From an uncultured Lachnospiraceae bacterium (GTDB lineage: Bacteria > Bacillota > Clostridia > Lachnospirales > Lachnospiraceae), in assembly GCA_930972465.1 (NCBI GenBank), contig CAKNHF010000007.1, positions 35,964-99,963 on the forward strand: a DNA stretch of 64,000 nt. Direction: 5' to 3'. Made by a program: the position numbers and the translations under genes. Each line of letters begins with the position of its first letter. The first letter of the stretch is position 1. This document shows, one piece after another, positions 1 to 64,000 of the stretch. The notes beneath the pieces are model-generated. The model was given only the letters and a program-made list of their open reading frames with translations. It was not told the DNA's origin and made no database searches.

Positions 1-7
1 AGACAGT

Positions 8-1450
8 ATGAAAATTCATTCGGTTAAGTTTAATTTCATTATGAATTTTATAATGGCGGCATCCTCCATCGTATTTCCCCTTATCACATTTCCCTATGTG
101 TCCAGGGTTCTGATGGCTGCGGGAAACGGCAAGGTAGCAACAGCAAGCGCGGTGATCACATATTTCAATATGTTTGCTTCGCTGGGAATCCCCACTTACG
201 GGATACGCGCCTGTGCGAAAGTCAGAGATGACAGGGATAAGCTCTCTCAGACAGTGCAGGAACTGCTGATCATCAACTCGGTCACCATGCTCATCACATG
301 CGCGGCATTTGTGTTTACAGTGGCCCTTGTGCCCGAGTTCGCCGCAGAGAAAGAGCTGTACGTGATCAACGGGATCGGCATGGTGCTCAATATGTTTGCC
401 ATCACATGGCTGTACAATGCGCTTGAACAGTATGCCTATATCACGGTCTGCAATCTGCTGGTGAAGCTGGTCTCGCTTGTTCTGATGCTCCTTATGGTAA
501 AGAGCCCTGATGATTATATTCTCTACGGCGGGATCACCGTGTTTGCCAGTTCGGCGTCCTATGTGTTTAATTTCGTTTACGCCCTGCGGTTCATAAGTTT
601 CAAGAAGAAGGGACCTTATAATTTCCGGGTCCATATGAAGCCTATCATCCGATTTTTCGCCATGTCGGCGGCCACAAGCGTATACACCAATCTGGATGTG
701 GTTATGCTGCGGTTCATGAAAGGTGACACGGAAGTGGGATACTACAACGCAGCGATCAAGGTGAAGACGATCCTGACTACGCTGATCACCTCGCTGGGTA
801 CAGTGCTCCTGCCGAGGCTGTCCTACTATGTAAAACAGAATGAGAAGGAAAGATTCTATCAGATGATCGGAAAAGCGGTAAACTTCGTGGTTATCGCCGG
901 TCTTCCTCTGACGGTCTACTTCATGCTCTATGCAGACGAGTCCATTCTCTTCCTTGCAGGAGAGGGGTATGAGGGTTCCGTACTGCCCATGATCGTTCTG
1001 ATGCCTACGGTTCTGCTTATCGGACTGTCCAACATCACCGGTATCCAGATCCTCACCCCGCAGAATCTGGAGCAGAAGGTACTGAATTCCATTGTGGCCG
1101 GGGCGGTAATTGATTTTGTGCTTAATCTGGTTCTGATCCCCCGGTTTGCCTCCACGGGAGCCGGGCTGGCTACGCTGGCGGCGGAGGCCGCTGTGCTGGT
1201 CATTCAGTGCATGTACCTGAGAAATATTATCGGACAGATCGTAAGAGAAGTGAGTCTGGGCAAGATCCTGCTGGCTTCCGCATTAAGCTGCGCCGCAGGG
1301 ATATTCGTCAAGGTCACGGTGGATCTGGGCGCGTTCCTGACACTGGCGATAAGCGCGTGCGTATTCTTCGGAGTCTATGGACTGGTGCTGCTTGTGACAA
1401 GGGAGAAGTTTGTGTGGGAGATTATCAGGGTATATTACAAGGGCAGATGA
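8..1450 (+). CDS. Polysaccharide flippase (Wzx/MVF-like), copy 1
   Basis: A 480-aa integral membrane protein with about 12-14 hydrophobic segments along its whole length. The family moves lipid-linked oligosaccharide repeat units across the cytoplasmic membrane. The N-terminal region (FNFIMNFIMAASSIVFPLIT, then PYVSRVL) is the typical opening of these flippases. Only seven bases precede the ATG, so the ribosome site is not fully visible and a start further upstream cannot be excluded. It precedes a large GT-C-like membrane protein, and the same gene order recurs at 11465-14813 with AT-rich genes. The function is inferred from family resemblance and from the surrounding sugar-nucleotide and glycosyltransferase genes; the substrate is unknown. 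Confidence 0.85.
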   Translation: MKIHSVKFNFIMNFIMAASSIVFPLITFPYVSRVLMAAGNGKVATASAVITYFNMFASLGIPTYGIRACAKVRDDRDKLSQTVQELLIINSVTMLITCAAFVFTVALVPEFAAEKELYVINGIGMVLNMFAITWLYNALEQYAYITVCNLLVKLVSLVLMLLMVKSPDDYILYGGITVFASSASYVFNFVYALRFISFKKKGPYNFRVHMKPIIRFFAMSAATSVYTNLDVVMLRFMKGDTEVGYYNAAIKVKTILTTLITSLGTVLLPRLSYYVKQNEKERFYQMIGKAVNFVVIAGLPLTVYFMLYADESILFLAGEGYEGSVLPMIVLMPTVLLIGLSNITGIQILTPQNLEQKVLNSIVAGAVIDFVLNLVLIPRFASTGAGLATLAAEAAVLVIQCMYLRNIIGQIVREVSLGKILLASALSCAAGIFVKVTVDLGAFLTLAISACVFFGVYGLVLLVTREKFVWEIIRVYYKGR

Positions 1451-1589
1451 CTCCCGTCTGCTCCGGCGGTGAGCAACAGGTCAGTATCAGTGGCGGCAGC
1501 AGCTGCCATTTCTGATATACATTCCGTGAGCAGGGATTGAATGGGCGAACGCGGCATGAGGATCAAAAGGATGGAAGGAGACGAAAAAG

Positions 1590-3422
1590 ATGTCTAAGGG
1601 AGCAGGAAGAGTAAAGAAGAAAAACTATTACATTCTGGCGGCATTTCTGATTGCCCTGCTGCCCAGGATGATATTCCTTGGAAAAACATATCCCATGAGC
1701 ATTACGGGAGATGAGTCTTTCCTTTTTATGCCGGCGGCAGAGTGGGCCGGCTATGACTGGTCAGGGCTGGAAGGGCTGTACAGATACTATGGCTATGGAT
1801 TCATAGTATTTCTCACACCGCTGTTCAGGCTGATTGATGATCCAGTGCTTCTGTATCGGATTATGGTATTTCTTATGATACTGTGTCAGGCTGCCGCTGC
1901 GCCGATAAGCTATCATATCATGACACAATTCTTTAGCATGAAAGACAGCGCGATGACAATGTTTATTTCCATTGCCTGTTCCTATCTTGTATTTGCGCGT
2001 GCAACATATGTGTACAATGAATTTCCCTATGTTACGGTGTTCTGGCTGACTCTCTGGGTTCTGCTGAGTCTTCAGGAAAATGTCAAAAATCACAGGAAAA
2101 GATTTCTTCAGACGCTTCTTCTCCTGGCGCTTCTTCTTTATGAGATGACGCTCCATTCGCGGGCAGTCACGCTGTTTCTGGCCCTCGGTGTCACAGTAGT
2201 GTTCTATTTCTGGACATACCGGAAATGTGTGGTTTCCATTCCCGCAGCTGTCGCTGCAGGAGCAGCAGGACTGTATCTTTGCACAAAGGGAATTGACTAT
2301 ATTGTGAGCATGTCATCCGCTGCGGCGTCCAGCTCAGAAGTAGGAAACACAAGCGTATCTTTTTCCATATCAGCTATATTCGGCTCGACAAAATCCTGGA
2401 CAGCCTGGCTGTATATTGTTTTGGGGCAGGTGAATACGATGGTGCTTTTTACAGGAGGAGTTGCTCTGTTTGCAGCAGTGATGGCATGTGTTTTCCTGTG
2501 GAAAGCGCTGATCAGAAAAGAGAAAACGTTTCTGGAAGAAAACAGGAACTATATTCTGGTATTATTTTACTGCATGTCGGCCTCGGCAATCACCATTCTG
2601 GGACAGTCATTTTCCTGGCTTCCGGGAGTAACCAGCGCAGCCTTTGAGGGTGGAGATCCGGACGGCCTGAGGGCAATCACGTATCTGCGGTATTACGGAG
2701 TCTACTTTGTGCCGGTGATTATGCTTTTCCTTGTCTGGTTCTGCAGAAAGAAGAACTGCAGACAGTTTATAACGCCGGTCTGTGTTACAGCGGGAATTCT
2801 TCAGGTATTCTGGTTCTGCTGTATTATTCCCGTGTTCGGAGAAGGTGTGGGAACAAGCTGGGAATTTAATGCATTTTCACTCACGAAGGGATGGGAAGAT
2901 GTGATACGGGTAAGGACATATCTGCCGGCCATGGGAGTTCTGATAATATTTCTCGTCATCAGCATCTATGCCATACAGAAGAAAAGATATATGCTTCCGG
3001 TTCTTGTATTTACTGCAGTATTTATCTATCAGTATATGTACAACTGCATGTATCATGAGAGAGCACGGGGAGAAGTGAATTATGAGTACTGCAGCGCGGC
3101 ATATGAAATTCTTGAAGAGGCGGGCGACGAAGTTCCGGATGAGATCTATGTGGAAAATACATCTGTGCCGGTATACGGGGGGCAGTCCATTGCCAGCGAA
3201 TATCAGTTCCTGTTCAGAGACAAGACAATATATCCCTGGGTCCCGGAGAAAGATACGGAGAGCGTATATCTCTGTGTTGATCCGGAGACCGGAGCGGCTC
3301 TGGCGGAGGCCGGGTATCGGTGGGCTGAAATTACGGATAATTCGTATATTTTCGTAAAGGATGAAGGACTGACAGATGTTCTGGAAGAGAAAGGGTTGAA
3401 GTTTTCGGCAGAAACGGAATGA
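1590..3422 (+). CDS. Large polytopic membrane protein, probable GT-C-type glycosyltransferase, copy 1
   Basis: A 610-aa protein with a first membrane helix at about 13-31, then an acidic pair (Asp41-Glu42) in the first extracellular loop, many more helices, and a soluble C-terminal domain of roughly 110 residues. An acidic pair after the first helix is the usual catalytic feature of GT-C glycosyltransferases, which use lipid-linked sugar donors. It is a clear paralogue of the 638-aa protein at 12897-14813: both have AGYDWS, YYGxGF, ATxVYNE, H(S/T)RA, AWLxIVLGQ and QSFxWLPG in the same order. An AAGGAG ribosome site sits before the ATG. It could instead act as the repeat-unit polymerase, since no standard Wzy is visible. 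The exact reaction is unknown. Confidence 0.7.
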   Translation: MSKGAGRVKKKNYYILAAFLIALLPRMIFLGKTYPMSITGDESFLFMPAAEWAGYDWSGLEGLYRYYGYGFIVFLTPLFRLIDDPVLLYRIMVFLMILCQAAAAPISYHIMTQFFSMKDSAMTMFISIACSYLVFARATYVYNEFPYVTVFWLTLWVLLSLQENVKNHRKRFLQTLLLLALLLYEMTLHSRAVTLFLALGVTVVFYFWTYRKCVVSIPAAVAAGAAGLYLCTKGIDYIVSMSSAAASSSEVGNTSVSFSISAIFGSTKSWTAWLYIVLGQVNTMVLFTGGVALFAAVMACVFLWKALIRKEKTFLEENRNYILVLFYCMSASAITILGQSFSWLPGVTSAAFEGGDPDGLRAITYLRYYGVYFVPVIMLFLVWFCRKKNCRQFITPVCVTAGILQVFWFCCIIPVFGEGVGTSWEFNAFSLTKGWEDVIRVRTYLPAMGVLIIFLVISIYAIQKKRYMLPVLVFTAVFIYQYMYNCMYHERARGEVNYEYCSAAYEILEEAGDEVPDEIYVENTSVPVYGGQSIASEYQFLFRDKTIYPWVPEKDTESVYLCVDPETGAALAEAGYRWAEITDNSYIFVKDEGLTDVLEEKGLKFSAETE

Positions 3423-3472
3423 TTACAGTCCGGATACAGCAGATACAGGTGTATAAATGCCATAAAATGCTG

Positions 3473-3501
3473 TTTAAAGAAATAGATAAATGTGTTATAC
3501 T
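3473..3501 (+). promoter_or_regulatory. Candidate sigma-A promoter for the UDP-glucose dehydrogenase gene
   Basis: TTTAAA at 3473-3478 and TATACT at 3496-3501 are separated by 17 bases, upstream of the start at 3556. The -10 box is near consensus and the -35 box is weak. Confidence 0.4.
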
Positions 3502-3555
3502 ACAACAGGATATGTCGAATTATGATAAAATTTGGAAAATGAGAGGAATATAAAA

Positions 3556-4863
3556 ATGAAGATAGCAGTAGCAGGAACCGGGTATGTCGGTCTGGTAACG
3601 GGTGTATGTCTTGCGAGCAAGGGACATGATGTGACCTGCGTTGATGTAGATGAGAAGAAAGTTGAGATCATGAAGCAGGGGATCTCTCCTATATATGAAC
3701 CGGGACTGTCTGAACTTATGAAAGAAAGTATGGGCAGGCTTACATTCACTACAGATTATGCTGCGGCATACAGAGATGCGGAAGTGATTTTCATTGGAGT
3801 GGGAACGCCGGAAAAGACAGACGGTTCCGCAAATTTAAGCTATGTCTACCAGGTAGCCAAGCAGATCGCGGCTTCTGTGGAGCGGGACTGTGTGGTTGTT
3901 GTGAAGTCGACAGTACCGATCGGGACAAATGATAAAATTGAGTCTTATATTCACGATAAGCAGAAAAATAATGTAAAGATCTATGTTGCTTCTAATCCGG
4001 AGTTTCTGTCTCAGGGAACTGCAGTAAGAGATACGCTGCATGCATCAAGGATAGTGATCGGAGTAAATGAGGAACGGCCAGGAGAAATCCTTCAGGAAGT
4101 ATACAGAGACTTTGACGCGCCGAAACTTGTGGTAGGACGCAGAAGTGCCGAGATGGTCAAATATGCATCAAATGATTTCCTTGCCCTGAAGATAAGCTAT
4201 GTAAATGAAATCGCCAATCTCTGTGAGACTGTGGGAGCGGATGTCGAAGAGGTCACCAGAGGAATGGGCTATGACTCACGTATAGGAAATAAATTCTTAA
4301 AAGCGGGAATTGGATACGGAGGATCATGCTTTCCGAAAGATACAAAAGCGCTGAGTTGGCTGGCAAGTTTTAACGACAATGAAATCCGCACAGTCAAAGC
4401 GGCTATTGAAGTTAACGACAGCCAGAAATTCAAACTCGTGAAAAAGGCCAAGAAATATTATGATGATTTTCTCTTCCTCAATATTGCTGTTCTGGGCTGT
4501 ACGTTCAAGCCGGGAACAGATGATCTGAGAGAGGCACCGTCACTTGTAAACGTTCCCCTTCTGTTGGAGGATGGAGCCTATGTAAGAATCTGGGATCCCG
4601 TAGGAGAGGAAAATTTTAAAAAGAGAGTACAGCATAAAAACATACAGTATTTTGATACAATTGAAGAAGCGATCGCAGGGGCGGATCTTTGCCTGATCTT
4701 TACAGAATGGGATGACGTGTTGAAATTTGACATCAGGAAGTATGAGGAACTGATGAAGACCCCGATCGTGCTCGATGGAAGAAACTGCTATCCTCTGAGC
4801 GCATTTAAGGGAACAAAAACGACATACTGTTCTATAGGAAGAAAAACGGTAAACGACAGGTAA
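3556..4863 (+). CDS. ugd: UDP-glucose 6-dehydrogenase
   Basis: Oxidises UDP-glucose to UDP-glucuronate in two NAD-dependent steps in the cytoplasm, supplying an acidic sugar for the surface polymer. The 435-aa protein has the N-terminal Rossmann motif GTGYVGL (residues 7-13), the middle dimerisation domain, and the active-site region GYGGSCFPKD with the catalytic cysteine near residue 258. The C-terminal UDP-binding domain follows, so the length is normal for the family. An in-frame ATG lies 24 bases upstream, but GAGAGG at 3541-3546 is well spaced only for the start at 3556, which also gives the usual N terminus of the family. A DPM1-like glycosyltransferase follows 17 bases downstream. Confidence 0.93.
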   Translation: MKIAVAGTGYVGLVTGVCLASKGHDVTCVDVDEKKVEIMKQGISPIYEPGLSELMKESMGRLTFTTDYAAAYRDAEVIFIGVGTPEKTDGSANLSYVYQVAKQIAASVERDCVVVVKSTVPIGTNDKIESYIHDKQKNNVKIYVASNPEFLSQGTAVRDTLHASRIVIGVNEERPGEILQEVYRDFDAPKLVVGRRSAEMVKYASNDFLALKISYVNEIANLCETVGADVEEVTRGMGYDSRIGNKFLKAGIGYGGSCFPKDTKALSWLASFNDNEIRTVKAAIEVNDSQKFKLVKKAKKYYDDFLFLNIAVLGCTFKPGTDDLREAPSLVNVPLLLEDGAYVRIWDPVGEENFKKRVQHKNIQYFDTIEEAIAGADLCLIFTEWDDVLKFDIRKYEELMKTPIVLDGRNCYPLSAFKGTKTTYCSIGRKTVNDR

Positions 4864-4880
4864 TAGAGAGGTACAATGAG

Positions 4881-5861
4881 ATGAAACTTATCATTCAGAT
4901 CCCATGCTATAATGAGGCGGAGACACTGGAAATCGCGCTGAATGCGCTTCCGAAACATATAGATGGAGTAGATGTTATTGAATATCTGATTATCAATGAC
5001 GGAAGTAAAGATAATACAGTGGAAGTTGCGAGAAACTGGGGAGTAAACTATATCGTAAACTTCCGGAATAATAAGGGACTTGCCAGAGGATTCATGGCAG
5101 GTCTCGACGCATGTCTGAGAAACGGTGCGGACATTATTGTAAACACAGATGCAGATAATCAGTACTGCGGTGATGACATAGAAAAACTGATCCAGCCGAT
5201 CTTAAGAGGGGAGGCCGGAATGGTAGTCGGAGAGCGGCCGATTGATCAGACGGAGCATTTTTCCCCGCTCAAAAAGAAGCTGCAGCATCTGGGAAGCTGG
5301 GTTGTGAGAAAAGCGTCCAAAACAGATATACCGGATGCGCCCAGCGGATTCCGTGCATACAGCAGACATACGGCTATGAGGATGAACGTGATCAACGAGT
5401 ATACGTATACGCTTGAAACGATCGTGCAGGCCGGAAGACAGAAAATGGCAGTGACATCTGTGCCGATCAGGACGAATGCGGAATTAAGGCCTTCCAGACT
5501 TTTCAGCAGCATGTTCGGATATGTAAAAAAATCAATGCTCACAATCGGTCGGGCGCTGATGATGTATAAACCGTTATACTGTTTTGCGTGGATTGCGGGG
5601 ATATTCGGTGTCATTGGCGTTGCGATTGGAGTACGGTTCCTTGTATATTTTTTTGGTGGAAGTGGTGCAGGTCATATTCAGTCACTGATATTGGCAAGTA
5701 TGTTTATTATTATAGCAGTATTATGCGGAGTTATAGGACTTCTCGGAGATGTAATTGCAGCTAACAGAAAACTGTTAGAAGAGATACAATTTGAATTGAG
5801 GAAAATGGATTATGGACCGGGACATGAAGAAATGAAGACTAATGAGAGGCTGGAGGAGTAA
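4881..5861 (+). CDS. Family 2 glycosyltransferase, DPM1/GtrB-like, with C-terminal membrane anchor
   Basis: A 326-aa protein with an N-terminal GT-A catalytic domain: CYNEAETL near residue 9, NDGSKDNT, and the metal-binding DADNQ. Two membrane helices follow in the last 90 residues, then a basic/acidic tail. Proteins of this shape transfer a sugar from a nucleotide donor onto undecaprenyl or dolichyl phosphate. The resulting donor would suit the GT-C-like membrane protein at 1590-3422. Start chosen at the ATG after GAGAGGTACA. This is the last gene of normal base composition before the AT-rich cassette. The sugar is not known. Confidence 0.85.
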   Translation: MKLIIQIPCYNEAETLEIALNALPKHIDGVDVIEYLIINDGSKDNTVEVARNWGVNYIVNFRNNKGLARGFMAGLDACLRNGADIIVNTDADNQYCGDDIEKLIQPILRGEAGMVVGERPIDQTEHFSPLKKKLQHLGSWVVRKASKTDIPDAPSGFRAYSRHTAMRMNVINEYTYTLETIVQAGRQKMAVTSVPIRTNAELRPSRLFSSMFGYVKKSMLTIGRALMMYKPLYCFAWIAGIFGVIGVAIGVRFLVYFFGGSGAGHIQSLILASMFIIIAVLCGVIGLLGDVIAANRKLLEEIQFELRKMDYGPGHEEMKTNERLEE

Positions 5862-5867
5862 ATTGGT

Positions 5868-7034
5868 ATGAAGCCTAAGTTGTTAGTAACAGCATCAACT
5901 TTTCCAAGATGGGCTGGCGATACGGAACCACGTTTTATACTAGATCTTTCTAAATCATTATTACCTTTTTTTGAGGTTACTGTATTAGCTCCGGCATGTC
6001 CAGGTGCTAAAAAGTATGAAATTTTAGAAGGCATAAAAGTGATTCGTTATCACTATTTTCCAGTTCATAATTTTGAAACATTATGTTATCCGGGAGCGAT
6101 AGTGCCAAGAATTAAGGAAAAAAAGTGGAGGATTCTATTAGTCCCATTTCTATTTTTGGGGTTATGGTTTAGCCTTTTTAGGCTATTACCGAAATATGAT
6201 ATCGTACATGCTCATTGGTTAATACCTCAAGGGATTGTTCAGTCATTCTTTAAAAAAAAATATATTATTACTGGACATGGCGGTGACGTTACATCTCTAA
6301 ATATACCTTTAATTAAAAATTTGAAAATACATGCATTAAAAAAGGCTGAAAGAATTACAGTTGTTTCACATGCACTTGAGAAATATATTGTTGATTTTAT
6401 TGGAGACCGTAATATATTTGTTCAACCTATGGGGTGTGACCTCTCAATGTTTGGTGCGGAAAATCGTGTAGAAAATTATTTTGATCAGGGAGATAAAAAG
6501 GTTGTACTTTTTGTTGGAAGGTTGGCGGAAAAAAAGGGAGTTTCGTACTTAATAGAGGCAGTAAAAAATATAGATGTGAAATTGATTATTGTGGGGGAAG
6601 GACCACTGGAAAAACAATTAAAAAGGCAAGCTGAATCTCAGCGAAACAAAATTTCCTTTTTAGGTGGAAAAACACATGAAGAGTTAAAAAAAATTTATGC
6701 ATCGGCTGATATTTTTGTGGCACCGTCGATTACTGCGAAAGACGGAGATAAAGAAGGAGTACCAACTACCATAATGGAAGCTATGGCATCAGGGTTGCCG
6801 GTTATTGCAAGTGATTCGAGCGGAATACCGGAGGTTGTTTCAGATGGAGAAAATGGCTTTTTAACCGAAGAAAAAAATGTTGAGGATATAGCAAAAAGAA
6901 TTACTCTTTTGATCGAAAATGCTGATTTATATAAACGTTTAAAAAACGGTGCTATAAATGATTCAAAAGATTTTGATTATAATATTATAGGGGAAAAATA
7001 CGCAAATATAATTCGAGAATGTCTGAAGGATTAA
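5868..7034 (+). CDS. Family 4 glycosyltransferase
   Basis: A 388-aa cytoplasmic or membrane-associated GT-B glycosyltransferase. The C-terminal nucleotide-sugar domain shows FVGRLAEKKG, the glycine-rich GEGPLEKQL stretch and the retaining-enzyme motif ending in EAMASGLPVIAS. The N-terminal acceptor domain contains an ITGHGGD segment and one hydrophobic stretch near residues 90-105. It is the first gene of the AT-rich block and starts 6 bases after the previous stop, so it is read in the same transcript despite the composition change. It resembles colanic-acid-type mannosyl or galactosyl transferases, but donor and acceptor cannot be assigned. Confidence 0.85.
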   Translation: MKPKLLVTASTFPRWAGDTEPRFILDLSKSLLPFFEVTVLAPACPGAKKYEILEGIKVIRYHYFPVHNFETLCYPGAIVPRIKEKKWRILLVPFLFLGLWFSLFRLLPKYDIVHAHWLIPQGIVQSFFKKKYIITGHGGDVTSLNIPLIKNLKIHALKKAERITVVSHALEKYIVDFIGDRNIFVQPMGCDLSMFGAENRVENYFDQGDKKVVLFVGRLAEKKGVSYLIEAVKNIDVKLIIVGEGPLEKQLKRQAESQRNKISFLGGKTHEELKKIYASADIFVAPSITAKDGDKEGVPTTIMEAMASGLPVIASDSSGIPEVVSDGENGFLTEEKNVEDIAKRITLLIENADLYKRLKNGAINDSKDFDYNIIGEKYANIIRECLKD

Positions 7035-7066
7035 GCACTATTACTTTCAGAAGAAAAGGAAATATA

Positions 7067-7984
7067 ATGAGTGAAATTTTAATTCTCAAGAGTGATTTTG
7101 ATGATTATGAAAAGTTCTATATAGATCATATGCAAATGGATAACGTGAAAACATTCGGTTATCTTAGAACGCTAAATAGATTTTTTAAGGCAATTGGAAT
7201 TATTTGGACAAAATATTTCCAGTTACCTTTAGCCTCAATCTGGTATGGAAAATGGAAGAAGAAGCTTGGTCAATATTCAACAATAATTTTATTTGACAGA
7301 ATATTAGGGTGGAAAATTGTTGATTACATTAAGAAAAAAAATCCTAAATGTAGAATAATAATTTGGTATTGGAATTCAGGGAAACCGCCAATTCCGTCTA
7401 AGTATCAGGGAATATGTGAAGGATGGTCGTTTGACGAAAAAGAATGCCAAAAATTTGGGTACAAATATAATATTCAATTTTCGTTTAGAGATTTAAAGAG
7501 AGTGGAAATGCCCATTAAACAGGATTGTTTTTTTGTGGGAATGGATAAAGGCAGATATCCAATATTAAGCAAAATTCAACAGATATTTGATAAATATGAT
7601 ATTAGTTCTAAAATTTGTGTTATTAAAGATAAATCTTCAGTGGGGAATAAAAAAGTATATTGTGCACCTTTAAATTATTGCGATGTTCTTAATGAAGTAC
7701 AAAGTAGTAAATGCATAATAGATATAACCAAAAACGGGCAATGTGGAGAAACGCTAAGAGTTTTGGAGGCTATATTTTTTGAAAAGAAATTAATTACTAC
7801 CGATAAAAATATTGTAACTAAGCCATATTACAAAAAAAATAATATATTCATTTTGGGTATTGACAATGAAATAGAACTGAAAAAATTTATTGATTCTCCC
7901 TACGATAGACTGGATAATACAATTATACAGAACTATTCTTTTGAGAAGTGGATTGAAAATTTTAAGGTGAATGATGAAAGATAA
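7067..7984 (+). CDS. Unrecognised protein of the polysaccharide cassette
   Basis: A 305-aa soluble protein of unknown function. The reading frame is open from an ATG at 7019, but AAAAGGAAATATAATG places the ribosome site correctly for 7067, 33 bases past the previous stop. The order of short alpha/beta segments, including LDSTIS-like strands in the middle and a C-terminal part with GQCGETLRVLEAIFFEKKLIT, resembles the second half of GT-B enzymes, where a glutamate-rich helix binds the nucleotide sugar. This is a loose resemblance and not an assignment. Its place between glycosyltransferases supports a role in polymer assembly. It overlaps the next gene by 14 bases. Confidence 0.7.
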   Translation: MSEILILKSDFDDYEKFYIDHMQMDNVKTFGYLRTLNRFFKAIGIIWTKYFQLPLASIWYGKWKKKLGQYSTIILFDRILGWKIVDYIKKKNPKCRIIIWYWNSGKPPIPSKYQGICEGWSFDEKECQKFGYKYNIQFSFRDLKRVEMPIKQDCFFVGMDKGRYPILSKIQQIFDKYDISSKICVIKDKSSVGNKKVYCAPLNYCDVLNEVQSSKCIIDITKNGQCGETLRVLEAIFFEKKLITTDKNIVTKPYYKKNNIFILGIDNEIELKKFIDSPYDRLDNTIIQNYSFEKWIENFKVNDER

Positions 7985-8828
7985 TAAAATTGCAACTGTT
8001 ATTGTTCTTTATAACCCTGATTTAGATCGTTTGTATGAAAATATCAATGCAGTTATAAGGCAGACAGACTGTGTTATTTTAGTAGATAACAATTCTTCAA
8101 ATATAGAACAAATAAAAAAAATGTACAGTTCGAATTCTAAAATACATTTTATTTTTAATGACAGAAATGAAGGAATAGCAAAGGCTTTGAATCAAGGCAT
8201 TGAGTTATGCAGCGAAGGATATGAATGGGTTTTAACATTAGACCAGGACTCAGTAGTTCCTGATACTATGATTTTTGAATATAAAAAATATTTATCATTA
8301 GAAAACGTAGGAATACTTACACCTTTGATTTGTGATAGAAATCAAAAAATCAAATATAATCCAAAGTCTGAATATGAGTATTTAGACCGATGTATTACAA
8401 GCGGTTCACTGACAAATATTGCTGTATGGGATAAATGCGGTAAATTTGATGAGCGGATGTTTATTGATGTTGTTGATTTTGAATATTGTTATAGAATTAC
8501 CTGGGCTGGCTATAAGATCATTCGGATTAACTCAGTGCAGCTTTTACACGAATGTGGAAAAATTAGAGAAATTCGGATATTGGGTTATCCTATAAAGATA
8601 TTTAATCATTCTGCATTAAGAAAATACTATTTTGCCAGAAATTGGGCTTATGTAAAGAAAAAGCATAGCAAAAAAATTCCTATAATTTTTATTGTAAAAC
8701 AATATATTGTTTTAATAGGGAAAATACTTTTATTTGAAAATAGGAAATTCTTTAAAATAAAAGCTGTAATACAAGGACTGATAGACGGCCTTAATTTGAA
8801 AATGGGAGAATGCATTCGGGAGATATAA
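7971..8828 (+). CDS. Family 2 glycosyltransferase, rhamnosyltransferase-like
   Basis: A 285-aa GT-A enzyme. Early motifs are VIVLYNPD near residue 11, LVDNNSSN near 44, NEGIAKALNQGI, and the metal-binding region TLDQDSV near 95. Later come SGSLTN and FDERMFIDVVDFEYCYR, the pattern of the rhamnosyltransferase branch of family GT2. That fits with the rml genes at 15972-19497, but the donor is inferred. There are two adjacent ATG codons at 7971 and 7974. The start overlaps the preceding gene by 14 bases, and AAGGTG lies just upstream. AT-rich like its neighbours. Confidence 0.85.
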   Translation: MMKDNKIATVIVLYNPDLDRLYENINAVIRQTDCVILVDNNSSNIEQIKKMYSSNSKIHFIFNDRNEGIAKALNQGIELCSEGYEWVLTLDQDSVVPDTMIFEYKKYLSLENVGILTPLICDRNQKIKYNPKSEYEYLDRCITSGSLTNIAVWDKCGKFDERMFIDVVDFEYCYRITWAGYKIIRINSVQLLHECGKIREIRILGYPIKIFNHSALRKYYFARNWAYVKKKHSKKIPIIFIVKQYIVLIGKILLFENRKFFKIKAVIQGLIDGLNLKMGECIREI

Positions 8829-9476
8829 ATGTTTAAATTTGTTAAAATAATAGTTAAAAGTTTGTGGAGAAGAAGTATAAAAATTTATACGAAGATAAAA
8901 TGGAGAAAAATAAACACACATAATTTTACACAGATGGATAACTTTTTTAATATTAATAGAGTATCTGTTGGAAAAGCTTCTTATGGTAAATTAAGAGTCA
9001 TAGATTGCTGCCCTGAAGAAAATCATCTTGTCATAGGTAATTATTGTTCACTGGCAGAAGAAGTTGTTTTTATTTTAGGAGGAGAGCATCCTACCAATTT
9101 CTTGTCTACTTATCCTTTTACAACAAAGCTAATTAATCCGAGTGTATTTGAAGCGCATTCTAAAGGAGATATAAATATAGGCGACGATGTATGGATAGGT
9201 CATAGAAGCATTATTCTATCAGGAGTGACAATTGGAAAGGGAGCGGTTATTGCAGCAGGTAGTTTAGTGAATAAAGATATTCCTCCATATTCAATTGCAG
9301 GGGGAGTACCTGCAAAAGTAATTAAATATAGATTCAGTGATGGTATAATACAAAAGTTAGTAAATTTTGATTTTGGAAAACTGGATAGAAAATCTATACT
9401 GGCTAAAAAGGATTACTTATATATGTCGTTAAATGAGGAAAATATAGATGAAATCCTAAAAAAATTAAGTGAGTAA
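8829..9476 (+). CDS. Hexapeptide-repeat acyltransferase (CatB/WbbJ type)
   Basis: A 215-aa acyltransferase with a left-handed beta-helix. Imperfect hexapeptide repeats run through the middle ([19 protein letters not shown], then [13 protein letters not shown]), followed by the [17 protein letters not shown] loop typical of the xenobiotic and NodL-like acetyltransferases. A basic N-terminal extension of about 40 residues precedes the fold. Such enzymes work as trimers and O-acetylate a sugar, using acetyl-CoA. The ATG directly follows the stop of the previous gene, with GGGAGA nine bases upstream. The sugar target is unknown. Confidence 0.85.
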
Positions 9477-9490
9477 AATTAGGAGAAAGC

Positions 9491-10282
9491 ATGGAAGAAT
9501 GTCAAATTTATGTGGTTGCCCATAAAAAATTTCATTGCCCTGAAGGAAAGTTGTATTTGCCAATTCAGGTCGGTAATGGACAAGCCTTGCCCTATAAGTG
9601 TTTAAGAGATAACGTTGGGGAAAATATCTCAGAAAAAAATGGGACATATTGTGAATTAACGGCACTGTATTGGATCTGGAAAAATGTTACTCATATAAAA
9701 TATGTTGGTATTTGTCATTACAGAAGATATTTCAGTACTTCAGTCTTGAGCAATAGTCCTAAATTTTTTTTGAAAGAGAAGGAAATTTTGCGTATATTAA
9801 GTGACTATGATATTATTCTTCCTAAAAAAATAAATGTAAGGGAGAATATCAGAACTTTTTATTACAAATATGGTAAGGGCAGAGAAAAAGATTTATTCAC
9901 ACTTGATAGAATCATAAAAAATAATTTTAGTGATTATTATAATACTTATAAAAACGTAATGAGTCAAAAATCAGGATATTATTGTAATATGATGATTATA
10001 TCAAAAGAACGGTACGATGATTATTGTAGATGGCTGTTTCAGATTCTTTTTGAGTTAGAAAGAAAGATTAATCTAACAGGATATTCAAAAGAAGAAAAAA
10101 GAGTTTTCGGCTATATTTCAGAGATATTACTAAATGTATGGGTAAACGAAAATCAATTAAAAATAAAAGAATATCCAATTGCAAACACGGAGTTAAATCT
10201 GAAAAAAAGAATTCGTCGAAGTTTAAGCAATAAGGCTTATGCTATTATGAATGTAATACAGAGCTACAAAAGAAAAAAATAA
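9491..10282 (+). CDS. DUF4422 protein, probable glycosyltransferase
   Basis: A 263-aa protein matching the DUF4422 family, which is found almost only in capsule and exopolysaccharide loci. Visible family features are IYVVAHKKF at the N terminus, CELTALYWIWKN near residue 53, and the YVGICHYRRYF segment near residues 71-81, followed by a region around SGYYCNMMI. A good AGGAGA ribosome site lies before the ATG. The family is annotated as galactofuranosyl or similar transferases in some loci; that activity is inferred here, and the donor sugar is unknown. Confidence 0.85.
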   Translation: MEECQIYVVAHKKFHCPEGKLYLPIQVGNGQALPYKCLRDNVGENISEKNGTYCELTALYWIWKNVTHIKYVGICHYRRYFSTSVLSNSPKFFLKEKEILRILSDYDIILPKKINVRENIRTFYYKYGKGREKDLFTLDRIIKNNFSDYYNTYKNVMSQKSGYYCNMMIISKERYDDYCRWLFQILFELERKINLTGYSKEEKRVFGYISEILLNVWVNENQLKIKEYPIANTELNLKKRIRRSLSNKAYAIMNVIQSYKRKK

Positions 10283-10303
10283 GGGAAATGTAGTGAGAAT
10301 AAT

Positions 10304-11458
10304 ATGAAAGTTTTATATTTAGGAACAGACGGCAGTAAATCAGGCGCGAGTCTTTCAATGATAGGTGTAGCTAAAGAGGCCAGAAAATATGGGATAGAAG
10401 TAAGTATTATTATACCATCACATGGTGAGCTGGAAGAGGAATTAATTAAAGAAAAAATTCGATATAGTGTTGTGCCTACCTTTAATTGGATTGAAGAAAA
10501 AAACAAAAAGCCTTTGATTACACATGTGAAAAGGTGGATAAAAAAAATATGGAATTTATGGGGCGAACATAGGATTTATTCAATAATGAAAAAAGAAAAT
10601 CCGGATATAGTTCATTTAAATACAATATGTTCGGGATCAGGTGCAATTTCTGCTATAAGACAGAAGAGAAAGCTTGTATGGCATATTAGAGAATTTGTGG
10701 AAGAAGATCACGGATATCGCTTTTGGGATAAGAAAAAGACTTATAAATTATTGAGCAGAGCAGAGCTTATAATAGCTATATCAAAGAGCGTTTATGACAA
10801 GTTTTCAAGAGATTTGCCGAATGCAGATATAAAAGTGATTTATAATGGGGTTGATGTAGATAAATTTTTAAATAGTAATCACCAAATATTTTCTAATCTA
10901 CCAAGGATAGATATATTAATGGGAGGAAGTATAGCAGAAAGCAAGGGGCAACATGAATTGATTGAAGCTGCTAAGCTGCTAAAATCAGATAAGGAACATG
11001 AATATAAAATTCATTTTGCAGGCAAAGCCAGGCCAGAATATCTCGAAAAGTTAAAATGTATGGTTATTCAATATGAGCTCGCCCATATGGTAGAATTTGA
11101 GGGTTTTAAAGACAATATGAATCAGATTTGGGCTAAGGCAGATATAGCTGTCGTTTGTTCTAGAGCTGAAGCTTTTGGAAGGGTAACCGTGGAAGCAATG
11201 CTTTCCGGAGCATTAGTTATAGGTGCTAATACGGCAGGTACTTCAGAATTAATAGATAATATGAAAACAGGGTTGTTATATAAGCAGGGAGACAGCAGAG
11301 ACTTGGCATCAGCAATTAAATATGCAGCTCAGAATAATAAAATGATGAAAAAAATAGCCTATGAGGGACAAAAACAAGCAGAAGAAAAATATACCTCAGT
11401 CAGAAACGCGAAAGAAATCGTTCAGGCTTATCAGGAGATACTCAGAATATATGGGTGA
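10304..11458 (+). CDS. Family 4 glycosyltransferase
   Basis: A 384-aa GT-B enzyme. The N-terminal domain begins MKVLYLGTDGSKSGASLSM, a variant of the usual GGA loop. The linker contains VIYNGVDVDKF, and the C-terminal domain has MGGSIAESKGQHELIEAA and the EAFGRVTVEAMLSG region with the two glutamates of retaining GT4 enzymes. The length is complete. The ribosome site is weak (a GAGAA stretch). A flippase gene follows 6 bases after the stop. Donor and acceptor are unknown. Confidence 0.87.
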   Translation: MKVLYLGTDGSKSGASLSMIGVAKEARKYGIEVSIIIPSHGELEEELIKEKIRYSVVPTFNWIEEKNKKPLITHVKRWIKKIWNLWGEHRIYSIMKKENPDIVHLNTICSGSGAISAIRQKRKLVWHIREFVEEDHGYRFWDKKKTYKLLSRAELIIAISKSVYDKFSRDLPNADIKVIYNGVDVDKFLNSNHQIFSNLPRIDILMGGSIAESKGQHELIEAAKLLKSDKEHEYKIHFAGKARPEYLEKLKCMVIQYELAHMVEFEGFKDNMNQIWAKADIAVVCSRAEAFGRVTVEAMLSGALVIGANTAGTSELIDNMKTGLLYKQGDSRDLASAIKYAAQNNKMMKKIAYEGQKQAEEKYTSVRNAKEIVQAYQEILRIYG

Positions 11459-11464
11459 TTTATA

Positions 11465-12922
11465 ATGAATATAAAAAAGAACTTAATTTTAAATAGTTCC
11501 TATCAATTATTAAATATAATTGTACCGTTGATTACATCCCCTTATTTATCTAGAGTGATAGGAGCAGAGGGGATTGGTATATACTCATACTATAATTCTA
11601 TTGCATATTACTTTATACTTTTTATTATGTTAGGACTGAATAATTATGGTAATAGAACAATTGCCAGAGTTCGGGACAATAAGTACCATTTAAGTGAGAA
11701 TTTTATAGAAATATATTTCATGCAGTTTGTTACTGGAATAATATGTATTTCAGTCTACATTTTTTTTGTGTTTTTTTTCGTTAGAGACAATATAATTGTT
11801 GCTCTATTAAATATAATATATGTTTTGTCGGGGCTATTTGATATAAATTGGTTTTTTTCCGGATTAGAAAAATTTAAAATAATAGTTATAAGAAACGCAT
11901 TAATTAAACTAGGGTCTCTAATTGCAATATTAAGTTTCGTTAAACAAAGAGACGATCTGGAAATATATGTTTTTATTATAGCATTTTCTACTTTAATATC
12001 CCAGATTTCAGTCTGGCCATTTTTAAAAAGAGAAGTGGTATGGATTCGTCCTCAGTGGAGAAAGATAAAACGGCATATTAAACCTAATTTGGTTTTATTT
12101 ATTCCGGTTATTGCAGTTAGTCTATACAAAATTATGGATAAGATAATGATCGGACTATTGAGTACCAAAGAAGAAGTGGGATTTTACGAAAACTCTGAAA
12201 GGATAATTAATATTCCGCAAGCGCTGATAAATTCTTTAGGTACAGTAATGTTGCCTAGAATAACAAATCTGCTTGCACAAGGCAAACAAAAAAAGAGTAA
12301 GCAGTATACAAGAGATTCCATGCAATATGCGATGATAATGTCTATGGGTGCGGCTTTCGGGTTAATAGGAATTTCTACAAATTTTGCAACTTGGTTTTTT
12401 GGGGATGAGTTTGATGAGTGTGCAATTTTGATTGCTTTCCTGGCGCCAACAATTATTTTTAATGCTTGGGCAAATGTTATAAGAACGCAGTATTTGATTC
12501 CTTTAAATAAAGATAAAAGTTATATAGTCTCTGTATCACTGGGAGCAATAGTTAATTTAATTATTAATTATATGTTGATTGGAAAATTAGGGGCATTTGG
12601 GGCCGTTATTGGTACAATAATTGCTGAGTTTGTGGTTATGTTTGTCCAGACATTATATGTTTATAAAGAGATAGAAGTTATAAAGTATATAAAAGATAAT
12701 ATACTGTTTTTATTTTCCGGATGTATTATGTTTGGTGTAACAAAATTAGTAAGTTTTATGGAACTAAACGGATTAATAAAATTAGTTTTACAGATTGCCA
12801 CAGGAGCAGTAGTATATCTATCAGTAGGAATGTTATTACTCGCATTAGTAGATAGAGATAGAGCAAAGTATATTTTTAATAGTTTGGTGAATAGGAATGA
12901 AAAAAATAGGAGAAAAAATTAA
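11465..12922 (+). CDS. Polysaccharide flippase (Wzx-like), copy 2
   Basis: A 485-aa membrane protein with about 12-14 helices and the classical Wzx opening (LNSSYQLLNIIVPLITSPYLSRVIG). It would flip the undecaprenyl-linked repeat unit outward. It is only distantly similar to the flippase at 8-1450 and is far more AT-rich, so it is not a recent duplication of it. The 3' end overlaps the next gene by 26 bases, indicating translational coupling. Having two flippases in one locus suggests either two polymers or a modular side-chain system. Confidence 0.88.
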   Translation: MNIKKNLILNSSYQLLNIIVPLITSPYLSRVIGAEGIGIYSYYNSIAYYFILFIMLGLNNYGNRTIARVRDNKYHLSENFIEIYFMQFVTGIICISVYIFFVFFFVRDNIIVALLNIIYVLSGLFDINWFFSGLEKFKIIVIRNALIKLGSLIAILSFVKQRDDLEIYVFIIAFSTLISQISVWPFLKREVVWIRPQWRKIKRHIKPNLVLFIPVIAVSLYKIMDKIMIGLLSTKEEVGFYENSERIINIPQALINSLGTVMLPRITNLLAQGKQKKSKQYTRDSMQYAMIMSMGAAFGLIGISTNFATWFFGDEFDECAILIAFLAPTIIFNAWANVIRTQYLIPLNKDKSYIVSVSLGAIVNLIINYMLIGKLGAFGAVIGTIIAEFVVMFVQTLYVYKEIEVIKYIKDNILFLFSGCIMFGVTKLVSFMELNGLIKLVLQIATGAVVYLSVGMLLLALVDRDRAKYIFNSLVNRNEKNRRKN

Positions 12923-14813
12923 AGAAGTACGTTATCAGAATAAAAAAATGTTATATGCAATGATGATTACATTTTTATGTGCTTTTATTGTTAAAAGTGT
13001 TTTTTGTGTTTTTGCACTTCCTGTTAGGACATTGTCGGATGAGGTGGCAACAATTTCAGGAGCGGCTTACTTAGCTGGATATGATTGGTCATCAGTTGTT
13101 TCAAATGCTGGATATTATGGAGTTGGATTTACCTCATTACTATCAGTTTTCTTTTTGATCTTTGAAAATCCAGTATATATATATCGTAGTATGCTGATAG
13201 TATGCGCATTAGTTCAAAGTATGTCCGTTTTTCTGGTATTTTATGTATGTATACATTATTGTAGAATAAAAAATGTTTTAGCTGTTTCACTTATTGCATT
13301 GAGCAGTTCCTTTTTTGTTGTTACAAGAGCAACTATTGTCTATAACGAACACATATTAATTCTTATTTCATGGATTTGTATGATTTTGTTATTGAAACTG
13401 GTTGAATATAGTGAAAATAAGAATAAAAAGCGTTGCTATACATTTGGGTTGATGATCTGCCTTGCATATTCACTCACAATACATACGAGAGCATTAATAT
13501 TATGGATTGCTTTAGTTGTAACAGTAGTTTTTTGGGGCTGGATAAAAAAGAAATGGTTAGTTTCTCCAGGTGTAGTTGCGTTGACAGGTGTGGTAGGGTA
13601 CGTTTTCAGCCAAATGTATATTAAAAATATGCAGACTCAAATTTGGACAGCATCGGAAGGCCAATCTTTACGAAATGCCAGTATACCTGTGCCTGAAGTT
13701 AATATGGATCTATTTAGTGCAGATAAATGGCAGGCTTGGCTAAATATCGTTTTAGGTCAATTAAACACTATTAATATTTTTTCCGGAGGGCTGCTAATTC
13801 TGTTTTTAGTTTTTTTTGTCTATGTTTTATGGAAAACATTTATTAAAGACAAAAGTTTTAAATTAGAATTGGAGAATAAAGATATATATATATTTGTGCC
13901 TGTTATAGCATTTTTTTCTCTCTGTGTTGCGATGACAATTTTTGCACAATCGTTTACATGGCTACCTGGAGCAGCTACTTCATTAGCAGAAGGAATTTAC
14001 AATACAAATTATGGTACCAAAGCGTTTACGTATGTTCGATATATGGGACCTTATTGTGGACCGTTATTTATGGTGGGATGTATTTGGCTTTATCAATCAG
14101 TCTCAAAAAAACATTCTATAGGGATATATTATAAAACAGGTTTGGCTGTTCTTATTTCCGTCAGCATTTATTGGGTGGCATGTATCGTACCGTATTTTCA
14201 TCAGACTACAGCAACTAATGTTTTAGAGGTGCTGATCCCATTTTCTCTATCTACAGTAGAAATTGAACATGCCAGATTATCGGTTATTTTGCCAGCAACT
14301 GCCATTGTAATAGTATTGTACAGTTGCTATGGATTTTTAATAAAAAAGCATAAAATAAATGCTATTTTAATTATTACATGTGTGATTCTCATATATCAAT
14401 ATGCGTATGATGCTGTATACTGGGATTTCCCTACACAAACAAATAATTATTACAAAATCGGATATGATGTCAGCAATTATATTCGAGAAGTAGAAAACGA
14501 AGTAGATTTGCCTGATAAAATATATGTACAAGACGTAAGGGATATTACAGATCATCAAATTTTTTACGAGATTCAGTTTTTATTATATGATTATCGGGTT
14601 ATTCCATTAGATAAAGAAAGTTATTCAGTTGGTGAGGAAGATTTTATATTAGTTACAAATGAATCGGATACGGAAAAAATAAATGAATGGGTATCATTAG
14701 GGTGTCGATATGTTAATTTTGATGACTATTATATATTAATAGGGGGAACGGATTTGCAGCAGCAGTTTATTGATAACCAAATAGAATTAACGGAATATAT
14801 AGAATTGAATTGA
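12897..14813 (+). CDS. Large polytopic membrane protein, probable GT-C-type glycosyltransferase, copy 2
   Basis: A 638-aa protein with multiple membrane helices, an acidic pair (Asp48-Glu49) in the first external loop, and a soluble C-terminal domain. It shares a string of motifs with the 610-aa protein at 1590-3422: AGYDWS (60-65), YYGVGF, ATIVYNE, HTRA, AWLNIVLGQ and QSFTWLPG. In both places the gene follows a flippase gene, so a two-gene module is present twice. The GT-C type is inferred from the acidic pair and topology; a polymerase role is possible. The start overlaps the flippase gene. Confidence 0.7.
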   Translation: MKKIGEKIKEVRYQNKKMLYAMMITFLCAFIVKSVFCVFALPVRTLSDEVATISGAAYLAGYDWSSVVSNAGYYGVGFTSLLSVFFLIFENPVYIYRSMLIVCALVQSMSVFLVFYVCIHYCRIKNVLAVSLIALSSSFFVVTRATIVYNEHILILISWICMILLLKLVEYSENKNKKRCYTFGLMICLAYSLTIHTRALILWIALVVTVVFWGWIKKKWLVSPGVVALTGVVGYVFSQMYIKNMQTQIWTASEGQSLRNASIPVPEVNMDLFSADKWQAWLNIVLGQLNTINIFSGGLLILFLVFFVYVLWKTFIKDKSFKLELENKDIYIFVPVIAFFSLCVAMTIFAQSFTWLPGAATSLAEGIYNTNYGTKAFTYVRYMGPYCGPLFMVGCIWLYQSVSKKHSIGIYYKTGLAVLISVSIYWVACIVPYFHQTTATNVLEVLIPFSLSTVEIEHARLSVILPATAIVIVLYSCYGFLIKKHKINAILIITCVILIYQYAYDAVYWDFPTQTNNYYKIGYDVSNYIREVENEVDLPDKIYVQDVRDITDHQIFYEIQFLLYDYRVIPLDKESYSVGEEDFILVTNESDTEKINEWVSLGCRYVNFDDYYILIGGTDLQQQFIDNQIELTEYIELN

Positions 14814-14822
14814 GGATTCAAT

Positions 14823-15866
14823 ATGGAATACCAAAGAAAAAAGTACCTAGATATTGCAAAAGGAATAGGAATTATACTTGTGGTCTGGGCACATGCGAAT
14901 GGACCGGGATCGCGATATATTAATTTATTTCATATGCCATTGTTTTTCTTTATTTCAGGAATACTGTTTAATGAAAATGACAGTTGCGAGACATTTATAG
15001 TTAAAAAAGTCAAATCATTATATATTCCCTTTGTATTATGGAATGTATTGATTTATTTCATAGAGTATAGTGCCAGAATTGCCTTAGAAGGTAAAACTTT
15101 TAATTTGGACACATATATAAGTTTGGTATTTCAAATTGAGGCGGGAGTTAACAAAGCTTCATTTTTGGGTGCAACATGGTTTTTAGCAGCTCTATTTTGG
15201 ATTACGGTCTTTTATAAGGTTATATATACTTATTTATTAAACCATACTGAGCATGCTGAAATTGTTATGTTCTTACTCTCGACGTTTATGGCAATAATCG
15301 CATTTAAGATCACCTTTCCGTATTTTATAAGCCGAACAATAATATGCAGTTTGTTTTATTCAGCGGGACATTTAACAAGTAAATTAATACCTATGCTTTT
15401 AGCACAGAAAGGGAAGTATTGGTTTTCCGGATTACTTTTTGTGATATTTATATTTATAAATAATTCTAATTATGCCAATATGGGACAAAATCAATATAAT
15501 AATTCGATTTGTTTTGTGATTGGTGCATTTTTGGGAACTGTTGCATTAATTATTGTATCGAAAGGTATTGAAGATTTTACAGAAAAGTTGGCTCAACTTT
15601 TGGAGTGTCTTGGTAAAAATAGTATAACAATTGTAATATGGCAGTTTATTGCGTTTATTCCTGTGTTTTTGATTCAGGCAGTAAACGACAATATTCCTTT
15701 GAAAGATATATTACTGCTTTTATATCAACAGCATACTTATAATACAGAAGCATTTGGGTGGATATGGTACTGTATTACAGGGATTTTTATTCCTGTTCTG
15801 GTTGGAATGTTATTGAAAGATACTTTTATAAATAAAGTATTAAAAAAATTATATATGGTAAGATAA
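14823..15866 (+). CDS. Acyltransferase family 3 membrane protein
   Basis: A 347-aa protein with about ten membrane helices. It opens with YLDIAKGIGIILVVWAHAN, which carries the conserved histidine of the acyltransferase-3 family in the first helix (the usual R-x10-H spacing is altered), followed by FHMPLFFFISGILF. Such proteins O-acetylate surface sugars, moving the acyl group across the membrane. GAGGATT lies at a workable distance before the ATG. It is the last AT-rich gene of the cassette. The modified sugar is unknown. Confidence 0.85.
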   Translation: MEYQRKKYLDIAKGIGIILVVWAHANGPGSRYINLFHMPLFFFISGILFNENDSCETFIVKKVKSLYIPFVLWNVLIYFIEYSARIALEGKTFNLDTYISLVFQIEAGVNKASFLGATWFLAALFWITVFYKVIYTYLLNHTEHAEIVMFLLSTFMAIIAFKITFPYFISRTIICSLFYSAGHLTSKLIPMLLAQKGKYWFSGLLFVIFIFINNSNYANMGQNQYNNSICFVIGAFLGTVALIIVSKGIEDFTEKLAQLLECLGKNSITIVIWQFIAFIPVFLIQAVNDNIPLKDILLLLYQQHTYNTEAFGWIWYCITGIFIPVLVGMLLKDTFINKVLKKLYMVR

Positions 15867-15971
15867 TTAGCCAAAGACATAAGAGATATATAATACCCTA
15901 AAAGGCAGGAGAGCTTGTGTGCAAAATTTTGATAAAAAGAGTTTAATGTAGAACAGAAGGAGGGACTCCAC

Positions 15972-16868
15972 ATGAAAGGTATCATTCTCGCCGGCGGTTC
16001 CGGCACACGACTGTATCCGTTGACCATGGTCACATCGAAGCAGCTGCTTCCGATCTATGACAAGCCGATGATCTATTATCCGATGTCCGTTCTCATGAAC
16101 GCGGGAATCCGGGATATCCTGATAATTTCTACGCCGCAGGACACCCCCAGGTTCCATGAACTGCTGGGTGACGGGCATCAGTTTGGTGTAAAGCTCTCGT
16201 ATGAAATCCAGCCCAGCCCGGATGGACTGGCACAGGCTTTTATCATAGGCGAGAAGTTCATCGGAGACGAGTGCGTTGCGATGGTTCTGGGAGACAATAT
16301 CTTCGCGGGGCATGGCTTGAAGAAGCGGCTGAAAGCCGCTGTTGCAAATGCGGAATCGGGAAAAGGCGCGACTGTATTCGGCTATTATGTGGATGATCCG
16401 GAACGTTTTGGCATTGTCGAGTTTGATCACGATGGGACAGTGGTTTCAATTGAAGAGAAGCCGGAAAATCCTAAGAGCAATTACTGTGTTACGGGACTCT
16501 ATTTTTATGATAACCATGTTGTAGAATATGCAAAGAGTCTGAAACCGAGCGCCAGAGGGGAATTGGAGATTACGGATCTGAACAAGATGTATCTTGAGCA
16601 TCAGAGCCTTCATGTAGAACTCCTTGGTCAGGGATTTACATGGCTTGACACAGGAACCCATGAAAGTCTCGTAGAGGCGACCAATTTTGTTAAGACGATG
16701 GAGTCTCATCAACACCGGAAGATTGCCTGCCTGGAGGAGATTGCTTACCTGAACGGGTGGATCACAAGGGAAGATGTACTGAAGGTATATGAGATACTGA
16801 AAAAGAATCAGTACGGTCAGTATCTGAAAGATGTGCTGGACGGAAAATTCCAGGACGGTCTGTATTAG
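15972..16868 (+). CDS. rmlA: Glucose-1-phosphate thymidylyltransferase
   Basis: First step of dTDP-L-rhamnose synthesis: glucose-1-phosphate plus dTTP gives dTDP-glucose and pyrophosphate. The 298-aa protein has the nucleotidyltransferase signature [16 protein letters not shown] at residues 3-18, KPMIYYP, and the sugar-binding EKPENPKSN region. The length is normal. AGGAGGG precedes the ATG. Base composition returns to the general value here, right after the AT-rich block. It is followed by rmlB, rmlD and rmlC in one transcript. Confidence 0.95.
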
Positions 16869-16908
16869 ACCGCGCAGAAATACAAAGTCATTACAAGGAG
16901 AAGAAACA

Positions 16909-17928
16909 ATGAATATTATCGTAACCGGCGGCGCCGGGTTTATCGGAAGCAATTTTATATTTCACATGTTAGATAAATATCCGGATTACAGGATTATCTG
17001 CCTGGATTGTCTGACCTATGCGGGCAATCTGTCCACACTTGAACCTGTGATGGGAAATCCGAATTTCCGTTTCGTGAAAGAGAGCATTACAGACCGTGAT
17101 GCTGTTTATAAACTTTTTGAGGAGGAGCATCCGGATGTTGTGGTGAATTTTGCCGCGGAGAGTCATGTAGACAGATCAATTGAGAATCCGGAAATATTCC
17201 TTGATACAAACATCAAGGGAACGGCCGTGCTTATGGATGCGTGCAGGAAATACGGTATTACAAGGTATCATCAGGTATCCACGGATGAAGTATACGGCGA
17301 TCTGCCGCTGGACAGGCCTGATTTGTTTTTCACTGAGGAGACTCCGCTTCATACGAGCAGTCCCTACAGTGCATCAAAGGCTTCGGCGGATCTGCTGGTT
17401 CTTGCATATCACAGGACCTACGGGCTGCCGGTGACAATCAGCAGATGTTCCAATAATTATGGACCCTATCATTTTCCGGAGAAACTGATCCCTTTGATGA
17501 TAGCCAACGCCCTGAATGACAAGCCTCTTCCGGTATATGGAAAAGGGGAGAACGTGCGCGACTGGCTTTATGTGGAAGATCACTGCAAGGCGATCGATTT
17601 GATTATCCACAAGGGGCGTGTCGGAGAGGTCTATAATATTGGCGGACATAATGAGATGAAGAATACTGATATTGTAAAGATCATATGCAAGGAGCTTGGA
17701 AAACCGGAGAGCCTTATCACCTACGTGACAGATCGGAAAGGGCATGACATGAGATATGCCATTGATCCGACGAAGATTCACAATGAACTGGGCTGGCTTC
17801 CGGAGACAAAGTTTGCAGACGGTATAAAGAAGACGATCAGGTGGTATCTGGAACACAAAGACTGGTGGGAGACTATCATTTCCGGCGAGTATCAGAACTA
17901 CTATGAGAAAATGTATGGGAACCGTTAG
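16909..17928 (+). CDS. rmlB: dTDP-glucose 4,6-dehydratase
   Basis: Converts dTDP-glucose to dTDP-4-keto-6-deoxyglucose. The 339-aa extended short-chain dehydrogenase has the NAD motif TGGAGFIGSNF at residues 5-15, the substrate-binding ESHVDRSI, a catalytic STDEVYG segment and the YSASKAS motif with the active tyrosine and lysine. The frame is open from 16831, but AAGGAGAAG before 16909 and the family N terminus fix the start. Second gene of the rml operon. Confidence 0.95.
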   Translation: MNIIVTGGAGFIGSNFIFHMLDKYPDYRIICLDCLTYAGNLSTLEPVMGNPNFRFVKESITDRDAVYKLFEEEHPDVVVNFAAESHVDRSIENPEIFLDTNIKGTAVLMDACRKYGITRYHQVSTDEVYGDLPLDRPDLFFTEETPLHTSSPYSASKASADLLVLAYHRTYGLPVTISRCSNNYGPYHFPEKLIPLMIANALNDKPLPVYGKGENVRDWLYVEDHCKAIDLIIHKGRVGEVYNIGGHNEMKNTDIVKIICKELGKPESLITYVTDRKGHDMRYAIDPTKIHNELGWLPETKFADGIKKTIRWYLEHKDWWETIISGEYQNYYEKMYGNR

Positions 17929-17945
17929 TCAGGAGGAGAGCGCGA

Positions 17946-18887
17946 ATGAAGGTTTTTGTTACGGGAGCGGCAGGACAGCTTGGGCATGATGTGCTGAACG
18001 AGCTGGCTGCACGCGGTCATGAGGGCATCGGCTCGGATATAAAAGAGGCGTACAGCGGAGTGTGTGATGGAACAGCGGCTGAGAAAATGCCGTACATCCC
18101 GCTGGATATTACGGACGCGGATGCAGTCAGGCGCGTATTGGAGAATGTATGGCCTGACGTGGTTGTACATTGTGCGGCCTGGACGGCGGTGGACCTGGCG
18201 GAAGAGGAAGAAAAGCAGGAGACAGTGCGTGCCGTAAATGCGGAAGGAACGCGAAATATAGCGGCATTGTGCAGGGATCTTGGGGCTAAGATGGTCTATA
18301 TCAGTACAGATTATGTGTTCAATGGAGAAGGACAGGAGCCGTGGCAGCCGGACTGCAAGGATTACAGTCCTCTGAATGTTTACGGGAGGACAAAGCTGGA
18401 GGGAGAACTGGCCGTATCAGAGATCCTGGACAAATATTTTATTGTCCGTATTGCCTGGGTATTTGGCAAAAGCGGAAAGAACTTTATCCGCACCATGCTG
18501 AATGTGGGAAAGAATCATGACAGGCTGACAGTGGTGAATGACCAGATCGGCACACCGACTTATACCTATGATCTTGCCAGACTGCTTGTGGACATGATAG
18601 AGACAGAAAAGTATGGTTATTATCATGCGACCAACGAGGGCGGATATATAAGCTGGTATGATTTCTCGGTTGAGATTTTCCGGCAGGCTGCGGAGATGGG
18701 GCATCCGGAGTATGATGCGGGGCATCTGACAGTGGTGCCTGTAACGACGGAGGAATACGGAATATCCAAAGCTGCGCGGCCGTTCAACAGCCGTCTGGAC
18801 AGAAGCAAACTTGCAGAGAACGGGTTTGAGCCGCTTCCGGACTGGAAGGACGCGCTGAGCCGCTATCTGAAGGAAATAGAGCTTTAA
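17946..18887 (+). CDS. rmlD: dTDP-4-dehydrorhamnose reductase
   Basis: Final step to dTDP-L-rhamnose, an NAD(P)H-dependent reduction. The 313-aa protein starts KVFVTGAAGQLGHDV, has the STDYVFNGEG region and the NVYGRTKLEGE motif with the catalytic tyrosine and lysine, then an RIAWVFGKSGKNF segment. GGAGGAGAG precedes the ATG 18 bases after rmlB. The gene order rmlA-B-D-C differs from the common ABCD or BDAC orders but still provides the whole pathway. Confidence 0.94.
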   Translation: MKVFVTGAAGQLGHDVLNELAARGHEGIGSDIKEAYSGVCDGTAAEKMPYIPLDITDADAVRRVLENVWPDVVVHCAAWTAVDLAEEEEKQETVRAVNAEGTRNIAALCRDLGAKMVYISTDYVFNGEGQEPWQPDCKDYSPLNVYGRTKLEGELAVSEILDKYFIVRIAWVFGKSGKNFIRTMLNVGKNHDRLTVVNDQIGTPTYTYDLARLLVDMIETEKYGYYHATNEGGYISWYDFSVEIFRQAAEMGHPEYDAGHLTVVPVTTEEYGISKAARPFNSRLDRSKLAENGFEPLPDWKDALSRYLKEIEL

Positions 18888-18900
18888 GGGAGAGAAGGAA

Positions 18901-19497
18901 ATGGGACAGATCAGGGTAGAGAAGAATGCAGGAGGAATCGAGGGACTCTGTGTGATAGAGCCGGCGGTGCACGGCGATTCCAGGGGATATTTTATGGAGA
19001 CATACAATCAGCGTGATATGGAGGAGGCCGGCCTTACAATGACATTTGTTCAGGATAATCAGTCCTGTTCGACGAAAGGGGTCTTAAGAGGACTTCATTT
19101 TCAGAAACAATATCCTCAGGGGAAACTGGTAAGGGTGATACGGGGCAGCGTATATGATGTTGCCGTCGATCTCAGAGAGGGAAGCGAAACGTATGGCAAA
19201 TGGTGCGGAATGGAACTCTCGGAGGAAAACAAGAAACAGTTTTATATTCCCGAAGGATTTGCCCACGGATTTCTTGTGCTGAGTGACGTCGCAGAATTCT
19301 GCTATAAGTGTACAGATTTCTACCATCCCGGAGATGAAGGGGGACTGGCATGGAATGATCCCGTGATCGGCGTAAACTGGCCGGGAGTAAACGGGGAATA
19401 TGACGGCACGGCTTCCGCAGAAGGGTACTCTATGGAGGACGGGACAAAACTGATCTTGAGTGACAAGGATCAAAAGTGGCCGGGACTGGAGAAATAG
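18901..19497 (+). CDS. rmlC: dTDP-4-dehydrorhamnose 3,5-epimerase
   Basis: Epimerises carbons 3 and 5 of the keto sugar before RmlD acts. The 198-aa cupin protein shows the family landmarks GDSRGYFMETYN, VQDNQSCSTKGVLRGLHFQ with the catalytic histidine, and FYIPEGFAHGFLVLSD. The length is normal. AGAAGGAA lies just before the ATG. It closes the rml operon; the next gene is 79 bases away. Confidence 0.94.
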   Translation: MGQIRVEKNAGGIEGLCVIEPAVHGDSRGYFMETYNQRDMEEAGLTMTFVQDNQSCSTKGVLRGLHFQKQYPQGKLVRVIRGSVYDVAVDLREGSETYGKWCGMELSEENKKQFYIPEGFAHGFLVLSDVAEFCYKCTDFYHPGDEGGLAWNDPVIGVNWPGVNGEYDGTASAEGYSMEDGTKLILSDKDQKWPGLEK

Positions 19498-19576
19498 AAG
19501 AGCAGGGATGAATATTGACATCATCTGAAACAGATATCCGCAATACAGAATATTCAAGGCGAAAGGGGGAGAAACT

Positions 19577-20698
19577 ATGAAGAAGAAACTGGCAGTTTTT
19601 CTGATCATGGCGCTGGCCGGATTGGCCGTGCCGGGCTGTTCCTGCTCGAAACAGGAAGAGGAGCCTGCGAAGCCGGCGGCCGCAGAGGCGGATGAACCGA
19701 AGGACCCTCCGGCAGAGCCGGAAGAGGAAGCGGAACCTGAGGAGCCGGAGGAAGTGATACCCGAGAATGAGAATCTTCTTACGGGAGTTCCGGATCTCTC
19801 CGACGGGGCGATCGGAAAAAGACCTGTGGCAGTCATGGTGAATAATATACCGGCGGCGATGCCGCAGTATGGAGTGGAGGAAGCCGATCTTATTTTTGAG
19901 ATTCCTGTAGAGGGGGATCAGACCCGTTTTATGGCGCTTTACGGAGATTATACGAAGGTGCCGAAAGTTTGTGCGATCCGGAGCTGCAGGGCTTATTTCC
20001 CCGCCATCTCCCAGGGATTTGACGCGTTTTATGTGAACTGGGGGATCGATGAGAGCATGGGCGATTATATTGCGGCGCTGGGGCTGGATCAATATGATGG
20101 AATGTATAATCCCGGCGGTCTCTTCGGACGGGATCAGGACAGGCTGAATTCCGGCTATGCTCTGGAACATACAGCTTATTTCGACGGGACGAAATTCGCG
20201 TCCTATGTGCAGTCACAGGGGACAAGAACGGATCTCAGAGAGAACATGACAGATCCGGCGTTTCAGTTTAACGGGCTGGAAGAACAGATCCGGCCGGACG
20301 GAGACAGCTGCAGTCAGGTTGATATTGATTTCGGCGCTCAGACAGCATCCCTCAAGTATGATGAGCAGAGCGGAACATACAGGAAGGAAAACAGCGGAAA
20401 ACCTCAGGTAGACGGCCGGACGGGGAATCAGCTGGCATTTACCAACGTGATCGTGCTGGAGACCACAATCAGAGTGCGGGATGAGGTCGGACACAAGGAT
20501 GTGGACTGGTCCGGCGGAGATAACGCAAAGGGCTATTATATCTCCAACGGCGGAGTACAGGAGATCAGATGGTACAAGGAAGCGAACAATGAGCTTGACA
20601 GGATCCATCTCTGTGACGGGAACTGGAATGAGATATCCATCAACCGGGGAAAGACATACATAGCGATCAACTATCCGGGACAGACACAGATGAAATAG
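19577..20698 (+). CDS. DUF3048 lipoprotein (YerB-like)
   Basis: A 373-aa secreted lipoprotein. The signal peptide ends in a lipobox (VPGC, cysteine 21), followed by an acidic and proline-rich linker to about residue 60, then the DUF3048 domain beginning around LTGVPDL and RPVAVMVNNIP. The second half contains TNVIVLETTIRV and YISNGGVQEIRWYK, matching the C-terminal DUF3048 part. The family is found at the outer face of the membrane in Gram-positive bacteria; its biochemical role is not established. A GGGGGAGAA ribosome site is present. It ends directly in a terminator hairpin. Confidence 0.9.
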   Translation: MKKKLAVFLIMALAGLAVPGCSCSKQEEEPAKPAAAEADEPKDPPAEPEEEAEPEEPEEVIPENENLLTGVPDLSDGAIGKRPVAVMVNNIPAAMPQYGVEEADLIFEIPVEGDQTRFMALYGDYTKVPKVCAIRSCRAYFPAISQGFDAFYVNWGIDESMGDYIAALGLDQYDGMYNPGGLFGRDQDRLNSGYALEHTAYFDGTKFASYVQSQGTRTDLRENMTDPAFQFNGLEEQIRPDGDSCSQVDIDFGAQTASLKYDEQSGTYRKENSGKPQVDGRTGNQLAFTNVIVLETTIRVRDEVGHKDVDWSGGDNAKGYYISNGGVQEIRWYKEANNELDRIHLCDGNWNEISINRGKTYIAINYPGQTQMK

Positions 20699-20724
20699 GC
20701 GGGCAATGTGCCCGCCTTCTCTAT
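20698..20724. terminator. Bidirectional terminator between the DUF3048 gene and the 87-aa gene
   Basis: An 8-bp perfect GC-rich stem (20698-20705 with 20709-20716, loop ATG) followed by TTCTCTATTCTT. It lies exactly between the two convergent stop codons. Confidence 0.75.
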
Positions 20725-20984
20725 TCTTCGATGATCTGTATCTCAAGATAGTCGAAATCAATGGAATCTACAAAGTTGTCCTGATAAAAACGTGCTTTTG
20801 CGTGCCGTTTGAATTCATTGATCGTCGAGTCCAGCCAGATCGGCTTGCTGAGATCAAACTCGTAGCAGATCGCGTCAAGCGCGTTAAATATCTTGTGAGT
20901 GCGGGTGTCGTCAGTCTCGTCGCAGATGACGGTATCCCGCACCATTCGGTTGTCCTTGAATTCCTTTCCCCAGAGACGGAACAT
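20721..20984 (-). CDS. Conserved small protein of unknown function
   Basis: An 87-aa protein on the minus strand, not recognised. It starts MFRLWGKEFKDNRMVRD, contains TRTHKIFNALDAICYEFDLSKPIWLD, and ends in an acidic EIQIIEE tail. It has no membrane segment and no cysteine pair. AAAGGACT lies nine bases before the ATG in the minus-strand reading, and the frame faces the DUF3048 terminator, both supporting a real gene. The style of the sequence is that of a conserved Clostridia protein. Overlapping plus-strand frames look non-coding. Confidence 0.7.
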   Translation of the reverse strand: MFRLWGKEFKDNRMVRDTVICDETDDTRTHKIFNALDAICYEFDLSKPIWLDSTINEFKRHAKARFYQDNFVDSIDFDYLEIQIIEE

Positions 20985-21185
20985 GGTGAATCAGTCCTTT
21001 CATTCAATCAGATGTCATGTGAAAAGCGGAAGAAAGATGTCCGCGTATACTGACGCTATTCTACCACAAACGGAAGACAAAGTCACCTGGAGTTTTCGCC
21101 CTTCTTGACACGGTTATGGGAAATCATTATACTTGGAAAATGTAGGGGCCTGCGGGCCCAGTACGATAGAAAGGACAGTATAACC

Positions 21186-21560
21186 ATGATTATACAGTGC
21201 AGGGAAAAAGACAGGGAGATGCTGCTTGCGTTTCTGGAAGAGGATGCGGAATATAATGCGCCTGTCATCCGGGAGCTTGAAAGCTGCAGTTTTGATGAGA
21301 AACAGCACCTGGTTTATGCCGAGGTGGAAAAAGAAGAGTGCGTAGGCGTTTATCTCTGCTCATGCGGGAGCAGAAATCTTATGATCAGCTGCAGGGAACA
21401 TTGTGTCAACGTGGATTTTCTCGAGCAGTTTTTCGGTATGTATCTTCCCGACACGGTTACGGGAAAACCGGATGATGTGAGGGTAGCGGGCTGGCTGCTT
21501 ACAGATTATGAGATGACGGTCTCAGACGGGCGGGCGGTACTGTCGGCCGGCAAGGCCTAA
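21186..21560 (+). CDS. Hypothetical protein resembling the N-terminal half of a GNAT acetyltransferase
   Basis: A 124-aa protein. The frame opens at 21105, but AAAGGACAG before 21186 marks the likely start. The opening (IIQCREKDREMLLAFLEEDAEYNAPVI, cited here in pieces) and a following ELESCSF segment recall the N-terminal part of a group of GNAT acetyltransferases, but the acetyl-CoA-binding core is missing. It is either a stand-alone small protein or a truncated relic. The codon use is like its neighbours. No function is assigned. Confidence 0.55.
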   Translation: MIIQCREKDREMLLAFLEEDAEYNAPVIRELESCSFDEKQHLVYAEVEKEECVGVYLCSCGSRNLMISCREHCVNVDFLEQFFGMYLPDTVTGKPDDVRVAGWLLTDYEMTVSDGRAVLSAGKA

Positions 21561-21638
21561 AGAGACTGCGGGCAGAGATTCCACATGCAGACAGGAAAGC
21601 GGAAACGCTTAAGAATTCATTAAAAAAGAGTGAATTCG

Positions 21639-21667
21639 GTGACGGGAAATACAAAATATGGTATACT
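21639..21667 (+). promoter_or_regulatory. Candidate extended -10 promoter for the alarmone synthetase gene
   Basis: TATACT at 21662-21667 is preceded by TG at 21659-21660 (extended -10). A weak -35 (GTGACG, 21639-21644) lies 17 bases upstream. Confidence 0.5.
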
Positions 21668-21703
21668 GTTGGAAAACAAATCAACCAATGGGGGATGTCT
21701 GCA

Positions 21704-22453
21704 ATGAAAGGCGAACAGCAGGTGGAGGCTGCATTGAAAAGCTATGAAGATGTGGACAGCTGGAAAACGATGATATTTCTCTACAATTCTGCGATGAAAG
21801 AAGTAGAGACGAAACTGGAGATTCTCAATGACGAATTCCAGCATGTTCATCAGTACAATCCGATCGAGCATATCAAGACCCGGATTAAGACACCGGAGAG
21901 CATTGTAAAGAAGCTGAGACGTTACGGATATGAAAGTTCGATCGAGAACATGGTGCGGTATATCAATGATATTGCCGGAGTGAGACTCATCTGTTCCTTT
22001 ACGTCAGATATTTACCGGTTGGCCGAGATGATTGGAAATCAGAGTGACCTTAAGGTACTTTCCATCAAAGACTATATCAGAAATCCGAAGGAGAGCGGAT
22101 ATAAAAGTTATCATATGCTTGTATCCGTACCGGTCTTCCTGTCAGACAGTGTTGTGGATACCAAGGTGGAGATCCAGATCCGGACGATCGCCATGGATTT
22201 CTGGGCAAGCCTTGAGCACAAGATCTATTATAAGTTTGAAGGAAATGCACCGGAGTATATCAGCCGGGATCTGCGGGAATGTGCGAAGATGGTAGCGGAA
22301 CTTGACGATAAGATGCTTTCGCTGAATGAGGCAATTCAGGAATGTATAGTTCAGGAGGCCAGCAGGAGAAATATGGATGACGTGCTCGACAATGTGGTCG
22401 GGACCAGAAGAGGACAGGGAGTTATTCATTTCAGATCACAGAAAACTGAATAG
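21704..22453 (+). CDS. relQ: Small alarmone synthetase (GTP pyrophosphokinase, RelQ/YjbM family)
   Basis: Makes (p)ppGpp from ATP and GDP/GTP in the cytoplasm. The 249-aa protein has only the RelA/SpoT synthetase domain: IKTRIKTPESIVKKLRRYG, then NDIAGVRLICSFTSDIY with the catalytic acidic residue, YIRNPKESGYKSYHM, and VEIQIRTIAMDFWASLEHKI. There are no hydrolase, TGS or ACT domains, which defines the small synthetases. The ATG at 21695 is too close to the GGGGGA site; the ATG at 21704 is 8 bases from it and is preferred. Residues 1-50 form the N-terminal helix of the family. Confidence 0.9.
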   Translation: MKGEQQVEAALKSYEDVDSWKTMIFLYNSAMKEVETKLEILNDEFQHVHQYNPIEHIKTRIKTPESIVKKLRRYGYESSIENMVRYINDIAGVRLICSFTSDIYRLAEMIGNQSDLKVLSIKDYIRNPKESGYKSYHMLVSVPVFLSDSVVDTKVEIQIRTIAMDFWASLEHKIYYKFEGNAPEYISRDLRECAKMVAELDDKMLSLNEAIQECIVQEASRRNMDDVLDNVVGTRRGQGVIHFRSQKTE

Positions 22454-22462
22454 TATATGAAG

Positions 22463-22502
22463 GAAACCGGATATGAGAGAGTGGCTCCCCGTATCCGGTT
22501 TC
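22463..22502 (+). terminator. Hairpin between relQ and the P-type ATPase gene
   Basis: An 11-bp perfect stem (22463-22473 with 22492-22502) with an 18-base loop. There is no clear U-run, so it may be a weak terminator or an mRNA-processing structure. Confidence 0.4.
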
Positions 22503-22537
22503 AGATGTGAAGTGAGGAACTCCGAGGGGGAAGAGGA

Positions 22538-24394
22538 ATGACAAAAGAGGTAAAAAAGAAGGGGATTGAGATCGGGGCGGGGATTGTACTGTATCTGACC
22601 GTGTGGGCGGCTTCAGTACAGACCGGGCTGAACCGGCAGGAGGAGACGACTGTGTTTCTTCTGCCTTATATTGTCCTTGCTCTGGAAACATACAAGAGTC
22701 TGTTCAGACAGATCATAAAGCTCAGATTTCCGGATGAAGATCTTCTGATCGTTATTGCGACTGTGGGGGCATTTTTTGTCGGCCGCAACAAAGAAGCAGT
22801 GGCGGCCATGCTGTTCTATCAGGTGGGAAAGATGATCGAGGAGATCTCGATGAGCCGGACAAAGAAGTCGATTGCGGAGTTTATTGATATCCGTCCGGAA
22901 TATGCGAACCTTAAAACCGGCGGAATGGAAGAGATTGTTCTGCCGCAGGACCTGAAGACAGGGCAGACGATCATACTCCGTCCGGGCGGAAGGATCCCGG
23001 TGGATGCGGAAGTGACCGCGGGAACGGGAACCGTTGATACGAAGGCGATCACCGGAGAGGCGGAACCGAAAGTGGTGGGCCCCGGTGACAGAATCTACAG
23101 CGGCTGCATCAATCTGAGCGGAGTGCTGGAGGCAAAAGTCATCCGCCTTTATAAGGATTCTACGGCGGAAAAGGTTATTGAACTCGTGGAGCGGGCCAAT
23201 GAAAAGAAATCAGACAGCCTGCATTTTGCGGATCGGTTCACAAGGTATTACACGCCGATCGTCATCCTGATCGCATTTGTGACGATCCTGGTTCTTCCCA
23301 TGATGTTTACGGGAGAACGGGAAGAGTGGATCTACCGCGGGCTGATCATACTTGTGGCGGCCTGCCCGTGCGGCCTTATGGTGTCGATCCCCATGGCCTT
23401 CCTGGGAGGCATCGGATCCGCGTCAAAGTATGGGGTGCTGTTTAAGGGAAGTGCTTTTCTGGAGGATCTGACCAAGGTGGATACTTTTGTGTTTGACAAG
23501 ACGGGAACTCTGACAGAAGGGGTGTTCCATGTACAGAAGATTGTTCCCAGCCAGATGACAGAAGAGGAACTTCTGGAGAAGGCTGTTTTGGGAGAAGCTT
23601 ACTCGATGCATCCCATTGCCGTATCACTCAGGGAGGCTTACGGCAAAACAATAGACCGTGCGAGAGTGAAGGGGATAAGCGATTTCCCCGGATACGGGCT
23701 GAGAGCCGTTGTGGACGGAAAAGAAGTTTACATCGGCAATTCACGTCTGATGAAAAAGCGAGGGCTGTTCTATCAGCCTGTGACGGAAGTCGGGAGTGCG
23801 GTTCACGTTGCCGTGGACGGAAAGTATGCAGGTTATATTCTTATCTCTGATGCCATACGTGAAGATACGGAGAAACTCATGAAATGGCTTCACAGGCGGG
23901 GGCTTTCCACAGTCATGCTGACCGGAGACAACGAGCGTGTGGCCGAGGCCGTGGCGAAGCAGCTTGGAATTGAAAGTGTCTATGCGGAACTGATGCCGGA
24001 GGATAAAGTAGAGCAGATCGAAGACTTTATGGAAAGCAGGATGGAGGATGAGAAAGTCGCGTTCATAGGAGACGGGATTAATGATGCTCCGGTTCTTGCA
24101 AGGGCGGATATCGGGATTGCCATGGGCGGTCTGGGAGCAGACGCGGCTCTGGAGGCTGCGGATATTATCCTGATGGAGGATGAGCCGTCCCGGATCATCA
24201 GCGCCATAAGGATCGCCAGGGCGACGCTCAGATCGGTGAAGCAGAACATGATTTTTGCCATTGGGATGAAAGTAATTCTTATCGCACTGGCATTTGCGGG
24301 ATATGTCACGATGCAGAATGCGATTATCGCGGATATGGCGGTCATGCTGATCAATATTATGAATTCATTCTGGATGATGAAATATCCGGAATAA
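22538..24394 (+). CDS. Heavy-metal P1B-type ATPase, Zn/Cd class
   Basis: A 618-aa ATP-driven metal efflux pump. It has the TGEAEP actuator motif near 172, the CPC metal site in the membrane (276-278), the phosphorylated Asp320 in DKTGT, and GDGINDAP near the end of the nucleotide domain. The final helices carry a lysine (MKVIL) and an aspartate (IADMAVMLIN) as in ZntA/CadA, which favours Zn2+/Cd2+ over copper. There is no N-terminal HMA metal-binding domain, a form that is common in Clostridia. A GGGGGAAGAGGA ribosome site precedes the ATG. The metal is inferred from motifs only. Confidence 0.88.
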   Translation: MTKEVKKKGIEIGAGIVLYLTVWAASVQTGLNRQEETTVFLLPYIVLALETYKSLFRQIIKLRFPDEDLLIVIATVGAFFVGRNKEAVAAMLFYQVGKMIEEISMSRTKKSIAEFIDIRPEYANLKTGGMEEIVLPQDLKTGQTIILRPGGRIPVDAEVTAGTGTVDTKAITGEAEPKVVGPGDRIYSGCINLSGVLEAKVIRLYKDSTAEKVIELVERANEKKSDSLHFADRFTRYYTPIVILIAFVTILVLPMMFTGEREEWIYRGLIILVAACPCGLMVSIPMAFLGGIGSASKYGVLFKGSAFLEDLTKVDTFVFDKTGTLTEGVFHVQKIVPSQMTEEELLEKAVLGEAYSMHPIAVSLREAYGKTIDRARVKGISDFPGYGLRAVVDGKEVYIGNSRLMKKRGLFYQPVTEVGSAVHVAVDGKYAGYILISDAIREDTEKLMKWLHRRGLSTVMLTGDNERVAEAVAKQLGIESVYAELMPEDKVEQIEDFMESRMEDEKVAFIGDGINDAPVLARADIGIAMGGLGADAALEAADIILMEDEPSRIISAIRIARATLRSVKQNMIFAIGMKVILIALAFAGYVTMQNAIIADMAVMLINIMNSFWMMKYPE

Positions 24395-24413
24395 ATGGAA
24401 GAGGAGTATAAAG

Positions 24414-24968
24414 ATGGGTAGAAAAAGAATCGGATTGATATGTACGGCGCTTCTTTCTGCATGCCTTCTTGCGGGATGTTCAAGCGCGCTGAAAGAAGGA
24501 ACGGAGGCTCTCGGCGCGGGAGATTATGAGAAAGCGCTGACAGATTTTCAGGAGGCGGCTTCGGACGAAGACCGGGAAACTGCGGCGGAAGGATACCGCG
24601 GACTGGGAATCGTGTATTATGAGAGCGGAGATTACGGACAGGCTCTGGAAGCTTTTGAGAATGCGCTGGATAATGGGGCGGAACAGACGGTACAGCTGTA
24701 TAATCTGATGGGCGCCGCTGCCATGCAGGAGCAGAACTACGAGAAGGCGCTGGAGTATTTCCAGGCCGGACTTGAACTTGCGGAGACGCAGTCAGGGGAA
24801 GATTCTGCGGATGCCGGCATGATTCAGGAGATGGAATACAATGAGATCGTCTGTTATGAGCAGACTGCTGACTGGGAGAATGCGAAGCAGAAGATCACGG
24901 AATATACTGAAAAATATCCGGATGACGAGAATGCGAAGAAAGAAGCGGAATTTCTCGAGACCCGGTAG
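24414..24968 (+). CDS. TPR-containing lipoprotein
   Basis: A 184-aa secreted lipoprotein. The signal peptide ends in LLAGCSS (cysteine 22). Tetratricopeptide-like repeats follow from about 30 to 175: ALGAGDYEKALTDFQEAA, IVYYESGDYGQALEAFENAL, and AAMQEQNYEKALEYFQAGL, then a diverged fourth. TPR arrays bind other proteins; the partner is unknown. It starts 19 bases after the ATPase gene with GAGGAG upstream, so the two may be co-transcribed. Confidence 0.87.
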   Translation: MGRKRIGLICTALLSACLLAGCSSALKEGTEALGAGDYEKALTDFQEAASDEDRETAAEGYRGLGIVYYESGDYGQALEAFENALDNGAEQTVQLYNLMGAAAMQEQNYEKALEYFQAGLELAETQSGEDSADAGMIQEMEYNEIVCYEQTADWENAKQKITEYTEKYPDDENAKKEAEFLETR

Positions 24969-24977
24969 ACATAGGAC

Positions 24978-25014
24978 AGGGGCAGATCCTTCCGGAGGAA
25001 GGACCGGCCCCTTC
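24978..25014 (+). terminator. Terminator-like hairpin after the TPR lipoprotein gene
   Basis: The inner 7-bp stem (24987-24993 with 24997-25003) and outer 5-bp GGGGC/GCCCC stem (24979-24983 with 25007-25011) are separated by a 3/3 internal loop. The T-run after it is poor. Confidence 0.45.
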
Positions 25015-25048
25015 GCCGACCGTGGAAATACCGGTGAGAGGAGAGCAT

Positions 25049-25729
25049 ATGGAGTTGAGAAGAAAATATCAGATAACGGAATACTGCCACCGGTTCCTGG
25101 AAGAATATATACATGAGGGAGACGTGTGTATTGATGCGACGGCAGGAAATGGAAACGACACGGAATTTCTCTGCCGCAGGGCGGGGGAGAACGGAAAGGT
25201 TTATGCATTTGACATACAGCGCCGCGCGATTGAGAATACGGGAAAGAGACTGGAGGAATCCGGCCTTGCCGGGCGGGCAGTCCTGATCTGTGCGGGACAT
25301 GAGCATATGAAAGAGTATGTGAAGGAGCCGGCTGCCGCGGTGGTATTCAATCTGGGCTATCTTCCGGGAGGAGACCATGCTCTGGCTACCAGGCCGGATA
25401 CAACAGTTGAGGCGGTGAAGCAGGGGCTTGAGATTCTTCGCCCGGGAGGAGTGATGAGTCTGTGCATCTACAGCGGCGGTGATACAGGCTATGAGGAGAG
25501 GGACACTCTGCTCGCCTGGCTGAGGGATCTGGATCCCGCAAAATGGCTTGTCCTTGTGAACTGTTATTATAACAGGAAGAACGATCCGCCCCTGCCGGTT
25601 TTTATTATCCGGACAGATCAGAGCGGGCCGGAAACGAATAAGGGAAAAAGCAGCGCGGAAGGCGGGACGCAAAAGGCGGTACAGAACCGGAGAGGCGCAT
25701 TGACAGAAGGAGAACCGGAATATGTATGA
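25049..25729 (+). CDS. mnmM: MnmM/YtqB-like tRNA methyltransferase
   Basis: A 226-aa class I SAM-dependent methyltransferase of the YtqB family, members of which complete mnm5s2U at the tRNA wobble position. Landmarks are DATAGNGNDTEFL (SAM motif I), YAFDIQRRAIENT (motif II), FNLGYLPGGDHALATRPDTT, and NCYYNRKNDPP near the end. A GTG start at 25022 is possible, but AGAGGAGAG sits properly before the ATG at 25049. The C terminus has an extra polar tail of about 35 residues after the core. It overlaps hflX by 8 bases, implying translational coupling. The specific tRNA role is taken from the family. Confidence 0.85.
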   Translation: MELRRKYQITEYCHRFLEEYIHEGDVCIDATAGNGNDTEFLCRRAGENGKVYAFDIQRRAIENTGKRLEESGLAGRAVLICAGHEHMKEYVKEPAAAVVFNLGYLPGGDHALATRPDTTVEAVKQGLEILRPGGVMSLCIYSGGDTGYEERDTLLAWLRDLDPAKWLVLVNCYYNRKNDPPLPVFIIRTDQSGPETNKGKSSAEGGTQKAVQNRRGALTEGEPEYV

Positions 25730-26957
25730 AACAGATAAGATTGAAGAGAAAGTGATCCTGGTAGGAGTGGATACCGGGGGAGCAGAATCAGAAGAATCCT
25801 CTCTTGATGAACTTGCCGAGCTTGCCCGCACAGCGGGAGCACAGGTGGCCGGCAGGCTGATCCAGGCCAGAGAGAGCATTCATCCGGGGACTTATATCGG
25901 GAAGGGGAAGCTTTCCGAGCTGAAGAATCTGCTGTGGGAAACGGATTCCACAGGAATCATCTGCGATGATGAACTGACCAGCGCCCAGATCGGAAATCTG
26001 GAGGAGGAGCTTTCCTGCAAGGTGATCGACCGGACGCTGCTGATTCTGGATATTTTCGCCGCACGGGCGGTTTCCGGAGAGGGAAAGATACAGGTTGAGC
26101 TGGCTCAGCTGCGATACAGGGCATCCCGGCTTTCCGGACTGGGCAGGTCTCTGTCACGGCTCGGCGGCGGAATCGGAACCAGGGGGCCCGGTGAGAAGAA
26201 GCTTGAGATGGACCGGCGGCTGATCCGGGAGCGTATCAGCAGGCTGAAGAAGGAACTCAGAGATGTGGAGAGGCACCGGGAGCTGATAAGGAATCAGAGA
26301 AGCCAGTCGGGGATGAAAACTGCGGCTCTGGTAGGGTATACTTCCGCCGGGAAGAGCAGTATAGAAAATGCCCTGACGGATGCAGGGATTCCTGAGGATG
26401 CCATGCTTTTCTCCACACTGGATACGACGACACGGGGACTGATGCTGGACGGGACACAGGAGATTCTTGTCACGGACACAGTCGGGTTCATCCGCAAACT
26501 GCCGCATCATCTGGTGGAGGCCTTCCGGAGCACGCTGGAGGAAGCGGCGTATGCCGATATAATCATTCATGTAGTGGATGTATCCAATCCGCAGATGGAT
26601 ACCCAGATGCATGTGGTGTATGAGACACTGCGGCAGCTGGGGGCGGAGGGAAAGCCGGTGGTGACATTGTTCAATAAGCAGGACCTGCTCGACGAACCGG
26701 GGGTTCAGAGAGACTTTCGGGCAGACTATTCGATTCCCACATCTGCGAGAACAGGTGAAGGCCTGGATGAACTGAAACATGCTCTGCTGGAGATCATCCG
26801 GCGGGATCAGATCTATATCGAGCGCCTGTATGATTTCGCGGACGCGGGAAAGATCCAGCTTATCCGGAGCAGAGGACAGCTTGTGTCGGAAGAGTATGTG
26901 CCGGAAGGAATCGCTGTGAAGGCCTATGTGCCGCAGGATATATATGGAAGAGTATAG
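25722..26957 (+). CDS. hflX: GTPase HflX
   Basis: A 411-aa ribosome-associated GTPase involved in splitting or rescuing stalled ribosomes. The N-terminal HflX domain contains GTYIGKGKLSEL and DRTLLILDIFAARA. The GGGIGTRGPGEKKLE hallmark and a coiled coil (165-195) lead to the G domain with Walker A GYTSAGKSS at 205-213, DTVGFIRKLPHHL (G3) and NKQDL (G4). Serines replace the usual Asn and Thr around the P loop, which is a mild variation. AGAAGGAGA precedes the ATG. Confidence 0.93.
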   Translation: MYETDKIEEKVILVGVDTGGAESEESSLDELAELARTAGAQVAGRLIQARESIHPGTYIGKGKLSELKNLLWETDSTGIICDDELTSAQIGNLEEELSCKVIDRTLLILDIFAARAVSGEGKIQVELAQLRYRASRLSGLGRSLSRLGGGIGTRGPGEKKLEMDRRLIRERISRLKKELRDVERHRELIRNQRSQSGMKTAALVGYTSAGKSSIENALTDAGIPEDAMLFSTLDTTTRGLMLDGTQEILVTDTVGFIRKLPHHLVEAFRSTLEEAAYADIIIHVVDVSNPQMDTQMHVVYETLRQLGAEGKPVVTLFNKQDLLDEPGVQRDFRADYSIPTSARTGEGLDELKHALLEIIRRDQIYIERLYDFADAGKIQLIRSRGQLVSEEYVPEGIAVKAYVPQDIYGRV

Positions 26958-27027
26958 GGAAGAAATATGCGGCAGAGTCCGCTTTTGACGACGGCATGCC
27001 GGAAAAGTGAGTTACGGAGGTAGTGAG

Positions 27028-27819
27028 ATGATTACGATTGATGAAGAAAAATGTATAGGATGCGGACTCTGTGAAAAGGATTGCCCTGCGGGAAAGATCC
27101 GGGTCAGAGAGGGCAGAGCGGTATACAGACCGGAATGTATTCAGTGCGGCCACTGTGTGGCAGTCTGTCCCCGGAACGCGGTTTCCATACCGGAGTATGA
27201 CATGGCGGATGTGGAAGAATATGACAGGGATACGTTTGAGGTGAAGCCTGAAAATTTCCTTCATTCGGTAAAATTCCGAAGGAGCATCAGAAACTATCAG
27301 AAGAGAAAGCTGGAGAAGGATTGCCTTGAGCGGATTCTGGATGCAGGCCGATATACAGCGACGGCGAAGAACAGTCAGAAGTGCCGTTTTATTGTTCTTC
27401 AGGAAGAACTGGATGCGTTCAGACAGAAACTCTGGGACCAGGTGCCTGCCATGGCGGACCGCATAAAGGAGGAAATGCCCCACTATGCGATGATGTTTAA
27501 ATTTCTCTATCGCAGGCACCGGGATAATCCGGAGGACGACGGGCTGTTTTTCAATGCTCCGGCCATGATCCTCATCGCCACGGACAATCCGCTGGACGGC
27601 GGGCTTGCTGCTGCGAACATTGAGAATATGGCTGTGGCGGAGGGCGCCGGAGTCCTCTACTGCGGATATCTGATGAGAATCATCGAGGCCAGTCCGGAAC
27701 TGAAGCAGTGGCTCGGCATACCGGATACCCCGATCGCATGCTGCATGCTTGCGGGCTATCCGGCTGTAAGATACAGAAGGACGGCTCCCCGGAAAAAGGC
27801 GGACATTGTGTGGAGATAG
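27028..27819 (+). CDS. Ferredoxin-domain nitroreductase family protein
   Basis: A 263-aa cytoplasmic flavoprotein. Two 4Fe-4S motifs occur at the N terminus (Cys9, 12, 15, 19 and Cys37, 40, 43, 47), followed by the nitroreductase fold from about residue 80: FRRSIRNYQKRKL with the FMN-binding arginines, AKNSQKCRF, and NIENMAVAEGAGVLYCGYL. Such fusions pass electrons from an iron-sulfur donor to FMN; the physiological acceptor is unknown. The frame opens at 27007, but the GGAGGT site fits the ATG at 27028. Confidence 0.9.
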   Translation: MITIDEEKCIGCGLCEKDCPAGKIRVREGRAVYRPECIQCGHCVAVCPRNAVSIPEYDMADVEEYDRDTFEVKPENFLHSVKFRRSIRNYQKRKLEKDCLERILDAGRYTATAKNSQKCRFIVLQEELDAFRQKLWDQVPAMADRIKEEMPHYAMMFKFLYRRHRDNPEDDGLFFNAPAMILIATDNPLDGGLAAANIENMAVAEGAGVLYCGYLMRIIEASPELKQWLGIPDTPIACCMLAGYPAVRYRRTAPRKKADIVWR

Positions 27820-27852
27820 CCGCGTATCCGGATACATAACGGAAAGAGTGTT

Positions 27853-28584
27853 TCAGAGGAAACCGCCGTCAAGGCCGATGATCTGGCCTGTCAGATAGGA
27901 GGGGGCCTCCGCAAGCATCAGCGTCAGACGGGCGGCTTCCTCCGGAGTGCCGAAGCGTCCGGCGGGCACTTCATCTGCCAGAGCAGAACGCTCTTCCGGA
28001 GTAAGCCGGGCGTTCATCTCTGTATCGATCACTCCGCATGCAATGGCGTTGACCTGGATATTGCTTGGGGCGAGCTCTTTGGCCAGGGCTTTTGTCAGAC
28101 CGTGAACGCCGGACTTTGAGGCCGAGTAGGCAGCCTCGCAGGAGGCGCCGGAAGTCCCCCACATGGAAGAAATGTTGATGATCCGGCCTGATTTACGGGA
28201 TACCATCCACGGGACAGCCGCACGGCAGCAGAAGAATACGGAGGAAAGATTCGTGCCCATGAGTCTCTCCCATTCGCTGTCGGTCATGTCAGTGAGGAGA
28301 CCGAACCAGGCGATTCCGGCGTTGTTGACAAGGACGTCAAGGCCGCCGCTTATGTCGGAGATCCTGCGGAAGATCCGGCGTACTTCATCCGGATTGCCCA
28401 CATCGCCGGGAAGGGCGTCACATGAACCTCCGGAGGCAGTGATCTCGTATTTTACGCGCTCCAGATCCTGTATGGATTTTCTGCAGTTTATGAAAACGTG
28501 ATATCCGGCGCCGGCGAATGCGAGGGCACAGACACGGCCGATGCCGCGGGAGGCTCCGGTTATCAGAACACTGTTTTTTTTCAT
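27853..28584 (-). CDS. Short-chain dehydrogenase/reductase (FabG-like)
   Basis: A 243-aa NAD(P)-dependent oxidoreductase on the minus strand. It has the cofactor motif TGASRGIGRV (9-18), NNAG near 88, the catalytic serine in NISSMWGTSG, YSASKSG with the catalytic tyrosine and lysine, and the C-terminal YLTGQIIGLDGGF of 3-oxoacyl-ACP reductases. It is not beside other fatty-acid synthesis genes, so a general reductase role is as likely as FabG. GGAGTATCC precedes the ATG in the minus-strand reading. It converges on the nitroreductase gene. Confidence 0.9.
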   Translation of the reverse strand: MKKNSVLITGASRGIGRVCALAFAGAGYHVFINCRKSIQDLERVKYEITASGGSCDALPGDVGNPDEVRRIFRRISDISGGLDVLVNNAGIAWFGLLTDMTDSEWERLMGTNLSSVFFCCRAAVPWMVSRKSGRIINISSMWGTSGASCEAAYSASKSGVHGLTKALAKELAPSNIQVNAIACGVIDTEMNARLTPEERSALADEVPAGRFGTPEEAARLTLMLAEAPSYLTGQIIGLDGGFL

Positions 28585-28701
28585 CGGGATACTCCTTTTA
28601 TGTAAAATATTTTCACGTACCAGTATAGCACGTAAGAGACTGATGTGTTACAATTTTACCAGATAAGATGCAGAGTTAAGGCTGAGCCGGGAGGATTGTT
28701 C

Positions 28702-29322
28702 ATGATTGATGACGCTATGGAGTTTGCGACGAAGGCACATGAGGGACAGTTTCGCAAGGGAACAAGAAGGCCCTACATCGTTCATCCGATCGAGGTGGCG
28801 GATATTGTGTCCACAATGACAAAGGACGAGGAGGTTATCTGTGCGGCGGTTCTTCATGACACGATTGAGGACTGCAAAGGGATTACCTGGGAGGTGCTGA
28901 AGCTGAGATTCGGACAGCGGGTGGCAGATATGGTTGCCCAGGAGAGCGAGGACAAATCACTGTCCTGGGAGGAACGAAAGGGAGAGACGATACGGAGGCT
29001 TAAAACGGCGCCGCGGGAGGTCCGAATGATCGGACTGGCTGACAAGCTCTCCAATATGCGTGACATTGACCGGGATTATCCTGTTCTGGGCGAAGCGCTC
29101 TGGACAAGGTTCCGGATGCAGAGCAAGAGCGCCATGGCATGGTATTACAAAGGCGTGCGGGATGCTCTGAAGGAGGAGTTCAGCGGAGTGGAGGCCTATG
29201 AGGAATACTGCCGCCTGATTGATAAAAATTTCGGAAAAGATCCGGAGAGGGAAGCTTCATGGCTCCCGGAAAAGGCCGATCCCGGGCGGGAAGAAGGCAA
29301 ACAGGAAGAACAGAACGGCTGA
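28702..29322 (+). CDS. HD-domain phosphohydrolase, MESH1/SpoT-hydrolase-like
   Basis: A 206-aa protein with the stand-alone HD hydrolase fold of small alarmone hydrolases: ATKAHEGQFRKGTRRPYIVH, EVICAAVLHDTIEDCKG with the metal-binding His-Asp pair, and LADKLSNMRDID with the third metal ligand. MESH1-like enzymes remove the 3' pyrophosphate of (p)ppGpp; here this is an inference from motifs. The C-terminal 30 residues are charged and variable. GGGAGGA precedes the ATG at 28702 rather than the upstream in-frame ATG at 28645. Its last 66 bases overlap the convergent DUF6512 gene. Confidence 0.82.
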   Translation: MIDDAMEFATKAHEGQFRKGTRRPYIVHPIEVADIVSTMTKDEEVICAAVLHDTIEDCKGITWEVLKLRFGQRVADMVAQESEDKSLSWEERKGETIRRLKTAPREVRMIGLADKLSNMRDIDRDYPVLGEALWTRFRMQSKSAMAWYYKGVRDALKEEFSGVEAYEEYCRLIDKNFGKDPEREASWLPEKADPGREEGKQEEQNG

Positions 29323-29757
29323 TATGGCGGTCAGGAGGAAAATCAGATATCTGTACTGCAGGACCTTCTGCGATTCACGAAGCTTCCAGGCAGTACAGAA
29401 TGCGGCAAACAGGGCAAGAAAGAAGACTCCGATATCAGCGGCGGTAAAGTTGCGTCCCAGTATTCCGGTATATGTGTAGAAGAGAACAGGGATGGTCCAT
29501 GTTCCGATAATACCGCCCAGCAGGAGGGCGGCGGGAGCAGCGGGGAAATCCCTGTTTATTTTTGAGCGTGTGAGAAAAGTGTACAGCAGTATGGGAAAGA
29601 AAACCAGCTTCATATGTTCCCAGGTGGATTCGTTGACCGGAAAGAACAGAGCAGCGACCGCGCCCTGGCCGGTCCAGTCGTAGACGAAGTGGAACAGAGT
29701 GCCGGCAGCAGCAGTAAAAAGATATCCGATAATGTAATACGATCTTATTTTTTTCAT
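29257..29757 (-). CDS. DUF6512 family membrane protein
   Basis: A 166-aa protein with five or so membrane helices on the minus strand. The family-like stretch FFPVNESTWEHMKLVFFP lies after the first helix and holds conserved Glu, Trp, Glu and His, which looks like a functional site. The role is unknown. AGAGGTGAT sits before the ATG in the minus-strand reading. The 3' end overlaps the HD-domain gene by 66 bases. Confidence 0.8.
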   Translation of the reverse strand: MKKIRSYYIIGYLFTAAAGTLFHFVYDWTGQGAVAALFFPVNESTWEHMKLVFFPILLYTFLTRSKINRDFPAAPAALLLGGIIGTWTIPVLFYTYTGILGRNFTAADIGVFFLALFAAFCTAWKLRESQKVLQYRYLIFLLTAISAVLFFLFAFFPPGIGLFREP

Positions 29758-29909
29758 GAATGATCACCTCTGTATAGTATGTGCGGAAGATGAGGACTTT
29801 ATGACTTTATCAGATGGGGGAAGCATAAACAGAGGAATATATGAGGGGATGGAAATAATATATTGTACAGACAGATCCGAAACGGATATGAAGACAGGGA
29901 ATTATCAGA

Positions 29910-30665
29910 ATGAGCAGAAGAAAGAAGAAAAGACTCAGATTATATATTGAAGCGGGACTTGCCGTTTTCCTTGCGGCGGTTCTGGCGTTCGCGGGCAGGA
30001 CGGGAGCATTTTCCGGAACAGAGGGGGATCAGCTTCCGGTCTCTCAGGCGGATTCTGCGGAAGAAGGAGAGTCTGCGGAATCAACGGAAGAAAGTGCGGA
30101 CGGACAGGATGAATCAGGGATTTCAGAGACAGAAGGGCAGTATCCTATCATGGGAAAGAGCGATGTGACGGTACAGGAGATGGTAGATTACTTTGAACAA
30201 TCAGGGGAAAAGTATCCATCAGAGGAACTATCTGAAGGAGGGGCTGATACGATTGAGACATTCTGTCAGATGTATTATGATGAGGCTGTGGCAGAAGGGG
30301 TCCGTCCGGAGGTGGCTTTCGCCCAGACCATGAAGGAGACCGGATTTCTGCAGTACGGCGGAGACGCATCCATTGAGCAGTTTAATTTTGCGGGGCTGGG
30401 GACCACGGGAGGCGGCGTTCCTGGAAATTCTTATCCGGATGTGCGCACGGGGATAAGGGCTCAGATTCAGCACCTGAAAGCCTATGCAACATCAGACCCA
30501 CTGATACAGGAATGCGTGGATGACAGATATGAATATGTGAAAAAAGGATCAGCGCCCTATGTGGAATGGCTCGGACAGCAGGAGAATCCGGAGGGGACCG
30601 GCTGGGCAACCGGGGAGAATTACGGATATGACATAGTGGGAATGATAGAGGACATGACAGAGTAG
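29910..30665 (+). CDS. Secreted glucosaminidase-domain protein
   Basis: A 251-aa protein with a basic N terminus, a single membrane or signal segment (IEAGLAVFLAAVLAFAGR, about 13-30), an acidic Ser/Glu-rich linker to about residue 75, then a glucosaminidase domain: MVDYFEQSGEKYPSEEL, EGVRPEVAFAQTMKETGFLQYGG with the catalytic glutamate, NFAGLGTTGGG, and GIRAQIQHLKAYA. It would cut peptidoglycan glycan strands outside the membrane. The ribosome site is weak (AGGGA). No choline or SH3 binding module is present. Confidence 0.82.
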   Translation: MSRRKKKRLRLYIEAGLAVFLAAVLAFAGRTGAFSGTEGDQLPVSQADSAEEGESAESTEESADGQDESGISETEGQYPIMGKSDVTVQEMVDYFEQSGEKYPSEELSEGGADTIETFCQMYYDEAVAEGVRPEVAFAQTMKETGFLQYGGDASIEQFNFAGLGTTGGGVPGNSYPDVRTGIRAQIQHLKAYATSDPLIQECVDDRYEYVKKGSAPYVEWLGQQENPEGTGWATGENYGYDIVGMIEDMTE

Positions 30666-30703
30666 CGGCAGGATCCGTGACTTCTTAAGATTATCTAAAT
30701 AGC

Positions 30704-30732
30704 TTGACAAATCAGTATCTTACAGCTATAGT
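30704..30732 (+). promoter_or_regulatory. Sigma-A promoter of the valS T-box transcript
   Basis: Perfect TTGACA (30704-30709), 17-base spacer, TATAGT (30727-30732). It lies ahead of the T-box leader. Confidence 0.85.
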
Positions 30733-30779
30733 ATTTCATAGTTAATTTTTTGTTAACATATTTGTAAAGCCTGGAAGCA

Positions 30780-31121
30780 TATTTGCTGCTTCCGTGAACT
30801 GAAGAGAAAAAGGTATTGAGGAAGAGGAGTACATGATCACTGCCGACAGAGAGGACTGCCCGGATATTCCGGCTGGGAGGCGGTCCCGGAAAAGGATGAT
30901 GGAAGGTAGCTTCTGAACCGGATATCTGAAGAGTCGCGGACAAGAGCGGAGAATAGGATATCCCGTGACAGTCTACGTTACAGGACTAAGAGATATGCGC
31001 GAACCGTCCGGACAGGATGGAGAGGAGAACGGTCGTTTTCGGTATAACAGGAAGACACGCGCATATAAAATAAGGTGGTACCGCGGAATTTTCGCCCTTT
31101 ACATGAGTAAAGGGCTTTTTC
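30780..31121 (+). promoter_or_regulatory. T-box riboswitch leader controlling valS
   Basis: This fills the 566-base gap before valS. The T-box antiterminator sequence AAGGTGGTACCGCGG is at 31072-31086. It is followed by a 9-bp stem terminator (31094-31102 with 31107-31115, loop ATGA) and TTTTTCTTTG. Upstream, a stem I structure holds an AGTA element near 30826 and GAAGGTAGCTTC near 30902-30913. The valine codon GTA at 30906-30908 in this second element is the probable specifier, matching tRNA-Val(UAC). Uncharged tRNA-Val would pair with the leader and allow read-through into valS. The specifier assignment is by position and is less certain than the T-box itself. Confidence 0.9.
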
Positions 31122-31124
31122 TTT
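31094..31124 (+). terminator. T-box-regulated terminator of the valS leader
   Basis: A 9-bp stem (31094-31102 with 31107-31115) followed by TTTTTCTTTG. It is mutually exclusive with the T-box antiterminator pairing. Confidence 0.88.
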
Positions 31125-31231
31125 GCAGAAAGATGTGAAAAATCCGTGAACTTAAATGCTGCGGACCGGAGAGAACGCCGGTGTGATTTCTGAAAAAACA
31201 AGAGTTTATGAGGGTGAACAAGGAGGAAACA

Positions 31232-33880
31232 ATGAGCAGGGAACTGGAAAAGACTTATGATCCGAAGAAGATCGAGAAAAAGTTATATGAGAAGTGGTGT
31301 GAGAACAAGTATTTTCATGCTGAGGTTGACCGGAGCAGAAAACCGTTCACAACGGTAATGCCGCCTCCGAATATCACGGGGAAGCTTCATATGGGGCATG
31401 CTCTGGACAATACACTGCAGGATATTCTGATCCGTTACAAGCGGATGGAGGGATATAATGCGCTGTGGATTCCGGGGACGGATCATGCGGCGATCTCTAC
31501 CGAGGTCAAGGTGACGAATCAGCTGAAGGAAGAGGGGATCGATAAGAAGGAACTGGGCCGTGAGGGCTTCCTGAAGAGAACCTGGCAGTGGAAGGAAGAG
31601 TATGCGGGGACGATTGAGAACCAGTTAAAACAGCTCGGAATTTCCTGTGACTGGGACAGAGAGCGCTTTACCATGGACGAAGGATGTTCGAAAGCAGTTG
31701 AGGAAGTTTTCATCAATTTATATAAGAAGGGATACATCTACAAGGGTTCCAGAATCATCAACTGGTGTCCGAAGTGCAAGACTTCTCTTTCCGATGCGGA
31801 AGTTGTGCATGAGGATCAGGAAGGACATTTCTGGCACATCAAGTATCCGATTATCGGAACAGACCGGTTCCTTGAGATCGCAACCACACGGCCTGAGACC
31901 ATGCTGGGAGATACGGCGATCGCCGTACATCCGGATGATGAGAGATATAAGGATCTGGTAGGAAAGAAAGTACTTCTTCCGCTTGTAAACCGGGAGATCC
32001 CGGTGGTTGCTGACTACTATGTAGACAAGGAATTCGGAACCGGAGCCGTGAAGATCACGCCGGCTCATGACCCGAATGACTTTGAGGTGGGCAAGCGTCA
32101 TAATCTGGAAGAGATCAATATCATGAACGATGATGCCACGATCAACGAAAAAGGCGGGAAATACGCAGGGATGGACCGCTATGAGGCAAGAAAAGCCATT
32201 GTGAAGGATCTGGAAGAACAGGGGTATCTTGTGAAGGTTGTTCCACATACACATGCGGTGGGAACACACGACAGGTGCGGCACTACAGTGGAACCTCTGA
32301 TCAAACAGCAGTGGTTTGTGAAAATGGATGAACTTGCGAAGCCGGCTATCGAGGCGCTGGAAAAAGGCGAACTCAGATTTGTCCCTGAGAGATTCAATAA
32401 GATCTATCTGCACTGGCTGGAGAACATCAAGGACTGGTGCATTTCACGTCAGATCTGGTGGGGACACAGAATCCCGGCATATTACTGCGATGAGTGCGGC
32501 GAAGTTGTTGTATCAAAAGGAATGCCGGAGAAGTGCCCGCACTGCGGATGCACGCATTTTACACAGGATGAGGATACGCTGGATACCTGGTTTTCTTCTG
32601 CGCTGTGGCCGTTTTCCACACTGGGCTGGCCGGAACACACGGAAGATTATGACTATTTCTATCCGACAGATGTGCTCGTGACAGGGTATGACATCATTTT
32701 CTTCTGGGTCATCCGAATGGTATTTTCCGGATATGAGCATACTGGAAAGGCGCCGTTCCACACGGTTCTGATTCACGGGCTGGTGAGAGATTCCCAGGGA
32801 CGGAAGATGAGCAAGTCCCTTGGAAACGGAATCGACCCGCTGGATATTATCGACAAATACGGCGCAGACGCTCTCAGACTTACGCTTGTAACGGGAAATG
32901 CTCCGGGAAATGACATGCGCTTCTATAACGAGAGAGTTGAGGCAAGCCGGAATTTTGCAAATAAAGTATGGAATGCATCACGCTTTATTCTTATGAACAT
33001 GAAGGATGAGGCTGTCACCGAGCCGGATCACAGCCTGTTTAACGCGGCGGACAGATGGATCCTGTCCAGAGTGAATACGCTGGCAAAAGATGTGACGGAG
33101 AACATGGATAAATTTGAGCTGGGTATTGCCGTACAGAAGGTCTATGACTTTATCTGGGATGAATTCTGTGACTGGTATGTTGAACTGGCAAAATACCGTA
33201 TATACCATGGGGATGAAGACAAGGCTGCGGCGGACTGTGTGCTCTGGGTACTGAAGACGGTGCTGGGACAGGCGCTTAAGCTTCTGCACCCGTTTATGCC
33301 GTTCATCACAGAAGAGATCTACAGCGCGCTTGTGCCGGAGGAAGAATCGCTGATGATGTCCTCCTGGCCGAAATACAGGGACGACTGGAGCTTCCCGGCA
33401 GACGAAAATGTGATGGAGCATGTGAAGGCGGTTGTCAGGGGAATCCGCAATACACGTTCCGGCATGGATGTGCCGAACAGCAGGAAAACGAAAGTGTATA
33501 TTGTCTGTGAGGACAGAGAGATCGGAGCGGGCATCGGGAATATGAAAGACTCCGTTATGCCGCTTATGATGGCAAATGACATTATTATCAGTGAGACGAA
33601 GCAGGATGTGGATGACAGCGCTGTCTCAGTTGTTGTGCCGGACGCCGTAGTATATCTGCCGCTGGAAGAACTGGTGGATTTCGAGCAGGAACGCGAGCGA
33701 CTGAAAAAGGAAGAAGAGAGACTGACAAAAGAGATCAGGCGGGCAGAGGGGATGCTCGCAAATGAGAAATTTGTGAGCAAGGCTCCCGAGGTAAAGGTAC
33801 GGGAGGAGCGTGAAAAGCTGGAGAAATATACGCAGATGCTCGCTCAGGTAAAAGAGAGGATGGCAGGACTTGAAAAATAG
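31232..33880 (+). CDS. valS: Valine--tRNA ligase
   Basis: An 882-aa class I aminoacyl-tRNA synthetase that charges tRNA-Val. The HIGH motif appears as HMGH in [13 protein letters not shown], and KMSKS appears in [14 protein letters not shown]1 editing domain (about 200-380) includes [19 protein letters not shown] zinc-like cysteine cluster (CDECG and CPHCGC) lies before the KMSKS region. A C-terminal coiled coil ([17 protein letters not shown]) binds tRNA. The frame extends to 31208, but AGGAGG just before 31232 and the [11 protein letters not shown] start fix the N terminus. Controlled by the T-box leader. Confidence 0.96.
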
Positions 33881-33909
33881 GGGCCTGCAGTTTAGAAAAG
33901 AGGTCACAG

Positions 33910-36129
33910 ATGAAACGCATTCATATCAGAAAGCCTGATATCAGAGGATTTTTTGTCAAAGTCAGAAACCTGAAAAAGGAAGACATAAAAAGACATTTTA
34001 GGGAGAAGAAAGAGCGGCGCCAGAGAATTCTTGAAGAGCGCCGCAACAGCAGGTTTGCAAAAAAGATGCAGCCGGTGTATAAATGGATGAACCGGCTGTC
34101 GCTGCCGCTGCATTTTGTGCTTGCCTGCCTCATTAATTTTCTCATTGAAGTGATATCCCGACTTTCCATTTTTGAAGCCTGGGACTATATGGTGGGGACG
34201 CCGCTGGTATTTCTGTACAATGCTTTTTTGATATTCGCGACATTTTCCATTGTATATCTTGTGCGGAGAAGGATGTTTGCCAGAATACTTCTGAGTGTTT
34301 TCTGGCTGTTTCTGGGAACATGCAACGGATATCTTCTCACAAAGAGGGTTACACCGTTTAACGCGCAGGATCTGAAAGTACTCTCGGACGCACTTGAACT
34401 GACGGGGAATTATTTCAATACGTTTGAGCTTGTAATGATTATCATCGGAATAGTTGCTCTGGTGCTGTGGATTGTCTCCATGTGGAGGCGCGGCGGACAG
34501 TTTACAGGAAAAATGCACAGGATCCTGGCACTGGGCGGTGTGGCGGTCTCCTTTGCTGTGTGTGTGGTGCTGACCAATGTGGCGGTAGATAAAAGAGTGA
34601 TTTCGAATTATTTCGGAAATATTGCGTTTGCCTATGAGGACTATGGATTTCCATATTGTTTCTCGGCCAGTCTGTTCAATACCGGCATCAATGAACCTTC
34701 CGGCTACAGTGAAGAGATGATGGCCGAGATCAGCAATAACGGCGAGATCACGAAGAACGAGACGGGGAGAGAAGAGGACGAACTGCCGAATATCATGTTC
34801 GTGCAGCTGGAATCTTTCTTTGATCCCACAGAGGTTGAATGGCTCCGCTTTTCGGAGGATCCCATCCCGAATCTAAGGAAGCTGTTCAGTGAGTATTCCA
34901 CCGGATATTTTAAGGTGCCGTCTGTGGGCGCGGGAACGGCGAATACCGAATTCGAGGTGCTGACAGGAATGAGCATGCGTTTCTTCGGCCCGGGAGAATA
35001 TCCCTATAAGACTTATGCAAAAACCAAGGTGCTGGAGAGTGCGGCGACGGCTCTGACCAGTCTGGGATACGGAGCAGAGGCGCTCCACAACAATGGCGGC
35101 AATTTCTACAGCCGTGCACAGGTCTTCAACAATATGGGATTCGATCACTATACAAGCAAGGAATTCATGAATATCCTGCAGACAACGCCCAAGGGATGGG
35201 CGACGGACGATATTCTGGTTCCCAATATCATGGAATCCATGGATACCACAGAGGGCCAGGACTTTGTCTTCACGATCAGCGTTCAGGGACACGGGGATTA
35301 TCCTACGGAGCCTACGCTTGAGAATCCGGAGATCATTGTCAGCGGCGTTGAGGACGAAGGAAAGCGAAATGCCTGGGAATATTATGTGAATGAAGTTCAT
35401 GAGATGGATAAGTTTGTCGGCGAGCTGATCGAGGCAGTGGAGTCGCGGAATGAACCTACTGTTCTTGTGTTCTACGGAGATCATCTTCCCACGATGGATC
35501 TTGAGGCAAAAGATCTGAAGAGCAGATATCTCTATAATACCAACTATGTGATCTGGGACAACATCGGGCTGGAAAAGCAGGACAGCAATCTGGCCGCATA
35601 TCAGATCATGGCGGAAGTATTCGACAGACTGGATATTCATTCCGGCACAGTATTCAACTATCATCAGCAGAGGCGTCAGACAAAGAATTATCTGGCGGAT
35701 CTGGAGCTGCTGCAGTATGACATCATGTACGGTGAGCAGTATGTGTATGAAAACAGCGGCGCGCCGATCACCGAAGGTCATATGGTGATGGGAGTAAAGG
35801 ACGCTCACATTACGGATCTTGTCACGCAGCTTGACGGTTCGTACAGTGTGTACGGAGATAACTTTACAAAGCAGAGCAAGGTTTATATCAACGGAGAGAA
35901 GCAGACAACGAAGTTCCTGAATAACACGCGGCTCGACCTGCAGGAGTCGGAACTGAATGACGGCGACACCATAATGGTGGCTCAGGTCGGATCCAGCAAT
36001 ACGATCTTCCGCACGTCAAAGACTTATGAGTACAGAGACGGCAGGCTGACGGAACTTCCGGAGGACGAGAATGCCGTGGAGAACGGAAGACAGGCATTTG
36101 TAAGTGAAGATGAGGAGCAGGAAGAATAG
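33910..36129 (+). CDS. LtaS-like sulfatase-family membrane phosphotransferase
   Basis: A 739-aa protein. A highly basic cytoplasmic N terminus of about 60 residues is followed by five membrane helices (about 68-235), then an extracellular alkaline-phosphatase-fold domain. That domain has NIMFVQLESFFD with the metal-binding glutamate, GAGTANTEFEVLTGMS with the likely nucleophilic threonine, and YGDHLPTMD. The family adds glycerol phosphate to make lipoteichoic acid, or phospho-modifies other glycans. The C-terminal 110 residues are an extra beta-rich domain with an acidic tail, which standard LtaS does not have. GAGGTCAC precedes the ATG. The substrate is not certain. Confidence 0.85.
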   Translation: MKRIHIRKPDIRGFFVKVRNLKKEDIKRHFREKKERRQRILEERRNSRFAKKMQPVYKWMNRLSLPLHFVLACLINFLIEVISRLSIFEAWDYMVGTPLVFLYNAFLIFATFSIVYLVRRRMFARILLSVFWLFLGTCNGYLLTKRVTPFNAQDLKVLSDALELTGNYFNTFELVMIIIGIVALVLWIVSMWRRGGQFTGKMHRILALGGVAVSFAVCVVLTNVAVDKRVISNYFGNIAFAYEDYGFPYCFSASLFNTGINEPSGYSEEMMAEISNNGEITKNETGREEDELPNIMFVQLESFFDPTEVEWLRFSEDPIPNLRKLFSEYSTGYFKVPSVGAGTANTEFEVLTGMSMRFFGPGEYPYKTYAKTKVLESAATALTSLGYGAEALHNNGGNFYSRAQVFNNMGFDHYTSKEFMNILQTTPKGWATDDILVPNIMESMDTTEGQDFVFTISVQGHGDYPTEPTLENPEIIVSGVEDEGKRNAWEYYVNEVHEMDKFVGELIEAVESRNEPTVLVFYGDHLPTMDLEAKDLKSRYLYNTNYVIWDNIGLEKQDSNLAAYQIMAEVFDRLDIHSGTVFNYHQQRRQTKNYLADLELLQYDIMYGEQYVYENSGAPITEGHMVMGVKDAHITDLVTQLDGSYSVYGDNFTKQSKVYINGEKQTTKFLNNTRLDLQESELNDGDTIMVAQVGSSNTIFRTSKTYEYRDGRLTELPEDENAVENGRQAFVSEDEEQEE

Positions 36130-36137
36130 ACGGAAGA

Positions 36138-37421
36138 ATGACGTACGAAGAAGCAGTAAGATATATACTTGATATTCCCAGATTTACAAAGAAAAATGAC
36201 ATGATGCATACAAAGGCGTTTCTGGAGTATCTGGGAGACCCGCAGGATGATCTGAAGGTCATCCATGTGGCGGGCACCAACGGAAAAGGATCAGTGTGTG
36301 CGTACCTGAACGCGATGCTTCGATCAGAGGGAAAGCACGTCGGACTGTTTACGTCTCCGCATCTTATCCGTATGAATGAGCGGATCGTTATGGATGGGGA
36401 GCAGATCAGCGATGAAGCATTCTGCAGTGTTTTCGAAGAAACACTTGACGCGGTAAAACGGATGCAGAAGTCCGGACTGCCCCATCCGACATTTTTTGAA
36501 TTTCTGTTCGGAATGGCGGTGTCTGCATTCCGAAAGGCCGGGGTGGAGTACGCTGTGCTGGAGACCGGACTGGGGGGCAGGCTGGATGCCACAAACGCGG
36601 TGGAGCGTCCGCTTGTATCCGTGATCACTTCTATCGGCATGGATCACATGGAATATCTTGGGAATACGATCGGAGAGATCGCAAAGGAGAAAGCGGGGAT
36701 CATTAAAGAGGGAATCCCCGTATTCTATGCTCAGACATGTGCGGAAAGTGACGGGGTGATCCGACAGACAGCGGAAGAACATCACAGTTTGTGTAAAAAA
36801 ATCGGGAAAGATGCGTACGAAATTCTTGGAATCCGGGACAAACATATTGCATTTTCCTGCGCGAATGCTTATTATGGAAATACCACGTGGAAACTGAACA
36901 ATATCGGAGTCTATCAGCCGGGCAATGCTCTGCTGGCCATGGAGGTCATGCGTTTCCTCACAGGTGAGGGAGGTCATCCGGAACGATGGCGCGAGGCTCT
37001 GTCAGCATTAAAGTGGGAGGGCAGGATGGAAGAAGTCCTGCCGGGCGTGTATGTCGACGGGGCCCATAATGTGAGTGCCGTCGAAGCGTTCGCGGCGAGC
37101 GTCCCTCAGGGAGAAAACGGAAATATCATCCTGTTTTCCGCTGTCCGGGATAAGGAATATGAAGAGATGATCGCCTGCTTGTGCCGGAGTGTGCAGGCAG
37201 ATATTTATGTGGTCACTCACATTTCAGACCGCCGGGGCACCGGCGCCGGTACACTCGGAAGGATATTTGAAAAATACACGGACAGACCTGTCATTGTGAT
37301 AGAGTCGGCAGAAGAGGCGCTGAAGTATGTGCTTGACAGCCGGGGAGAACGGACAGTGTACTGCCTCGGGTCGCTCTATCTGACAGGGATGATAAAAGAA
37401 ATGATTCAGGAGGTCATGTGA
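36138..37421 (+). CDS. folC: Folylpolyglutamate synthase / dihydrofolate synthase
   Basis: A 427-aa Mur-ligase-fold enzyme that adds glutamates to folates in the cytoplasm. It has the P loop VAGTNGKGSVCAYL (about 36-49), SPHLIRMNERI, FFEFLFGMAV, LETGLGGRLDATN, and SIGMDHMEYLGNTI, which is the standard order. The C-terminal domain carries VYVDGAHN. The gene starts 8 bases after the LtaS-like gene and is followed at once by a 44-aa gene, so all three are probably one transcript. Confidence 0.93.
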   Translation: MTYEEAVRYILDIPRFTKKNDMMHTKAFLEYLGDPQDDLKVIHVAGTNGKGSVCAYLNAMLRSEGKHVGLFTSPHLIRMNERIVMDGEQISDEAFCSVFEETLDAVKRMQKSGLPHPTFFEFLFGMAVSAFRKAGVEYAVLETGLGGRLDATNAVERPLVSVITSIGMDHMEYLGNTIGEIAKEKAGIIKEGIPVFYAQTCAESDGVIRQTAEEHHSLCKKIGKDAYEILGIRDKHIAFSCANAYYGNTTWKLNNIGVYQPGNALLAMEVMRFLTGEGGHPERWREALSALKWEGRMEEVLPGVYVDGAHNVSAVEAFAASVPQGENGNIILFSAVRDKEYEEMIACLCRSVQADIYVVTHISDRRGTGAGTLGRIFEKYTDRPVIVIESAEEALKYVLDSRGERTVYCLGSLYLTGMIKEMIQEVM

Positions 37422-37422
37422 A

Positions 37423-37557
37423 ATGCTGAATTATGAAGAAGAGATCAAGAAGTTTAAACCATGTCTTGAAGTAGAAGATATCGAGGAAGCGGTATATCAG
37501 GAGGATCTTTCTGATATGACGGATCTTCTGAGAGAAGTTATGGATAAGAAACAATAG
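37423..37557 (+). CDS. Conserved 44-aa protein after folC
   Basis: A short acidic protein (starts MLNYEEEIKKFKP, ends LLREVMDKKQ) whose ATG lies one base after the folC stop. AGGAGG, inside the end of folC, is spaced for this start. The pattern of hydrophobic and acidic residues (EVEDIEEAVYQEDLSDMTDLL) suggests an amphipathic helical peptide. I recall similar short proteins behind folC in related Lachnospiraceae, but no function is known. Confidence 0.7.
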   Translation: MLNYEEEIKKFKPCLEVEDIEEAVYQEDLSDMTDLLREVMDKKQ

Positions 37558-37588
37558 AGTCAACAGGAAAGAATTACGGTGGGTATAA

Positions 37589-38983
37589 ATGAATTATGCG
37601 AAGAAGTTTTTATATCAGTCCAACTACTGGTATAATGACGGCCTGAAGAAAGCCCAGATCAGAGATATGTCCGGTGCGATCGTCTCGCTTCGCCGCAGCC
37701 TTCAGTACAATAGAGAGAACATTGCGGCGCGGAATCTTCTCGGGCTTGTTTACTATGGCATAGGGGAGGTCGCGGAAGCACTGGTGGAGTGGATCATCAG
37801 CAAGAATTTCCGGCCGAGAGATAATATTGCAAATGAATATATAAAGAATGTCCAGGCGTCGGCAAATGAACTTGAAGTCATCAATCAGGCGGTGAAGAAA
37901 TACAATCAGTGCATCGGATACTGTCAGCAGAACAGTGAGGATCTTGCGGTCATACAGCTGAAGCAGGTAATCTCGGCGCATCCGACATTCCTGAAAGCGT
38001 ATCAGCTGCTGGCACTTCTGTATCTTCATTCGGAGCAGTATTCCAGAGCAAAACAGATTCTGAAGACGGCGAGAAAACTTGACACGGAAAATCCGATGAC
38101 GCTCAGATACCTTCATGAACTGACAAGGCAGAGGACGAGGAAAGGAAAGCGCCCTGAGAAAAAGAGACGGGAGGATGCCGTGGAATACAGCCTCGGCAAT
38201 GAGACAATCATACAGCCAAGGCACTCGGCCCTCAGAGAGGCTGCGGGACATCTGGCTGTTGCCAATCTTTTTATCGGAGCGGCGATCGGAGCGGCGATCA
38301 TCTGGTTTCTGGTGGCGCCGGCGGTGAATCAGTCCAGATCGGAGAGACTGAATAACCAGATGCGGGAGTACAGTGAGCAGATCACTTCGCTTGAGGCACA
38401 GATCAGCGCTCAGACGAGAACTCTGGACAACTACCGCTCGCAGGGAGAAGACGCAGAGGCACAGGTGCAGCAGGCTCAGAATACGGTGGACGGCTATGAG
38501 AATCTCATGAGCGTGTCAGATCAGTATGACAACGGCGGATACACCTATGTGACCATGGCGGACTCCCTTCTGGGAATCAGCAGAGATTCACTGGGGGACA
38601 ACGGGAAAGCCCTCTACGATGAGCTGACAGAAGATATTTACCCCAACGCATGCTATGATTATTTTGAGCAGGGGACAGAGGCGCTGTCGGCGGAAAATTA
38701 CGAAGATGCCATAGATGCCTTCGACAAAGTGATCCGGATGGATCAGAACTATAATGACGGAGAGGCTGTCTTTAATCTGGCACAGGCTTACAGCGGAAAC
38801 GGAGACAATGAAAATGCCTCCAAATATTATCAGATGATCATAGAGAACTTTGCGGATTCCGACTATGTGCAGGAGGCGCAGGAGAATTATGACGCCATTG
38901 CGGGTGAGAGCGGCGGAGACGGAAGCTCTGATGGCCAGGACGGCGGTTCTGACAGCGGAAACACGGAAGATGGAGAAGAATAA
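37589..38983 (+). CDS. TPR-repeat membrane protein with coiled coil
   Basis: A 464-aa protein. N-terminal TPR units (about 10-180) include IAARNLLGLVYYGIGEVAEAL and FLKAYQLLALLYLHSEQYSRAKQ. A basic linker (about 182-200) and one membrane helix (about 225-250, LFIGAAIGAAIIWFLVAPAV) follow. Then come a coiled coil (about 252-310) and a second TPR pair (about 370-435) outside the membrane, with a Gly/Ser/Asp-rich tail. TPRs on both sides of the membrane suggest a scaffold; the partner is unknown. Terminated by the hairpin at 39020-39045. Confidence 0.85.
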   Translation: MNYAKKFLYQSNYWYNDGLKKAQIRDMSGAIVSLRRSLQYNRENIAARNLLGLVYYGIGEVAEALVEWIISKNFRPRDNIANEYIKNVQASANELEVINQAVKKYNQCIGYCQQNSEDLAVIQLKQVISAHPTFLKAYQLLALLYLHSEQYSRAKQILKTARKLDTENPMTLRYLHELTRQRTRKGKRPEKKRREDAVEYSLGNETIIQPRHSALREAAGHLAVANLFIGAAIGAAIIWFLVAPAVNQSRSERLNNQMREYSEQITSLEAQISAQTRTLDNYRSQGEDAEAQVQQAQNTVDGYENLMSVSDQYDNGGYTYVTMADSLLGISRDSLGDNGKALYDELTEDIYPNACYDYFEQGTEALSAENYEDAIDAFDKVIRMDQNYNDGEAVFNLAQAYSGNGDNENASKYYQMIIENFADSDYVQEAQENYDAIAGESGGDGSSDGQDGGSDSGNTEDGEE

Positions 38984-39019
38984 ATAATTCATATAATATA
39001 GAAATAAGACACAAAAGAG

Positions 39020-39054
39020 AAGGATATGCAGAAATGCATATCCTTTTGTATTTG
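39020..39054 (+). terminator. Rho-independent terminator after the TPR membrane protein gene
   Basis: An 11-bp perfect stem (39020-39030 with 39035-39045), GAAA tetraloop, followed by TTGTATTTG. Confidence 0.8.
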
Positions 39055-39081
39055 TTGTATATACAATTCGGAAAACGCTGC

Positions 39082-39126
39082 TCATGGGGGCCTGACCCCT
39101 TTTACAAAGGGGTCAGGCCCCCATGA
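39082..39126. repeat. Perfect 21-bp inverted repeat, GGGGCCTGACCCC family
   Basis: Two perfectly complementary 21-base arms (39082-39102 and 39106-39126) with a 3-base TAC loop. The core GGGGCCTGACCCCTTT recurs at 57236-57251 as a partial copy. It lies just before spoIIAA, and its right end has no U-run, so it is more than a simple terminator. Such elements look like dispersed palindromes of unknown role. Confidence 0.85.
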
Positions 39127-39157
39127 AAAATCCGGAAAAAACAAGAGGAGGAGTAGT

Positions 39158-39472
39158 ATGAAATATCAGGTTCAGGAGAACTGTCTGACAATTTATCTGC
39201 CCCGGGAGGTGGATCACCACAATGCGGAGGAAATGAAGAGGGAAGCGGATGCGGTGATCGACAGAAATCATATCAAATATGTGATATTTGATTTTGACAG
39301 GACAGATTTTATGGACAGTTCAGGCATAGGGGTTATCATGGGAAGGTATAAGACGATTTCGCTGATCGGAGGAGAGGTCTGGGCAGTGCACGCGAACGCA
39401 AGGATCAGGAAGATTCTGACGCTTTCCGGAGTGACGAAAATAATGCAGATATATGAGGAGGACGAAACATGA
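39158..39472 (+). CDS. spoIIAA: Anti-sigma F factor antagonist SpoIIAA
   Basis: A 104-aa STAS-domain protein. It frees sigma F in the forespore by binding SpoIIAB when unphosphorylated. FDFDRTDFMDSSGIGVIMGRY carries the phosphorylated serine (cited as DSSGIG). The frame is open from 39026, but GAGGAGGAG and the family start place the ATG at 39158. It overlaps spoIIAB by 4 bases (ATGA), as in other spore formers. Confidence 0.95.
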   Translation: MKYQVQENCLTIYLPREVDHHNAEEMKREADAVIDRNHIKYVIFDFDRTDFMDSSGIGVIMGRYKTISLIGGEVWAVHANARIRKILTLSGVTKIMQIYEEDET

Positions 39473-39924
39473 AAAATACCAATGAAATGGAGATCAGATT
39501 TGACAGCAGATCGGCAAATGAAGGATTTGCCAGGGTGGCGGTGGCGTCGTTTATGACTCAGCTCAATCCCACGGTTGAGGAGGTGGCGGATGTGAAGACC
39601 GCCGTCTCGGAGGCAGTGACGAATGCAATCATACACGGATATGAAAACGAGATACATAAGGTATGTATCCGGTGCCGTATCGATGACAATATGTTTACGG
39701 TGGAGGTCAGTGATACGGGGAAAGGGATAGAAAATATCGAGGAGGCCATGCGGCCTATGTACACGACAAAGCCGGAACAGGACCGCTCGGGAATGGGATT
39801 TGCGTTTATGGAGGCGTTCATGGACAGCGTTGAGGTGGAGTCTGAACCCGGCAAGGGGACAAAGGTAAGGATGAAGAAGACCGTCGGAAAAGGAAGGGAG
39901 ATATGGACCACACAATCGCTTTGA
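39469..39924 (+). CDS. spoIIAB: Anti-sigma F factor and kinase SpoIIAB
   Basis: A 151-aa GHKL ATPase that holds sigma F inactive and phosphorylates SpoIIAA. It has the N box EAVTNAIIHGYEN, G1 box VSDTGKGIENIEEA and G2 box DRSGMGFAFME. The length is normal. GAGGAGGAC precedes the ATG inside the end of spoIIAA, and the 3' end overlaps sigF by 22 bases, so the three genes are translationally coupled. Confidence 0.95.
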   Translation: MKNTNEMEIRFDSRSANEGFARVAVASFMTQLNPTVEEVADVKTAVSEAVTNAIIHGYENEIHKVCIRCRIDDNMFTVEVSDTGKGIENIEEAMRPMYTTKPEQDRSGMGFAFMEAFMDSVEVESEPGKGTKVRMKKTVGKGREIWTTQSL

Positions 39925-40619
39925 TCAGAAAATCACACGACGGAGATAAAGAGGCGAGAGAGCAGCTCGTGGAGGAAAACGTAGGACTTGTCTGGTGCGT
40001 GGTAAAACGGTTCTGCGGGAGGGGAACAGAAGCGGAAGATCTTTTTCAGATCGGAAGCATAGGTCTTCTGAAAGCCATAGACAAGTTTGATCTGTCCTAC
40101 GACGTGAAATTTTCCACCTACGCGGTACCGATGATCTCAGGCGAGATCAAGCGGTTTCTGCGGGATGACGGTATGATCAAGGTAAGCCGGTCGCTGAAGG
40201 AACTTTCATACCGGAGCATCCGGGCAAGAGAGAAGCTGACCGACAGGCTGGGGCGTGAGCCCACACTGGAAGAAATGTCCGCGGAACTGGGAGTGGATAA
40301 AGAGGAGATTGTACAGGCCATGGAGGCCGGCGGCGAGGTGGAGTCACTGTATCGCCCGATTCACCAGAAAGAGGGGAGTGAGATCCGCCTTCTGGACAGA
40401 CTGGAAGAAAAGGATCAGAGAGAGGAAAAAATCCTTGACAGGATGGTTCTCAGACAGATGCTTGAGACACTGGATTCCAAAGAGCGTCAGCTCATTTATC
40501 TGAGGTATTTTGCTGACAAGACACAGGCTGATGTGGGAAAAATCATGGGGATTTCTCAGGTGCAGGTATCCAGGATGGAGAAGAGGATCATTGAGAACCT
40601 CAGGAAAACAGGTTCGTAG
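39903..40619 (+). CDS. sigF: Sporulation sigma factor SigF (SpoIIAC)
   Basis: A 238-aa sigma-70 family factor for early forespore genes. Region 2 is present as NVGLVWCVVKRFCGRGTEAEDLFQIGSIGLLKAIDKFD with STYAVPMISGEIKRFLRDDG (cited as landmarks). Region 3 begins VSRSLKELSYRSIRA, and region 4 ends with QADVGKIMGISQVQVSRMEKRI. The last of the spoIIA genes. The start lies in the spoIIAB 3' end. Confidence 0.95.
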   Translation: MDHTIALIRKSHDGDKEAREQLVEENVGLVWCVVKRFCGRGTEAEDLFQIGSIGLLKAIDKFDLSYDVKFSTYAVPMISGEIKRFLRDDGMIKVSRSLKELSYRSIRAREKLTDRLGREPTLEEMSAELGVDKEEIVQAMEAGGEVESLYRPIHQKEGSEIRLLDRLEEKDQREEKILDRMVLRQMLETLDSKERQLIYLRYFADKTQADVGKIMGISQVQVSRMEKRIIENLRKTGS

Positions 40620-40698
40620 AAGAAATACATATTTTTGACAGAAGTTCAGATACTAGACTGCAGAACAGTAATTCTGCAGGAAAGGAAAGGTGAACAGT

Positions 40699-40854
40699 AT
40701 GGATGAAGGACGTAAGAAAATATGGATATGCCTTCTGATCATTGTGCTTGCGGCCGTAGTGATCGGAATTCTCTATTATCTGAGCGCCCCGCAGCAGGGG
40801 AACAGCGAGGGATTTCTCATAATGGCTCCGGAGGTGGAGCGGTATGCCGGCTGA
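40699..40854 (+). CDS. 51-aa single-pass membrane protein between sigF and spoVAA
   Basis: A short protein (starts MDEGRKKIWICLL, one helix through ICLLIIVLAAVVIGILYYL, ends VERYAG). AAAGGTGAAC precedes the ATG at 40699, and the stop overlaps the spoVAA start by 11 bases, which argues for coupled translation. It is too short for standard gene-finding thresholds. A role in sporulation is inferred from position only. Confidence 0.65.
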   Translation: MDEGRKKIWICLLIIVLAAVVIGILYYLSAPQQGNSEGFLIMAPEVERYAG

Positions 40855-41515
40855 CAGGGTTACTCTTTATATCAAAGGGGACAGGGATATAGAGGTGAAA
40901 AAGCAGGAGGTTACACTGGGAGATATCCTGACCATGGAGTGCAGCGACAGAGCAATGCTGGCGCGTATAAAGCCGCTGAAAATTCTTAAGATACAGAAGC
41001 AGGGGAAGCAGCGTTTTGTTGTATCCGTATTGAAGATCATCTCCTGTATTCATGAAAAGTATCCGAATGTTGAGGTTCAGAATCTGGGAGAGACGGATAT
41101 AATCGTTACCTTTGAAGATCAGAAGACTCCGGGAAAACTGTGGCATGTGCTGAAGGCGGCATTTGTGGCGGTAGTCACTTTCTGCGGCGCTGCATTCTCA
41201 ATTATGGCATTTAACAATGACATAGACGTGACAAAACTGTTCGGACAGATGTACGAGCTTGTGACGGGACGGGAGACAGACGGGTTCACAATCCTGGAGA
41301 TCACATATTCCGCAGGCCTGACGATAGGCATACTGATCTTTTTCAATCATTTCGGAAGGCGCCGCTTTACCGAGGACCCCACGCCTATGGAGGTGCAGAT
41401 GCGCCTCTATGAAAACGATATCCAGACAACCCTGGTAGAGGATGCGGCGCGGAAAGGAGAGGAGATCGATGTGGGAATGGGCAGCACAGGCGGTTCTGGC
41501 GGCCGCAGGCCTTAG
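40844..41515 (+). CDS. spoVAA: Stage V sporulation protein AA
   Basis: A 223-aa protein of the SpoVA channel operon, which moves dipicolinic acid into the forespore. The cytoplasmic N terminus (about 1-100) begins DRVTLYIKGDRDIEVKKQEVTLGDI. Then a membrane helix (about 108-126, FVAVVTFCGAAFSIMAFNND) and a second at about 150-166 (ITYSAGLTIGILIFFNHFG), and RRRFTEDPTPMEVQMRLYE, which is a typical SpoVAA segment. It overlaps spoVAB by 47 bases. Confidence 0.92.
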   Translation: MPADRVTLYIKGDRDIEVKKQEVTLGDILTMECSDRAMLARIKPLKILKIQKQGKQRFVVSVLKIISCIHEKYPNVEVQNLGETDIIVTFEDQKTPGKLWHVLKAAFVAVVTFCGAAFSIMAFNNDIDVTKLFGQMYELVTGRETDGFTILEITYSAGLTIGILIFFNHFGRRRFTEDPTPMEVQMRLYENDIQTTLVEDAARKGEEIDVGMGSTGGSGGRRP

Positions 41516-41891
41516 CGCGGGGGTTGCGACTGCGGCGGGACTTTTTTCCTTTGTCGTTGAGCTGGGCGTGGTGGCCGATTTTGCGGACAGGACACACACA
41601 GCGGAGCATATTCTTTTCTATGAAGACTGTGTGGCTCTGGGCGGCATTGTGGGGAATATTCTGTATGTGTTTCATATCGGAATACCTCTGGGGACGCCCC
41701 TTCTCGCTGCATTCGGAGCTTTTGCCGGGATTTTCGCGGGCTGCTGGGCCATGGCGCTGGCGGAGATACTCAATGTGTTTCCCATATTTATGCGGAGGGC
41801 GAAGGTGGTCAGATATCTGAGTGCGTTTATCATAAGCATGGCTCTTGGAAAAGGCTTGGGAGCTTTTCTCTTTTTCTTCCGCAGATGGTAA
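41469..41891 (+). CDS. spoVAB: Stage V sporulation protein AB
   Basis: A 140-aa polytopic membrane protein with three or four helices: AAQAVLAAAGLSAGVATAAG, a middle ALGGIVGNILYVFHI, GAFAGIFAGCWAMALAEILNVFPIFMRR (cited in pieces) and a last helix. The frame opens at 41442, but AAAGGAGAGGAG is spaced for the ATG at 41469. In other spore formers spoVAC follows directly; here it is on the opposite strand. Confidence 0.9.
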   Translation: MWEWAAQAVLAAAGLSAGVATAAGLFSFVVELGVVADFADRTHTAEHILFYEDCVALGGIVGNILYVFHIGIPLGTPLLAAFGAFAGIFAGCWAMALAEILNVFPIFMRRAKVVRYLSAFIISMALGKGLGAFLFFFRRW

Positions 41892-41921
41892 GGAAATGTG
41901 CATACGATATGAAAATAATAT

Positions 41922-41957
41922 GGGGCAGGTGTGACTCTCATGAATCACACCTGCCCC
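41922..41957. terminator. Long hairpin between convergent spoVAB and spoVAC
   Basis: A 13-bp perfect stem (41922-41934 with 41945-41957) and a 10-base loop. In the minus direction it is followed by TATTATTTTC, so it mainly serves the spoVAC transcript. Confidence 0.65.
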
Positions 41958-41977
41958 TGAAACTGTGATGCGGAATC

Positions 41978-42352
41978 TTATTTCACCAGCGTCCAGATCC
42001 AGTACAAAAAACCGAGAGCCCAGCTGGTAAATATACCGTAGAGGATGACCGGACCGGCGATGGTGAAGATCTTGCAGCCGATGCCGAAGACCTGTCCTTC
42101 CTTCTTGTACTCAATGGCCGGGGCGGCCACAGAATTGGCAAAACCGGTGATAGGCACCAGAGCTCCGGCGCCTCCCCATTTGGCAAGTTTCGGATAGATG
42201 CCGGTCCCGGTGAGCAGTATGCTCAGCAGCACAAGGATCAGGGAGGTCCAGCTGCTGCATTCGTCTGCGGAAAGCCCCTGTATCTCGCAGATGTGACTGA
42301 TAACCTGTCCGATGAGACAGATGGCGCCTCCGAGAAAGAAAGCCTTGACCAT
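41978..42352 (-). CDS. spoVAC: Stage V sporulation protein AC, inverted, 5' end probably disrupted
   Basis: A minus-strand membrane protein with the SpoVAC landmarks KAFFLGGAICLIGQV, GGAGALVPITGFANSVAAPAIE and FTIAGPVILYG. From the ATG at 42352 it is 124 aa, about 30 short of the family, and that ATG has no ribosome site. In-frame codons above it still read like the family N terminus (TDKIQKLKHQKQ, EEYVKTKTPRHNVW). A good AAAGGAG with ATG lies at 42447-42445, but in a different frame; one extra T in the TTTT run there would join the two. So either a one-base deletion, a sequencing error or a rare start codon is involved. Its orientation, opposite to all other spoVA genes, is unusual. Confidence 0.85.
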   Translation of the reverse strand: MVKAFFLGGAICLIGQVISHICEIQGLSADECSSWTSLILVLLSILLTGTGIYPKLAKWGGAGALVPITGFANSVAAPAIEYKKEGQVFGIGCKIFTIAGPVILYGIFTSWALGFLYWIWTLVK

Positions 42353-42447
42353 GTTGAGCCAGACATTGTGCCGGGGGGTCTTTGTCTTTACGTATTCTTC
42401 ATACTGTTTCTGATGTTTCAGTTTCTGTATTTTATCCGTAAAATCAT

Positions 42448-42608
42448 CTCCTTTCAGAAAGTTCCGGTATGCAAACCGGTCTGAAAATAGTATCCGGAAT
42501 ATCTGACGGAATATACCGTATGCTGAAAAATATTCCAGATATGTATATTTACGGAGCCGGGAGAAGATACTAACGGAAAAAGCAGCATAAGAAATGAGGA
42601 TGAGGACT
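42448..42608. other. Divergent intergenic region of spoVAC and spoVAD
   Basis: About 160 bases of AT-rich sequence serving both genes. A forespore-type (sigma G) promoter is expected for spoVAD, but I find no convincing match; GTATG near 42518 followed 18 bases later by ATGTATA is only a weak candidate. Confidence 0.4.
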
Positions 42609-43619
42609 ATGGATCAGGTAAAAGGAAGCCAGAGCATCGTGTTTTCCAGCGCTCCGTATATTATAAGCACGGCATCGGTGGCGGGGAGCAAGGAGGCGGA
42701 AGGGCCTTTGGGAAAACTATTTGATATGACGAATCAGGATGACCTGTTCGGTGCGCAGACATGGGAAGAGGCAGAGAGCAATATGCAGAAAGAAGCCTGT
42801 GTGCTGGCTTTGGGAAAAGCGCATATCAGAGCGGAGGAGGTGCGATATCTGTTTGGAGGAGATCTGCTGAGACAGGGGATCGCCACATCCATGGGAGTGG
42901 AAGCGCTTCAGATCCCCATGTTCGGGCTGTACGGCGCATGTTCCACGTCCGGCGAGGCGCTGGCGCTGTCTTCTATGAGCGTTGCGGCAGGATACGGGGA
43001 ATATATGCTTGCCGTCACATCGAGTCATTTCGGCAGCGCGGAGAAAGAATTCCGTTTTCCGCTGGGATATGCCAGCCAGCGGCCGCTTTCCGCGCACTGG
43101 ACAGTGACCGGCAGCGGCGCTTTCGTTGTGGGAACGAGGAAGACTCACGTGAGAGTTTCAGGCGTTACGGTGGGCAGGATCGTGGACTACGGGCTGAAGG
43201 ATTCGCAGAACATGGGAGCATGCATGGCTCCTGCGGCAATGGATACGATCGTGCGGAATTTCAGAGATCTGGGACGGTGTGAGGACGATTACGACAGAAT
43301 CGTCACAGGGGATCTGGGATATGTGGGACAGTCTATCCTTCTCGATCTTGTAAAGGGACAGGGGTATGATATACGGAAGAAACATATGGACTGCGGCATG
43401 ACAATTTTTGATCAGGAGACGCAGGATACCCATGCCGGAGGCAGCGGCTGCGGCTGTGCGGCAGTGACACTGGCATCGTTTATACTGCCGAAGATCGAGA
43501 AGGGAGAGTGGAAGAGAGTGCTGTTTGTCCCTACGGGGGCTCTCATGTCCACTGTAAGCTTCAATGAGGGCGCCAGTATCCCCGGGATTGCCCACGGAAT
43601 TGTGCTGGAACACTGCTGA
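42609..43619 (+). CDS. spoVAD: Stage V sporulation protein AD
   Basis: A 336-aa thiolase-fold protein of the SpoVA complex that binds dipicolinic acid. It begins GSQSIVFSSAPYIISTASVAG, then shows GLYGACSTSGEALALSSMSV around the former thiolase active site, VTSSHFGSAEKEFRFPLGYASQRP, DLGYVGQSILLDL, and GGSGCGCAAVTLA. Several M codons lie at the start; GAGGA eight bases before 42609 decides it. The length is normal. Confidence 0.94.
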   Translation: MDQVKGSQSIVFSSAPYIISTASVAGSKEAEGPLGKLFDMTNQDDLFGAQTWEEAESNMQKEACVLALGKAHIRAEEVRYLFGGDLLRQGIATSMGVEALQIPMFGLYGACSTSGEALALSSMSVAAGYGEYMLAVTSSHFGSAEKEFRFPLGYASQRPLSAHWTVTGSGAFVVGTRKTHVRVSGVTVGRIVDYGLKDSQNMGACMAPAAMDTIVRNFRDLGRCEDDYDRIVTGDLGYVGQSILLDLVKGQGYDIRKKHMDCGMTIFDQETQDTHAGGSGCGCAAVTLASFILPKIEKGEWKRVLFVPTGALMSTVSFNEGASIPGIAHGIVLEHC

Positions 43620-43699
43620 TGCCGGCGAGGAGAAGAGAAAACCGCGGGGCTGAACGGGAAAGATCCGGCAGGGGATGCCGGGAAGAGGAGGAGAAGGAT

Positions 43700-44056
43700 A
43701 TGGAATATATCGTATCATTTATAACAGGAGGACTGATCTGTGCACTGGTGCAGATTCTTCTGGACCGGACAAAACTGATGCCCGGCAGGGTTATGGTACT
43801 GCTGGTGTGTACGGGAGCCGTGCTGGGATTCTGCGGGATTTATGAGCCGTTCAAGGAGTTTGCAGGATCCGGGGCAGGAGTCCCGCTGCTGGGATTCGGC
43901 AGCACTCTGTGGCAGGGAGTGAAAGAAGCGGTGGATGAGAACGGATTCATCGGGATGTTCATGGGCGGATTCAAGGCCAGCGCCGTGGGGATATCCGCCG
44001 CGCTGATCTTCGGATATCTGGCATCGTTTGCATTTGATCCGAAGATGAAGAAGTAA
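43700..44056 (+). CDS. spoVAE: Stage V sporulation protein AE
   Basis: A 118-aa membrane protein with three to four helices. It has the family pattern ITGGLICALVQILLDRT, LGFCGIYEPFKEFAGSGAGVPLLGFG, and GFKASAVGISAALIFGYL. The frame is open from 43619, but GAGGAGGAGAAGG fits the ATG at 43700. Related in fold to SpoVAC. It ends the spoVA group. Confidence 0.92.
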   Translation: MEYIVSFITGGLICALVQILLDRTKLMPGRVMVLLVCTGAVLGFCGIYEPFKEFAGSGAGVPLLGFGSTLWQGVKEAVDENGFIGMFMGGFKASAVGISAALIFGYLASFAFDPKMKK

Positions 44057-44281
44057 AATGGGGAGTTTACAAATTCTGGAAGAGATCCCGGCATATATGA
44101 CTTCCACATCTGCCAGAATGATGGAGGAGATACTGAAGAATTCTTTGATAAAAACATACAGAAAAGCGGTGGAGGCGCGTTCACCGGAGGAGAAGAAAGG
44201 ACTGCTGACAGATTTATAGAAGCCGGAGCGGATAAGGTGGTTTACACTATGGAAGATCTCAGAGACTTTCTTCCGGGATAG
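44057..44281 (+). pseudogene. Start-less coding remnant after spoVAE
   Basis: A 74-codon frame begins right after the spoVAE stop, in the same frame, with no ATG before its last 15 codons. Its translation looks protein-like, especially SGGGAFTGGEERTADRFIEA and DKVVYTMEDLRDFLPG, so it may be the 3' end of a lost gene. A competing 53-aa frame (44058-44219) has an ATG but no ribosome site. I recognise neither. Confidence 0.35.
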
Positions 44282-44324
44282 AAAAACAACGGTTGATTTT
44301 AATAAGAATACGGCATGATTTCGG

Positions 44325-44365
44325 GCCCTGATTTGTGCAAAACGGCGTAAATCAGGGCTTTTCTT
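44325..44365 (+). terminator. Terminator after the spoVA region
   Basis: A 10-bp perfect stem (44325-44334 with 44349-44358), 14-base loop, then TTTTCTT. Confidence 0.75.
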
Positions 44366-44368
44366 CAC

Positions 44369-44423
44369 TTTACACAGATTTAACATTCTCCTGATTTTAC
44401 ATTTAACATTTCTCTTTTATGAT
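44369..44423 (+). promoter_or_regulatory. PhoP-box-like repeats and -10 element of the pst operon
   Basis: Two pairs of TTTACA/TTAACA repeats: 44369-44374 and 44380-44385 (5-base gap), then 44396-44401 and 44403-44408. A -10 box TATGAT follows at 44418-44423. In Bacillus, PhoP binds TTAACA-like repeats spaced by 5 bases. The regulator encoded at 48809-49483 is the obvious candidate. Confidence 0.7.
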
Positions 44424-44482
44424 GAATACCGTGATCAAAAACAACACACAATAATCGAAATTGAAAAAGGAGATTATCAAAA

Positions 44483-45382
44483 ATGAGAATGAAAAAGTTT
44501 ATCGCGATTTTATCAGTAGTGAGCATGATGGCAGTTGCTGCAACAGGATGCGGCAGCAGCTCTGACGATGCGGCACAGGGAGGCAGCGACGCGTCAGGTT
44601 CTGACTGGGATGCAGCAAGCTCTATTACAGTAGTATCCCGTGAGGAAGGTTCAGGAACAAGAGGAGCTTTCACAGAGCTGTTCGGCGTTGTAGATGAGAA
44701 CGACAACGATATGACAACACTTGACGCTCAGGTTACAAACAACACATCTGTTATGATGACAACAGTATCTGAGAACGAGTATGCGATCGGATACATATCT
44801 CTGGGATCTCTGGACGAGTCTCTTGTAAAGGCAGTGAAAATCGACGGAGCTGAGGCTACAGCAGAGAACATTGAGAACGGATCCTACAAAGTGTCCAGAC
44901 CGTTCAATGTAGCGATGAAACCGGATCTTGACAATGCAGTAGCTACAGACTTCATGGCATTTATCATGAGCACAGAGGGACAGCAGGTTGTTGCTGACGA
45001 GGGATACATTCCGGTATCTGACGTACAGGCTTACGCAGGCGAGGCTCCGGAAGGAAGCTGCGTAGTAGGAGGATCTTCTTCCGTATCTCCGCTGATGGAA
45101 AAACTGATCGAAGCTTACGGTGAGGTCAACCCGAACGGAAAGATCGAGCTGCAGACATCTGATTCCACAACAGGTATGACATCTGCGATCGAGGGAAGCT
45201 ATGACATCGGTATGGCATCCAGAGAGCTGAAAGAGGACGAGGCTTCACAGCTTGAGGGAACAGTGATCGCTACAGATGGTATCGCAGTGATCGTAAACCA
45301 GGCTAACCCGACAGATGATCTGTCAGTAGATCAGGTAAAATCCATCTATCTTGGAGATGTGACAACCTGGGATGCAATCTAA
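44483..45382 (+). CDS. pstS: Phosphate-binding lipoprotein PstS, circularly permuted
   Basis: A 299-aa phosphate ABC-transporter binding protein anchored outside the membrane. The signal peptide ends AATGCGS (lipid cysteine 23). The mature protein starts with what is normally the second half of PstS: VVSREEGSGTRGAF (50-63), AIGYISLGS, SRPFNV and DEGYIPV (172-178). The normal first half follows at 193-299: VVGGSSSVSPLMEKL, STTGMTSAIEG, DIGMASRELK, DGIAVIVN and GDVTTWDAI. All phosphate-binding motifs are thus kept, in swapped order. AAGGAG precedes the ATG. First gene of the Pst operon, with PhoP-box-like repeats upstream. Confidence 0.93.
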   Translation: MRMKKFIAILSVVSMMAVAATGCGSSSDDAAQGGSDASGSDWDAASSITVVSREEGSGTRGAFTELFGVVDENDNDMTTLDAQVTNNTSVMMTTVSENEYAIGYISLGSLDESLVKAVKIDGAEATAENIENGSYKVSRPFNVAMKPDLDNAVATDFMAFIMSTEGQQVVADEGYIPVSDVQAYAGEAPEGSCVVGGSSSVSPLMEKLIEAYGEVNPNGKIELQTSDSTTGMTSAIEGSYDIGMASRELKEDEASQLEGTVIATDGIAVIVNQANPTDDLSVDQVKSIYLGDVTTWDAI

Positions 45383-45452
45383 TCAGAACAATACGGACTG
45401 AGAGTACAACACAGAGTGATTTTTAAAGTGAAAGACTTTCCGCTTTGAATTT

Positions 45453-45489
45453 ATGAGCCGGGCAGATACATGGCATCTTCCCGGCTCAT
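45453..45489 (+). promoter_or_regulatory. pstS-pstC intercistronic stem-loop
   Basis: A 10-bp perfect stem (45453-45462 with 45480-45489), 17-base loop and no U-run. It stands directly before the pstC ribosome site (AGGAGG at 45491-45496). This position suits a structure that protects the pstS message so that the binding protein is made in excess. Confidence 0.6.
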
Positions 45490-45501
45490 TAGGAGGAAAA
45501 A

Positions 45502-46395
45502 ATGAAATCAAAAGCATGGACTGAAAAATTCATGCAGGGAGTGTTTTTCGTTGCCGCGTGCGCATCCGTGCTGGCGGTAGCACTCATTTGTATCTTCCTG
45601 TTTGCAAATGGTATCCCTGCAATGAGCAAAATCGGATTTGTTAAATTTATTACAGGAACGCAGTGGCGTCCCAACAGCGAGATGTTCGGAATACTTCCGA
45701 TGATTGTAGGAAGTCTTTATGTGACTGCGGGAGCAATCATTTTCGGAGTTCCGATCGGAATCCTGACTTCTGTATTCATGGCGATGTACTGCCCGAAGCA
45801 GATCTATAAACCGCTGAAGGCTGCGACAGAACTCCTTGCCGGAATTCCGTCGGTTATCTACGGCTTCTTCGGACTGGTAGTGGTCGTACCGCTGATCCGC
45901 GAGTTCGGAACCGCGCTTCACAGCGCCGGAATCGTTAAGAATCCGGGAAACGGAAACAGCATCCTGACCGCGTCCCTGATCCTCGGCATGATGATTCTGC
46001 CGACTATCATCGGAACTACAGAGAGCGCGATGCGCGCGGTTCCGTCCCATTATTATGAAGGTTCTCTTGCACTGGGAGCCACGAAGGAGAGAAGTATTTT
46101 CCGTGTTATTATCCCGGCTGCAAAATCGGGAGTGATTGCAGGTATCGTGCTGGGAATCGGCCGTGCCATCGGAGAGACCATGGCGGTTATCATGATCGTC
46201 GGAAACCAGGCGCGTCTTACATCCAGCATTCTGGACGGTATCCGTACCCTTACCGGAAACATTGTAATCGAAATGGGATATGCGACCGGCCTGCACCGTG
46301 AGGCGCTGATCGCTACGGGAGTTGTTCTCTTTGTATTTATCCTGATTATCAATTTAAGTGTAGCACTGTTAAAGAGGGGGGCAGATCATGAGTAA
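45502..46395 (+). CDS. pstC: Phosphate ABC transporter permease PstC
   Basis: A 297-aa inner permease with six helices. It contains FITGTQWRPNSEMFGILPMIVGSLYVT, LAGIPSVIYGFFGL, and the ABC-coupling EAA-like loop ALGATKERSIFRVIIPAAKSG with GRAIGETMAVIMIVGN (cited as landmarks). AGGAGG precedes the ATG. It overlaps pstA by 8 bases. Confidence 0.95.
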   Translation: MKSKAWTEKFMQGVFFVAACASVLAVALICIFLFANGIPAMSKIGFVKFITGTQWRPNSEMFGILPMIVGSLYVTAGAIIFGVPIGILTSVFMAMYCPKQIYKPLKAATELLAGIPSVIYGFFGLVVVVPLIREFGTALHSAGIVKNPGNGNSILTASLILGMMILPTIIGTTESAMRAVPSHYYEGSLALGATKERSIFRVIIPAAKSGVIAGIVLGIGRAIGETMAVIMIVGNQARLTSSILDGIRTLTGNIVIEMGYATGLHREALIATGVVLFVFILIINLSVALLKRGADHE

Positions 46396-47248
46396 TAAAA
46401 TGACTTTCGGTGACAAGTTCAGAACTTATCTGAAACACCCGGGCTCATTCATTGTGATGCTGCTCGTAATGCTTGCGTCGATCATTACCTTTGCCGTGCT
46501 GATCTTCCTGATCGCATATATCCTGATCAACGGACTTCCGCATATCACACCGTCTCTTTTCTCACTGGAATATACATCTGAGAATGCTTCGGTTGTGCCT
46601 GCGCTGGTCAATACGATTATTATGACACTTCTGTCACTGCTGATTGCAGTGCCGTTCGGAATCTTTTCCGCGATTTTCCTTGTGGAGTATGCGTCCAGAG
46701 GCAACAAATTCGTGGAAGTGATCCGGCTGACGACAGAGACGCTTTCCGGTATTCCTTCTATCGTATACGGTCTGTTCGGCATGCTGTTCTTTGTCAATGC
46801 GCTCGGCTGGGGATTCTCCCTGCTGGCCGGTGCCTTCACCATGGCGATCATGATCCTTCCGCTGATCATGAGGACCACCGAAGAAGCCCTCAAGGCGGTG
46901 CCGGATTCATTCCGTGAAGGAAGCTTCGGACTTGGAGCAGGAAAGCTTCGTACCGTATTCCGCATCGTGCTTCCGTCCGCGATTCCGGGCGTTCTTGCAG
47001 GTGTGATCCTGGCCATCGGACGTATCGTGGGCGAGACGGCTGCTCTGATGTACACATCAGGTACAGTGGCACAGATTCCGGACAGCATCATGGGATCCGG
47101 ACGTACGCTGGCGCTTCATATGTATAATCTGTCCAGCGAGGGTCTTTACATGGATCAGGCATACGCGACGGCAGTCATTCTGCTGGTCCTTGTAGTGGGA
47201 ATCAATGCATTATCAAGTGTAATCGCAAGAAAACTTACAGCAGTATAA
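46388..47248 (+). CDS. pstA: Phosphate ABC transporter permease PstA
   Basis: A 286-aa second permease with six helices. Landmarks are VPALVNTIIMTLLSLLIAVP, AIFLVEYA, LSGIPSIVYGLFGM, the coupling loop GLGAGKLRTVFRIVLPSAIPG, and GRIVGETAALMYTSG. The start overlaps pstC; AGAGGGGGG lies before the ATG. Confidence 0.95.
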   Translation: MSNKMTFGDKFRTYLKHPGSFIVMLLVMLASIITFAVLIFLIAYILINGLPHITPSLFSLEYTSENASVVPALVNTIIMTLLSLLIAVPFGIFSAIFLVEYASRGNKFVEVIRLTTETLSGIPSIVYGLFGMLFFVNALGWGFSLLAGAFTMAIMILPLIMRTTEEALKAVPDSFREGSFGLGAGKLRTVFRIVLPSAIPGVLAGVILAIGRIVGETAALMYTSGTVAQIPDSIMGSGRTLALHMYNLSSEGLYMDQAYATAVILLVLVVGINALSSVIARKLTAV

Positions 47249-47268
47249 AATCATGAAAGGGTAAAGAA

Positions 47269-48018
47269 ATGTCAAAGATAAGTATCAAGAATCTTGATTT
47301 GTATTACGGGGATTTTAAAGCTCTTAAGAATATAAATCTTGAGATCGAACCGAATAAGATCACCGCTTTTATCGGACCTTCCGGCTGCGGTAAATCTACT
47401 CTTCTGAAGTCCATCAACCGTATGAACGACCTGGTAGAGGGCTGCCGCATTGAGGGCGAGATCCTTCTTGACGGCGAAAATATTTTCACGGGAATGGACG
47501 TAAACTTATTAAGAAAACGTGTCGGAATGGTATTCCAGAAACCGAATCCGTTCCCCATGAGCATCTATGACAACATCGCATACGGCCCCAGAACACATGG
47601 CATCCGCTCTAAGGCAAAACTGGACGACATCGTGGAGAAATCTCTGAGAAACGCGGCAATCTGGGATGAGTGCAAAGACCGTCTCAAGACCAGTGCGCTG
47701 GGCATGTCAGGCGGACAGCAGCAGAGACTCTGTATCGCGAGAGCTCTTGCGGTAGAGCCGGAAGTGCTGCTTATGGATGAGCCCACCTCTGCGCTTGACC
47801 CGATTTCAACTTCCAAGATCGAAGACCTTGCGATGGAGCTCAAGAAAGACTATACTATTGTCATGGTTACACACAACATGCAGCAGGCAGTCCGTGTATC
47901 CGACAACACAGCATTCTTCCTGCTGGGTGAAGTTGTAGAGTACAATGATACGGAAAAACTCTTCTCAATACCGTCAGATAAGAGAACAGAAGACTATATC
48001 ACAGGGAGGTTCGGTTAA
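47269..48018 (+). CDS. pstB: Phosphate ABC transporter ATPase PstB
   Basis: A 249-aa ATP-binding subunit. Walker A is GPSGCGKST at 36-44, followed by the PstB-typical [10 protein letters not shown]; then [18 protein letters not shown], signature [17 protein letters not shown], Walker [13 protein letters not shown], and [14 protein letters not shown] precedes the ATG. phoU starts at the very next base after the stop. Confidence 0.96.
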
Positions 48019-48690
48019 ATGCGTAATAAGTTTGACGAGCAGCTTCATCTTCTGGATGAGCAGCTCACACAGATGGGAGAGCTGTGCGAGACAGCCATTG
48101 CAAAGACAACAAAGGCGCTGGAGAGCAGCGACCGTGATCAGGCGAGAGTCATAATTACAGAAGATGAGGAGATTGACCAGCTCGAGAAAGATATCGAGAG
48201 ACTGTGCCTGAAGCTTCTGCTCCAGCAGCAGCCGGTGGCAAAGGATTTAAGAAGAATTTCCGCAGCTCTGAAGATGATCACGGATATGGAGCGTATCGGA
48301 GACCAGACTTCTGATATCGCCGAGATCATCCTGTCTTCCAAAGACTGGGCTCCGGCGGACAGCGATATACATGTCATCGGAAAGATGGCGTCCGAGGTCA
48401 GCAAGATGGTGCGCAACAGTGTAATCGCATATGTCAAGAAAGACCTTGAGCTGGCCCGTGATGTCATGAGAGCGGACGACGCGATTGACGAGTACTTCGA
48501 AGAAGTGCGCGACGAGATGATTGCTTTTATCAAAGAAGAAAAAGGAGAGAACGGAAAGAAGATTTTCGATCTCATCATGGTTACAAAATACCTTGAGCGT
48601 ATCGGCGACCATGCAACAAATATTGCTGAGTGGGTGGAATTTTCCATCACCGGCGTGCACAAGGACAGTGCGATCATACACGAGAGCTGA
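48019..48690 (+). CDS. phoU: Phosphate signalling protein PhoU
   Basis: A 223-aa all-helical cytoplasmic protein with two PhoU repeats. The acidic metal-binding motifs are DEEIDQLEKDIE in the first repeat and ADDAIDEYFEEV in the second, with ALKMITDMERIGDQTSDIAE and TKYLERIGDHATNIAEW as the paired helices. It restrains PhoR signalling when phosphate is plentiful. GGGAGG lies before the ATG. Confidence 0.95.
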   Translation: MRNKFDEQLHLLDEQLTQMGELCETAIAKTTKALESSDRDQARVIITEDEEIDQLEKDIERLCLKLLLQQQPVAKDLRRISAALKMITDMERIGDQTSDIAEIILSSKDWAPADSDIHVIGKMASEVSKMVRNSVIAYVKKDLELARDVMRADDAIDEYFEEVRDEMIAFIKEEKGENGKKIFDLIMVTKYLERIGDHATNIAEWVEFSITGVHKDSAIIHES

Positions 48691-48699
48691 TAGACTGCG

Positions 48700-48726
48700 G
48701 CCGGCTGATAAAGCCGGCTTTTTAAA
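48700..48726 (+). terminator. Terminator of the pst-phoU operon
   Basis: A 7-bp stem (48700-48706 with 48712-48718), loop GATAA, then TTTTTAAAA. Confidence 0.75.
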
Positions 48727-48808
48727 AAAGAAAATAATGCCGGTCCGGGGAAAGCGCCAGGCTTTCTGCGGACTATGTTAAATATAGAAGAGAAGGAGAA
48801 CTTATGAG

Positions 48809-49483
48809 ATGATATTTTGTGTTGAAGATGACGATAATATCCGTGAGCTTGTGATATATACGCTGGAAACGACCGGACTTAAGGCCAGGGGGTTTGCGGA
48901 CGGAGCCGCTTTTATGGAAGCTCTGGCGTTCGACACACCGGAGCTGATTCTGCTTGATATCATGCTGCCCGGCGACGATGGGCTGGAACTGCTTAAGAAA
49001 CTGAAGTCCTCCTCGAAAACAAAGGGAATCCCGGTCATTATGGTGACCGCAAAAGGATCGGAATATGACAAGGTAGTGGGGCTTGATTCAGGGGCGGACG
49101 ACTATGTCACGAAGCCCTTTGGCATGATGGAACTGGTTTCAAGGATCAAAGCTGTGCTGAGACGCAGCGGGAAAGTGGAGGACCGGATCGACATGGACAT
49201 CTCAGGAGTTCATGTCAACGTGAAAAAGCATGAGGTTACCGTAAACGGGAAAGAAATATCTCTGACATTAAAGGAATTTGAGCTCCTGGAGAAGCTGATG
49301 AGAAATCAGGGAATTGTTCTTACAAGAGATCAGTTGCTGGCGGAGATCTGGGGATATGATTTCGACGGGGAGACCAGGACCGTTGATGTACATATCCGGA
49401 CACTGCGCCAGAAACTGGGGGACAAAGGTGAGATCATACAGACGGTTCGCGGAGTCGGCTACCGCGTAGGGGGAGCTGCATGA
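48809..49483 (+). CDS. phoP: Phosphate-responsive response regulator, PhoP/PhoB type
   Basis: A 224-aa OmpR-family regulator. The receiver domain has the acidic pocket EDDDN, the phosphorylated Asp50 in LLDIMLP, TAKGSEYD and the KPF lysine. The C-terminal winged helix has LTLKEFELLEKLMRNQG and VDVHIRTLRQKLG. The nearby pst operon is the likely target. An ATG at 48804 is followed at once by a stop, so the start is 48809 with AAGGAG upstream. It overlaps the kinase gene by 4 bases. Confidence 0.9.
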   Translation: MIFCVEDDDNIRELVIYTLETTGLKARGFADGAAFMEALAFDTPELILLDIMLPGDDGLELLKKLKSSSKTKGIPVIMVTAKGSEYDKVVGLDSGADDYVTKPFGMMELVSRIKAVLRRSGKVEDRIDMDISGVHVNVKKHEVTVNGKEISLTLKEFELLEKLMRNQGIVLTRDQLLAEIWGYDFDGETRTVDVHIRTLRQKLGDKGEIIQTVRGVGYRVGGAA

Positions 49484-50838
49484 GAAACAAGATCCATAAG
49501 AGCATGATGCTCATACTGGCAGTCACCCTTCTGCTGTTCTACGCGCTGCTTGCGATGATCCTGTACAACAGAAATATATCCATTCTGGAATCCGAAGTGA
49601 AGCAGGAAGCACATTATATTCAGGCGGCTGTCAACATAACCGGCGCGGAATACCTTGAACAGATGGGAGATGCCGACAGAAATACAAGGATAACATGGAT
49701 AGGAAAAGACGGAGAAGTATTCTACGACTCAGAGGAGGACAATGAGTCCCTTGAAAATCACAGCGGAAGAAAAGAAGTGCGTGAGGCACTTGCGAACGGC
49801 GAGGGAGAAGAGGTCAGGATGTCGGACACACTTGGGGAGGAACTCTACTATTATGCGGTTCTTCTCGACGACGGGAGCGTCCTGCGTGTGGCGCGGTCAA
49901 TGGACGGGCTTATAAGAATCGCGGTCGGCGTGTTCCCGGTGATGGCGGTACTGGCGGTATTGATGATGCTCCTGGCTCTGGCTCTGGCCACATGGCAGAC
50001 CAAACGCCTGATCAAGCCGATCAATGAGCTGAATCTGGAACATCCGCTTGACAATGATATATATCCTGAACTCACCCCTCTTCTGCAGGCAATGGACAGG
50101 CAGAATAAGGAAAAAGAGGCTGTGTCGAACATGCGCAAAGAGTTTTCTGCCAATGTATCTCATGAGTTGAAGACGCCTCTTACTTCCATCTCCGGATATG
50201 CTGAGATCATGAAGAACGGGATGGTGCGTCCGGCAGACATTCCCGTTTTTTCAGAACGCATATACAAGGAGGCGAGGCGGCTGATCCATCTTGTGGAAGA
50301 TATCATCAAGCTGTCCAAACTGGATGAAGAATCGGTAGAGCTGGAAAAAGAAGATGTCAATCTGTATGAGCTCACAAGAGAAGTCGTGAGCCGGCTTTCT
50401 CCCCAGGCTTCCCAGAAAAATATCCGGATGGAAGTCACGGGAGAACCTGTGATGTACAAGGGGATACGTCAGATTCTTGATGAGATGGTATACAATATCT
50501 GTGAAAATGCGGTCAAGTACAACAATGACAACGGACGTGTATCCGTCTGGGTGGGGGATACGCTGGATGGTGCGAAGATCAGTGTGTCCGATACCGGGAT
50601 CGGAATTCCGAAAGAGCATCAGGAACGGATTTTCGAACGGTTTTACCGGGTGGACAAGAGTCACTCGAAAGAGCGCGGCGGAACCGGTCTGGGGCTGTCC
50701 ATCGTCAAACACGGCGCGATCCTTCACGGGGCAAAAGTAACAGTGGAAAGCGAATCCGGGAAGGGAACAAGGATGGAGATTCATTTCCCGAAAGAGCAGC
50801 AGGCAGAGACCGGCGGAAGCACAGACGGACGGTCATGA
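49480..50838 (+). CDS. phoR: Phosphate-responsive sensor histidine kinase, PhoR type
   Basis: A 452-aa membrane kinase. Helices at about 9-29 and 145-170 frame an extracellular sensor of about 115 residues. A short linker leads to the dimerisation helix with His228 in FSANVSHELKTPL, then the ATPase domain: N box YNICENAVKYNND, G1 VSDTGIGIPKEHQ, F box RIFERFYRVDKS, and G2 GGTGLGLSIVKH. It would phosphorylate the regulator at 48809-49483. Terminated by the hairpin at 50861-50908. Confidence 0.9.
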   Translation: MRNKIHKSMMLILAVTLLLFYALLAMILYNRNISILESEVKQEAHYIQAAVNITGAEYLEQMGDADRNTRITWIGKDGEVFYDSEEDNESLENHSGRKEVREALANGEGEEVRMSDTLGEELYYYAVLLDDGSVLRVARSMDGLIRIAVGVFPVMAVLAVLMMLLALALATWQTKRLIKPINELNLEHPLDNDIYPELTPLLQAMDRQNKEKEAVSNMRKEFSANVSHELKTPLTSISGYAEIMKNGMVRPADIPVFSERIYKEARRLIHLVEDIIKLSKLDEESVELEKEDVNLYELTREVVSRLSPQASQKNIRMEVTGEPVMYKGIRQILDEMVYNICENAVKYNNDNGRVSVWVGDTLDGAKISVSDTGIGIPKEHQERIFERFYRVDKSHSKERGGTGLGLSIVKHGAILHGAKVTVESESGKGTRMEIHFPKEQQAETGGSTDGRS

Positions 50839-50860
50839 AAATATCGGAAAACATTGGAAC

Positions 50861-50912
50861 AAAAGACGTGACACATATTGGTTATGAACCGTATGTGCCG
50901 CGTCTTTTTGTC
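50861..50912. terminator. Bidirectional terminator between phoR and the LacI remnant
   Basis: Arms 50861-50877 and 50892-50908 pair over 17 positions with one G-U pair and one mismatch. A-rich on the left and T-rich on the right, so it can act in both directions. Confidence 0.7.
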
Positions 50913-51480
50913 TATGCGGGATGGAAACGCGACGGCACTACGACATGCTTATCCTTCCGACCGGAAAGAATGGAGGATATCAGTTCCTGGATACATGTCT
51001 GTGCGATCTTCGGGATATCCTGTTCTATGTAGGAGATGCGCGGATCGCCGGGATAATCAAATGCGGCGATCTCATAACGGTCCCACATGCGGCAGGTGGT
51101 CAGAAGGGAGCTGATATGCCTTGTAATCTCCTGATTGACACAGAACAGTCCGTCTGTTTCGGGATGATCGTACAGATACTCGAGCAGGAGTTCTTTTTTT
51201 CTTCGAGGCGAGGTGACTTCAAGATCAATGAAAAAAATGCCGTCGGATGGAACCGGAAGCCCTTTTTCCGAGAAGGCGTCACGATATCCTGCCAGCCGGT
51301 CCGAAGTGACCGTATTATGGCTTCCAGGAGAGAGAAACGCGGTGTGAAGACAGCCCTTGTCAATAAGATACTTTACCGCCTCCCGTGTGATCTCATAGTT
51401 ATTAGTATAAATGCAGCTTGAGCGGATTCCCTTCAGATACCGGTCCACCAGGACGAACGGAAAATCCGTCAGATTGAGCT
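50912..51480 (-). pseudogene. LacI-type regulator remnant (ligand-binding domain only)
   Basis: A minus-strand fragment of about 189 codons matching the C-terminal sugar-sensing domain of LacI/GalR regulators: FPFVLVDRYLKGI, TNNYEITREAVKYLIDKGC, DRLAGYRDAFSEKGLPV, and DPRISYIEQDIPKIAQ. The N-terminal helix-turn-helix and the first third of the sensor domain are gone. The frame stays open further to 51784, but that part is only the antisense of the GH2 fragment and no longer looks like a regulator. It stops at a point where GH2 homology begins on the other strand. Confidence 0.75.
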
Positions 51481-52174
51481 TCAGGATATGCTGGGAATGC
51501 TTGTGTGGGAGGAAATGCCTTCTGCCTATGAGTTCTGGGACGGGGGAGTGAGAGAAATTGCGGATACCTGCCTTGAGATGGTGGAGAGAGACTATAACCA
51601 TCCGTGTATTATTACCTGGGTTCCGTTTAATGAAAGCTGGGGGATCAGGGATGTGCTCTGGGACCGCCGGCAGCAGGCGTTTGCGGAGAGCATGTATCAT
51701 CTGATACGCTCCGTGGACGACACAAGGCTTATCAGTACCAACGACGGATGGGAGGCTGTGAGAACGGATATCATAGGAATCCATGACTATGAAAACAGGG
51801 GCTCTGTCCTTGCGGAGAAATATGCGGACAGGGAGAGACTGATTAAGATGAACGCGGTGGACAAGATGGTGCTGAGCAGGGGAATGGAATACGGGGGAGA
51901 GCCGGTGCTGCTCTCGGAATTCGGAGGTTTTGCAATGGAGGACGGCAGCGAGGTGTCATGGGGGTATCATGAGAAGCTGAAAGGACCGGAGAAGCTGCTG
52001 GAGAAGATAGAGGAACTTCTGGAAGCGGTGGATCATATCCCCTACCTGTTCGGATGGTGCTATACGCAGCTGACAGATGTGGAGCAGGAGACAAACGGAC
52101 TCCTCAGCGCAGACAGGAAACCGAAAGCCGATATGGACAGGATCCGTGAAATGATAACGGGAAGACAACGCTGA
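51479..52174 (+). pseudogene. Glycoside hydrolase family 2 remnant (C-terminal catalytic half)
   Basis: About 231 codons of a GH2 beta-glycosidase. LGMLVWEEMPSAYEF, TWVPFNESWG with the acid/base glutamate, GIHDYEN, and LLSEFGG with the nucleophile are present. The sugar-binding and immunoglobulin-like N-terminal domains (several hundred residues) are absent. There is an ATG at 51488, but no ribosome site and no complete domain, so a functional enzyme is unlikely. The 3' end and the terminator after it are intact. Confidence 0.78.
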
Positions 52175-52212
52175 GTGAAAGCGGCTGATGAGAAGAATAC
52201 TGCAGATATTAG

Positions 52213-52237
52213 GGACGCATTCTGTGCGTCCTTTTTC
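52213..52237 (+). terminator. Terminator after the GH2 remnant
   Basis: A 7-bp stem GGACGCA/TGCGTCC (52213-52219 with 52225-52231), 5-base loop, then TTTTTC. Confidence 0.8.
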
Positions 52238-52345
52238 TGATGTGGCCACAGGGGCCGCCGGCGGCCGAACCTGACAGGACGCAGACGGAAGCGGAAGAAT
52301 ATTTCCGCGTATCGGGGAGAGTCTTCTGCGTCTGAGAAAAAAATG

Positions 52346-52373
52346 TTGAAAAATCATCACTTTGTGCTATCAT
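52346..52373 (+). promoter_or_regulatory. Candidate sigma-A promoter of the GntR-clpC transcript
   Basis: TTGAAA (52346-52351), 16-base spacer, TATCAT (52368-52373), 32 bases before the GntR start. Confidence 0.55.
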
Positions 52374-52404
52374 ATCTATAACACGGTGCGGAAAGGAGAA
52401 ACAT

Positions 52405-52773
52405 ATGCTGATAGAAATTGATTTTAACAGTGATGAAGCCATTTATATCCAGCTCTGCAATCAGATTATCATGGGGATCGCGACCTCTGTGATACAGGAG
52501 GGAGATTCTCTTCCTTCCGTCCGTCAGCTCGCAGAGGCGGTCGGGGTGAACATGCACACTGTCAACAAGGCGTACAGTGTGCTCAAGAGAGAGGGATATA
52601 TCAGTCTGGATAAGAGGAGAGGCGCCGTGATCGCGCTGGACATCGATAAGATGGAACAGCTTGAAGAGATGAGACACCAGCTCAGGATTGTTCTTGCCCG
52701 CGGAAGCTGCAAGAATATTTCCAGACAGGAAGTTCATGATCTGGTGGATGAGATTTTTGACGACTATGAATGA
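52405..52773 (+). CDS. GntR-family regulator, YtrA type
   Basis: A 122-aa protein with the winged helix and a short C-terminal dimerisation helix, without a ligand domain. IDFNSDEAIYIQLCNQIIMGI and GDSLPSVRQLAEAVGVNMHTVNKAYSVLKREGYI (cited as landmarks) define the YtrA subgroup. These usually control neighbouring ABC-transporter genes, but here clpC follows after 17 bases, so the target may be the GntR-clpC transcript itself. GAAAGGAGA precedes the ATG. Confidence 0.88.
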   Translation: MLIEIDFNSDEAIYIQLCNQIIMGIATSVIQEGDSLPSVRQLAEAVGVNMHTVNKAYSVLKREGYISLDKRRGAVIALDIDKMEQLEEMRHQLRIVLARGSCKNISRQEVHDLVDEIFDDYE

Positions 52774-52790
52774 TCTGACAGGAGGAGATT

Positions 52791-55229
<2,439 letters not shown>

Positions 55230-55307
55230 TCCAGTAGAAAACAGCAGCTTTTTATTATATAATAGCGATAGCAGAGATATTCTGAAATACTTAGGAGGAA
55301 AATTAAA

Positions 55308-55721
55308 ATGGCAGCAGTGAAAGAATTATTGCGCGCGGAAAACGACGGCAGGCTCAGTTTTGGAGATTATACGCTCCCGTCCAAGACAAAGAAGGACAAT
55401 TTTGAGTTCCAGGGAGACATCTACAAAGTGAAGACGTTTGCCGAGATAACAAAACTGGAGAAGAACGGAATGTTCGTCTATGAATCGGTTCCGGGAAGTG
55501 CGGTGGAAGACTTCAGAGAGACGGACAGAGAGGTTGAGTTTACGGTATCGGCTCCGGGAGACGTGCAGTTCACGCTTGAACTTGAGCCGGAGAGTGAATA
55601 TGAAGTATTCATCGACGGGAACTCGGCAGGACGTATGACAACGAACTTAAGCGGAAAACTCAGCGTGAGTGTAGAGCTCAGTGCAGATCAGAGCGCCGGA
55701 GTCAAGGTTGTCAAGTGCTGA
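55308..55721 (+). CDS. Conserved 137-aa protein of unknown function
   Basis: A soluble protein without signal peptide or membrane helix. It begins AVKELLRAENDGRLSFGDYTL and contains YKVKTFAEITKLEKNGMFVYESVPG, then a beta-rich C-terminal half with ELEPESEYEVFIDGNSAGRM and a terminal Lys-Cys. I recall close relatives in Lachnospiraceae, some labelled endosialidase, but at this length nothing in it supports that activity. AGGAGG-type site (TTAGGAGGAAAA) before the ATG shows strong translation. Confidence 0.8.
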   Translation: MAAVKELLRAENDGRLSFGDYTLPSKTKKDNFEFQGDIYKVKTFAEITKLEKNGMFVYESVPGSAVEDFRETDREVEFTVSAPGDVQFTLELEPESEYEVFIDGNSAGRMTTNLSGKLSVSVELSADQSAGVKVVKC

Positions 55722-55844
55722 TGATATAGAGAAGAACAGAGCAGCGGGGTGGATGTACATCCACCCTGTTTTTGCGGGGTGAGCCGGCGGGGCGGATGTT
55801 CCGCGGGAACAGTGCCGCAAAGACAGCAACGGAAGGGGATTTTA

Positions 55845-57209
55845 ATGGCAAAAGGGAAGAAGACGGTGTTTTTCTGTCAGAACTGCGGGCATGAAGAGTC
55901 GAAATGGCTCGGGCAATGTCCCATGTGCAAGGAATGGAATACTTTTGTGGAGGAGAAGACCGCCACAGGGGTGACTAAGGGGACGACTGCGGCGGCGCGG
56001 TCCGTCAGACAGGCAAAGGTTGTCCCGCTCACGGAGGTGACCGCGGATGAGGATGTAAGGTGTGAGACCGGGATACGGGAACTGGACAGAGTGCTCGGGG
56101 GAGGAATTGTACCCGGTTCTCTTGTGCTTGTCGGCGGAGATCCGGGAATCGGAAAGTCCACACTGCTTCTGCAGGTATGCCGGAGAATGGCGCAGATGCG
56201 GAAGATACTCTATGTCTCGGGGGAGGAATCCCAGACGCAGATCAAGCTGAGAGCGAACCGGATGGGAAGTTTCAGTTCGAATCTTCTTCTCTTCTGTGAG
56301 ACGAATCTCGAGACCATCCGGGGCGTGATTGAGAGGGAAAGACCTGAGCTTGTCATCATTGACTCGATCCAGACAATGTACAGTGAGGATGTGGCTTCTG
56401 CGCCAGGCAGTGTTTCACAGGTCAGGGAGTCCACCAATGTATTTATGCAGCTTGCCAAAGGGCTGTGTATTCCGATCTTTATTGTCGGACATGTGACGAA
56501 AGAGGGAACTGTGGCAGGACCGCGCGTGCTGGAGCATATGGTGGATACTGTACTGTATTTTGAGGGGGACCGCCATGCGTCATACAGGATTCTTCGAGCC
56601 GTGAAGAATCGTTTCGGGTCGACGAATGAGATCGGGGTGTTTGAGATGCGTCAGGACGGGCTCGCCGAGGTTGAGAATCCGTCAGAGTACATGCTCAGCG
56701 GGAAGCCGGAAAATGCGTCCGGGTCTGTGGTGGCCTGCTCCATGGAAGGAACCCGGCCCATACTCATCGAGATCCAGGCGCTTGTCTGCAGGAGTAATTT
56801 CGGCATGCCCCGAAGGACAGCGGCGGGAACAGACTATAATCGGGTTAATCTGCTTATGGCGGTTCTTGAGAAACGTCTTGGCATGAATCTTTCAAACTGC
56901 GACGCCTATGTCAATATTGCCGGCGGGATCCGGATGAACGAGCCGGCTATCGACCTCGGGATTGTTATGGCTCTCGTGTCCAGCTACCGGAACCGCCCCG
57001 TGGATGAGAAGACCATTGTCTTCGGAGAAGTCGGTCTGAGCGGGGAAGTCCGCGCTGTAAATATGCCCGAACAGCGTGTGAACGAAGCCAGGAAGCTTGG
57101 ATTTGAGACATGCATTCTTCCCGAAGTGTCCATGAAAACGGTAAAAGAGATCAAGGGCATCCGGCTTGTCGGAGTCAGGAATATCAATGATGCAGTGGGA
57201 ATGATTTGA
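55845..57209 (+). CDS. radA: DNA repair protein RadA
   Basis: A 454-aa recombination ATPase (branch migration). It has the zinc finger CX2C-X10-CX2C (Cys11, 14, 25, 28), Walker A GGDPGIGKST, the RadA hallmark KNRFGSTNEIGVF, and the Lon-like C-terminal domain with VYVNIAGGIRMNEPAIDL-type sequence and FGEVGLSGEVRAV. The frame opens at 55749, but AAGGGGATT fits the ATG at 55845, which gives the family N terminus. Confidence 0.95.
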   Translation: MAKGKKTVFFCQNCGHEESKWLGQCPMCKEWNTFVEEKTATGVTKGTTAAARSVRQAKVVPLTEVTADEDVRCETGIRELDRVLGGGIVPGSLVLVGGDPGIGKSTLLLQVCRRMAQMRKILYVSGEESQTQIKLRANRMGSFSSNLLLFCETNLETIRGVIERERPELVIIDSIQTMYSEDVASAPGSVSQVRESTNVFMQLAKGLCIPIFIVGHVTKEGTVAGPRVLEHMVDTVLYFEGDRHASYRILRAVKNRFGSTNEIGVFEMRQDGLAEVENPSEYMLSGKPENASGSVVACSMEGTRPILIEIQALVCRSNFGMPRRTAAGTDYNRVNLLMAVLEKRLGMNLSNCDAYVNIAGGIRMNEPAIDLGIVMALVSSYRNRPVDEKTIVFGEVGLSGEVRAVNMPEQRVNEARKLGFETCILPEVSMKTVKEIKGIRLVGVRNINDAVGMI

Positions 57210-57233
57210 AAATATTCTGAAAACTTGAGACAC

Positions 57234-57258
57234 AGGGGCCTGACCCCTTTGGGGTGAA
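57234..57258. repeat. Partial copy of the GGGGCCTGACCCC palindromic repeat
   Basis: Shares GGGGCCTGACCCCTTT with the perfect 21-bp palindrome at 39082-39126, then continues GGGGTGA, so the right arm is truncated. It lies between radA and the hotdog thioesterase gene. Confidence 0.7.
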
Positions 57259-57291
57259 TATTCTGATAATTCACATACAGGAGGCAGAGAT

Positions 57292-57738
57292 ATGGAACCG
57301 TATATGAGAACAGCGAAGTATTATGAGACGGATCAGATGGGGATCATCCATCATTCGAATTATATCCGATGGATGGAAGAGGCGCGGATTGATGTGATGG
57401 CGCAGCTCGGATATCCGTACCGGAAGTTTGAGGAGATGGGCTATATGAGTCCGGTGCTCCATGCGGAATGTGAGTACAGGAAGAGTGTGAAGTTTGACGA
57501 TGAGGTCAGAATAAAGGTTACGCTCCGAGACCTGGGGCGCGTCAAGTTTACGCTGGCGTATGAGATATACAACGTAAGTGAAGGCGGCGTGCTCAGTGCA
57601 TACGGCACGACGACGCACTGTTTTCTGAAGAAAGACGGCCGTCCGGTACTGATAGACCGGGAGCTGAAGGAATTTTCGGATATGCTGAGGACTCTGGAAG
57701 AGAAAAAAGCGGAGGATAAAAAAGAGCAGACAGAATAG
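57292..57738 (+). CDS. Acyl-CoA thioesterase, YbgC/4-hydroxybenzoyl-CoA type
   Basis: A 148-aa hotdog-fold thioesterase. YYETDQMGIIHHSNYIRWMEEARIDVM (cited in part as ETDQMGIIHHSNY) has the catalytic aspartate and the histidine pair. LHAECEYRKSVKFDDEVRI and THCFLKKDGRPV complete the fold. It hydrolyses an acyl-CoA or acyl-ACP; the natural substrate is not known. GGAGGCAGAG precedes the ATG. Confidence 0.9.
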   Translation: MEPYMRTAKYYETDQMGIIHHSNYIRWMEEARIDVMAQLGYPYRKFEEMGYMSPVLHAECEYRKSVKFDDEVRIKVTLRDLGRVKFTLAYEIYNVSEGGVLSAYGTTTHCFLKKDGRPVLIDRELKEFSDMLRTLEEKKAEDKKEQTE

Positions 57739-57748
57739 CGGAGTTCCC

Positions 57749-57777
57749 TTGACAATATCGAGTGTCGATAATATACT
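57749..57777 (+). promoter_or_regulatory. Sigma-A promoter of the DUF2812 gene
   Basis: Perfect TTGACA (57749-57754), 17-base spacer, TATACT (57772-57777). A palindromic operator fills the spacer. Confidence 0.85.
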
Positions 57778-57803
57778 GAAGATAGAAATATCGATATTCG
57801 ATA
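57756..57803. promoter_or_regulatory. Twin palindromic operators in the DUF2812 promoter
   Basis: Two copies of TATCGA-N3-TCGATA at 57756-57770 and 57789-57803, centres 33 bases apart (about three helical turns); both are followed by ATA. The first lies between the -35 and -10 boxes and the second just after the expected transcript start. The PadR protein encoded at 58784-59098 is the likely binder. Confidence 0.7.
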
Positions 57804-57823
57804 ATATGGCGGGGGGTGATTCT

Positions 57824-58699
57824 GTGAACAGTAAGGTCAATAGTAAAAGGAAATGTGTGTTCAGGGATTTCAGGTATACCGAATGTGATGCCTTCGCGGG
57901 ATATCTTCATAATATGTCACGGAAAGGCTGGCATTTTAAGGAATGGCGGATGGGACTTGTTTTTGAAAAAGGAGAACCTGCGGACATATATTATCGGGTG
58001 GAGGTCTTTCCGAAGGGAACGGAGATGGATACAAAGCCGGAGATGCCGGCGGAGGAGTATGCCGAGTACTGCCGGGCGGCCGGCTGGGAGTTCCTGGACG
58101 GAAAACGTAAATTCTGCATTTTCCGGCGAAATGATCAGGGAGCGGTGCCGATTGTGACAGAGGAGGAACGGTTTGACAATGTCAGAAAGGCAGAGTGGAG
58201 ACTGCTGGGAAGTGAAATGCTTATACCACTGTTCGTTACCGTATCACTGGGGCTCAGGATGCTCGGTCTTGTGCTGATGGAACAGGGATTTTCCATATCA
58301 GAGTTATCAAATGCGGAATGGTTTGTAATACTGACAGTAATTCTGATGATGGTTATGAGGCTGGCTCAGTGCTCGGGACTGCTTATCTGGCAGAGCCGGG
58401 GAAAAAAGAAACTGCTTTCCGGCCGGAGAATATTTTATGGAAGAAAGTACTGGAATATGCTGTGGGATATTCTCTGTGCAATGCTGCTTCTGGGAATCTT
58501 TTTCCTGCTCTGCCAGGAAGGGATGACAGCGTTAACCGTATATGTGCTGTGTATGGGGGTGCTGCTGTTCGGGCTTATGGCGGCGATTGCACATTTCCGC
58601 CTTTCCCGCGGTGAAAACTGGGCGTTTCTGATCGGCGGAGGTCTGCTGATTATCTGGCTGGTAACGAGTATCTGGGTCCTATGGCTTATTCTGACGTAG
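57824..58699 (+). CDS. DUF2812 domain membrane protein
   Basis: A 291-aa protein. The cytoplasmic N-terminal DUF2812 domain (about 10-130) has CDAFAGYLHNMSRKGWHFKEW and EEYAEYCRAAGWEFLDGKRKFCIFR. About four helices then follow. The ORF is open from 57749, but that would put translation over the promoter; GGGGGGTGATTCT before a GTG at 57824 gives the likely start. DUF2812 genes are often paired with PadR regulators, as here. The role is unknown. Confidence 0.82.
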   Translation: MNSKVNSKRKCVFRDFRYTECDAFAGYLHNMSRKGWHFKEWRMGLVFEKGEPADIYYRVEVFPKGTEMDTKPEMPAEEYAEYCRAAGWEFLDGKRKFCIFRRNDQGAVPIVTEEERFDNVRKAEWRLLGSEMLIPLFVTVSLGLRMLGLVLMEQGFSISELSNAEWFVILTVILMMVMRLAQCSGLLIWQSRGKKKLLSGRRIFYGRKYWNMLWDILCAMLLLGIFFLLCQEGMTALTVYVLCMGVLLFGLMAAIAHFRLSRGENWAFLIGGGLLIIWLVTSIWVLWLILT

Positions 58700-58783
58700 G
58701 AAGCAGGGGCGGACCGGTTACAGGAACATCTCCGGCATCATAAACGAAGAAGAGACTGTGGAAAGACCGAAGGGGAAAAGAAA

Positions 58784-59098
58784 ATGGCAAGAGAACAGTT
58801 TCAGACACTGACCGAACCCATGTATTATATCCTGCTGGCGCTGACAAAAGAATGCTGCGGGGTGGATATCATGGAAAAAGTCAGAGATATTTCAAAAGGC
58901 AGGGTGAAAGTCGGCCCCGGGACACTGTACGCCATGCTTGCGAGGTTCGAGGAAAACGGCATCATCCGGAAAACTGCCGAGACAGGACGGCGCAAATCCT
59001 ATATTATAACAGAAACGGGGCTGCAGATGCTCAGAGAAGAATATGAACGCCTCAATATGATGGTAAGAGACGGAAAGGAGATACAGAATGGACTATGA
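58784..59098 (+). CDS. PadR-family transcriptional regulator
   Basis: A 104-aa winged-helix regulator. Landmarks are TEPMYYILLALTKECCGVDIM, VGPGTLYAMLARFEENGIIRK, and GRRKSYIITETGLQMLREEYERL. It is short, with only one helix after the wing, which is typical for the PadR-s2 type. It likely represses the DUF2812 promoter through the twin palindromes. It overlaps the next gene by 11 bases. Confidence 0.9.
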   Translation: MAREQFQTLTEPMYYILLALTKECCGVDIMEKVRDISKGRVKVGPGTLYAMLARFEENGIIRKTAETGRRKSYIITETGLQMLREEYERLNMMVRDGKEIQNGL

Positions 59099-59498
59099 AG
59101 CGCTTCGGAGAATAAGAAATGAACAGAACTCGTTCGGCAACCTTGTCGGTGTCAGGATCGAGGAGATAAGAGAGGGGTATGCCCGCTCTGTGCTGGATGT
59201 GAGAGCGGATCTGTCAAATCCCATCGGCTCGCTTCACGGCGGTGTGCTGTTTACCATAGCAGACATTACAGGGGGCTCGGCGGCGGTTTCCCACGGGGAA
59301 CAGGTCACCACGGTAGATGCGGATATCCGCTATCTGAGACCCGGGATCGGTGTAAAGCGCATCGTCTGTGAGGCAGAAGAGATCAAGAAGGGAAAGACCC
59401 TCTTTGTATACCGCATAGATGTAAGAGATCAGGACGGAACGCTTCTGACGGCAGGGACATTTACTTATATGTCGCTGCGTAAAAAGATTGAATTCTGA
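59088..59498 (+). CDS. PaaI-family hotdog thioesterase
   Basis: A 136-aa acyl-CoA thioesterase of the PaaI/YdiI type. NPIGSLHGGVLFTIADITGGSAA has the active-site His-Gly-Gly (HGG) and the catalytic aspartate, and TTVDADIRYLRPG and GTFTYMSLR finish the fold. AAAGGAGAT lies before the ATG in the end of the PadR gene. The substrate is unknown; aromatic or medium-chain acyl-CoA are usual for the family. Confidence 0.9.
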   Translation: MDYEALRRIRNEQNSFGNLVGVRIEEIREGYARSVLDVRADLSNPIGSLHGGVLFTIADITGGSAAVSHGEQVTTVDADIRYLRPGIGVKRIVCEAEEIKKGKTLFVYRIDVRDQDGTLLTAGTFTYMSLRKKIEF

Positions 59499-59598
59499 GT
59501 CTTCACTAATATTAAGAAAATCTTCATAAATTATCTAATAAAAAGTTCTAAAAATTCTATTAAAATGAACTCACCTATTCAACAAGAAGGGGGAGGTC

Positions 59599-60315
59599 AT
59601 GAAAAAGATAATCAGCGTCAAAAATCTATATAAGCTGTACCGCGTCGGGGACTCCTGTGTCCGGGCGCTCGACGGCGTCAGTTTTGATATCCGCGAAGGC
59701 GAGTTCTGCGCAATCGTGGGTACTTCAGGTTCAGGAAAATCCACACTCCTTAACATGCTTGCAGGTCTCGAAAAACCGACCAAAGGCGAGATCGTAATTG
59801 ACGGATGCCATATCGAAAAACTGAAAGAAGATGAACTGGTGCGGTTCCGGAGAGAAAATGTGGGCTTTGTTTTTCAGTCCTTTCATCTCATCGGAACCAT
59901 GAACGCGGTGGAGAATGTGGCTCTGCCCCTGACCTTTCGCGGAGAGCCCAGAAAACAGCGGATGAAGAAGGCGGAAAGGATACTGGAACTGGTTAATCTG
60001 ACAAAGCACAGGAAACATATGCCGAATCAGATGTCCGGAGGACAGCAGCAGAGAGTGGGGGTGGCCCGTGCGCTGGTCTCGGATCCGAAGATTATTTTTG
60101 CCGATGAGCCTACGGGAAATCTGGACTCTCATACATCGGAAGACGTGATGGGGCTGATGCAGAAAGTGGTAAGAGAGCAGGGCAGGACGCTTGTGATGGT
60201 CACACACGACGATCACCTTGCCGAGTACGCAGACAGGGTCTTCCATATTATTGACGGGAAGATCGTCAAGATCGAAGAAAAACAAAAAAGAAAAGAGGGA
60301 GGACACGAATCATGA
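59599..60315 (+). CDS. ABC exporter ATPase, MacB/LolD type
   Basis: A 238-aa ATPase: Walker [11 protein letters not shown] loop [18 protein letters not shown], signature [16 protein letters not shown], Walker [13 protein letters not shown] and switch [13 protein letters not shown]. The VENVALPL stretch is typical of the MacB/LolD class. GGGGGAGG precedes the ATG after an AT-rich leader of about 100 bases. It overlaps the next gene by 4 bases (ATGA). The exported substrate is unknown. Confidence 0.92.
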
Positions 60316-62021
60316 AAATCATTAAGAAAGCGGGTGCGTCACTGCTGTGTCTCTGTATGACACTGACCCTGGCTATGGCAGTGCCGGCCGGCGTTCTGGC
60401 ACAGACAGGATCGGACAAGACGGAACAGACGGAGCAGCAGAAGAACGGGCAGCAGCCTGCAGAGGAACAGCAGGGGGACGGTGCACAGCAGCGTACACTG
60501 GCTCAGATCCGGCTGAGTGTGGGGGACGGACAGTCCACACCTACATTCAAGGCGGGGGAACAGACAGATCTGACGATTAATGTCATGAACAAAGGAAATC
60601 TGGATGCACAGAATGTCCAGATTACTCCTGTGGTGGAAAATGTCAGCGACTGGCCCTTCGATATGTCAAAGCTCAACTATGACAGAAGCCTGGGAACCAT
60701 AAAGGCGGGAGAACAGGCCTCTGCTGTATGGGGAAGCGAGGAAGAAGGGCTTCTGACCGTGCGGGAGGATGTGACGGGACAGTCCTATAAACTGGTTTTC
60801 AGGATTACATACGATGACGGCGAGAATGCATGTGAAACCACCAAGTATGTCTTCGTGAAGACAGAGGCGGCACCGAAAGAGGAGGAACCTTCAGGAGGAC
60901 AGAATGACGGGAACGGGCAGGACGGTCCGGAGGGCGGAACCGGACAGGATGACGGACAGCAGAGCTCAGGCGGCGGAACCGGAATACCGGGAACAGTGGA
61001 TGATACGGACAGCGGACAGGATTTCTATGCGGATGCAGGAGGTGTTTACAACAGCGATCCTATCGTGTCGGGAGGTTCTGAGAGCGCCTCGGACGGATCC
61101 GTTCCGAGGGTGATCGTGACCGGATTCAGCACAGATCCGGCTGAAGTAAAGGCCGGAAGCGATTTCAAACTTACCGTGCATCTGAAGAATACATCAAAAA
61201 AGACTGCCGTATCCAATATGCTTTTCGATTTCCAGGCACCGGCCTCAGGCACAGATGCCGCGGCAGAGGCACCGGCATTCCTCCCGACTTCCGGATCCAG
61301 TTCGGTATACCTGGAGAAAATCGCCGCCGGAGGAACAAAGGATATCTCAATCGAGCTGAACGCAAGGGCAGATCTGGTACAGAAACCGTACAGTATTGAG
61401 ATGAGCATGAAGTACGAAGATAAAAATGCGTCGCAGTTTGAAGGAAACTCCAGCCTGGCCATCCCGATAAAACAGGAGGCGCGGTTTGAGTTCAGCGAGA
61501 TCCAGGTGGCTCCGGATACGGTCGCTGTGGGTGAGGAGGCAAATATTACCTGCAGTCTCTATAATCTCGGAAGAGTAAAACTGTATAATGTCAAAGCAAA
61601 ATTTGAAGGAGATGCCATTGAGGGACAGGAACAGTTCATCGGCAATCTGGAATCCGGGGCCACGGGGATGATCGACGGGATTGTGACAGCAGTCGCCGAG
61701 GCGTACGAAGAGTCAAACTGCAGACTGGTGCTGACATATGAGGATGACGCGGGAAATGTTTCCACTGTGGAACAGCCGTTTACAATGAGCGTTATGCCGG
61801 AGGCCGATTATACAGATATGGGTATGATGGAAGAAATGCCGGAGGAGAGCGGAGGAATTCCCATGCCGGTAATCCTTCTGACAGCCGCAGCAGTTATCGC
61901 GGCCGTCGCCGTCGTTATAGCTCTTGTAAAAAGAAGAAAGAAAAAACGGATCGCCGCAGAAGAGGAGGAATTGATGGATGAGGTGGAGCGACTTACTGAG
62001 GATGAGCATCAGCAGCCTTAG
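60312..62021 (+). CDS. Secreted, membrane-anchored CARDB-like adaptor protein
   Basis: A 569-aa protein between the ATPase and permease genes of an ABC exporter. A signal peptide (about 1-30, ending VLAQT) precedes a Gln/Glu-rich linker. A CARDB/NEW3-like beta domain (about 60-190) starts FKAGEQTDLTINVMNKGNLDAQNV. A low-complexity Gly/Asp/Gln linker (about 195-260) is followed by further domains with VIVTGFSTDPAEVKAGSDF and IQVAPDTVAVGEEANITCSLYNLG. One membrane helix (about 515-535) and a basic/acidic tail end it. It would replace the MacA-type periplasmic partner. The role is inferred from position. Confidence 0.75.
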   Translation: MKIIKKAGASLLCLCMTLTLAMAVPAGVLAQTGSDKTEQTEQQKNGQQPAEEQQGDGAQQRTLAQIRLSVGDGQSTPTFKAGEQTDLTINVMNKGNLDAQNVQITPVVENVSDWPFDMSKLNYDRSLGTIKAGEQASAVWGSEEEGLLTVREDVTGQSYKLVFRITYDDGENACETTKYVFVKTEAAPKEEEPSGGQNDGNGQDGPEGGTGQDDGQQSSGGGTGIPGTVDDTDSGQDFYADAGGVYNSDPIVSGGSESASDGSVPRVIVTGFSTDPAEVKAGSDFKLTVHLKNTSKKTAVSNMLFDFQAPASGTDAAAEAPAFLPTSGSSSVYLEKIAAGGTKDISIELNARADLVQKPYSIEMSMKYEDKNASQFEGNSSLAIPIKQEARFEFSEIQVAPDTVAVGEEANITCSLYNLGRVKLYNVKAKFEGDAIEGQEQFIGNLESGATGMIDGIVTAVAEAYEESNCRLVLTYEDDAGNVSTVEQPFTMSVMPEADYTDMGMMEEMPEESGGIPMPVILLTAAAVIAAVAVVIALVKRRKKKRIAAEEEELMDEVERLTEDEHQQP

Positions 62022-63399
62022 AAGAAGGAAACTGCGGACATTCCTGACCGTACTCGGAGTGGTGATCGGCACGGCGTCCATTGTAGTGATGATTTCCCTG
62101 GGACTTGGCCTGCAGCAGTCAATGTATGAAGAAGTAGAGCAGAACGGCGGGACAACAAGTCTGACGGTGACGGGAAAGACGGGCGACGGCATGATGATGT
62201 CTTACAGTTACGGCACGGACGGCAACATGGAAGAGGAATCCCAGAAGTATATCACCGATGAAGTGGTGGAGGAACTGAAAGGTCTGAAACATGTGAAAAG
62301 CGCCAATCCGGTGCTCAATGTCAGCGCCCTGGCGCTGAAAGGCCGGTATATCGGGTATCTGGATCTGTACGGAATGACTCCGGAGGAGCTGGAAGCACGG
62401 AATATCGAGCTGGAGCCGGGAGGACGGCTTCCCGATCCTGACAGTGCGGAACTGGAGCTGGTGTTCGGCAATGCGGTGCTGACGAACTTTTACGAGGAGT
62501 CCACGGGAAGAGGATACTGGGAGACCGGCGAGATGCCGGATATAGATCTGAAGACAGATCAGCTGTTTCTCATTCTCGACCAGGATGCATATTATTCGGC
62601 TCAGGAGCCGGTATCCTCGGGACCGACAGAAGGCGGGGATGGATCCGGCACCGAGGTTTCTTCACCCAAGGCTCCGAAAAAGTATGTAGTGCATGCCTGC
62701 GGAGTCGTAGCGGGAGGAATGGAGGCCTATAACGCAAACTCATATTACGTCTTCTGTGATATCGATAAGCTTCGCTCTTTTCTGCAGAAAGAATTCCGCG
62801 GGAGGGCGATTCCCGGACAGCCTGCCACCCGGAGCGGAAAGCCGTACAGCCAGTTTGTATACAGCTCCGCCAGCGTTCAGGCCGACGATATGGAAAATGT
62901 TGAGGAACTGGCCAATACGATCAGAAGCATGGGTTATAATGTATCTACAAATATCGAGTATATTAACAGTATGAAGAAACAGTTTGCCATGGTACAGGGA
63001 GTTCTGGGCGGCATCGGTGCGGTATCTCTGTTCGTGGCGGCCATCGGGATTGCCAATACAATGATGATGTCCATCTATGAGAGAACGAAAGAAATCGGTG
63101 TCATGAAGGTGATCGGATGCAGCCTGAGGAATATCAGGGAGATGTTCCTTCTGGAGGCCGGATTTATCGGGTTCATGGGAGGCGTTGCGGGAAATATACT
63201 GAGTTTTATTATGTCTGCAGTCATCAATATACTTGTCTCGGGGGAGAGCATGGGCGTCGGCGGGAGTCTGTCATATATACCGCTGTGGCTTGTGCTGACT
63301 TCCATGGGATTTGCGGTGCTGGTGGGAATGGCGGCGGGTTATTTTCCGGCACTCAGGGCGATGAAGCTGAGTCCGCTGGCAGCGATAAGGAATGAGTAG
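61978..63399 (+). CDS. ABC exporter permease, MacB/FtsX type
   Basis: A 473-aa permease with the MacB topology: one N-terminal helix (RTFLTVLGVVIGTASIVVMISLG), a large extracellular domain of about 300 residues, and three C-terminal helices starting GIGAVSLFVAAIGIANTMMMSIYERTKEIGVMKVIG (cited as landmarks) and ending AGYFPALRAMKLSPLAAIRNE. GAGGAGGAA lies before the ATG. It overlaps the adaptor gene by 44 bases, showing tight coupling. Confidence 0.92.
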   Translation: MRWSDLLRMSISSLRRRKLRTFLTVLGVVIGTASIVVMISLGLGLQQSMYEEVEQNGGTTSLTVTGKTGDGMMMSYSYGTDGNMEEESQKYITDEVVEELKGLKHVKSANPVLNVSALALKGRYIGYLDLYGMTPEELEARNIELEPGGRLPDPDSAELELVFGNAVLTNFYEESTGRGYWETGEMPDIDLKTDQLFLILDQDAYYSAQEPVSSGPTEGGDGSGTEVSSPKAPKKYVVHACGVVAGGMEAYNANSYYVFCDIDKLRSFLQKEFRGRAIPGQPATRSGKPYSQFVYSSASVQADDMENVEELANTIRSMGYNVSTNIEYINSMKKQFAMVQGVLGGIGAVSLFVAAIGIANTMMMSIYERTKEIGVMKVIGCSLRNIREMFLLEAGFIGFMGGVAGNILSFIMSAVINILVSGESMGVGGSLSYIPLWLVLTSMGFAVLVGMAAGYFPALRAMKLSPLAAIRNE

Positions 63400-63440
63400 A
63401 AGATTGATGCAACAGGCAGATGTCAGAGAGGAAAATGCCG

Positions 63441-63480
63441 GGGCCGATACAGATCTGGATTTCTGTATCGGTCCTTTTCA
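63441..63480 (+). terminator. Terminator of the ABC exporter operon
   Basis: A 13-bp stem with one G-U pair (63441-63453 with 63462-63474), 8-base loop, then TTTTCAT. Confidence 0.8.
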
Positions 63481-63536
63481 TATGAAAAATACAGGCGGTA
63501 TACGGCAGATATTTCCGAAAATTTTACAGACAGCTC

Positions 63537-63588
63537 TTGACATACATACAAACCTAGTGTACTATCTAACTATAGCACCGATACAGAT
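63537..63588 (+). promoter_or_regulatory. Sigma-A promoter and imperfect palindrome before the GntR gene
   Basis: TTGACA (63537-63542), 17-base spacer, TACTAT (63560-63565). The -10 box lies in an imperfect palindrome (GTGTACTA near 63557, TATAGCAC near 63571), the style of self-controlled YtrA operators. Confidence 0.65.
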
Positions 63589-63612
63589 GTTAGTAAGATA
63601 TGGAGGGATGAC

Positions 63613-63975
63613 ATGGAATACAGTTCGGGAACCCCGATCTATCTGCAGGTAATCCGTGAACTGCAGAAAAAAATGATCAAAGGCGAGTTAAAGCCCGGGG
63701 ATAAGATGCCGTCCAACCGTGAACTGGCAGTGCTCTACAAAGTCAACCAGAACACGGCGGCAAGGATATACCGGGAGATGGAGAATGAAGGATACTGTTA
63801 TACAAAACGAGGGATCGGGACATTTGTCTCAGAGGAGGAGAATATGTTTGAGAATCTGAAAAAGGAGATGGCGGAAGAACTTCTCAGAAATTTCATGCAT
63901 GAAATGCGGGACCTGGGATTTCAGAAAGGCGATATTCTCTGCCAGGTGGCGGATTATAAGGAGGAGCAGGAATGA
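63613..63975 (+). CDS. GntR-family regulator, YtrA type
   Basis: A 120-aa winged-helix protein: PIYLQVIRELQKKMIKGELKPGDKMPSNRELAVLYKVNQNTAARIYREME (cited as landmarks) and YTKRGIGTFVSE, followed by a short helical C terminus. YtrA regulators sit at the head of ABC-transporter operons, and the next gene is one. The stop overlaps that gene by 4 bases. A self-operator is suggested upstream. Confidence 0.88.
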   Translation: MEYSSGTPIYLQVIRELQKKMIKGELKPGDKMPSNRELAVLYKVNQNTAARIYREMENEGYCYTKRGIGTFVSEEENMFENLKKEMAEELLRNFMHEMRDLGFQKGDILCQVADYKEEQE

Positions 63976-64000
63976 TACTGGAGTGTAAAGATCTGACGAA
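63972..64000 (+). CDS. ABC transporter ATPase, start only (cut by window end)
   Basis: An ATG overlapping the GntR stop (ATGA) opens MILECKDLT, the usual first strand of an ABC ATPase. Only nine codons are visible. The GntR-ABC pairing supports the call. Confidence 0.55.

Follow-up and report, generated by a model that had tools for sequence, protein, structure and literature searches.

Circularly permuted PstS-type lipoproteins in the pst operon of an uncultured Lachnospiraceae bacterium and elsewhere in Bacillota

The stretch of DNA analyzed here (the window, 64,000 nucleotides from an uncultured Lachnospiraceae bacterium) carries a pst operon in which pstS is encoded together with pstC, pstA, pstB and phoU, as in the PstS family. 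The features of the locus are the following.

44369..44385, + strand: Pho-box-like direct repeat TTTACA-CAGAT-TTAACA with an 11-bp period, 98-114 bases 5' of the pstS start codon
44483..45382, + strand: pstS, circularly permuted phosphate-binding lipoprotein, ATG start, 299 aa (PF12849, TIGR02136, phmmer, rotation scan)
44483..44551, + strand: signal peptide with lipobox (AATGC) and lipid anchor at Cys23 (sequence pattern)
44621..45025, + strand: residues ~47-181, second half of ordinary PstS (ITVVSREEGSGTR ... GYIPV; phmmer, lobe HMM)
45026..45055, + strand: residues ~182-191, linker between the former C and N termini (best rotation points)
45056..45379, + strand: residues ~192-299, first half of ordinary PstS (VVGGSSSVSP ... 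GDVTTWDAI; phmmer, lobe HMM)
45453..45489, + strand: RNA hairpin in the pstS-pstC gap, outer stem 10 bp, just 5' of the pstC ribosome-binding site (folding)
45502..46395, + strand: pstC (TIGR02138, 298.8 bits, cut-off 196.45)
46388..47248, + strand: pstA (TIGR00974, 281.4 bits, cut-off 193.45)
47269..48018, + strand: pstB (TIGR00972, 418.4 bits, cut-off 343.2)
48019..48690, + strand: phoU (TIGR02135, 211.4 bits, cut-off 130.25)
48809..49483, + strand: OmpR/PhoB-type response regulator (Response_reg, Trans_reg_C)
49480..50838, + strand: histidine kinase (sCache_like, HisKA, HATPase_c)

The lipobox is a known motif and was used as a search pattern. From their position, the response regulator and the kinase would have a Pho role. 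TTWACA-N5-TTWACA, a pattern picked after viewing the sequence, has its sole match in the window at the repeat, where 0.03 were expected, and on the basis of this one repeat transcription of pstS would probably be under Pho control. The pneumococcal Pho box 5' of pstS1 is given as TTTACACAATCTTTACA in the accessible part of PMC4913102. Folded as a whole, the gap between pstS and pstC (45383-45501) reached -32.5 kcal/mol (z -3.33), and none of 200 shuffles was as low. Hairpins after binding-protein genes often allow an excess of binding protein, and the one found here may let PstS be produced in excess over the permease. Scans of 44000-51000 gave no excess of promoters (11 sites vs 7.7 in shuffles) or terminators (5 vs 5.2). 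On either side of the operon, two oddities were seen. At 50912-52174 a piece of a LacI-type regulator (- strand) overlaps a C-terminal piece of a glycosyl hydrolase of family 2 (+ strand); both appear truncated, a possible deletion junction. Among the spoVA genes (40844-44056), a SpoVAC/AEB-type ORF (41978-42352) lies on the - strand and SpoVAA and SpoVAD on the + strand.

An earlier note on this DNA had read the gene as a circularly permuted PstS, opening with the motifs of the normal second half and ending with those of the first. All of the motifs that it listed are present, in that order, in the ORF at 44483-45382. Swapped halves in phmmer, the order of the lobe HMMs and the rotation scan agree with it both on the permutation and on the break point, the loop that separates G-x-x-T-x-W from the VVSRE strand. 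By the same three methods, the order of N-half followed by C-half typical of the PstS family is absent from the protein, and linear alignment did not yield the standard lobe order either. PF12849 matched in two stretches, the best being C-terminal (residues 186-297 on profile positions 5-124 of 267), with a total of 113.1 bits and a cut-off of 27. TIGR02136 behaved similarly (best stretch residues 192-297 on profile positions 40-153 of 295), and its total of 186.5 bits, from a match split in two, falls under the cut-off of 206.6. On the bacterium's own genome, profile positions 123-267 of PF12849 fell at G000:C7:80569-80940 and positions 5-127 downstream at 81001-81345. Among PDB chains, canonical PstS proteins (4q8r, 4gd5, 1twy) aligned by phmmer as two swapped halves, residues 47-178 corresponding to 119-245 of 4q8r and residues 192-297 to its residues 5-111.

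The rotation scan compared the mature protein, cut at each third position and at each position near the peak, with four canonical PstS from the same phylum. Scores rose from 265-280 in linear order to 477-508 at the best rotation, whereas maxima with shuffled sequences were 56-74 (50 shuffles each), and chance is therefore excluded. With three partners the best cut fell at residues 177-187 and with the fourth at 181-197, which is the join of the old ends. Rotation gained almost nothing between canonical proteins (645 to 647), and two permuted proteins aligned best without it (714). With these controls the scan ruled out a linear PstS with a wrong start. Judged from its sequence, the window protein is derived from PstS and would work like PstS, but in permuted form.

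A solved counterpart exists in another organism. SP_2084 of Streptococcus pneumoniae (4H1X), the PstS of Pst1, is permuted like the window protein and matched it colinearly in a single stretch (residues 41-299, E 1.9e-55). The predicted fold of the window PstS likewise agrees end to end with a solved phosphate-binding protein, in line with the closed two-lobed fold that the earlier note expected. With canonical PstS (4q8r, 4gd5, 1twy) the protein shares both lobes, the ligand motifs and the operon context, and identity reaches 47.9% once the lobes are set in common order. The difference lies in the chain order and, presumably, in the position of the termini and lipid anchor, in lobe 2 instead of the canonical lobe 1. 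TpMglB-2 of Treponema pallidum is another lipid-anchored ABC binding protein with a natural circular permutation; it has relatives among Gram-positive gut bacteria, and the accessible part of that report offers anchoring as a possible reason for permutation and proposes a subclass marked 'c' (PMC4990184). However, as described there, TpMglB-2 has a type I glucose-binding fold, a different break point and a different family; the six Pfam families listed for the window PstS include no type I sugar-binding model, and its best structures are PstS. Kinship with the betaine binder OpuAC of Bacillus subtilis (PDB 2b4m) was rejected, the fit being too loose at 11% identity.

In the type II binding-protein topology, both ends of the ordinary PstS chain lie in lobe 1, which consists of two segments, while lobe 2 consists of one. 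The permuted chain would begin at the loop inside the second lobe of ordinary PstS and continue through the old second half, a short linker and the old first half. Its ends would lie in lobe 2 and lobe 1 would become one piece. Because the chain ends would be in lobe 2, the lipid anchor would tether the protein by the other lobe, a shift suggested by the order of secondary structures together with general knowledge of the fold. As the earlier note proposed, the swap may alter how the lobes meet PstCA; the PstC partners of permuted PstS do cluster, a pattern that operon linkage by itself would produce. A longer tether was not found among proteins with a recognizable lipobox, the median distance from lipobox to core being 20 residues for the 51 permuted and the 25 canonical proteins alike.

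The same order in other Lachnospiraceae, which the earlier note had stated, proved correct, and the actual distribution is wider. By hand count over 41 near genomes, a full-length, colinear permuted match was present in 21 of 25 genomes from the same genus, the bacterium's own among them, which shows that the order is inherited and not an error, and in at least three of the 16 from other genera of the same order. The remaining four same-genus genomes had a partial match (G013), distant canonical matches only (G002, G007) or none (G023). The distant canonical PstS of this genus lies on a long branch (L020, L021 and L022, from G002, G007 and G004, respectively), and G004 carries both kinds. In the family survey (299 genomes, one per genus), at least 88 matched, at E <= 1e-50, the model of a divergent permuted subfamily (subfamily B, below) that also captures the main permuted group. 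At least 74 of 391 genomes in the class survey, in 36 family groups, had a single match across both lobes in permuted order, leaving out partial rows in G109 and G286 that span the join but not both ends. In the phylum survey of 398 genomes at least 14 were permuted (hand count, two tandem fusions left out). These counts, taken from search rows, are lower bounds; lobe order was checked ORF by ORF on one subset of loci. That redundant set comprised 170 C-N and 38 N-C proteins, 6 fragments and 4 N-C-N-C proteins, the last being two genes that were each fetched twice. The next recognized pst gene downstream was pstC in 150 of the 170 C-N cases, and 17 had no downstream pst gene within the locus. 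Among named loci, the best 80 of 551 were all permuted, a matter of selection since the query was permuted; by NCBI ranks, 54 of these 80 belong to Lachnospiraceae and 77 to Bacillota, 2 lack ranks, and 1 comes from a Mailhella MAG (L105, below).

Some loci stand out individually. One permuted PstS (L105) lies on an 11 kb contig of a Mailhella (Desulfovibrionaceae) MAG, by transfer or misbinning. Paired adjacent permuted pstS genes precede a single pstCAB-phoU set at L181:4380-6261 and L182:4227-6220. At L199:7487-8440 (also L086) a second, stop-broken permuted gene adjoins histidine kinase and response regulator genes.

PstS trees were built from lobes rearranged to common order. In the larger tree, 65 of 68 permuted rows grouped with a long-branched canonical row (L026), and L175 and the pair L158/L176 fell outside on long branches. 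In a smaller, more careful tree, 20 of 23 permuted rows made a starred group that left out L158, L175 and L177, and a single permuted clade appeared in none of 200 bootstrap trees. Thus, neither tree gives one unconstrained permuted clade. It could then be that separate PstS lineages acquired the permutation independently at the same loop: at least L175, which the careful tree places within a starred canonical group, and perhaps L158/L176. Living tandem fusions, described below, show that the first step can recur. Against this, one clade was not rejected by AU tests in the smaller sets (p 0.314; 0.49 without L175), and in the larger set the all-permuted constraint even gave the higher likelihood (p 0.857). 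L175, L158 and L176 are also long-branched. In the PstC tree, for which 51 of the 68 permuted rows had a usable PstC, the partners of permuted PstS, including those of all three, formed one starred group with the PstC of L026. We consider repeated origin rather unlikely overall, though L175 may have had a second, separate origin. The simplest reading is that the permutation arose once and then spread with the operon.

Such a single origin would probably have begun with a tandem duplication whose copies were fused in frame and whose outer halves were trimmed off, after which the permuted pstS may have spread through Bacillota along with its pst operon. The trees agree with this route, as do PstS genes that exist as tandem fusions today. 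G770 and G729, two genomes from the same genus (the latter with its gene on a single 3.8-Mb contig), carry canonical PstS genes fused head to tail in one frame, N-C-N-C. The proteins, L156 (=L173:3632-5224) and L157 (=L174:3850-5481), have 531 and 544 aa with copies 74-75% identical, and their genes head pstC-pstA-pstB-phoU. N-C-N-C is the form expected midway to permutation, here separately arisen. A direct ancestry was not supported, because the four copies cluster in a starred group of their own within the canonical rows; the fusions serve as an analogue of the intermediate. Their single both-lobe match in the phylum survey was a false 'permuted' match. A third genome of this family (G807) has a frame of ordinary size (359 aa) with one match per lobe. 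A search for remnants of overlap between the two ends, with F/W-D ahead of the VVSRE strand and W close to the C-terminus, found F or W at -11 before the Arg in 38 of 67 permuted proteins, a position different from that of the canonical W, at -15 in 32 of 32 (7 rows without the motif pattern skipped).

Of the 299 family genomes, 12 carry subfamily B, with rows above 359 bits; the same 12 sequences built the search model. G844 is intermediate (292.6 bits), its gene being broken and adjoining a kinase and regulator pair. Subfamily B retains the phosphate motifs, and pstC was absent from all 12 fetched loci (5.7-9 kb each). In nine of them (L193, L194, L196, L197, L200, L202, L204, L205, L206) a Na+/Pi cotransporter-PhoU gene adjoins on the same strand, either overlapping by open frame or no more than 80 bases away; eight were called through Pfam and L205 through phmmer. 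The rest are L198, L203 and L207. A polyphosphate kinase gene occurs in four of the 12 loci, and L198 has neither gene. A cotransporter gene also lies elsewhere in the fetched stretch of eight permuted pst operon loci with PstCAB present (L017, L018, L073, L075, L082, L095, L112, L113, two being the same species), which indicates that phosphate genes cluster in general. No cotransporter match was found in 38 canonical N-C loci, 15 of them under 3.6 kb. The window's genome has one Na+/Pi cotransporter gene, on a different contig. Judged by titles, no literature on a pairing of permuted PstS with a cotransporter was found. We tentatively suggest, as a possibility short of an even chance, that permuted PstS is an old separate class tethered by the other lobe, from which subfamily B left the ABC importer for a Na+/Pi cotransporter with a PhoU domain.

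For the window gene itself, the explanation that as a whole we hold very probable is that of a working, circularly permuted phosphate-binding lipoprotein of a high-affinity PstSCAB importer. Retention of fold and phosphate site is supported by the structural model, the colinear match to 4H1X and the conserved motifs. Both lobes are there with the phosphate-loop motifs (GSSS..P, DS..G, DIGMASRE, SRE.GSGTR), which align to solved canonical PstS and are invariant or nearly so in 49 permuted proteins. No other PstS was found in the genome (64 contigs, 86% complete); its other PF12849 match opens a separate ABC set and resembles a tungstate-binding protein. According to the accessible part of the work of Zheng and others, encapsulated pneumococcus requires either Pst1 or Pst2, pst1 is induced by low phosphate, and deletion of pst1-phoU1 lowered initial uptake about twofold at 200 uM phosphate (PMC4913102). 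SP_2084 is named 'pstS 2' in the PDB (4h1x); the accessible part of PMC6722419 assigns SP_2084-8 to Pst1, and thus the PDB's 'pstS 2' would belong to the low-phosphate-induced system. A permuted PstS is therefore part of a transporter whose uptake has been measured, and by analogy transport would be the role that best fits the window gene.

The response regulator and kinase directly downstream, and the lack of pstC at the subfamily B loci, could instead suggest an extracellular phosphate sensor acting with PhoU and the kinase, with little transport. This is very unlikely for a gene that opens a complete pstSCAB-phoU set and encodes the sole PstS found in the genome, the more so given the uptake phenotypes ascribed to pneumococcal Pst1, which contains SP_2084. 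Drift of the ligand to another oxyanion is still less probable, given ligand-loop motifs common to canonical PDB PstS, including 4gd5 (phosphate-bound by its title), and the pst operon and Pho-box-like context. A rearranged contig or wrong start mimicking permutation in an ordinary PstS, conceivable for an assembly as incomplete and divided as this one, has a negligible chance and is refuted by the same order in independent assemblies (the same-genus genomes, among them the single contig of G017, and independently assembled named records) and in the crystal structure.

The fold and role of PstS are known, and one permuted member is solved. In the literature searched, from which subscription journals were outside scope, no discussion of 4H1X or of PstS permutation was found; the five papers that mention both PstS and circular permutation concern, by title, phages, a virome and a prophage-bearing Edwardsiella strain. 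Permuted PstS as a class, in its breadth, history and second partner, thus seems undescribed. Although represented already in the PDB and in about three of every ten Lachnospiraceae genera sampled, it is easily missed because profile searches give two PstS stretches. The tandem-fused genes still extant offer a natural test of how a permuted protein arises, and the permuted proteins a natural experiment on docking between binding protein and permease once the tether has moved to the other lobe. The branch linked to the Na+/Pi cotransporter would be a new binding-protein partnership, directly testable, and, if true, would add one more type of secondary transporter that depends on a binding protein to the TRAP and TTT systems.
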